Program-made: the position numbers and the translations under genes
Shown: one piece after another, positions 1 through 29,836 of the stretch
How positions within the stretch are numbered: position 1 is the first letter of the stretch
How the letters are laid out: each line of letters starts with the position of its first letter
Notes under the pieces: model-generated
What the model saw: only the letters and a program-made list of their open reading frames with translations
Database searches by the model: none
Told to the model about the DNA's origin: nothing
Source: a virus
Length of the DNA: 29,836 nt
IMG/VR virus record: IMGVR_UViG_3300007960_000119
Span: 1 to 29,836 of that record
Strand: one strand, 5' to 3'

Positions 1-795
1 TGGGTTTGTGATGTTCGCGGAAAGAACATTTACAGAATTGTAAGAAGATTTGGCAACTATCAACAACGACAACGTTGGTTGGAGTTGGACGGTAGACTTG
101 ATCTCGCAGACTTTGATAAAATATATAAAGAAGTAAACGAGATTGAAGAAGAACCAACATGTGATTTACCACCAGAAATGATCTCACTTTGTAACAAGCA
201 TCTTCCTCGTTCTTCTGAAAGGGCTCTTGACTATCTACACTCTCGAGGTATTGACGATTACCAAATAAAGTTATGGAAGATTGGTTATTGCACCGAGGGA
301 AGATATTCAGGCAGAATTATTATTCCATCTTTCAACCAAAATGGAGATCCAAATTTCTTTATTGCTCGTTCTTATGTCGGACACAGAATGAAATACCTCA
401 ACCCAAGAACCACAAAGGACATAATTTTCAACGAACTAATGATTGATTGGGATGAGCCCGTTGTAATTGTTGAAGGAGCCTTTGATGCTATTGTCGCAGG
501 AACACAAGGCATTCCTATTCTTGGTTCAACCCTTAGACCAGAGTCTCGCTTATTTCAAGCTCTTGCAATAAACGACACACCAGTTTACATAGGACTTGAC
601 CAAGATGCGGAGAAGAAAGCATCGTGGATGATTAAGAAGATGATTGAATACGACATGGAAGTCTATAAAATAGACACTACAGCCGTTGAAGACATTGGGT
701 CTATGACACCACGACAATTCGAGAACGCAAAAGATAGGGCTCAACCAATAGACCCCGACTATTTCTTTTTTGACAAACTATTAAACGCTATCTAA
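1..795 (+). CDS. DNA primase, DnaG-type with Toprim domain (5' end missing)
   Basis: The reading frame is open from base 1, so the gene begins upstream; 264 residues are visible. The first residues (WVCDVRGKNIYRIVRRFG) look like the end of a CHC2-type zinc ribbon, where a Cys precedes a basic G-K stretch. A Toprim core follows: VVIVEGAFDA, with the catalytic Glu at visible residue 158, and GLDQDAEKKA, with acidic residues at about 200 and 202. In this family the Toprim fold binds Mg2+ and makes RNA primers for lagging-strand synthesis beside the replicative helicase. The central segment (GRIIIPSFNQNGDPNFFIARS) fits the N-terminal half of a primase catalytic core. A nuclease or topoisomerase Toprim protein is less likely because of the zinc-ribbon remnant. 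The next gene starts 27 bp downstream. Confidence 0.85.
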   Translation, partial: WVCDVRGKNIYRIVRRFGNYQQRQRWLELDGRLDLADFDKIYKEVNEIEEEPTCDLPPEMISLCNKHLPRSSERALDYLHSRGIDDYQIKLWKIGYCTEGRYSGRIIIPSFNQNGDPNFFIARSYVGHRMKYLNPRTTKDIIFNELMIDWDEPVVIVEGAFDAIVAGTQGIPILGSTLRPESRLFQALAINDTPVYIGLDQDAEKKASWMIKKMIEYDMEVYKIDTTAVEDIGSMTPRQFENAKDRAQPIDPDYFFFDKLLNAI

Positions 796-822
796 CTATT
801 TATTTGTAAAGGAGATTTTGCT

Positions 823-888
823 ATGAAAATAACAAACGCACAACTAAAACAAATAATCAAAGAAGAACTTAATAAAGTCTTAAAAGAA
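823..888 (+). repeat. Tag-coding dispersed repeat, copy 1
   Basis: The first 57 bp differ at only four positions from the copy at 4581, although the two proteins share nothing after residue 22. Confidence 0.7.
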
Positions 889-1302
889 TCCTATTCAGGA
901 GAATACTTTCGTCCTGCCGAGTTTGACCCAAGAGCAAAAAAGAATTACCCACAACATTCTGATAAACTAACAGACATGTATAAAGATGATCCGGCCCAAG
1001 CTATGTCTTTGGCTAGTGCACTGGAAGAACCACTTGATATCGAAGTAGGTGAAAACGAAAACAGTATGTATGGTGGTCCGTTTTTGAAGCGCCTTATAGG
1101 ACAACCCAGACACAACTATGAACCAATTTATAGACACTTTCGTTCTTGGGTTTATGATAATTATAGAGGTAGAACTGGTGATGAATCTTTTAGTAACGAA
1201 AACATCTTAAACCATTATGAACAAGTACATGGAAAACAAAAAGCTGATATTGTAAGAACTTATAATACAATGGAAACTTTTAAAAAGTACATCAATAAAT
1301 AA
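823..1302 (+). CDS. Tagged protein of unknown function (capsid-targeting-like N-terminus)
   Basis: 159 residues. Residues 1-22 are the recurrent basic tag (MKITNAQLKQIIKEEL, then NKVLKE) with a candidate prohead-protease site after LKE22. The body (SYSGEYFRP...) is soluble and polar, with no recognised domain, membrane segment or signal peptide; it has an Arg/Tyr-rich stretch near residues 95-120 (RHNYEPIYRHFRSWVYDNYRGR). The start is set by AAAGGAG 8 bp upstream. It lies between primase and the SbcDC-like gene. From the tag I infer an internal virion protein matured to about 137 residues; the molecular function is unknown. Confidence 0.75.
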   Translation: MKITNAQLKQIIKEELNKVLKESYSGEYFRPAEFDPRAKKNYPQHSDKLTDMYKDDPAQAMSLASALEEPLDIEVGENENSMYGGPFLKRLIGQPRHNYEPIYRHFRSWVYDNYRGRTGDESFSNENILNHYEQVHGKQKADIVRTYNTMETFKKYINK

Positions 1303-1309
1303 AAAAAAC

Positions 1310-1338
1310 TTGACAAATCCTCCGTAATGTGTTATAAT
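1310..1338 (+). promoter_or_regulatory. Consensus sigma-70 promoter upstream of the SbcDC-like gene
   Basis: TTGACA at 1310-1315 and TATAAT at 1333-1338 are separated by exactly 17 bp, a perfect match in both boxes and spacing. A transcript from here would start near 1345 and give a leader of about 20 nt carrying only the SD arm of the overlapping inverted repeat. A match this good suggests use by unmodified host RNA polymerase, probably early in infection. Confidence 0.85.
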
Positions 1339-1359
1339 AAAAACACTTAATTACGGAGG
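1319..1359 (+). promoter_or_regulatory. Inverted repeat that can mask the ribosome binding site of the SbcDC-like gene
   Basis: The arms CCTCCGTAAT (1319-1328) and ATTACGGAGG (1350-1359) are perfect 10-bp complements. An inner GTGT/ACAC stem (1329-1332 with 1343-1346) leaves TATAATAAAA as the loop. The 3' arm contains the GGAGG Shine-Dalgarno of the gene starting at 1364. On mRNA reading in from upstream the hairpin would hide the SD; mRNA from the promoter whose -10 box is in the loop lacks the 5' arm. This is the layout known for T4 gene e and soc. A protein operator is an alternative. Confidence 0.7.
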
Positions 1360-1363
1360 ATTT

Positions 1364-4300
1364 ATGATTAAGAAACCACTTCGTCTGGCGCACTTCGCTG
1401 ACACCCACATCCGGAATCTAAAATTTCATGATGAATACAGATTTGTATTCAATCAAATTTATAAAAAACTATTATCACAAAAACCAGATTATATAATTCA
1501 TTGTGGGGATCTGGCTCACACCAAAACTCAATTGTCACCAGAGTATTTTGCTCTGGCCTCTGAGTTTTTAAAAAACCTAGCTGACATAGCACCAACCTAC
1601 ATTATTCTTGGAAACCATGACGGTAATCTAAAGAACTCTGATAGGGAAGATGCTGTGTCTCCCATAGTTAATGCCCTAAACCATCCACAATTGCATTTGC
1701 TAAAGAATTCTGGTCGTGTATCTCCACAACCTGGTTTGTCTTTCAACGTTCTTTCAATCTTTGACAGAGACGGTTGGATGCGACCAAAGACCGGAGACAT
1801 AAACATTGCTCTTTATCATGGTGCTGTTATGGGTTCAAGAACAGGTTCAGGTTGGGCTATGGAACACGGAGACGACGACATAAGCATTTTCAAAGACCAC
1901 GACTTTGTTATGCTTGGAGATATTCATAAGCCTCAAATCTTAGATACAGAAGGTCGTGTCCAATATGCTGGTTCGACAATTCAACAGAACTTTTCAGAAG
2001 ATGGACGCAAAGGTTATAAGCTATGGACAATAAGATCTAAAGATGACTTTGATTGTCAGCATGTAATCTTTACAAATCCTCGACCATTTATCACAGTAGA
2101 CCTAGACCAAAAGGGTGGCATCCCTCAACACATTCATGTGCCTCACGGTTGCCGTCTAAGATTAATCTCGACAACAAATTTAGATAGTGCTACAATCCGC
2201 AAGATTACCGATTTAGCACGTTCTAAGTATAACCCTATCTCTTTGACCTTTTTAAACAAAGGCACCTCTCAATTCACAACCTCGGGCGGAGAAGAGCATA
2301 AAATGGAGAACATGCGTGATGCTTCCATTCAAGAACAGTATATTCGAGATTATTTAAAAGATTATGACTTAGAAGAAGACTTGATGCGTCAAGTGCTTGA
2401 ATTAAATACTAAATACAATATAGAGGTTGAGAAGAATGAAGAAGTCCGAAGAAACGTCAAATGGAATATTAAAGAGATGGAGTTCTCAAATCTTTTCAAT
2501 TATGGACAAGGGAATAGAATGGATTTTGATAATCTTTCTGGAACTGTTGGCATTTTTGGGAAGAACTACAGTGGGAAGTCTTCTGTTATTGATTCTGCTC
2601 TTTATGGCATTTTTGGCGGAACCTCCAAGTCCGAAAAGAAAAACGTTCACCTCGTCAATCAAAACAAAGACAAAGCCTCTATTAGAATGGTTGTGGAAGC
2701 AGATGGTCAAGAGTATCAAATTACTCGCAATCTTAATAAATCTTATAAGACCGTCAAAGGAAAGTCCGTCGCTACTGCCTCTGGTGATCTTGATTTCCAT
2801 AATCTCACTACCGATTCTTCGTGCAATGGGGATTCTGTAAAAGACACTGAGGCTAACATAAGAAAGATCTTTGGTGCAATTGAAGACTTTATGATAACCT
2901 CAATGGCTTCTCAAATGGATTCTCTTTCTTTTATAAACGAAGGCTCAACCAAGCGTAAGAATACACTTGCAAAATTTCTTGATTTGGATATCTTCGAACA
3001 AAAGTTAAATTTTGCAAAGAAAGATTCTTCCGAGATTTCTGCCCTAATCAAACGTCTCAAAGGAAAGAAGCTTGGAGAACTATTGGTTGCAAAGCAAGAA
3101 GAAGTTGAGGAGATTAATGATGATATAGACCAACAAACAGATTTATGCAAAAAGCATACCAATCGTTATGAAGAGTTGTTAAAAGAATTAGCAGACATAG
3201 AACAAGAAATCAACTCTATTCCTCAACAAATTATTGACATTGATGAGTTAGAAGATGAAGTTGATAGACTTGAAGTCGAGATTCACAAAGCAGGTGTCAA
3301 GGTCTCTGGTAACAAAATCACAATAAAAGAAAACCTATTAGTAATCGAACAAGCAGATATTACTGTAAGCTCCATAAATGAACACAGACTTGCGCAAATA
3401 ATAGAGCAGTGTAGTGACTATGAAAAGACTTTAAAAGGCTATCAAAAGGAACTAGAGGCTCTTAAAACAAAAGAAAAACAATCCATTAAGAAGATAAGCA
3501 TGCTTCATGATCACGAGTATGATCCAAACTGCCAATTCTGTTCCAACAATAAATTTGTCAAAGATGCAACAAAAGCAAAAGATTATCTACCAACCCTTGA
3601 ACAAGAAATTGAAGAGGTCGAGAAAATAATTGATGGTTATAAGTTAAAAATCTTTGGTCTTGACAAAGAGTCAGCTCAAAAAGAATTGCAAGTTCTTGAT
3701 GATAATGTAAAGAAAAGAGATAAGTTTATTCAAATAAACAAAAACTTGGAGATAACAAACGAGTCTCTTGTGTCAAAAATCTCTCTTATGTGTAATCAAA
3801 AAGCTTCTCTCGAACAACAACGAGACGAATATAACCAAAACCGTCAAGCAATTGAGAATCTTTCTTCTCTTGTTAAAACAAAGAACGCTGTAAAACTAAA
3901 AATGAACGAAGCAAAAGAACGCAAGGAAAAGTGCGACAAGAAAATTCAAGACCTTCTTATTGAGCTTGGAGCTGTTAAAAGCACCATCAAGCGTTTAAAT
4001 GTCGAAAAGAAAGAACAGGATGATCTCGAAGAATCTTTCATAGCTTATGAATTGTTTATGCGCTGTATGCATCCAAATGGAATTGCTTACGAAATTATCA
4101 AACAAAAGTTAGCTCTTATCAATGAGGAAATTCATAAATGTCTTGCAAACATTGTTGACTTTCAAGTTATGTTTGAGGAAGATGGAAACAATTTGGATAT
4201 AAACATAAAGCATCCGAAGTATGATTCTCGACCTATCTCTATGGGCTCAGGCGCTGAAAAGACCATAGCTGCTATGGCCATTCGTCTTGCTCTTATTGAG

Positions 4301-4516
4301 ATAACGAACTTACCTAAGTCTACTTTGTTTATTATGGACGAACCTGCTACGGCATTAGACCAAGAACACATGGAAGGTTTTGTTCGTTTAATTGATATGA
4401 TAAAAGATAAGTTTAAAACTGTCTTGTTAATCTCTCACCTTGATGTTCTAAAAGACTGTGTTGATAAAACCATAGACATACAAAAAGTTGGTGGTTATGC
4501 TAAAGTGAACTGCTAA
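1364..4516 (+). CDS. Fused Mre11/Rad50-type recombination nuclease (SbcD-SbcC, gp47-gp46 equivalent)
   Basis: 1050 residues. The N-terminal third is an Mre11/SbcD metallophosphoesterase: DTH at 13-15, CGDLAH at 47-52, GNHD at 83-86, YHG, and GDIHKP. From about residue 372 it is an SbcC/Rad50 ATPase: a Walker A loop GKNYSGKSS near 399-407, a long Glu/Lys-rich coiled coil, a zinc-hook CQFC at 723-726, the second coiled coil, an ABC signature MGSGAEK near 960, a Walker B FIMDEPATALD and an H-loop ISH. The family resects and processes DNA ends for recombination-dependent replication. T4 and most bacteria use two genes; one polypeptide here is unusual. There is no internal start region with an SD at the junction. 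It has its own promoter, and a hairpin followed by a T-run lies just downstream. Confidence 0.93.
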   Translation: MIKKPLRLAHFADTHIRNLKFHDEYRFVFNQIYKKLLSQKPDYIIHCGDLAHTKTQLSPEYFALASEFLKNLADIAPTYIILGNHDGNLKNSDREDAVSPIVNALNHPQLHLLKNSGRVSPQPGLSFNVLSIFDRDGWMRPKTGDINIALYHGAVMGSRTGSGWAMEHGDDDISIFKDHDFVMLGDIHKPQILDTEGRVQYAGSTIQQNFSEDGRKGYKLWTIRSKDDFDCQHVIFTNPRPFITVDLDQKGGIPQHIHVPHGCRLRLISTTNLDSATIRKITDLARSKYNPISLTFLNKGTSQFTTSGGEEHKMENMRDASIQEQYIRDYLKDYDLEEDLMRQVLELNTKYNIEVEKNEEVRRNVKWNIKEMEFSNLFNYGQGNRMDFDNLSGTVGIFGKNYSGKSSVIDSALYGIFGGTSKSEKKNVHLVNQNKDKASIRMVVEADGQEYQITRNLNKSYKTVKGKSVATASGDLDFHNLTTDSSCNGDSVKDTEANIRKIFGAIEDFMITSMASQMDSLSFINEGSTKRKNTLAKFLDLDIFEQKLNFAKKDSSEISALIKRLKGKKLGELLVAKQEEVEEINDDIDQQTDLCKKHTNRYEELLKELADIEQEINSIPQQIIDIDELEDEVDRLEVEIHKAGVKVSGNKITIKENLLVIEQADITVSSINEHRLAQIIEQCSDYEKTLKGYQKELEALKTKEKQSIKKISMLHDHEYDPNCQFCSNNKFVKDATKAKDYLPTLEQEIEEVEKIIDGYKLKIFGLDKESAQKELQVLDDNVKKRDKFIQINKNLEITNESLVSKISLMCNQKASLEQQRDEYNQNRQAIENLSSLVKTKNAVKLKMNEAKERKEKCDKKIQDLLIELGAVKSTIKRLNVEKKEQDDLEESFIAYELFMRCMHPNGIAYEIIKQKLALINEEIHKCLANIVDFQVMFEEDGNNLDINIKHPKYDSRPISMGSGAEKTIAAMAIRLALIEITNLPKSTLFIMDEPATALDQEHMEGFVRLIDMIKDKFKTVLLISHLDVLKDCVDKTIDIQKVGGYAKVNC

Positions 4517-4530
4517 ATCTATTTTAAAAG

Positions 4531-4564
4531 CCTATTTAGTTTAAAAAGCTATTTAGGTTTTTTT
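4531..4564 (+). terminator. Probable rho-independent terminator
   Basis: CCTA-TT-TAGTTT pairs with AAGCTA-TT-TAGG (one G-U pair and a 2x2 internal loop) around a 3-nt loop, followed by seven T (4558-4564). The stem is AT-rich, so termination may be partial. The region is also an imperfect tandem repeat of about 18 bp. It closes the SbcDC-like transcription unit. Confidence 0.55.
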
Positions 4565-4580
4565 CTTTTGGAGATAGAGA

Positions 4581-4646
4581 ATGAAAATAACAAACAAACA
4601 ATTAAAACAAATAATCAAAGAAGAACTTAATAAAGTTATCAAGGAG
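4581..4646 (+). repeat. Tag-coding dispersed repeat, copy 2
   Basis: It matches the copy at 5304 at all but two of the first 45 bases and is the closest copy to the consensus. Confidence 0.7.
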
Positions 4647-5000
4647 TCTTGGTTTTCTGATACGTATGGAATACCAAAAAATCATCCGGATGCGGGCATG
4701 TTTAATACTTATGAAGAATCTGGTAAAGAAGAAAAAATGAATTCATTGTGGCAAATAGTGCAGTTTATCGTTAAAAGAGACGGAGCAAAGTTATTTAATG
4801 CTTATGCTCGTCCTGGACAGGAACGGGATCATGGCGATGGACGAGTAACATTTCCTCTTATAGATTATGTAGAGAAAGCAAAAAAAATGGTCCCAGACTT
4901 ATTTGATATAGATTATTGGGATTTTCTTAAATTTATTTCTCATGAGAAAAGATATATAGAAGTGGAAGATGAATCAGGTTCAATTCTTAATTGGCCATGA
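4581..5000 (+). CDS. Tagged protein of unknown function
   Basis: 139 residues. The 22-residue tag (MKITNKQLKQIIKEEL, then NKVIKE) is followed by a Trp/Asp-rich acidic body (SWFSDTYGIPKNHPDAG...) with no recognised domain. Residues 50-110 look helical. GGAG 8 bp upstream supports the start. It follows the terminator after the SbcDC-like gene and is the first of five tagged genes in the next 5 kb. Maturation at VIKE22-S23 would leave about 117 residues. The role is inferred from the tag alone. Confidence 0.75.
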   Translation: MKITNKQLKQIIKEELNKVIKESWFSDTYGIPKNHPDAGMFNTYEESGKEEKMNSLWQIVQFIVKRDGAKLFNAYARPGQERDHGDGRVTFPLIDYVEKAKKMVPDLFDIDYWDFLKFISHEKRYIEVEDESGSILNWP

Positions 5001-5028
5001 TCCGTTTTTGACAATAAGAGGAATCAAA

Positions 5029-5307
5029 GTGAATAGAGAAGAATTTTTAAAACTTGGAGAAAAAATGGAAGCCAAAGCAAAAGAAATGGATCTAAAAGAA
5101 AAGCTTTATCTTGACAATAAGAACAAAGGTATTCTTGATGCAATTCAAGAGAAAGCAGTTTCTCGTAAGTTGCTTGTATTTATAGTAGCCACAGCTTTAT
5201 TGTGGAACGCACAATTAGACCCTGAAACTTGGGGAATGATTGCAATGATTTACATCGGTGGCCAAACCGCCGTTGATTTTGCCAAAATGTGGAGACATGG
5301 ACAATGA
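5029..5307 (+). CDS. Small membrane protein with two transmembrane segments, holin-like
   Basis: 92 residues from a GTG start. AAGAGG 7 bp upstream makes 5029 a better start than the ATG at 4969, which lies inside the preceding gene and would add 20 unlikely residues. A charged N-terminal half (residues 1-47, Lys/Glu-rich) precedes two hydrophobic segments, about 48-58 (LLVFIVATALL) and 67-82 (TWGMIAMIYIGGQTAV), with a short Asp/Pro turn between them and a basic tail. Size and topology suit a small phage holin or another inner-membrane phage protein. Nearby coiled-coil membrane proteins (5607, 6382) make a lysis role plausible but unproven. The stop overlaps the next start as ATGA. Confidence 0.65.
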   Translation: MNREEFLKLGEKMEAKAKEMDLKEKLYLDNKNKGILDAIQEKAVSRKLLVFIVATALLWNAQLDPETWGMIAMIYIGGQTAVDFAKMWRHGQ

Positions 5308-5369
5308 AAATAACAAACAAACAACTAAAACAAATAATTAAAGAAGAATTATCAAAAATTCTTTATGAA
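5304..5369 (+). repeat. Tag-coding dispersed repeat, copy 3
   Basis: Near-identical to copy 2 through codon 15, then diverging. Confidence 0.65.
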
Positions 5370-5597
5370 GCAGTAGATGAAGATAAGGTAGAAAGGGCAT
5401 TTAGACATATAGTTTCTCTTCCCTTTTATAAATATGAATACATCCCAGCAATCACTTCTGGTGAAGAAGCTGATTGGCCTTATCTACAAAAAGAACTTGA
5501 AAGTGAGATCCAATCAGCTGTGATAGAATTTCAATTAAATCCAGAAGAAAAGGTAGAACTTGACAGAAGACTAGAGCAAGAAGAAGAGCAATACTAG
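5304..5597 (+). CDS. Tagged small protein of unknown function
   Basis: 97 residues from the ATG that overlaps the previous stop. Residues 1-22 are the tag (MKITNKQLKQIIKEEL, then SKILYE); predicted cleavage LYE22-A23 has Ala at P1', as in T4 internal proteins. The remaining 75 residues are acidic and helical, ending in a Glu-rich stretch (LEQEEEQY). No domain is recognised. An in-frame upstream ATG at 5289 would add METWT, but the ATGA overlap and the tag alignment favour 5304. Confidence 0.72.
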   Translation: MKITNKQLKQIIKEELSKILYEAVDEDKVERAFRHIVSLPFYKYEYIPAITSGEEADWPYLQKELESEIQSAVIEFQLNPEEKVELDRRLEQEEEQY

Positions 5598-5606
5598 GAA
5601 GCTATA

Positions 5607-5951
5607 ATGATTTGGCTAAGTAAAATAAAACGATGGATTATAGCTCATAAGAACTGGTTGGTTCTTATGGGTTTGTTCGTTTTGTCTTACATTCTCGGAA
5701 AGAAAGCAAACAAAAACTATCTTGAAATGGCAAACTTAGCTAAAGAACAATACAAAAAAGAAAACGAAGAACTTGAACGCTTGCAAAAAGCAAAAGAACT
5801 TCAAGAAAAAAAAGACAAAGAAAGAGCTGATAAAATTAGAGAAGCTTTAAGAAAAGAAAAAGAAAGAAAACTAAAAGACTTAGAAAACAAAAAAACAAAT
5901 ATTGACGATGTTTTTCAAGACATTGGAATAAAAAAAAATGAAAATAACTAA
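5607..5951 (+). CDS. Membrane-anchored coiled-coil protein, possible inner-membrane spanin
   Basis: 114 residues. A short basic N-terminus (KIKRWIIAHKN) is followed by one transmembrane helix at about 17-31 (WLVLMGLFVLSYILG) and then a long Lys/Glu coiled coil (about 40-100), ending in a polar tail. This N-in anchor plus periplasmic coil is the shape of Rz-type i-spanins, which span the periplasm to fuse membranes at lysis of Gram-negative hosts. Other membrane-anchored coiled coils look alike. It lies between a holin-like protein and a signal-peptide coiled-coil protein, with tagged genes interleaved. AGGAAG precedes the ATG. The last codons overlap the next gene by 14 bp. Confidence 0.6.
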   Translation: MIWLSKIKRWIIAHKNWLVLMGLFVLSYILGKKANKNYLEMANLAKEQYKKENEELERLQKAKELQEKKDKERADKIREALRKEKERKLKDLENKKTNIDDVFQDIGIKKNENN

Positions 5952-6003
5952 TAAACAATTAAAACAAATTATTAAGGAAGAGTTGTCTTACATTCTTAAT
6001 GAA
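5938..6003 (+). repeat. Tag-coding dispersed repeat, copy 4
   Basis: Protein sequence is identical to copies 2 and 3 over residues 1-16, with several silent differences in the DNA (ACT/AAT for ACA/AAC). Confidence 0.6.
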
Positions 6004-6378
6004 CAAGAAGATAACATTCAAAAACTTGCTCACTATATACGAAATGGAGATACAGAAGACTTAATTCATGGTTTAGAACTACTTGAAGCGGCTGAATTAG
6101 AACCATGGCATAGAGCTGATCTTTATCAGGCAATAAAATCACATGTAGATCCAATAAAAGAAAAAATGAAATCACTATCTTTAGAAATTTATGAGCTACG
6201 TAGCCAATCTTTAGGTCGAATGCAAACACAGTGGCCAGATAGCTATCTCCTTTCACAAACAGAAAAATTAGAAAAAGAATATAACCAATTGAAATCAGAA
6301 CTTGATCTAATTGAACCAGTTCTTTCTAAATTTAAAACTCATTCCATGGTCTACATTGATGATCTAACAATGGAGTAA
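5938..6378 (+). CDS. Tagged helical protein of unknown function
   Basis: 146 residues. The tag (MKITNKQLKQIIKEEL, then SYILNE) ends at LNE22-Q23. The body begins with a possible helical hairpin (IQKLAHYIRNGDTEDLIHGLELLEAAELEP) and contains a coiled-coil stretch around residues 65-125. There is no membrane segment. Translation is probably coupled to the overlapping upstream gene. No enzymatic motif is visible; an internal head protein is inferred from the tag. Confidence 0.72.
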   Translation: MKITNKQLKQIIKEELSYILNEQEDNIQKLAHYIRNGDTEDLIHGLELLEAAELEPWHRADLYQAIKSHVDPIKEKMKSLSLEIYELRSQSLGRMQTQWPDSYLLSQTEKLEKEYNQLKSELDLIEPVLSKFKTHSMVYIDDLTME

Positions 6379-6381
6379 CAA

Positions 6382-6777
6382 ATGATTTTATTATTACTTT
6401 CTACACTTGCTTGGGGACAAGTTCCCGAGTACACACAAATAGAGCAAGGTGAGCCTGCTCCATTCTCCGGTCGCCTCTTCAATGAGGAGGCATCGCAACT
6501 TATTGCTGATCAATTAGCCAATTGTGTTGAGAAGTGTCAAATTGAAATGGACTATCAACTTGGCTTAGCTCTCGCAAAGAAAGAAGAAGAATTAAGACAA
6601 ATAAAATCTCAACATAAATACGATAAAGAAGTTCTTCAACTTAAAATAGAAGCACAACAAGAAAGAATTGAAGAACTTGAAAAATTAAAAACACCACCAA
6701 AAAAACAACTTTGGTTTACTTTAGGACTAATTAGTGGAGTAGGAATTACAATTTCAATAGCAAAGGCGGTAAATTAA
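6382..6777 (+). CDS. Secreted or anchored coiled-coil protein of the APFxGxLF type (lysis-region candidate)
   Basis: 131 residues. A short hydrophobic leader (residues 2-10, LLLL...LA) precedes a mature start near QVPEYTQ. Next come the motif EPAPFSGRLF (24-33), two close Cys (48, 52), a coiled coil (about 55-100) and a C-terminal hydrophobic helix (about 108-128). I recall the APFxGxL motif with this architecture in many phage proteins of unknown role near lysis genes; that link is from memory, not from a search. With the membrane-coil protein at 5607 it could form a two-component spanin-like pair. GGAG sits 6 bp before ATG, inside the previous stop region. The stop overlaps the next start (TAATG). 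Confidence 0.6.
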   Translation: MILLLLSTLAWGQVPEYTQIEQGEPAPFSGRLFNEEASQLIADQLANCVEKCQIEMDYQLGLALAKKEEELRQIKSQHKYDKEVLQLKIEAQQERIEELEKLKTPPKKQLWFTLGLISGVGITISIAKAVN

Positions 6778-6842
6778 TGCGAATAACAAAACAAGATATT
6801 AGAAGAATAATAAAAGAAGAATTAAAAAAAGTTCTTATGGAA
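6777..6842 (+). repeat. Tag-coding dispersed repeat, divergent copy 5
   Basis: Keeps length 22, the IIKEEL core and the LxE end, but has Arg for Lys at several positions and lower DNA identity than the other copies. Confidence 0.5.
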
Positions 6843-7844
6843 GACTATTCGATTCTTAAAGACATGACTCCTGGTGATGCTGTAGCTTATATGGAACGTG
6901 AACTTAATGGAAAAACTTGGGTATTTTGGGACTTAGAAACTATTGGCTTCTCAGGACAAATAACTCAATATGGAGCTATAGCTTTTAAAATTGATGATTT
7001 ATCTGGGCCTCCTCCTGAACAACCTATATCAGAATTTGATGTTAATGTCGCCCTAAGCCAAGAAACCCTAAAAACACATGAAAATGAACAAAGAGTCTTA
7101 GCTAATCAAGAAGAATTAGATTCAAGATTCGAAAGTGATTGGGAAATGGGAATTTTGAATGATAAAGATTATGAATTATTACTTACAATAAGAAAGCAAC
7201 ATGATTTAGGAAGACCATATACAGTCCAAGACATGATAGATTATACACATTATCAACCTACTGAAAATGACGTTGATGAGCAAACAGCATTAACAATGTT
7301 TTTAGAATGGTTAGAAAGTCTCGGAGATAACGTTTTATCTGTTGGGCATAACATTAAAACATTTGATAGAAAAAAAATAATTCTTGAAGGAGAAAAATTT
7401 AATATTGACACAACTGGTTTTGAAAATCTTGATATATTCGACACGGTCAATTTTCAAAGACAATTGTTTCAAAACATAGCAAGATTTCAAATGGAAAAAG
7501 GTAATGAAAAAATGTCTCGATTCTTTGATGAAAAAGAAAAGAATGTAAAAGGAGAGATGCAAAAAGTTATGGCTTTTAATGGAAAGTTACAAAGAATGAT
7601 GGACGTTTACGGACCAGGACCAGAGTATGTGCAATTACACACAGCAATAGATGATACAAGACAATTGATAACTGCTTTCTTTAACATGTATAAAGAAGTA
7701 AGAAAAATGGTCCAAGGAACAGAATTGGGGATGTTTACTGGTGATATAGATGTTAAAAGAGCACAAAAAGAACTTGGTGTAGGAAAAGACATTAGTGACC
7801 CGCTAGACTTAAGCAGACGAATTTCAGACTTTAGGAGAGACTAG
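6777..7844 (+). CDS. Tagged DEDDh 3'-5' exonuclease
   Basis: 355 residues. A divergent tag (MRITKQDIRRIIKEEL, then KKVLME) ends at LME22-D23. The rest is a DnaQ/RNase T-type exonuclease with all three Exo motifs: D52-L-E54 in WVFWDLETIGFSG, GHNIKTFD with H191, N192 and D197, and H288-T-A-I-D-D293 (HxAxxD, DEDDh class). These enzymes remove nucleotides from 3' ends of DNA or RNA using two metal ions. A long insertion (about 75-175) lies between Exo I and Exo II. The C-terminal 60 residues are basic and unassigned. Having a capsid-type tag on an exonuclease suggests packaging and delivery into the host, perhaps to attack host nucleic acid; that is inference. Confidence 0.87.
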   Translation: MRITKQDIRRIIKEELKKVLMEDYSILKDMTPGDAVAYMERELNGKTWVFWDLETIGFSGQITQYGAIAFKIDDLSGPPPEQPISEFDVNVALSQETLKTHENEQRVLANQEELDSRFESDWEMGILNDKDYELLLTIRKQHDLGRPYTVQDMIDYTHYQPTENDVDEQTALTMFLEWLESLGDNVLSVGHNIKTFDRKKIILEGEKFNIDTTGFENLDIFDTVNFQRQLFQNIARFQMEKGNEKMSRFFDEKEKNVKGEMQKVMAFNGKLQRMMDVYGPGPEYVQLHTAIDDTRQLITAFFNMYKEVRKMVQGTELGMFTGDIDVKRAQKELGVGKDISDPLDLSRRISDFRRD

Positions 7845-8488
7845 TGATAGTTTCGACACCGTATACCGAATGTTATGTGAAGAAATCATTTTTATCTGGT
7901 AATCCAAACTACGGTAAAGACGAAACTATTTTTGGTGTTTTACAAGCAATAAGATTTATAAGAGCAAGAGCCCCTCTTTATATGGTTTATCTTCCATCAA
8001 TGGGAGCTTTCTATGATAAAGTAGATCAATGTGCTATTTTTAATAGAAAAGAAACACCAAACAAAGAGATTAAAATGCCGGATGTTGCATGGTGGGATTG
8101 CATATCAGATTACTGGCAAATGACCCAAATTCAAGGTCTACGAGGAATGGACGTAGAAATGTTCAACAGAGCTGGTCACAAATGGGAAGGCACTTATCTT
8201 TGGACCTGTGATCCACAAAGACCAAGAGAAACAAACGATCACGGACAATCCGAATGCTGGCATGAGCACAAAACAAAAACTTATTTTTTTGATGATGAGA
8301 CTGGTGTTCTATGTTGTGGACCAAACAACAAGATGAGGTTTTTAGACAATTCTTTAAGTCCAAAGAATTTAGAAACTCCATACTGGATGAAAGTCTATAG
8401 AGATATGGATTCACCAGAGAGAATAACACACGAAACTGATAAGGAGAAATATGGCAATTCAGAAAGGTGGAATTATGAAAAAGAATGA
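7844..8488 (+). CDS. Conserved phage protein of unknown function
   Basis: 214 residues from GTG; AGGAGA is 5 bp upstream and the GTG overlaps the previous TAG. The N-terminus (MIVSTPYTECYVKKSFL) and the following hydrophobic, Arg-rich block (QAIRFIRARAPLYMVYLPSMGAFYDKV) recall a protein found in many marine T4-like phages with no assigned role. The C-terminal half is rich in Trp, Cys and His (DPQRPRETNDHGQSECWHEHK; LCCGPNNKMRF) and may bind metal. There is no membrane segment and no tag. It sits in the tagged-gene run but is likely a conserved phage gene. Confidence 0.65.
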   Translation: MIVSTPYTECYVKKSFLSGNPNYGKDETIFGVLQAIRFIRARAPLYMVYLPSMGAFYDKVDQCAIFNRKETPNKEIKMPDVAWWDCISDYWQMTQIQGLRGMDVEMFNRAGHKWEGTYLWTCDPQRPRETNDHGQSECWHEHKTKTYFFDDETGVLCCGPNNKMRFLDNSLSPKNLETPYWMKVYRDMDSPERITHETDKEKYGNSERWNYEKE

Positions 8489-8852
8489 TCCAAACTATGT
8501 TGTAAAAGTAGAAAAAGCAATTGCAGACAAATACGGTCAAGAAGCAATTGAAAACCCAAAGCGACACTGGACCGATGAAAAAGAAAAAGAATACGTAAAG
8601 CAACTAAAAGATCTTTACAAAGCCTCAAATGAAAAAGATGACTTCCAAATTGAAGTTGGTGGCGTTTTTATTGCAGAGAAACTAATTACCAAAGAATCTA
8701 AACGTTCTTGCCCTACATGTAAGACTTATTCATTTAAATCAAATGATGATGTTTATATGGCAAAATTTGATTGTTGTGAAAAATGTTATATCCAATGGGT
8801 TGAGGGACGAGAAGAACGATGGTTAAAAGGATGGAGACCAACAAATGAGTAG
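8475..8852 (+). CDS. Small zinc-ribbon-like phage protein of unknown function
   Basis: 125 residues from ATG 8475 (MKKNDPNYVVKVEKAIADKYG). An in-frame ATG at 8451 preceded by AAGGAG is possible, but the extra residues (MAIQKGGI) read like a translated SD and add overlap. The N-terminal half is helical and charged. The C-terminal half has CPTC (CPTCKTYSFKSN) and CCEKC about 25 residues later, a four-Cys zinc-ribbon pattern, then WVEGREERWLKGWRP. Such a fold often binds nucleic acid or protein. Overlaps both neighbours slightly. Confidence 0.62.
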   Translation: MKKNDPNYVVKVEKAIADKYGQEAIENPKRHWTDEKEKEYVKQLKDLYKASNEKDDFQIEVGGVFIAEKLITKESKRSCPTCKTYSFKSNDDVYMAKFDCCEKCYIQWVEGREERWLKGWRPTNE

Positions 8853-9399
8853 CACAACATTAGAAATTATACAAGGACTTTCACAAGCAGCCGCAAATGC
8901 TTATGACGGAGCACATGATAAAAGATTTACACCAGATGGTCAAGCTCGTACAATGGGTTTGAAAAGAGAAGAGGGTTGTCCTCTAATGGACAAACGAGTT
9001 ATGGACGGCTTTAAAGTTCGTTTCTATGGTGACTCAATGATTCTTTCTTATCAAGCAGAAGTTTTACTTAAAGAAGTTTATGGAAGCAATTTTGAACAAG
9101 ATATCGAATCAATGTTAAATCAAATAAAGAATTTCTTGCAAAAAGAATACAGAGCCGTTACAGGAAAGTCAGTTACTCTTACATCAAAAGGTGAGCCCAA
9201 TATCCTTGTACAATCCACTTCAAGAGTTCGTAATTGGGTTGAGGCTCAACAACACTTCAAGATTGGTTCCATTGAATCTATGCCTATTCTTGAGCCTTCA
9301 ATAGACCAGACAAGAGATGTTACAAGAAAGTTCTTAGAGCAATTTTCTGATAAACGTCCGGCAAACGATAAACGCAAAAAAGGAGCGAATCAAAAATGA
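8845..9399 (+). CDS. Conserved phage protein of unknown function
   Basis: 184 residues, MSSTTLEIIQGLSQAAANAYDG... An Ala-rich N-terminal helix is followed by a mixed domain with KVRFYGDSMILSYQAEVLLKEVY and a long helix (FEQDIESMLNQIKNFLQKEYRAVTG), then strand-rich ILVQSTSRVRNWVEAQQHFKIGSIE. The tail is basic (RPANDKRKKGANQK). I recall similar proteins upstream of terminase in other T4-like phages, without a known role; a structural or packaging job fits the position. It overlaps the previous gene by 8 bp and the next by an ATGA. Confidence 0.6.
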   Translation: MSSTTLEIIQGLSQAAANAYDGAHDKRFTPDGQARTMGLKREEGCPLMDKRVMDGFKVRFYGDSMILSYQAEVLLKEVYGSNFEQDIESMLNQIKNFLQKEYRAVTGKSVTLTSKGEPNILVQSTSRVRNWVEAQQHFKIGSIESMPILEPSIDQTRDVTRKFLEQFSDKRPANDKRKKGANQK

Positions 9400-9461
9400 A
9401 AATAACAAACAATCAATTAAAACAGATAATTAAAGAAGAACTTAAGATAGTTTTAAATGAA
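9396..9461 (+). repeat. Tag-coding dispersed repeat, copy 6
   Basis: Protein residues 1-16 differ from the consensus only at residue 6 (Asn); the DNA is similarly close to copy 2. Confidence 0.6.
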
Positions 9462-10139
9462 GCTTTTGGAAGCAGTGAACAATATTCGATAAAAAATTGG
9501 CAAGAAATAGAGGGAAAAGATTATTTTGTCACTCCTTTTAAAAAAGGAGAATCTGTTATTGAAATGTATGCTAAAGATGATACTTCTTGGATAGATGACT
9601 TGATCGGTCCCGATAACTCTCAAAAAATTCAAAAGTTGTTCGGACAACAAACTGCGACTGAGTTTTTTGGAAAACCAAGTAATGGTGCGGCAGTTAACCA
9701 GTTTATAAGCTTGGTTCAGACGATGAATGAAGAATTTAAAGGCTATCCAGTAGGTAGTTTATACTTGGGCGGAGATACAAATATTTATGGTTTTCAAATC
9801 ACTTATGACCCAGGTTCTGGATTTTCATTTGTTGATGACTCTGGTGCGTTAATAAGCCCTGTTCAAGCCGAGTCTCCCGATGGTCGTTTTTATTTTGAAC
9901 CCGGATATACTTCGTTAGACTCGCTTTTTGGATATCGGCAACATGATTTGGAAAGTAGAGGAATAATAGAAGTGGAAGAAAATATAAGGACCCATGGCTA
10001 TCGAGGCGGATCAAGCGGAACTCAAGTCGATGCAGTCACAATAGATTTCAATAAACTAATGGAAGAATTGAACAATGGCAATCTTGCTGCTAGAGTTGAT
10101 GAGAATGGGGATTACCACATTACTAATATAGGCTATTGA
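9396..10139 (+). CDS. Tagged protein of unknown function
   Basis: 247 residues. The tag (MKITNNQLKQIIKEEL, then KIVLNE) ends at LNE22-A23. The body is Gly/Asp/Ser-rich and probably beta-structured in its second half (YLGGDTNIYGFQITYDPGSGFSFVDDSG; RFYFEPGYTSLDSLFGY), unlike the helical bodies of the other tagged proteins. No catalytic motif is recognised. Start by ATGA overlap with the gene at 8845; stop overlaps the TerL ATG (TGATG). It sits directly before terminase, so it may be expressed with the packaging and head genes. Confidence 0.72.
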   Translation: MKITNNQLKQIIKEELKIVLNEAFGSSEQYSIKNWQEIEGKDYFVTPFKKGESVIEMYAKDDTSWIDDLIGPDNSQKIQKLFGQQTATEFFGKPSNGAAVNQFISLVQTMNEEFKGYPVGSLYLGGDTNIYGFQITYDPGSGFSFVDDSGALISPVQAESPDGRFYFEPGYTSLDSLFGYRQHDLESRGIIEVEENIRTHGYRGGSSGTQVDAVTIDFNKLMEELNNGNLAARVDENGDYHITNIGY

Positions 10140-11725
10140 TGTCTCTTCAATTATCAAAGCAAGAAATAATAAAAGAAATTCTTAAATCTGGAAAAGATCC
10201 TCTCTACTTTATAAACAACTATTGTAGGATCTCTCATCCTCTTAAGGGTTTAATTCCTTTTAATACCTATCCTTATCAAGACGAATTGATCAAGGACTTT
10301 AATGATTATCGTTTTACAGTTATTCTCAAAGCAAGACAGCTGGGTATCTCAACTATCTCGGCTGCTTATGCTGTATGGTTTATGCTATTTCACAAAGAAA
10401 AGAACATTCTTGTAATGGCAACCAAGTTCGGAACAGCAGCTAACTTGGTAAAGAAAGTAAAAATGGTAATGAAAAACCTTCCTCCATGGATGGCTATTGC
10501 CGACATCACAATCGATAACAGAACCTCATTTGAATTATCAAATGGTTCTACAATCAAAGCTGTCGGAACATCAGCAGACGCTGGTCGTTCTGAAGCCTTA
10601 TCTTTGTTGATTATAGACGAGGCAGCACACGTTGATAACCTTGATGAACTTTGGGCAGGTCTTTACCCCACTCTATCAACAGGGGGTCGCTGCATAGCTT
10701 TATCAACACCTATGGGGGTTGGAAACTGGTTCCACAGAACTTATGTTGATGCTGAGAATGGAGATAACGAATTTCACCCTGTCTCATTGCCTTGGGATGT
10801 TCATCCTGAACGTGACATGAAGTGGTTTGCAAAAGAAACCAAGAACATGTCAAGAAGACAGATAGCACAAGAACTTGAGTGTAATTTTAATACATCTGGT
10901 GAAACAGTTATTCACCCTGATGATATAGCTTGGTTATTTGAACAACAACAAGAGCCTGAGTACAAAACAGGATGGGATAGAAACCTATGGATTTGGGAGA
11001 AGTATCAAGAAGGTGTTCCTTATCTTATGGTTGCAGACGTTGCTCGTGGAGATGGAGCAGACTCTTCCGTGTTTCACATCTTAAGAACAGATTCTATGAA
11101 AGTTGTTGCTGAATATCAAGGCAAACCCACAATGGATCACTTTGCACAAATCCTTGTTGATGCAGGAAAAGAATATGGAAACTGTCTTATGGTTATTGAA
11201 AACATAGGAATTGGAATTGCAGCTTGCGAGAAAGTAAGAGATCTCGGATATCCAAATCTTTATTATTCAATCAAATCAACACACGAATTTGTTGATTCTC
11301 TTGAAGGAGAATACAATGACAGTGCAGTTATCGGGTTTACGACCTCAGTTAAAACAAGACCTTTGATAGTTGCAAAGCTTGAAGAATACATAAGAAATAA
11401 ATTGGTTAAACCAATGTCTTCTCGTTTATTTCATGAGGTAAAAACTTTTATTTGGAATAATGGCAAACCTCAAGCAATGCGTTCTTATCATGACGATTTG
11501 ATAATGGCTCTTGCAATTGCTTGTTGGGTTAGAGACACAGCTTTGGAAGTTTCAGAGAAAGATAGGTTATATCAAGAAGCAATGATTTCGTCAATCAAAT
11601 CCTCAACAACAACAATGAACACAGCCATTAAAGGAATGAGAGGATACACAGGAACTAAGACACAAGAATCTCTAGAAGAATTTCAAAAGACATATAAAGA
11701 CTTTGCTTGGATTTTCAGAGGATAG
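10139..11725 (+). CDS. Terminase large subunit (T4 gp17-like)
   Basis: 528 residues from ATG 10139. The ATPase domain has the family start (FINNYCRISHPLKGLIPFNTYPYQ), a Walker A variant KARQLGIST at 64-72, a Walker B LLIIDEAAHVD near 155-165 and a coupling motif (ALSTPMGVGNW). The RNase H-like nuclease domain has MVADVARGDGADSS near 298-311, VIENIGIG, and a late acidic motif YHDDLIMALAIA. The enzyme docks on the portal, pumps DNA into the prohead and cuts concatemers at headful. Length and motif order are complete. No small terminase is recognisable beside it. Confidence 0.95.
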   Translation: MSLQLSKQEIIKEILKSGKDPLYFINNYCRISHPLKGLIPFNTYPYQDELIKDFNDYRFTVILKARQLGISTISAAYAVWFMLFHKEKNILVMATKFGTAANLVKKVKMVMKNLPPWMAIADITIDNRTSFELSNGSTIKAVGTSADAGRSEALSLLIIDEAAHVDNLDELWAGLYPTLSTGGRCIALSTPMGVGNWFHRTYVDAENGDNEFHPVSLPWDVHPERDMKWFAKETKNMSRRQIAQELECNFNTSGETVIHPDDIAWLFEQQQEPEYKTGWDRNLWIWEKYQEGVPYLMVADVARGDGADSSVFHILRTDSMKVVAEYQGKPTMDHFAQILVDAGKEYGNCLMVIENIGIGIAACEKVRDLGYPNLYYSIKSTHEFVDSLEGEYNDSAVIGFTTSVKTRPLIVAKLEEYIRNKLVKPMSSRLFHEVKTFIWNNGKPQAMRSYHDDLIMALAIACWVRDTALEVSEKDRLYQEAMISSIKSSTTTMNTAIKGMRGYTGTKTQESLEEFQKTYKDFAWIFRG

Positions 11726-11726
11726 C

Positions 11727-11755
11727 TTGACATTAGCTTTACTTTATGTTATAAT
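11727..11755 (+). promoter_or_regulatory. Consensus sigma-70 promoter upstream of the portal gene
   Basis: TTGACA at 11727-11732 and TATAAT at 11750-11755 with a 17-bp spacer, beginning one base after the TerL stop. The transcript would start near 11762 and begin the portal unit with a leader of about 23 nt; SD AAAAGGA is at 11772-11778. A host-type promoter in front of a head gene is notable, since T4 head genes use a late promoter read by a phage sigma factor. Confidence 0.85.
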
Positions 11756-11784
11756 AGAACTATTTACTACGAAAAGGATTAGCT

Positions 11785-13746
11785 ATGCCCAAATACAAAA
11801 AGTCGCCTTACAATCCTCAATCGGATCTATTCAAGGCTCTTACAAAATTGTTTTCTGGACCGATAACCCAGAGAAGAACACAAACAGGTCGTCAATTACG
11901 AAGACGGCAATTGGACAACTATGCTACAAAGTTTCAATCAGCATCGGGCGCTCAGTTTAAAAAATGGGAATACAACCCAATAAACTCTGTTACTCTTAAC
12001 ATGATTTCAAACAGAAACAGAGCAGAGCGTTATGTTGACTTTGATGAAATGGAATATATGCCAGAAATAGCATCGTCCTTAGACATTTATGCTGATGAAA
12101 TGACAACTCATACAGCTCTTCGTCCAATGCTAAATATCAAATGTGCTAACGAAGAAATAAAACACATCCTCCATAATTTATATCATAATGTTCTTAACAT
12201 TGAGCACAACCTTTTTGGTTGGGCAAGAACAATGTGTAAATACGGTGACTTCTTTCTTTATCTTGATATTGATGAAGATATGGGAATTCGATCTGCTATT
12301 GGTCTTCCAACAAGAGAGATTGAACGTCTTGAAGGAGAAGATCAAGGAAATCCAAACTACGTTCAATACCAATGGAACACAGCTGGACTAACTCTGGAGA
12401 ATTGGCAAGTTGCTCACTTTAGAATTCTTGGTAATGATAAGCATGCTCCTTATGGAACATCAGTTCTTGAACCTGCAAGACGAATCCATCGTCAACTTAT
12501 TCTTTTAGAAGATGCTATGATGGCTTATCGTATTGTTCGTGCTCCTGAGCGTCGGTTGTTTAAGATTGACGTTGGTGGTATTCCTCCACAAGAAGTTGAA
12601 CAATACATGCAAAAAGTTATGACCCAATTGAAACGACATTCTGTTGTTGACCCAACAACCGGTCGTGTTGATTTACGTTACAACCCTTTGTCAATTGAAG
12701 AAGATTATTATATTCCAATTCGTGGAGGTCAATCTTCAACAGACATTACCTCGCTTCCTGGCGCTTCCTATAATGGTGGTATTGATGATGTTAAGTATCT
12801 TAGAGATAAGTTATTTGCTGCTTTAAAGATTCCCCAATCTTATTTAACAATGGGTGAAGGTGCCTCTGAGGATAAAACCACATTGGCTCAAAAAGATATT
12901 CGTTTCGCCAGAACTATTCAAAGATTACAACGTGTAGCAATAGCAGAGCTAGAAAAGATTGGAATCATTCATCTTTATACTCTTGGTTATAGAAATGATG
13001 ACCTATTAGCTTTCACACTTCAACTAAACAACCCATCAAAGATTGCTGAGCTTCAAGAACTTGAACACTGGGATAAAAAATTCTCTGTTGCTGGAAATGC
13101 AACAGAAGGATATTTCTCAAAACGCTGGATTGCGGAACACCTTTTCGGAATGTCAGAAGATGAATTTCTTCGTAACCAAAGAGAAATGTTCTTTGATAAA
13201 AAGTTCATGGCTAAACTTGAAGCTGCCGCATCTGGTGGAGAAGGTGGTGAAGACGCTGGTGGAGGAGGCGGTCTTGCCGGAGGTCTTGGAGACCTAGGCG
13301 GTGGCAGTGGAGACCTTGGAGGTGACCTAGGCGGTGGAGGTGAAGATTTAGGAGGTGACTTAGGTGACCTCGGCGGTGGAGACACCGGTGGAGGAGATGT
13401 CGGCGGCGACAAAGGGGGTGATACCGATCTGCTCGCCGAACCCTCTGCGAAACGTGATGACTCGCCTCCGTATGTCGATATTCCATCTAAACGTGGTCCA
13501 TACAAATCGCACCAATCTTCCTATGATAAAGGCGGCATGAAGAAATCCATGCTTGGCTCAACAGGAATCGAAACCTCTCGGTCAACATCTCGCAACCTTT
13601 ATAAAGGCTATGTTGGAAATGAATACTCACTATCTCAAGCAGCTGGTGGCTACTTAGAAGAAGAACAAAAATTAGAATCAGTATCTCGCGAAGTTGAGAT
13701 GCTTATTGAATCTCTAAACAAAAAGGAAATTAAAGATGAAACATAA
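11785..13746 (+). CDS. Portal protein (T4 gp20-like)
   Basis: 653 residues. The N-terminus is basic (MPKYKKSPYNPQSD...RQLRRRQ). The conserved portal core follows: RYVDFDEMEYMPEIASSLDIYADE, IEHNLFGWARTMCKYGDFFLYLDID, a wing/stem region with YGTSVLEPARR and MMAYRIVRAPERRLFKIDVGG, and LFAALKIPQSYLTMGEGASEDKTTLAQKDIRFARTI. Twelve copies should form the ring at the special head vertex through which TerL packages DNA. Residues about 483-547 are a Gly/Asp-rich low-complexity segment, followed by a polar tail (SAKRDDSPPYVDIPSKRGPYK). SD and start at 11772-11785 follow its own promoter. The last 11 bp overlap the next gene. Confidence 0.93.
   Translation: MPKYKKSPYNPQSDLFKALTKLFSGPITQRRTQTGRQLRRRQLDNYATKFQSASGAQFKKWEYNPINSVTLNMISNRNRAERYVDFDEMEYMPEIASSLDIYADEMTTHTALRPMLNIKCANEEIKHILHNLYHNVLNIEHNLFGWARTMCKYGDFFLYLDIDEDMGIRSAIGLPTREIERLEGEDQGNPNYVQYQWNTAGLTLENWQVAHFRILGNDKHAPYGTSVLEPARRIHRQLILLEDAMMAYRIVRAPERRLFKIDVGGIPPQEVEQYMQKVMTQLKRHSVVDPTTGRVDLRYNPLSIEEDYYIPIRGGQSSTDITSLPGASYNGGIDDVKYLRDKLFAALKIPQSYLTMGEGASEDKTTLAQKDIRFARTIQRLQRVAIAELEKIGIIHLYTLGYRNDDLLAFTLQLNNPSKIAELQELEHWDKKFSVAGNATEGYFSKRWIAEHLFGMSEDEFLRNQREMFFDKKFMAKLEAAASGGEGGEDAGGGGGLAGGLGDLGGGSGDLGGDLGGGGEDLGGDLGDLGGGDTGGGDVGGDKGGDTDLLAEPSAKRDDSPPYVDIPSKRGPYKSHQSSYDKGGMKKSMLGSTGIETSRSTSRNLYKGYVGNEYSLSQAAGGYLEEEQKLESVSREVEMLIESLNKKEIKDET
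13231..13425 (+). repeat. Gly/Asp-rich low-complexity repeat in the portal gene
   Basis: About 65 codons of degenerate GGxxGDLGG units (GGGSGDLGG, DLGGGGEDLGG, DLGDLGGG), with markedly higher G+C than its surroundings. It encodes a flexible acidic segment between the portal core and its tail. The opposite strand has a long Pro-rich open frame here only as a by-product. Confidence 0.8.
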
Positions 13747-14530
13747 TAAGAAAAGAAATACCGCTTTTCTTTACGAATGCCTAATCAAAGAAATGACCAA
13801 GGCCGTTGTAAGAGGAGAGCTTCAAAAGAAACAACAAATTGTTGAGACACTTAAAAGATTTTTCTCAAAAGGAAAACCTCTTTACAACGATCTCCAATTG
13901 TACAAACAACTAATGGAACCTCAAAAACTTGAGGAATCTCTTGGTCTTCGTTATATGAAAGAAGTAAAAGGAGACTGGGAAGCCCTAGACAGAAAAGAAA
14001 TCTTTAACGAACAAACTGAATTGATAAAAGAGTTCAATCAAAATCTCCCAGAGGCATTTGGTAATTTTATTCCTAACTATAAATCAATTGCAACCGTGGG
14101 TCAATTTTTCCATTCTAATGGCCTCAAAGCAAAGACACGTTTGTTGATAGAGGAAGGAGTCAAAAGGCTTGTTATTTCGCATCCTCAAGCGATTAAAGAG
14201 GATAAAATGAAGCCTCTTGACAACCTTACATATAATACATTCGTTTCCAAATTTAATGACACATATAAAGAAACCCTTTTAAAAGAACAAAGAGAGTTAT
14301 TAACCAACTTTATCACATCATTCTCCGATAATGGTTTGGGTCTTAAGATGTTTATGAATGAGGAACTGGGAAGATTAAAGAAAGAATGCGATCAACTATC
14401 CGAAAGCCAATGGTCAGATAAAATAAAACTAATTAAGGAAAAGATCGAAGGGTTTAAAGCAAAACCTTTGACCGAGGAAGTTGTAAAAGATGTTTTTCAT
14501 ATTCAACAATTATTAGCGGAGATCAAATAA
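13736..14530 (+). CDS. Conserved head-region protein of unknown function
   Basis: 264 residues. The N-terminus is very basic (MKHNKKRNTAFLYECLIKEMTKAVVRG) and the rest is almost wholly helical, with Lys/Glu-rich segments. I recall homologues starting K-K-R-N-T-A-F directly after the portal gene in other marine T4-like phages, none with a known function; position suggests head assembly. FLYE at residues 11-14 resembles a prohead-protease site but may be chance. SD AAGGAA precedes the start, which overlaps the portal stop. Confidence 0.62.
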   Translation: MKHNKKRNTAFLYECLIKEMTKAVVRGELQKKQQIVETLKRFFSKGKPLYNDLQLYKQLMEPQKLEESLGLRYMKEVKGDWEALDRKEIFNEQTELIKEFNQNLPEAFGNFIPNYKSIATVGQFFHSNGLKAKTRLLIEEGVKRLVISHPQAIKEDKMKPLDNLTYNTFVSKFNDTYKETLLKEQRELLTNFITSFSDNGLGLKMFMNEELGRLKKECDQLSESQWSDKIKLIKEKIEGFKAKPLTEEVVKDVFHIQQLLAEIK

Positions 14531-15214
14531 ATGTATAGACCACCACAAGATATTATAACAGACTTATTAAACGAAGACATTGGGATCGATATTCAAACGC
14601 CAACAGGTATCAACATTATGACCGAACCAGAAGAACGTGACTTGGATATAAAAATTCAAGGAGATAAAGACATTCATTTTACTGATCCTGGAATTGGAAT
14701 AAAAATTGTCAATCCAAATGAAAGAACGACAAAATTTGAAATGAACATTCGCAAAGCTCTTAATGGAGATCTCCTTGTATTTGATCATGCTGACATTGAT
14801 ATTGTTCTTATGGTTGAGAAGAAGAAGTTGGTTGCTTTTCCAAAAGACCTAATGTCTGAGGTTGTGTATGGTGCTGAAGCTCGTCTGATGGAATGGATGA
14901 GAAAGAACGGTATCATTGAGTATGATTCAATTCAAGGTGGTAATGTTTATGGTTCTCTCGAAGGAAAGATTCACGAATCAAAAGAAAGAGATTCAATTAA
15001 ATCAACCATCTATCAATTGTCTGAATGGATAAAGTCCGAAGCTCCATCGTCAAAGATGAAGAAAGGACACGACGATATGATGCAAGACGCTCAATTAGAG
15101 CCTGATCAAGAAAACTCAACAGAGTTGGGTGAAGTTCCTCATGAAGAAGAAAAAGGCTCAATTTTACAACATAATTTATTTGCACCATATTTATATGGTC
15201 GTTACACATATTAG
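14531..15214 (+). CDS. Conserved head-region protein of unknown function
   Basis: 227 residues, starting at the base after the previous stop. It begins MYRPPQDIITDLLNEDIG and has an acidic, strand-rich N-terminal third. A conserved-looking core follows (NPNERTTKFEMNIRKALNGDLLVFDHADIDIVLM ... VVYGAEARLMEWMRKNGIIEYDSIQGGNVYGSLEGKI), then a low-complexity acidic tail (about 180-215) and LFAPYLYGRYTY at the end. I recall the RKALNGDxxIFDHxDIDI pattern from phage head clusters, with unknown role. LLNE at residues 12-15 fits the protease consensus. Confidence 0.6.
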   Translation: MYRPPQDIITDLLNEDIGIDIQTPTGINIMTEPEERDLDIKIQGDKDIHFTDPGIGIKIVNPNERTTKFEMNIRKALNGDLLVFDHADIDIVLMVEKKKLVAFPKDLMSEVVYGAEARLMEWMRKNGIIEYDSIQGGNVYGSLEGKIHESKERDSIKSTIYQLSEWIKSEAPSSKMKKGHDDMMQDAQLEPDQENSTELGEVPHEEEKGSILQHNLFAPYLYGRYTY

Positions 15215-15224
15215 GAGAAAATAA

Positions 15225-16436
15225 ATGAAAATAAGAATCATAAGAAGAAAACAATTAAACGAGGAGTTTTATTTCCAACAAGGTTTTGATCAAAATCAAA
15301 AACCGCCCGCTAATCCTTTGTCTATAGAATTGGTTAAAATTATAGCTTCCAAACTCCCAGGAACAAAAAACGTTAATTATAATAAGATGAAACAAATAAA
15401 AGCATCAGGCGCCGAAGGAGTTGTAGTCTCTTTAGATGATAAAAGAGTTGTAAAATTGTTTCATGATGTAAGTAATGCGGCCAAAAATCTTCATCTGGTT
15501 TCTGCTAATGTTCCGGAAACAGCACAAGTTTATTCTATGGGAAAAATTATCCTTAACGATCCAGTGATTTATTATAAATTTGGATCTTCGCACAATCAAA
15601 GAACTCTTGCAAATCCAACAAAAGAATTGTACTATATTGTAATGCAAAGAGTTGATCCTGATAGTTACATTTATCTTTATGTGGAACAAGAATGGGATAA
15701 GCTTAACAGGATTTCCAGACTTGATGCTCAATCGTTGAAGGATATGTATAATTCCAACATTCCTTCTATTCAAAATAGAATTGAAAACATATATCAAGAG
15801 ATAGTTAATGACCCTCAAACTTATGGTTTAAATGATGCGATAGTAAATAAAAGATCTAAAGGTGAATTACAAACTTTTGCTGATCTTATACAGAGCAAAA
15901 AAGACTTAGGAAGATTTGCACAAGCTTTTTCTAGTTACAGAAAAACCAAATCAAAAAGTTTTCTAATTTATACAAACTCACCTTCACAAGGTGGTGAAGG
16001 TTTTCCAGTAAGTTTAAAAAATCTTTTATTAAATGCAGTGGGAGCCAAAAACAACCTAAAAGATGCTGATAAGATTTTTGAGTATTTTAAATCTTTGCCA
16101 GACATGCAAAAAAGAGCTAAAAAAGTTCATCCATTAAAGAAAAACAAATCTGCTACTTTAGGAGAAGACTTGCAAGAAATAGCCGATCTCATAAAAGCTA
16201 TCAGAGTAGACAGGGGTCTAGCTTGGAATGACATTCATCAAGAACAATTTGGAAGAAACCAAAGTGGTGATTTAATAGGATTGGATTTGGGAATCAAAGG
16301 AACACCTGAAGAGCTTGAGGCTGCTCCTGGAAAGTTCGAAGCAGCTAATGTTATAAGAGTTGCTACAAACTTTGATCAATCAGGACAACCCACTATGACT
16401 TTAGCAGAATCTAAAAAAGGTTTAAAAAAACGATAA
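15225..16436 (+). CDS. Protein-kinase-like protein with a short capsid-targeting-like N-terminus
   Basis: 403 residues; GGAG lies 8 bp before the ATG. The first 13 residues (MKIRIIRRKQLNE) are a short basic peptide ending in LNE, nearly matched by the next gene. Kinase-like landmarks are a Gly loop ASGAEGVVVSL (60-70), Lys77 in VVKLF, a hinge-like YYIVMQRVDP, a catalytic-loop-like WNDIHQEQFGRN with Asp336, and LIGLDLG with Asp354 in the DFG position. Phage kinases often have D-x-H-x-x-N here; this one has Gln341 at the usual Asn, which may weaken metal binding. A roughly 180-residue insert sits between hinge and catalytic loop. Kinase fold is likely and activity uncertain. Virion packaging is inferred from the N-terminus. 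Confidence 0.7.
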   Translation: MKIRIIRRKQLNEEFYFQQGFDQNQKPPANPLSIELVKIIASKLPGTKNVNYNKMKQIKASGAEGVVVSLDDKRVVKLFHDVSNAAKNLHLVSANVPETAQVYSMGKIILNDPVIYYKFGSSHNQRTLANPTKELYYIVMQRVDPDSYIYLYVEQEWDKLNRISRLDAQSLKDMYNSNIPSIQNRIENIYQEIVNDPQTYGLNDAIVNKRSKGELQTFADLIQSKKDLGRFAQAFSSYRKTKSKSFLIYTNSPSQGGEGFPVSLKNLLLNAVGAKNNLKDADKIFEYFKSLPDMQKRAKKVHPLKKNKSATLGEDLQEIADLIKAIRVDRGLAWNDIHQEQFGRNQSGDLIGLDLGIKGTPEELEAAPGKFEAANVIRVATNFDQSGQPTMTLAESKKGLKKR

Positions 16437-16444
16437 ACCTTTTT
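16414..16444 (+). terminator. Rho-independent terminator spanning the stop codon of the kinase-like gene
   Basis: AAAAAGGTTTA (16414-16424) and TAAACCTTTTT (16434-16444) are perfect 11-bp complements around a 9-nt loop. The stop TAA lies in the 3' arm and the T-run is part of the stem, so it could act in both directions. Confidence 0.7.
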
Positions 16445-16480
16445 AGTAAATCTCTCTAATTCTCAATAAGGATTTCAAAA

Positions 16481-17704
16481 GTGAAAATAAAAATAATTAA
16501 AAAATCAAACTTAAATGAGGCTCGATCTGGTGATAGAGAAGCTGGTGTTATCGTTAAAGGTGTAATAGACTTTTTAGCCTTCATGATAAAAGCTCAACAT
16601 AAACAAATTATAAGCCGAAAAGATAAAGTTCCAGATGGCGATCCAGCTGGTGAACTAACTGCTGATAATTTTGGACCATCTTTCTATTCAGAAAAAAATT
16701 TTAATATTTTTATGAACATGAGTATACCTAAAGATTTAAAAAATTCAAAATATTTAAAACTCATAAAAAACTATAAATTAACTTTTAAACAATTAAGTGG
16801 TGGTAATAAAGATAAATTTGTTTTAGAATCTACTGGTGCTGGTTGGATGCCTGATCGTCAAACCTTAAAGATTGACTTTGAACATACAATAGGTTGGGAT
16901 AAAACTAGCGAAGTGGATGCTAAAAATAGATCCAGGATTCATACAGTTGTACGTAAAAATTCAGTCAATTATAATCTTAGTGTACTAAACAATATCAAGA
17001 CTACATTACAAGAAAATATTAGACACGAATTAGAACATGTATTACAAGACACAAAAGGATCGGGTTTTAGTAAAACGCTTGATCGGTATGATAAAATAAT
17101 AAAAGAAAAAGACCCATCAAAAAGACTAGAAATGATAATAAAAGAAAAAGACCCAACAAAAAAACTAGAAATGCTAAACAGCACCACAAAATCTATAGGA
17201 AAAAAAATTACAGATTTTTTCTATGATCTGATTACAAAGAAAGAAGAAGAAAAACCTGTTGAAAAAGAGTCTTATAAACAAGAATATGATAAAATTTTAA
17301 AAGAAAGTGTAGAAGATTTTAAAAAATTACTTAAAGGATATTTTGCTTCAACTGAAGCACAAAAATATATCCTATATTATTTACAACCAATTGAAGTAGA
17401 GGCATATGCAGTTGGTTTCACTAGAAAAGCAACACTATTAGCAGATAAAGAGTTAGCTAGTTTAAGAAAAAGTGGAAAAAAAGTAAATAGAAAAGATCTA
17501 ATTAAAAAGCATTTTTCTTCTAGATTGAATGAGTATATAAAAATAATGACTGATTATAACGACGATCTTTTTATAAAGTTAGCAAACCTAGGACTTGATG
17601 ATGTAGATCTTGAAGAAAGCTGGGCCATAGCTTCAGACCTTATAAATAAATTTGAAAACAATATCAGAAACTATGTCAATAAAAGATATGGATTTTTAAA
17701 ATAG
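16481..17704 (+). CDS. HExxH zinc metallopeptidase-like protein with a short capsid-targeting-like N-terminus
   Basis: 407 residues from GTG with ATAAGGAT 7 bp upstream. The N-terminus (MKIKIIKKSNLNE, then A) copies the kinase-like neighbour's and ends in LNE-Ala. NIRHELEHVLQD supplies the zinc-binding motif HExxH (H182, E183, H186). QPIEVEAYA (E305, E307) about 120 residues later resembles the downstream Glu ligand of some gluzincins. Between them is a Lys-rich linker with two 13-residue tandem repeats. Substrate unknown; cell-wall, host-protein or virion-protein cleavage are all possible. It has its own position after a terminator, and no promoter is obvious in the 36-bp gap, so read-through or an unseen promoter must express it. 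Confidence 0.72.
   Translation: MKIKIIKKSNLNEARSGDREAGVIVKGVIDFLAFMIKAQHKQIISRKDKVPDGDPAGELTADNFGPSFYSEKNFNIFMNMSIPKDLKNSKYLKLIKNYKLTFKQLSGGNKDKFVLESTGAGWMPDRQTLKIDFEHTIGWDKTSEVDAKNRSRIHTVVRKNSVNYNLSVLNNIKTTLQENIRHELEHVLQDTKGSGFSKTLDRYDKIIKEKDPSKRLEMIIKEKDPTKKLEMLNSTTKSIGKKITDFFYDLITKKEEEKPVEKESYKQEYDKILKESVEDFKKLLKGYFASTEAQKYILYYLQPIEVEAYAVGFTRKATLLADKELASLRKSGKKVNRKDLIKKHFSSRLNEYIKIMTDYNDDLFIKLANLGLDDVDLEESWAIASDLINKFENNIRNYVNKRYGFLK
17096..17173 (+). repeat. Two 39-bp tandem repeats in the metallopeptidase gene
   Basis: Units 17096-17134 and 17135-17173 differ at two bases and encode IIKEKDPSKRLEM and IIKEKDPTKKLEM. The near-identity indicates a recent in-frame duplication that lengthens a charged linker. 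Confidence 0.9.
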
Positions 17705-17711
17705 GAGCATA

Positions 17712-18026
17712 ATGCTTAACTTTATCCTTGCCGCTTATGGCTTGACTTTCATTCTTGTTCACGGCAAGATATTTGAAGACATTCGTCCACCAAAAGACTA
17801 CACAAAGAAATGGAATACTCTTTTCCACTGTCCTCTGTGTGTTGGCTTTTGGGTTGGATGTTTTTTATTTTGCATTAACCGTTGGACGGAACTATTTACA
17901 TTTGATTATACAATCGCTAATTTCTTTATTTGCGGTTGGATCTCAGCTGGGACATCTTATCTAATTTCTATGTTGGTTGATGATTTCGGCTTTCGCATTT
18001 CAAAAATTGGAGATAAAGATGAATAA
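17712..18026 (+). CDS. Small integral membrane protein with CPLCVGFWVG motif
   Basis: 104 residues; AGGAG 6 bp before ATG. Three hydrophobic segments at about 2-16, 42-57 and 69-90 surround a Cys pair (C40, C43) in FHCPLCVGFWVG. This motif recalls the DUF1360-type membrane protein family, whose function is unknown. The N-terminus (MLNFILAAYGLTFILVHGKIF) and polar C-terminus fit a small inner-membrane protein. It lies between the metallopeptidase and a tagged NTPase. An 18-codon ORF overlaps its stop. Confidence 0.62.
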   Translation: MLNFILAAYGLTFILVHGKIFEDIRPPKDYTKKWNTLFHCPLCVGFWVGCFLFCINRWTELFTFDYTIANFFICGWISAGTSYLISMLVDDFGFRISKIGDKDE

Positions 18027-18072
18027 AAAATGGATGCTACAACCTGTAAGACGCTGTTGTTCAGGCAGTTGA
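18019..18072 (+). CDS. 17-residue micro-ORF ahead of a terminator, possible leader peptide
   Basis: ATG 18019 has GGAG with a 6-bp gap, as good as any gene here, and encodes MNKKWMLQPVRRCCSGS. It overlaps the previous stop by 8 bp. Its stop is 5 bp before a GC-rich hairpin with a T-rich tail, and a second hairpin (CAAC...GTTG, about 18041-18071) lies within it. A translated short ORF followed by a terminator is the plan of an attenuator, but no run of one codon is present. It may simply be a tiny phage peptide or chance. Confidence 0.35.
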   Translation: MNKKWMLQPVRRCCSGS

Positions 18073-18077
18073 CTCAA

Positions 18078-18098
18078 GCGGGTTGCGCCCGCATTTTA
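18078..18098 (+). terminator. Probable rho-independent terminator just upstream of the tagged NTPase gene
   Basis: GCGGG (18078-18082) pairs with CCCGC (18088-18092), followed by ATTTTAT. The stem is short but GC-rich in AT-rich surroundings. It ends 12 bp before the start codon at 18110, so it could attenuate read-through into that gene. Confidence 0.55.
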
Positions 18099-18109
18099 TG
18101 GAGAAAGAA

Positions 18110-18175
18110 ATGAAAATAACAAATAAACAATTAAGACAAATCATAAAAGAAGAGCTCAATCGTGTTTTAAGAGAA
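18110..18175 (+). repeat. Tag-coding dispersed repeat, copy 7
   Basis: 8 kb from the nearest other copy, yet the first 16 residues differ only at residue 9 (Arg for Lys). Confidence 0.6.
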
Positions 18176-18829
18176 AACATGGGTTTAAAAATGTTCGTCC
18201 TTGTTGGTCCACCATCTGTTGGTAAATCAACTTGGATTAATAAAACTTTTGGCCAAAATAGACCTTACGTTATCAATAGAGATGATATAGTAGAAGATGT
18301 TGCCTCAGAATATGGCTGGACATATGATGACATGTTTGCAACACCACCACAGGACGCAGAAATTGGCAGTGTTGACCAAAAATACGGTGAAGTACAGAAG
18401 CCACCAAGTTGGATGACTTGGGCAAAATCAGTCTTTTCAACTGTTATGGAAGCAAATGGCAAAGTTCATAACTTATTTACACAGAGAGTGGCAGGTGCCG
18501 TAGATAGTGGTCAAGACATTGTAGTTGATATGACTAATATGAACAAAAGAGCCAGATCTGGTGCTTTAAAAGCAATTGAAGGTTCAGAAGATCAATATGA
18601 AAAAATTGCTGTTGTTTTTGAATCTCAAGGAGCTGAAGAGTTTATTAAAGCCGTTGCTCAAAAAAGAGCAGAGGCTGCTGCAAGAATGGGTAAATCTAAA
18701 ACAATTCCTCCTGCTGTTTTTGATAGAATGTTTGCATCATTTGAAGATGTAAGTATGGATGAAGGGTTTGATGAAATAGTGAGTGTGGATAATAGACAAT
18801 TACTACAACAACTAGCTAGTGAGATATAA
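18110..18829 (+). CDS. Tagged polynucleotide-kinase-like P-loop NTPase
   Basis: 239 residues from ATG 18110; GGAGAAAG directly upstream excludes the in-frame ATG at 18083, which is inside the terminator. The tag (MKITNKQLRQIIKEEL, then NRVLRE) ends at LRE22-N23. The kinase domain follows at once: MFVLVGPPSVGKSTW (P-loop 33-41), INRDDIV, VVDMTNMNKRAR, and a C-terminal IPPAVFDRMFASFEDVSMDEGFDEIV. This matches the 5'-kinase domain of T4 polynucleotide kinase (AAA_33-type), without the phosphatase domain. The likely reaction is phosphate transfer from ATP to a nucleic-acid 5'-OH; a small-molecule or toxin-type kinase is the alternative. The tag implies virion packaging. Confidence 0.82.
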   Translation: MKITNKQLRQIIKEELNRVLRENMGLKMFVLVGPPSVGKSTWINKTFGQNRPYVINRDDIVEDVASEYGWTYDDMFATPPQDAEIGSVDQKYGEVQKPPSWMTWAKSVFSTVMEANGKVHNLFTQRVAGAVDSGQDIVVDMTNMNKRARSGALKAIEGSEDQYEKIAVVFESQGAEEFIKAVAQKRAEAAARMGKSKTIPPAVFDRMFASFEDVSMDEGFDEIVSVDNRQLLQQLASEI

Positions 18830-18830
18830 A

Positions 18831-19460
18831 ATGAGTAAACAACTATTAACAGAATTCTTTGAACTATGTCCCGACGGACGTTGTCTTGATCGCTTGAGCG
18901 AGTCTCAAAAGCGTGAGGTAATCCAAGAGGGAGCTGTGTATCTTGTTGGTCGTATTCAAACTGCTGACAAAAAGAACGGAAACGGACGTGTTTATCCGAT
19001 GAAAGTTCTTAAAAAAGAAGTAGACAATTACAAAAAGATTGTTGCTGATGGCAGAGCTACAGGCGAACTAGATCATCCTGATGATTCTGTTATAAACTTA
19101 AAAAATGTTTCACACATGATTACTGAATGCTGGTGGGAAGGAAAAGACGTTATGGGTAAGATCAAAGTTCTTGACACACCATCTGGTCGTATTCTCAAAG
19201 ACTTAATCAACGCTGGTGTGAAGCTTGGTATCTCTTCACGAGGACTCGGTTCTGTTCGTGAATCAATGGGAGATACAGTTGTTGAGGAAGATTTCCAATT
19301 AATCTGTTTTGATATTGTTGCTGAACCTTCAACACCAAATGCTTATGTTTATCCAAAAAATAACCAATCAGGAATAAACAGAGGCGCAATGAAATTTAAA
19401 ATTGCAGAGGGCAAAGAAAACAACATTGACCAACTATTTAATAAGATCTTGAGGGACTAA
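18831..19460 (+). CDS. Prohead core protease (T4 gp21-like)
   Basis: 209 residues from ATG 18831, one base after the previous stop region. It begins MSKQLLTEFFELCPDGRCLD, then KKNGNGRVYPMKVLKKEVDNY, GELDHPDDSVINLKNVSHMI with candidate catalytic His82, MGKIKVLDTPSGRILKDL, GISSRGLGSV with candidate Ser135/136, and VAEPSTPNAYVYP. This is the serine protease of the T4-type prohead, which cuts scaffold, capsid and internal proteins after (I/L)-x-E and then degrades itself. Candidate self-sites are LTE8 and LSE near residue 28. Its presence supports reading the N-terminal tags as substrates. Confidence 0.92.
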   Translation: MSKQLLTEFFELCPDGRCLDRLSESQKREVIQEGAVYLVGRIQTADKKNGNGRVYPMKVLKKEVDNYKKIVADGRATGELDHPDDSVINLKNVSHMITECWWEGKDVMGKIKVLDTPSGRILKDLINAGVKLGISSRGLGSVRESMGDTVVEEDFQLICFDIVAEPSTPNAYVYPKNNQSGINRGAMKFKIAEGKENNIDQLFNKILRD

Positions 19461-19879
19461 TGAATAAACAAGAATTAAAGAAAATCTTAAAACCATTAAT
19501 AAAAGAGTGCATCAAAGAAGTAATCTTCGAAGACGGCACTCTTTCGTCAATTATAAGTGAAGTTGTTAAAGGAGTTGGCGAACCTATTGTTGAAACAAGA
19601 CAAAGGTTTCCAAAAAAACAACAACCTCAATATGAAACAGACGAACAAGCAAAAGCAAGATTATCTGAGAAAAGAAAGAAAATGATGGATGCAATAGGCA
19701 AAGATGCTTATAACGGAGTTAATCTGTTTGAAGGAACAACACCAGCCCCAGCACCACAACAACAAGGTCAAGGAGCTCTTTCCGATGTTGACCCAAGAGA
19801 CCCAGGAGTTGATATATCTTCAATCATGGGACAGTCTTCCCTTATATGGCAAAAAATGGCAGGTAAAAATGGCAAATAA
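19460..19879 (+). CDS. Head-region protein, putative prohead core component
   Basis: 139 residues, start overlapping the protease stop (TAATG). The N-terminus (MNKQELKKILKPLIKECIKEVIFE) is a basic amphipathic helix ending in IFE, a looser version of the tag. The middle is Lys/Gln-rich, and a conserved-looking AIGKDAYNGVNLFEGTTP is followed by a Pro/Gln linker and DPGVDISSIMG near the end. I recall similar proteins next to the prohead protease in T4-like cyanophages, without a proven role. LFE in NLFEGT is a second candidate cleavage site. Core or internal head protein is the best guess. Confidence 0.62.
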   Translation: MNKQELKKILKPLIKECIKEVIFEDGTLSSIISEVVKGVGEPIVETRQRFPKKQQPQYETDEQAKARLSEKRKKMMDAIGKDAYNGVNLFEGTTPAPAPQQQGQGALSDVDPRDPGVDISSIMGQSSLIWQKMAGKNGK

Positions 19880-20075
19880 TTATACTTATACTGTTCGTCC
19901 GAAAGACAACATTGAGAAAGTTATTAAGCGTTTCATTAAGAAATGCAAAAAATTGGGCATAATTGACGAAGTTAAAGATCGTCAACATTACACAAAACCC
20001 TCTGAAAAGAAACGAAGAGCTAAAGAAAGAGCAATTCAACGTAGAAAGAAAGAAGAGAGAAAAGCAAGAAAATAA
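19869..20075 (+). CDS. rpsU: Phage-encoded ribosomal protein bS21
   Basis: 68 residues from ATG 19869, overlapping the previous gene by 11 bp. The sequence matches bS21 along its length: VRPKDNIEKVIKRFIKKCKKLGIIDEV, then KDRQHYTKPSEKKRRAKERA and a basic tail, paralleling E. coli S21 (ALRRFKRSCEKAG, EVRRREFYEKP). bS21 sits on the 30S platform near the anti-Shine-Dalgarno and helps initiation on mRNA. bS21 genes are known in several phage genomes and are thought to enter host ribosomes and favour phage mRNAs. A terminator overlaps its stop. Basic nucleic-acid-binding protein of other kind is unlikely given the collinear match. Confidence 0.85.
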   Translation: MANNYTYTVRPKDNIEKVIKRFIKKCKKLGIIDEVKDRQHYTKPSEKKRRAKERAIQRRKKEERKARK

Positions 20076-20094
20076 ACTATTTACAATAGTTTTT
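20074..20094 (+). terminator. Rho-independent terminator after the bS21 gene
   Basis: AAACTATT (20074-20081) and AATAGTTT (20085-20092) are perfect complements around a TAC loop, with T continuing to 20094. AT-only except one pair, so likely leaky; it separates the head unit from the structural and fibre genes. Confidence 0.55.
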
Positions 20095-20106
20095 AAGGAG
20101 TTAATA

Positions 20107-20523
20107 ATGTCAGTACATAGATATAACAATTTTGGAAGAACAAGACAATTAAAAAATATAGCAGGTGAGCATGAAGAAGAAGTAGCTGTAGTAGCAGTTA
20201 CTGACTTGGACGCAGTAACAGATGGATATTCAACAGAAAGTCAAAGATTTCTTCATGTTTTAGTAATAGATAAAAATAATAGTACAAACCTTACTGTTAC
20301 AGTTTATGGATACGCTCATGCTTTTGGAAAATGGTTTCCTATAAACCAGCTAAATGGCTCTACTGCTGCCACTGTACAGGTTGCTGATAGTGCAACAGCT
20401 GAAGGTTCACAGAATGCAAGTCATAGAGAAATGGTAACATTTGAAATTGCAGGAATAGATAGAGTTGCATTCGTTGGAACCACTGCTGATGTCCGAGTTT
20501 TTGCTGCGTGTAGCACGTTTTAA
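20107..20523 (+). CDS. Small probable virion structural protein
   Basis: 138 residues; AAGGAG 6 bp before ATG 20107, so longer in-frame extension into the bS21 gene is rejected. It starts MSVHRYNNFGRTRQLKNIAGEHEEEV and is rich in Val, Thr and Ala with alternating strands (FLHVLVIDKNNSTNLTVTVYGYAHAFGKWFPI; MVTFEIAGIDRVAFVGTTADVRVFAACSTF). It is likely a beta-sandwich. It starts the fibre cluster and ends 9 bp before the large fibre gene, so a fibre-base or head-decoration role is plausible. No family is recognised. Confidence 0.6.
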   Translation: MSVHRYNNFGRTRQLKNIAGEHEEEVAVVAVTDLDAVTDGYSTESQRFLHVLVIDKNNSTNLTVTVYGYAHAFGKWFPINQLNGSTAATVQVADSATAEGSQNASHREMVTFEIAGIDRVAFVGTTADVRVFAACSTF

Positions 20524-20532
20524 GAGGTATAA

Positions 20533-23500
20533 ATGGGTGAATTTGGTTGGGCATACATTAGTGGAAGCAATTTATCTGTTGCGCAAGGAACAGATGGTTC
20601 AGTACAATTAAGAGAAGCTGGTGGTACTGCTTTTAGTGGCTCCAGTACTCTTGTATTTGACACAGATGCTAATCTAAAAGTAACAGGTTCTATTTTAGTA
20701 AAAGGAAATATCTCAGCTTCGGCTGAGATTTCTGCGTCTGCATATTGGGGCGATGGGTCAAATCTTACAGGAATTAGTTCTGTTTCAATTGATAATGATG
20801 GAGCAAATAGAGTTTTAACAGCTGATGGCGATGGTACCATGTCAGCAGAATCTAATCTTACATTTGATGGCTCAACAATGATTTTAACAGGAACGCTTAA
20901 TGTTTCTGGAACAATAAACGCAAATGAATATAATATAAATGTAACAAATCAAAATGTTATTAATCTCACAGCCACAGGTTCAACAAAATTTGGAGATACT
21001 TCAGACGATATTCATGAGTTTACGGGCTCTGTTTCAATTAATGGACAACTATCTTCTTCTGTTGAAATTTCTGCTTCGGCTTTTTATGGCGATGGATCAA
21101 ATTTAACTGGGATTGCTTCAACTTTAGATGATGTAACAACCAATGGAAACACTACAACAAATAATATTAGTGTTGGACAAATAACCGGTTCCACTTTAAG
21201 TCTAACAGGTTTAACAGCAGGAACAGCAACCACTTCCAGCTTTCTTGCTTTAGACTCAAGTAATAATATTGTCCTTACGTCGTCTGCTGGTGGTTCTGGT
21301 GGCACAATTGGTGCTGCTGAGGATGGAGACTACACTGATGGTCTTTTTACAGATTTTACTGTTTCTACTCCTGTTGGAATACCAATAGACAGGTTCAATG
21401 AAGTTTTGAAAATTCTTGCACCTTCTCCAGCTCCTGCTGTTCGTTCGATTGACGAAGATGTGACAAATGGAATAACGGCAAAACTGTCGTTTGGAGCAAC
21501 TTATCCAATAACAAATTATACTTCCTCTGGAACACAGGCCGGTTTTGATGCAGTTGATCGTTCCGGAAGTTATGCATCAGAAACTTCAGGCTCCAATATA
21601 AGACTTGGAATTTATGATGGAACACAAGACATAACAGGTTTTATTAATTATGATGTTATTGAGTCTGTCACAAATGGAAACTTAGCCTATTCTAATGATG
21701 CTTTTGGAAATGCAAATGAAGGAACCCTTAAACTAGAATTAAACGGAACTGTAGTTCATTCTGTTGCTTTATCAGGTCTTACTGGGACTGGTAATCCAAA
21801 CTCAGGCTCAGCCACTTCATTAACTGGAGATTCTGGATTTACAAACATTTCAGTAACAGCATCCTCTTATGATGGCAACGGCTCTGAATGGTACATCTTC
21901 AAACATAGAACAGCAAAATACAAAATTGATGCAAATGATCAAAAAGTTGGATGGAATTATCTTAGAGTTATCCATTCGCTTACCTCTGATAATTCAACCA
22001 ACTATATTGAATGGATAAATGATCCATCGGGTGCTGTTGATGATTTATCAGTCTCAAATGCAAGAATTGAAGACGTTACCTTAAATGGTTCAAAGTATTT
22101 GTCAGGTGTTCAATATAACACAAGCGTAACAGCAAGTTACAAAGTTGATATTAACAATCTTTATAGAAACGTTTATCAAGCATCCGGTACACCAATCTCG
22201 TTTACAACAACAGCAAATGCAACAAATCCTTCAGCTCAAGGTGTTGAGGACATTGGAATTTCTGAGGACAACACAAAGATTTTAGGTGTTACTGCTTCGT
22301 TTACTGGAAGTGATGCTACTTTGTTTGATGATACAATGTCATGCAATGTTACAGTGACACATCCACTAAAAGCGACTATTACAAACACAGGCTCGGTCGA
22401 TGTTACTGGTTTTCTTATTGAGACAAGAGATACAGCTAGTACAAACACAATTGAGTATTTTAATAGAGAAAACTTTAGAAAAACTTCTGGTTCTTATGAC
22501 ACACAAGCCTCTACTACAGCTTCCGCAGCAACCTGGAATTCACAGACACATATGACGGGAACTAATGTGGATGGACATCAAGATGGATTATTGTTTTTCA
22601 ACAAACGTCTTTATAGCCCTGTTGATGCTGATATTCCAAATGGTGGTGACTTTGACACGATGTTGAATGTAGAATCAGGACAGCCTGATTACATAAATGA
22701 CACACCTCTAGGAACAAGAACGTTTTACAGAATTCTTTCTAACTCCTCTGGTGCTGAACTTTACAATTTTAAAATTGAATCCACCTTAAACGGAACAACT
22801 TATAGTAATTCTTCTCTAGACACTTCAAATGTCCACTTCTTTGTAAAGAATCCAGGAACAACTGGATGGATGGATATATCACAAAACTTTGTTTATGGAA
22901 ATATACAAGACGGTGATGGAGCAAAGATAGCAGCTGCTAGCGACTCTGATACGCATGTTGTTTCATTTGGAACTGCTTCTGTTGCCAATGGCGATAGAAT
23001 GATGTTAAAAATTGTAGCAGATGAAACTTGGGGCGGTTATATAAGTCAACTTCAATTTACTCTTCCTGCTAATCAATCACAAGCAACACCACAAGTTTTA
23101 AGTGATATTAATAACGGAGCTAATGGTGATGATGCAAAACTATCTTTTGGAACATCAAATACTGTAGCTGATTATAGTAACGCAACGGCTTCATCTATTT
23201 CTTTAAGCGATCTTGATGTTAATGCCTTATATGCTGACTTGGGCTCTTCAAACAATAGAAGAGGGGTTTTTTCCTCCTTTCCAACAGTAACTGGTATCTT
23301 GAATGATGCAATAGGCGGAGGTTCTGGATATCCTGCTGATGCTTTCTTTAATGGATACTCTGGTTCTTTAGTACTAAAAGTAAATGGTATTGAAGTGCAT
23401 GAGGTTTCTCTAACTGGAACTCTTAATGCTATTTCGAATGATTTTAATGGCAACTCATCTGGTTTTGATTTGTCTGCTGTTAATTATAGCACTCTTTCAA

Positions 23501-24831
23501 GTATTCCTGATTACAATAAACCTTACAGAACAGGGACATTCCAAATTGGCTCTGGTGATCAAAATAATGGCTGGAATTATGCACAAGTAATTCATAGAAC
23601 CTCTGGAGATCAACAAACTAATTTTATTGAATGGGTTGTAGATCCTTCAGGTGCTGTTGATGATACAGCAGTGTCCACACCTGTGTTGTCAAATTTTGAC
23701 CACTCGGATGTTTATTATCAATCAGGTATTGGGTATTTTGCTTCTAGACCTTCTGCTAGTTTTGAATTTACAGCATCTAATTTTTATAGAAATGTGTATC
23801 AAAATGGAACTGCTATTACATTTCCAACAACAACTAATTGCTCTATTTCAAATATAAGAATAACCGGCTCAGGTATAACAACTTTTAATTCTGCTGTTTC
23901 TTCTTGTAACATGCCTTTGTTAAATAGTTCTAGTAACTGTCACCTGACAGATATTGAAATAACCGGAACTGTTTTATTTGATAGTTTAACATCTATATCT
24001 GGAGCTTATGGTACAAACAGTTTCACACATTACGATGTAACAGTTGACAGTCAAGTCTTACATCCATTTAAATCGAATAGAACTACCTCTCAAGCTTCTA
24101 AAACTAGTTTCATGGTTTATTCTGGTTCCAATGGAAGCACAACACTAGCGGATCAAGAATATTTTAACACGGAAACTTACAGAATAGTTTCTGGAAATTA
24201 CGCAACACAAGCAGCAGTTACCAGTTCTTCAAACGCTTGGAATTCACAAAGATCTATGAATGACGGTGTATCATATCCTGAATACAATGATGGTATGGTA
24301 ACTGTTAATGGTTATCTAATTCCTCCTTTTAGTATCGGTAATCTTGGTGATACAAGAAATGTATCTGATGGAGGAAATTTACAAGCTCCTTCAGGTAATC
24401 CGGATTATTCTACATCTGAACTATCTGAATCCGTTAGAACATATTATAGATATTTTAGAAATACTGGTGTAACAACAGTTCAAAATTTCAACATCTATGT
24501 TGAAGGAGATGCCTCAATTGTAGCTAAACAAGGATCTGTGCACTACGGAGCATTAGGAGCAAACAATAGAATAAATATAGAGATGAAAGTCCCAGGTCAA
24601 ACAGCTTGGGGTGATGTAGCTATCCCACAAGGTGGTGTAGATCCAACTTCTGATGGTGATGGAATCTTTAATGGTGGAAACGGAAACTTAGACCAAGATG
24701 CTTCAAATGGCTCAAATATAGCTATCACTCTTGGAACCCTATATTGGGATACTAATGACTATATAGTGTTAAAGATTTCTGCTCATAAAGATTGGACAGG
24801 GTACTTGACTGAAGTAACGGCTTCGTATTAG
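20533..24831 (+). CDS. Large tail-fibre or appendage protein with internal duplication
   Basis: 1432 residues; AAGAGG 5 bp upstream. The N-terminal 290 residues hold fibre-type repeats (NVSGTINANEYN; EISASAYWGDGSNLTGI and again EISASAFYGDGSNLTGI). Two long homologous modules follow, at about 298-846 and 847-1432. Each contains AKLSFG, a long strand-rich stretch, GWNYxxVIH...NxIEWxxDPSGAVDD, NxYRNVYQ, TWNSQ/AWNSQ, and near its end a G-D-P-T or G-D-G acidic loop and W-x-G-Y. The protein is Ser/Thr/Asn-rich and low in Cys, as expected of a trimeric surface fibre. Host recognition is the likely role; the exact position on the virion is unknown. Confidence 0.78.
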   Translation: MGEFGWAYISGSNLSVAQGTDGSVQLREAGGTAFSGSSTLVFDTDANLKVTGSILVKGNISASAEISASAYWGDGSNLTGISSVSIDNDGANRVLTADGDGTMSAESNLTFDGSTMILTGTLNVSGTINANEYNINVTNQNVINLTATGSTKFGDTSDDIHEFTGSVSINGQLSSSVEISASAFYGDGSNLTGIASTLDDVTTNGNTTTNNISVGQITGSTLSLTGLTAGTATTSSFLALDSSNNIVLTSSAGGSGGTIGAAEDGDYTDGLFTDFTVSTPVGIPIDRFNEVLKILAPSPAPAVRSIDEDVTNGITAKLSFGATYPITNYTSSGTQAGFDAVDRSGSYASETSGSNIRLGIYDGTQDITGFINYDVIESVTNGNLAYSNDAFGNANEGTLKLELNGTVVHSVALSGLTGTGNPNSGSATSLTGDSGFTNISVTASSYDGNGSEWYIFKHRTAKYKIDANDQKVGWNYLRVIHSLTSDNSTNYIEWINDPSGAVDDLSVSNARIEDVTLNGSKYLSGVQYNTSVTASYKVDINNLYRNVYQASGTPISFTTTANATNPSAQGVEDIGISEDNTKILGVTASFTGSDATLFDDTMSCNVTVTHPLKATITNTGSVDVTGFLIETRDTASTNTIEYFNRENFRKTSGSYDTQASTTASAATWNSQTHMTGTNVDGHQDGLLFFNKRLYSPVDADIPNGGDFDTMLNVESGQPDYINDTPLGTRTFYRILSNSSGAELYNFKIESTLNGTTYSNSSLDTSNVHFFVKNPGTTGWMDISQNFVYGNIQDGDGAKIAAASDSDTHVVSFGTASVANGDRMMLKIVADETWGGYISQLQFTLPANQSQATPQVLSDINNGANGDDAKLSFGTSNTVADYSNATASSISLSDLDVNALYADLGSSNNRRGVFSSFPTVTGILNDAIGGGSGYPADAFFNGYSGSLVLKVNGIEVHEVSLTGTLNAISNDFNGNSSGFDLSAVNYSTLSSIPDYNKPYRTGTFQIGSGDQNNGWNYAQVIHRTSGDQQTNFIEWVVDPSGAVDDTAVSTPVLSNFDHSDVYYQSGIGYFASRPSASFEFTASNFYRNVYQNGTAITFPTTTNCSISNIRITGSGITTFNSAVSSCNMPLLNSSSNCHLTDIEITGTVLFDSLTSISGAYGTNSFTHYDVTVDSQVLHPFKSNRTTSQASKTSFMVYSGSNGSTTLADQEYFNTETYRIVSGNYATQAAVTSSSNAWNSQRSMNDGVSYPEYNDGMVTVNGYLIPPFSIGNLGDTRNVSDGGNLQAPSGNPDYSTSELSESVRTYYRYFRNTGVTTVQNFNIYVEGDASIVAKQGSVHYGALGANNRINIEMKVPGQTAWGDVAIPQGGVDPTSDGDGIFNGGNGNLDQDASNGSNIAITLGTLYWDTNDYIVLKISAHKDWTGYLTEVTASY
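21424..24831 (+). repeat. Tandem duplication of a module of about 550-590 residues inside the fibre gene
   Basis: Module 1 is roughly 21424-23070 and module 2 23071-24831. Landmark motifs recur in the same order (AKLSFG, GWNY, DPSGAVDD, YRNVYQ, NSQ, TFYR/TYYR, GY at the end). DNA identity looks low, so the duplication is old. Confidence 0.7.
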
Positions 24832-24839
24832 GATTAATA

Positions 24840-26654
24840 ATGACTACAAGAAAGACTAACGCATCATTAACAAACTTAGCAGCCAAGAAACTTCTTGGTA
24901 AGGCACACACATCTAACTTAAAGGATATTTCAAATGAACCATATCCTTCGAATGTCTCTGTAGTTGGTGGTGGTGTTTTTTCAGAGGCAATACCTAGCTC
25001 TCCCGGTAGTGATTTCTATACAGTTTATTCTGCATCTTCCGGAGATCCCGGAACAGTTGAGAAAGTTTACTTTAAAGTTGTAGCTGATAATACAACGAGA
25101 TATGATGCAGATTCTGAGTCTAACGGTGGTTCTGGAGATGAAAGTTCGGTTTATGGTCCTCATGGTTATTATTTACAACTAGCCTCTGATTATGAAGCTA
25201 GCTCTTCCAACCCTCTAACTGGGTCTGGTGTTTTTGTAGATGATTCTGTTATTTACAGTTCCAGAGGAGCTTTGCAAATAGTACCTCCGTTTGTTTCTAC
25301 AGATAATCCCAACCCTTATCAATTGAAGCTATATAATGCAAGTGATCAAGAAATTTCATTTACTGACAATATTGACTGGACTGTAGATTATTATGCTGGT
25401 ACTATCTTTATTCAAGACTATGTGGAATCTGCCGGAGGAATTAGTAAAGTTCCTGTATCTGCTTCGGGTTATATTTATGTTGGAAAATATCTAGATGAAA
25501 AAATTTCTGACTTGTCATCTTCAATTGGCTCTGGTGGTGGAACTATAACTGCTTTGAACAATCAGGCAGAAAATAGACTCGTAACAATTGGTTCAACAAC
25601 AACAGAGCTAGACGGTGAAGCAAACCTTACATTTGATGGCTCAGAATTAATACTAACTGGTTCTTCTATTTTTAATGGCTCTCTGACCTCATCTAACATA
25701 GTTCCATTAGCAAATGAACAATATGATCTTGGACAAGTTGAATTAAGATATGAGAACCTTTATGCAAAGTTCCTAGATGGTGGACTTATGTTCACAGCTA
25801 TAAACGATGAAGGAGCAACAATTACCAGAGGACAAGCTGTTTACGTAAAAGGCATCTCTGGTCAAACTCCTACAATAGCTCTTGCTGCTGCTGATGATGC
25901 TTCAAAAATGCCAGCTATGGGTTTAGTTGCTGATGGTACTTCTAACGATGGTAATGAAGTACGAATAGTTACTCTTGGAAGACTTAATGGATTTGATACC
26001 TCGATGTTTTCCGCTGGTGATACTTTGTATGTTCAAACAGGATCTGGTGGAGTTTCTGGTAGTCTAACTAATTCACCACCTACTGGTTCAGGTGCCTTGA
26101 TACAAAACATCGCAAGAGTTCTTAAATCAGATAATTCAGGACAAGTAAGGGTTGGTGGAGCTGGGAGAACAAATGCTACTCCTAATCTAGACAAAGGACA
26201 CATTTTTATAGGTAATGATTCTGATCAAGCAGTTCAAGATAATACAGTCTTTATTTCTTCTTCTGTAAACAAGGTAGGTATTAACACCACAGTTCCTACA
26301 CACACATTAACAGTTAATGGTACTGTATCCGCTTCAGCATATGTAGGAATTGAGACAGGTATCTCCTACTCAAGAACCCAAGTTACCACAACAATCACAG
26401 CATCTGTTTCTTCAACTATCTTAGGAGTCACAGCTTCTTCTGCTGTTGAAATAAGATTACCTTCTGCTGGAGATTATGAAGCCGGGCAATATTTTACTGT
26501 AAAAGACGAATCAGGATTGGCCAACACAAACAACATAACCATTCTTGCCTCTGGTTCTCAAACCATTGACGGGCAAGCCTCAATTGTTCTTGAGTCTCCA
26601 TACGCCGCCGTAAATCTCTATTCAAACGGCACCGATAAATTCTTTATTTACTAG
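24840..26654 (+). CDS. Fibre or appendage protein with shared C-terminal domain
   Basis: 604 residues; AGGATT before ATG. The N-terminal region (SLTNLAAKKLLGKAHTSNLKDISNEPYPSNVSV) then SSGDPGTVEKVYFKVVADNTTRYDA and IDWTVDYYAGTIFIQDYV resembles a structural protein I recall from other marine myoviruses. The middle has fibre repeats (LTFDGSELILTGSSIFNGSL) and GQAVYVKGISGQTPTIALAAADD, a domain common in fibres. The last 60 residues (NNITILASGSQTIDGQASIVLESPYAAVNLYSNGTDKFFIY region) closely match the end of the next gene. Probably a virion surface protein with an N-terminal attachment region and C-terminal cap. Confidence 0.75.
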   Translation: MTTRKTNASLTNLAAKKLLGKAHTSNLKDISNEPYPSNVSVVGGGVFSEAIPSSPGSDFYTVYSASSGDPGTVEKVYFKVVADNTTRYDADSESNGGSGDESSVYGPHGYYLQLASDYEASSSNPLTGSGVFVDDSVIYSSRGALQIVPPFVSTDNPNPYQLKLYNASDQEISFTDNIDWTVDYYAGTIFIQDYVESAGGISKVPVSASGYIYVGKYLDEKISDLSSSIGSGGGTITALNNQAENRLVTIGSTTTELDGEANLTFDGSELILTGSSIFNGSLTSSNIVPLANEQYDLGQVELRYENLYAKFLDGGLMFTAINDEGATITRGQAVYVKGISGQTPTIALAAADDASKMPAMGLVADGTSNDGNEVRIVTLGRLNGFDTSMFSAGDTLYVQTGSGGVSGSLTNSPPTGSGALIQNIARVLKSDNSGQVRVGGAGRTNATPNLDKGHIFIGNDSDQAVQDNTVFISSSVNKVGINTTVPTHTLTVNGTVSASAYVGIETGISYSRTQVTTTITASVSSTILGVTASSAVEIRLPSAGDYEAGQYFTVKDESGLANTNNITILASGSQTIDGQASIVLESPYAAVNLYSNGTDKFFIY

Positions 26655-26698
26655 AAAGATTTTTGGTCGTTTAGAAAACTAGTTTCTATTTAACACCT

Positions 26699-26725
26699 AG
26701 GGCGCATTGTGCGCTCTATTTTATA
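26699..26725 (+). terminator. Rho-independent terminator between fibre genes
   Basis: AGGGCGCA (26699-26706) pairs with TGCGCTCT (26710-26717) through one G-U pair around a TTG loop, followed by ATTTTATA. A weaker hairpin (TAGAAA/TTTCTA, 26662-26678) precedes it. Confidence 0.75.
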
Positions 26726-26751
26726 ACATATTTTCTATGGAGGATTATAAT

Positions 26752-27867
26752 ATGGCTTATAAATTTCAATTGGGGGCTGCTATCTTAAGTGGTTCTCTCA
26801 CTCAAGAAGGTCAAGTTCTTGCTAAAGATTCTGCGCTTTCTGGTTCTTCTTTGTCTATTGCTGGAACTGCTGTTACAGCTACTGCTGCTGAACTTAACAT
26901 TCTTGATGGTGTTACAGCTACTGCTGCTGAAATTAACATTCTTGATGGTGTTACTGCCACAGCTGCTGAATTAAACTATCTTGATGGTGCTGATTCAAAC
27001 ATCAATAGCTTAGTTCTTCCTGCTTCAACAACCATTTCTAGTTATGCTTCTTCTTTTATTCTTAACAATGCTAATGAAACTGCATTCAAAGTTGCTGTGG
27101 GCTTGGAAATCGGTGTTGACGTTCAAGCTTATGACGCTCAACTAAATACTTTATCTGGTATGACTTCTGAAGCTGCAACTGCATTGGCTGTACTTTCAGC
27201 TACAGAAATAGCATTACTTGATGGTGCTACTGATGCTAACAATGTAGCTTCAAAAGCTGTTATTTTAGACGGTGCAGGAAACTTAACAATTTCTGGTTCT
27301 TTAACCGTAAATGGAACAACTACAACAATTTCTACAACTAATCTAGAAGTTGAAGATGCTACCATTCTTTTAGCTAGTGGTTCGAGTGCTTCTGGTGTTG
27401 GTGCTGATGGTTATGGTTTCACAATTGGAAGCACAAATGCTGTCACTCTTCAATTAAAAGATGGTGCTTCTACTCAAAAGCTAGGCTCTTCTGTTCCTCT
27501 TTCAGCTTCTGCTTTCTATGGTAATGGTGCTAATTTAACCGGGGTTGTTGCTAGTAGTACTAATGGTTTCAGTGTAAACGCTTACAACACAGGCTCTTCT
27601 GCTCAAGATATGAATGCTAATACAGGTCTTTGGTATCCAAATTCAGAAACCTTGGAATCTAGTAATCCTATTTCTTTACACCTTTCAGGTGCTTGGTCTA
27701 ATGGTGATATTGTAATTGTTAAGGCTCCTGCAAATGCAGACCAAAACAATTTGACCATTTTTGCTTCTGGTGGCGACATTATCGACGGTGATAGCTCAAT
27801 TGTATTGGAATCGCCTTTCGCTGCTGTTTCTTTGATTTATGCAGAGAATACTTGGTACATCTTCTAA
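26752..27867 (+). CDS. Tail-fibre protein with AELNILDGVTAT repeats
   Basis: 371 residues from ATG 26752, with GGAGGA 7 bp upstream; the longer in-frame start at 26707 lies inside the terminator hairpin. The N-terminus is MAYKFQLGAAILSGSL. Three 13-residue repeats of VTATAAELNILDG follow, a well-known phage fibre shaft repeat, with a degenerate ATEIALLDGATD later. SASAFYGNGANLTGV repeats the motif seen in the gene at 20533. The C-terminal domain (NNLTIFASGGDIIDGDSS, IVLESPFAAVSLIYAENTW) parallels the previous gene's end. Shaft plus shared tip suggests a receptor-binding or fibre-tip protein. Confidence 0.82.
   Translation: MAYKFQLGAAILSGSLTQEGQVLAKDSALSGSSLSIAGTAVTATAAELNILDGVTATAAEINILDGVTATAAELNYLDGADSNINSLVLPASTTISSYASSFILNNANETAFKVAVGLEIGVDVQAYDAQLNTLSGMTSEAATALAVLSATEIALLDGATDANNVASKAVILDGAGNLTISGSLTVNGTTTTISTTNLEVEDATILLASGSSASGVGADGYGFTIGSTNAVTLQLKDGASTQKLGSSVPLSASAFYGNGANLTGVVASSTNGFSVNAYNTGSSAQDMNANTGLWYPNSETLESSNPISLHLSGAWSNGDIVIVKAPANADQNNLTIFASGGDIIDGDSSIVLESPFAAVSLIYAENTWYIF
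26872..26988 (+). repeat. Three 39-bp tandem repeats encoding fibre shaft units
   Basis: Units 26872-26910, 26911-26949 and 26950-26988. Units 1 and 2 are nearly identical; unit 3 has several silent changes and Tyr for Ile. Confidence 0.9.
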
Positions 27868-27912
27868 TTTAGATTACTGATAAAAAAGATTATTATCTTT
27901 GCTCTCAAAAAG

Positions 27913-27939
27913 AAGGTCGGGCTTTTGCTCGGCCTTTTT
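27913..27939 (+). terminator. Strong rho-independent terminator
   Basis: AAGGTCGGGC (27913-27922) pairs with GCTCGGCCTT (27927-27936) over 10 bp with two G-U pairs and a TTTT loop, followed by TTT. It is the best terminator in the window and lies 25 bp before the next start. Confidence 0.85.
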
Positions 27940-27963
27940 CTATTTATTGAAAAGGAGAATTAT

Positions 27964-28968
27964 ATGTCATTTAAATATTCAAAAGGATCTCAAGTTATTG
28001 GAGATTTAAAAGCAGCGGACGATGCCGAGAGAAACACTATAATTGATTTTGGCGAGGATCAGATTGATCTTCAAACAGGTGGTTTAACAAGAGCACAAAT
28101 AAACAACACTGGTGTTGATATAACAGGTGATTTAACAACCACAGGAGATATTACTTGCGATGGTGTTTTAAATATTACAGCAAATGACAATGGTGATTCA
28201 ACAGCTATTTCCATTACTGCTGCTAACAATGATGTTGTTGCAATGAGATTTGGCAACACCACAAACACTTTTGGTTTTAACTTAATTTATTCAGGTTCCG
28301 GAACAGGAAATGATAATGACTTTATTTTATCAACAGATGGACAAGGCGGACCTCCTATTGAAGTTTTAAGAACTAAACAAGATGGAACATCAAGATTTCA
28401 AAATCAAGTAATTGTCTCATCCTCATTGGAAACCACTTTACATGTTAGCGGAGCAGCAACAGTTGATAGCGATCTTAGGGTTAATTCAAATATTTATGAT
28501 TATCAAAATAAAAGCTTTATTAAAAACATAAATTATGGTGGATTTTTAAATTCTAATGCAAACACTTCCGCTGTTTATTTACCTGAAGATTCTCTCACTG
28601 AACCTATTTCCGCTCAATATTACACCACTTTTGTTGCTCCATTTAGCGGAAGTGTTGATAAAATAGTTCTTAGAAGTTCTTACACTGGTGGTAGTCTCGC
28701 AGATCTTGGAGATTTAACTATAACTGTAAGAATTGGATACGAAGGAACAGATGCTTATGATTTAGACAATTATCCAGATTCAACAGAAAGTGTGACTGTT
28801 TTAAGCGGCAATCTAGCACATCACACAAATGCAACATTTGAATTTTCTGCTTCTAATTTTACACCACAAGACATTTATGCGATTAGTATAACACCAACAA
28901 ATAACTGGAACAACAATGGAAACAAATATATATCTTACACCATTGTATCCTCTTATATTTTAGATTAA
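27964..28968 (+). CDS. Fibre or appendage protein
   Basis: 334 residues from ATG 27964 after AAAAGGAG; the upstream in-frame start at 27925 lies inside the terminator and is rejected. The N-terminus (MSFKYSKGSQVIGDLKAADDAERNTIIDFGEDQIDLQTGG) leads into strand repeats (VDITGDLTTTGDITCDGVLNIT) typical of fibres. The C-terminal domain (about 185-334) is a distinct beta-rich unit (YYTTFVAPFSGSVDKIVLRSSYTGG; DIYAISITPTNNWNNNGN). It lacks the C-terminal domain shared by the two preceding genes. Last gene before the scaffold; probably a virion surface protein. Confidence 0.75.
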   Translation: MSFKYSKGSQVIGDLKAADDAERNTIIDFGEDQIDLQTGGLTRAQINNTGVDITGDLTTTGDITCDGVLNITANDNGDSTAISITAANNDVVAMRFGNTTNTFGFNLIYSGSGTGNDNDFILSTDGQGGPPIEVLRTKQDGTSRFQNQVIVSSSLETTLHVSGAATVDSDLRVNSNIYDYQNKSFIKNINYGGFLNSNANTSAVYLPEDSLTEPISAQYYTTFVAPFSGSVDKIVLRSSYTGGSLADLGDLTITVRIGYEGTDAYDLDNYPDSTESVTVLSGNLAHHTNATFEFSASNFTPQDIYAISITPTNNWNNNGNKYISYTIVSSYILD

Positions 28969-29032
28969 TGTCTTTTCTTAATCACCAAACTATTTATTGT
29001 GATAAACGTTTATTAAAAATAGGAGAGTGTAG

Positions 29033-29836
29033 ATGTCATCTATGTTAGAACAAGCTATTGTTGATGCAAAGGCTTTAAAAGAAGCCGCTCTAAAAAACGC
29101 AGAGCAGGCGGTAATCGACAAATATTCATCAGAAATTAAAGCTGCTGTTGAAGAACTTTTAGAAGGAAATACTTCTCAGCAAACAATTAAAGAAGAAATG
29201 GATATTCCATTCGCCTCCGATCCTTCTCTTGCTGATGATGAACCAGTTGAGATGGAAATGGAATTTGAATTTAATCCAGAAGATTTTCGTCTTGATTTGG
29301 AATCAATCAAACAACAAGCAGAAAAAGACCCAACAAGCGGCGGAGAACAGCCACAGGACACCGAATCTCTTGCGGCAGACATTGGTGCCGAGCCAGCAGC
29401 CGAACAGCCTCCAGCAGAAGATATGGGCGATTTAGGAGGTCTTTTACAAGAAGGTGAAGACGAAGAAAATGATTTATTAAATGAACTAATTTCTATGCTT
29501 GAAGATGAAGAAGAATTGTTGGATGAATCTCTTGTTGTTGATATGGAAGAGGTCAAGCATGGCCATTTTGTTACAGATAATGGTTCAAGAAAATATGATG
29601 CCGAGAAAGAATTGGCGCATCAACAATCCACAAAATATAAAGAAAAAGCAAAAGAATTAGAAAAACAGGTCGGAGAATTACAAAACTCTGTTCTCATGTA
29701 TCAAGATAAACAAGATCAATTAAGAACTGTTCTTGATGACATGAAAGGTAAGTTAGAAGAAATGGTTTTACAAAATGCTAGATTATTATATAGCAATAAA
29801 GTTTTACGCGATGCCTCCTTGAATGAGCGACAAAAA
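29033..29836 (+). CDS. Prohead core scaffold protein (T4 gp22-like), 3' end cut off
   Basis: 268 residues are visible and the frame runs off the window. AGGAG sits upstream of ATG 29033. The protein is very acidic in its middle (about 60-170, EMEMEFEFNPED; EDEENDLLNELISMLEDEEELLDE) and ends in a coiled coil with LEEMVLQNARLLYSNKVLRDASLNERQK, a stretch I recognise from gp22-like scaffolds of marine T4-like phages. Several (I/L)-x-E sites (LQE, LDE) fit destruction by the prohead protease at 18831. The major capsid gene would be expected just beyond the window. Confidence 0.82.
   Translation, partial: MSSMLEQAIVDAKALKEAALKNAEQAVIDKYSSEIKAAVEELLEGNTSQQTIKEEMDIPFASDPSLADDEPVEMEMEFEFNPEDFRLDLESIKQQAEKDPTSGGEQPQDTESLAADIGAEPAAEQPPAEDMGDLGGLLQEGEDEENDLLNELISMLEDEEELLDESLVVDMEEVKHGHFVTDNGSRKYDAEKELAHQQSTKYKEKAKELEKQVGELQNSVLMYQDKQDQLRTVLDDMKGKLEEMVLQNARLLYSNKVLRDASLNERQK

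Follow-up and report, generated by a model that had tools for sequence, protein, structure and literature searches.

The promoter and inverted repeat upstream of sbcDC

The window analysed here, the whole stretch of 29,836 nt (positions 1 to 29,836 of IMG/VR record IMGVR_UViG_3300007960_000119, one strand), opens with part of a DNA primase gene, followed by a small cargo ORF and by sbcDC, which encodes a fusion nuclease with an N-terminal SbcD-type phosphoesterase domain and then an SbcC-type ATPase (Table 1). We take this fusion to unite in one chain the domain types of T4 gp47 and gp46. Several hundred viral contigs encode relatives of the SbcD-type part, and the full-length fusion was present in the complete ones of one protein search. 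The portal gene at 11785 is of the T4 type (Portal_T4, E 3e-77), and the phage is therefore a distant T4-like myovirus. A DNA search with the 1.5 kb around the site against named phages gave no match.

Table 1. Features at the start of the window, from the primase gene to sbcDC.
Feature	Position	Strand	Basis
DNA primase, C-terminal part, 5' end outside the window	1..795	+	PHROG 47, E 2e-30
CTATTTATT, putative late promoter of the cargo ORF and putative source of read-through RNA	796..804	+	CTATTTA enrichment
Cargo ORF, 159 aa, N-terminus MKITNAQLKQIIKEEL, no known family	823..1302	+	ORF call, profile searches
Sigma-70 promoter TTGACA-N17-TATAAT, extended TG	1310..1338	+	12/12 consensus match
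Hairpin 5' arm (anti-SD), within the promoter spacer	1315..1328	+	inverted repeat, fold, conservation
Inner stem GTGTT (1329-1333) / AACAC (1342-1346), 8-nt loop	1329..1346	+	fold
Hairpin 3' arm, holding the SD GGAGG (1355-1359)	1350..1363	+	inverted repeat, fold
SbcD-SbcC fusion nuclease gene, 1050 aa, controlled gene	1364..4516	+	Pfam Metallophos 6-190, AAA_23 375-611; PHROG 77

The sbcDC promoter, with its -35 box at 1310-1315, a 17-nt spacer and its -10 box at 1333-1338, is one of two perfect sigma-70 promoters in the whole window, where 0.06 would be expected; from the promoter spacing, local transcription would start at about 1345. The initial annotation had described this host-type consensus promoter as lying inside a hairpin, with 10-bp arms (1319-1328 and 1350-1359) around the -10 box and with the 3' arm serving as the SD, and we found all of these elements in place. 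The repeat is in fact longer than the ten pairs reported, since 14/14 bp match between arms that are 21 nt apart, and 4 nt separate the SD in the 3' arm from the ATG. No other perfect inverted repeat in the window reaches 14 bp with a loop of at most 40 nt, and none of equal length and spacing appeared in 12 order-1 Markov simulations of the window. No terminator was predicted on the coding strand at the hairpin, and a role as terminator was rejected for this reason.

Predicted folding and conservation of the hairpin

The RNA from 1303 to 1420 folds with a predicted energy of -32.5 kcal/mol (z = -5.9), a value that no shuffle equalled, whereas an RNA beginning at 1345 has a z of about 0 against shuffles. 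Opening the region from SD to AUG would cost 18.2 kcal/mol in the read-through RNA of the window and 4.0 kcal/mol in the predicted local RNA, and the predicted exposure of the SD in the read-through RNA is 0.00 at 15, 25 and 37 °C. A second, weaker stem (1346-1353 with 1365-1372) is predicted in the local RNA and leaves the SD 0.2-0.5 open. It places the SD in the loop and codons 1-3 in the stem; relatives pair similarly but with different sequences (ATAAGT with ACTTAT). The earlier proposal that the read-through message is silent and the local one open therefore agrees with the prediction of a closed and a more open form, but in the window the SD of the local RNA would be only partly open; in most near-clade relatives it is predicted to be about 0.84 open.

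In 13 promoter-bearing relatives the predicted opening cost was 3.1-13.7 kcal/mol for the read-through and 1.2-5.9 kcal/mol for the local RNA; some of these costs depend on the length folded, and folding less coding sequence brought the difference to near zero in two relatives. Eight relatives without a local promoter, in which sbcDC directly follows the upstream gene, have no hairpin and an open SD (1.8-3.8 kcal/mol).

Upstream regions for comparison were gathered by protein searches and one DNA pattern search. Promoter and SD align clearly in 14 distinct near orthologues, and 13 distinct orthologous promoters were tested for an anti-SD helix, counted as significant when longer than in shuffles of the spacer (p<=0.05; the sequences are related, so these p-values are not independent). 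By this measure a helix was present at 11 of the 13 near promoters, at none of 34 promoter-bearing distant orthologues and at one of 38 other promoters of these phages. Pairing held in 86% of alignment cells versus 36-57% when slid; the helix is lost in one relative (L149) and weak in another (L142). The anti-SD arm, whose conservation in relatives had been suggested as a check, is thus kept, and the hairpin is a real, conserved feature. Two-sided covariation was not seen in the helix, because the SD fixes the 3' arm, and covariation was dropped as a proof of pairing.

Three relatives among the distant orthologues (L193, L198 and L209) have a strong duplex energy between the spacer or the -35 box and the SD, with p 0.03-0.07 by energy and not by helix length (UCUCCGU/ACGGAGA in L193, GACUUCC/GGAGGUC in L209); these pairings are possibly independent inventions.

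The pattern of change in the arms bears on what the repeat is for. With its centre just past the -10 box, the perfect 14-bp dyad could act in the DNA as an operator, overlapping the promoter and the start region and bound by a repressor. The dyad is perfect in the window alone, however, with G.U or mismatched positions in all 13 others, in which the 5' arm drifts, the 3' arm stays and the spacing between the arms changes. Many of the changes in the 5' arm are C-to-U opposite a G of the SD, by which a G.U pair is kept in the RNA and the DNA symmetry is broken; this fits a function in RNA better than an operator. We rejected the operator, which we consider very improbable, because its symmetry is not conserved as DNA.

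It is also conceivable that promoter recognition is what conserves the spacer and that its complementarity to the SD is a by-product or due to chance, given that the spacer ends (AA...GTG) are common to other promoters of the group. The best control, the portal promoters of the same genomes, which are of the same promoter type, argues against this: at the same positions, in the upstream half of the spacer, they drift and show no general pairing with the SD. Moreover, chance does not account for the match of 14/14 bp in the window, and we regard this explanation as improbable. We give hardly any credence to the idea that the hairpin, at an operon boundary, serves mainly in RNA processing or RNA stability, for instance as an RNase III site. 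Its position between two genes and its 14-bp stem, extended by an inner stem of 5 bp, would suit such a role, but relatives with 67% identity shorten the stem to 7-9 bp and keep the part that covers the SD.

The CTATTTA motif and the cargo genes

An unbiased count of 7-mers located 12-60 nt upstream of genes across the phage group identified CTATTTA as the most enriched (84 seen versus 3.0 expected), with a coding-strand bias, the next independent group being the sigma-70 promoter. CTATTTA precedes the baseplate wedge gene, the portal gene (which also has a sigma-70 promoter) and variable cargo ORFs, and sigma-70 promoters precede the genes for primase, a RuvC-like resolvase and GroEL as well as sbcDC. 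We regard CTATTTA as the probable phage-specific late promoter of the group. In the window it stands just upstream of genes at 796, 4532, 4549, 11760, 19434, 20077, 27940 and 28990. The cargo ORF begins 27 nt downstream of the copy at 796, and the stretch from 796 to 1310 contains no predicted terminator. In the portal leader (11727-11784) a perfect sigma-70 promoter and CTATTTA occur in tandem, an arrangement that suggests expression of the portal gene in both phases.

A candidate for the corresponding sigma factor was found in four relatives (L292, L293, L294 and L295), in which an ORF of 232-233 aa (L292:1309-2010, L294:1258-1956) has a weak match to Sigma70_r2. Two of these ORFs were tested and matched the T4 gp55 family, PHROG 234, with E 4e-4 and 9e-4, T4 gp55 itself giving 3e-69 in the same run; a search for a late sigma with Sigma70_r4 gave no match. 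On these profile matches, we consider the ORF a candidate for a gp55-like late sigma in this group.

The cargo ORF between primase and sbcDC is absent from some relatives and in others is exchanged for unrelated ORFs with the same N-terminal tag. This tag, MKITNxQLKQIIKEEL, is carried by at least six otherwise unlike ORFs of the window (starts at 823, 4581, 5292, 5938, 6777 and 9396), and another tag, MSNDMKLIMESWR, is found repeatedly upstream of primase in relatives. By analogy with the internal proteins of T4, the tagged ORFs look like late cargo genes with a common targeting tag, perhaps for the capsid.

The promoter and the anti-SD arm are present in 8/8 contexts in which a cargo ORF separates primase from sbcDC (the window, L002, L006, L009, L015/L018, L016, L020 and L072), and neither promoter nor hairpin is found in five contexts where sbcDC directly follows primase (L003, L004, L007, L021 and L059). 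Six cargo-free contexts (L005, L008, L010, L011, L012 and L014) nevertheless retain the promoter with a helix of 4-9 bp, and late transcription of cargo is therefore not the sole reason for the device. Cargo accompanies the device and is not required for it; cargo as the sole driver of the hairpin is unsupported, as cargo-free genomes can retain it. GIY-YIG-like ORFs occur at this locus in two relatives: in L072 a GIY-YIG-like homing endonuclease ORF (3550-4341) directly follows the sbcDC promoter and first codons, and in L146 a GIY-YIG-like ORF is inserted just before sbcDC (upstream of 1501), with CTATTTA present and the sigma-70 promoter missing.

The cargo-free genomes bear on a further explanation, in which the same hairpin filter operates and timing is irrelevant, sbcDC being uncoupled from primase or any other upstream transcript so that its level is set by its own promoter, early or late. 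In five of them (L005, L008, L011, L012 and L014), which keep promoter and helix, the closest promoter upstream is the sigma-70 one in front of primase, as this explanation would have it. On the other hand, the longest helices, of 14 bp, occur in the window, L002 and L009, all of which bear cargo with CTATTTA just upstream, a coincidence that is confounded with clade. We consider uncoupling without timing unlikely, if a serious alternative.

A probable translational filter and its known relatives

The fold predictions and the conserved pairing make it likely that sbcDC is under a translational filter. The sigma-70 type of the local promoter and the probable late promoter upstream (CTATTTATT at 796) together point to late read-through RNA as the silent form, so that a reversed timing, in which the early local message is active and late read-through is silenced, is plausible. 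Early in infection, host RNA polymerase would start near 1345, and the local RNA, lacking the 5' arm, would be translated. Later, polymerase with the phage sigma would start near 796, cross the cargo gene and continue through 1315-1363; this run-in RNA would contain both arms, and the spacer arm would fold onto the SD and prevent translation of SbcD-SbcC. The run-in RNA would be mainly late, from the cargo CTATTTA promoter, to which the promoter of primase would add some early RNA. The recombination nuclease would in this way be made early from its own promoter. We infer the start site, the read-through, the timing and the strength of repression from the DNA; for the mechanism as a whole, with promoter in hairpin, silent and mainly late run-in RNA and early translation of the local sigma-70 RNA, we judge the chances to be somewhat better than even.

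Devices of this kind are known. In T4, an RBS hairpin of genes e (lysozyme), soc and 49 is bypassed by an internal late promoter (PMC3014915), and for these genes and I-TevI early run-through RNA is silent and the local late message active (PMC3014915, PMC2988022). As at T4 gene e, the SD here forms part of the 3' arm of a hairpin predicted to be stable in read-through RNA, and the promoter is placed such that its transcript, with a predicted start at about 1345, would lack the 5' arm; as at e, soc and 49, the setting would be one of long polycistronic phage transcripts. The long e transcript is strongly repressed in translation, about 100-fold. Unlike in T4, the local promoter is not of the late type (TATAAATA in T4) but a sigma-70 consensus, and the late-type CTATTTA is upstream; T4 late promoters delay late proteins, whereas here the product is an early-type recombination nuclease and the run-in promoter is probably the late one. 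The parallel with gene e drawn in the initial annotation therefore holds for the device, an SD hairpin with a bypassing promoter, and its direction is probably reversed. That the site works like T4 e stands even though the local promoter is not late, and the best reading is the known device type of T4 gene e with reversed polarity.

Hairpins of the same logic, whose arm adjoins a middle or late promoter, are found at the homing endonuclease genes I-TevI/II/III and segB of T4 and mobE of Aeh1 (PMC2988022). There, as here, the device accompanies genes inserted in foreign transcription units; in those systems, however, it is the inserted gene that bears the hairpin, and here it is the core gene downstream of the insert. 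The use of a sigma-70 promoter is closest to fold-back inhibition in IS10 and IS50. In these elements outside transcription yields a folded, silent transposase mRNA and their own sigma-70 promoter an open one; the arms form part of a transposon end and guard the element when it happens to land beside a promoter. At sbcDC, by contrast, the arms are not a transposon terminal repeat before a transposase, and the gene, which encodes SbcD-SbcC, lies in a block of phage replication genes.

Other promoters of the group gave a mixed picture. The opening-cost difference was 3.2-5.4 kcal/mol at the primase promoter (7/7 distinct promoters, p 0.03-0.11) and 5.3-6.8 kcal/mol at a glycosyltransferase gene (p 0.005-0.035); we treat both as a lead and not as a result. 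The MNWLEES gene showed a weak sign of pairing between spacer and SD, the GroEL/early cluster had no positive difference, and the portal had none consistently. A universal rule for all phage promoters was rejected, since the spacers of the portal and of the GroEL/early cluster do not consistently pair with the SD. The only other promoter to pass the shuffle test, at the baseplate wedge gene (L101:14337), is a weak sigma-70 match beside CTATTTA, and the two orthologues found have no similar sigma-70 promoter at this place. A narrower, group-wide rule, by which early sigma-70 genes that follow late cargo or virion genes have a spacer anti-SD as a T4 e switch of reversed polarity, is a tentative proposal that we think will more probably fail than hold; it would apply strongly to sbcDC and weakly to primase, the glycosyltransferase and MNWLEES. 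Were it true, late run-through RNA would go untranslated across the group, and core early genes could accept late cargo in their midst and keep their timing.

At sbcDC itself the filter, if it operates as proposed, would prevent renewed synthesis of an early recombination nuclease while late transcription is under way, unlike the delay of late genes in T4. An anti-SD sequence in a promoter spacer is a rule for which other phages can be scanned, and the device may explain how late cargo comes to be inserted between core replication genes without upsetting their timing.
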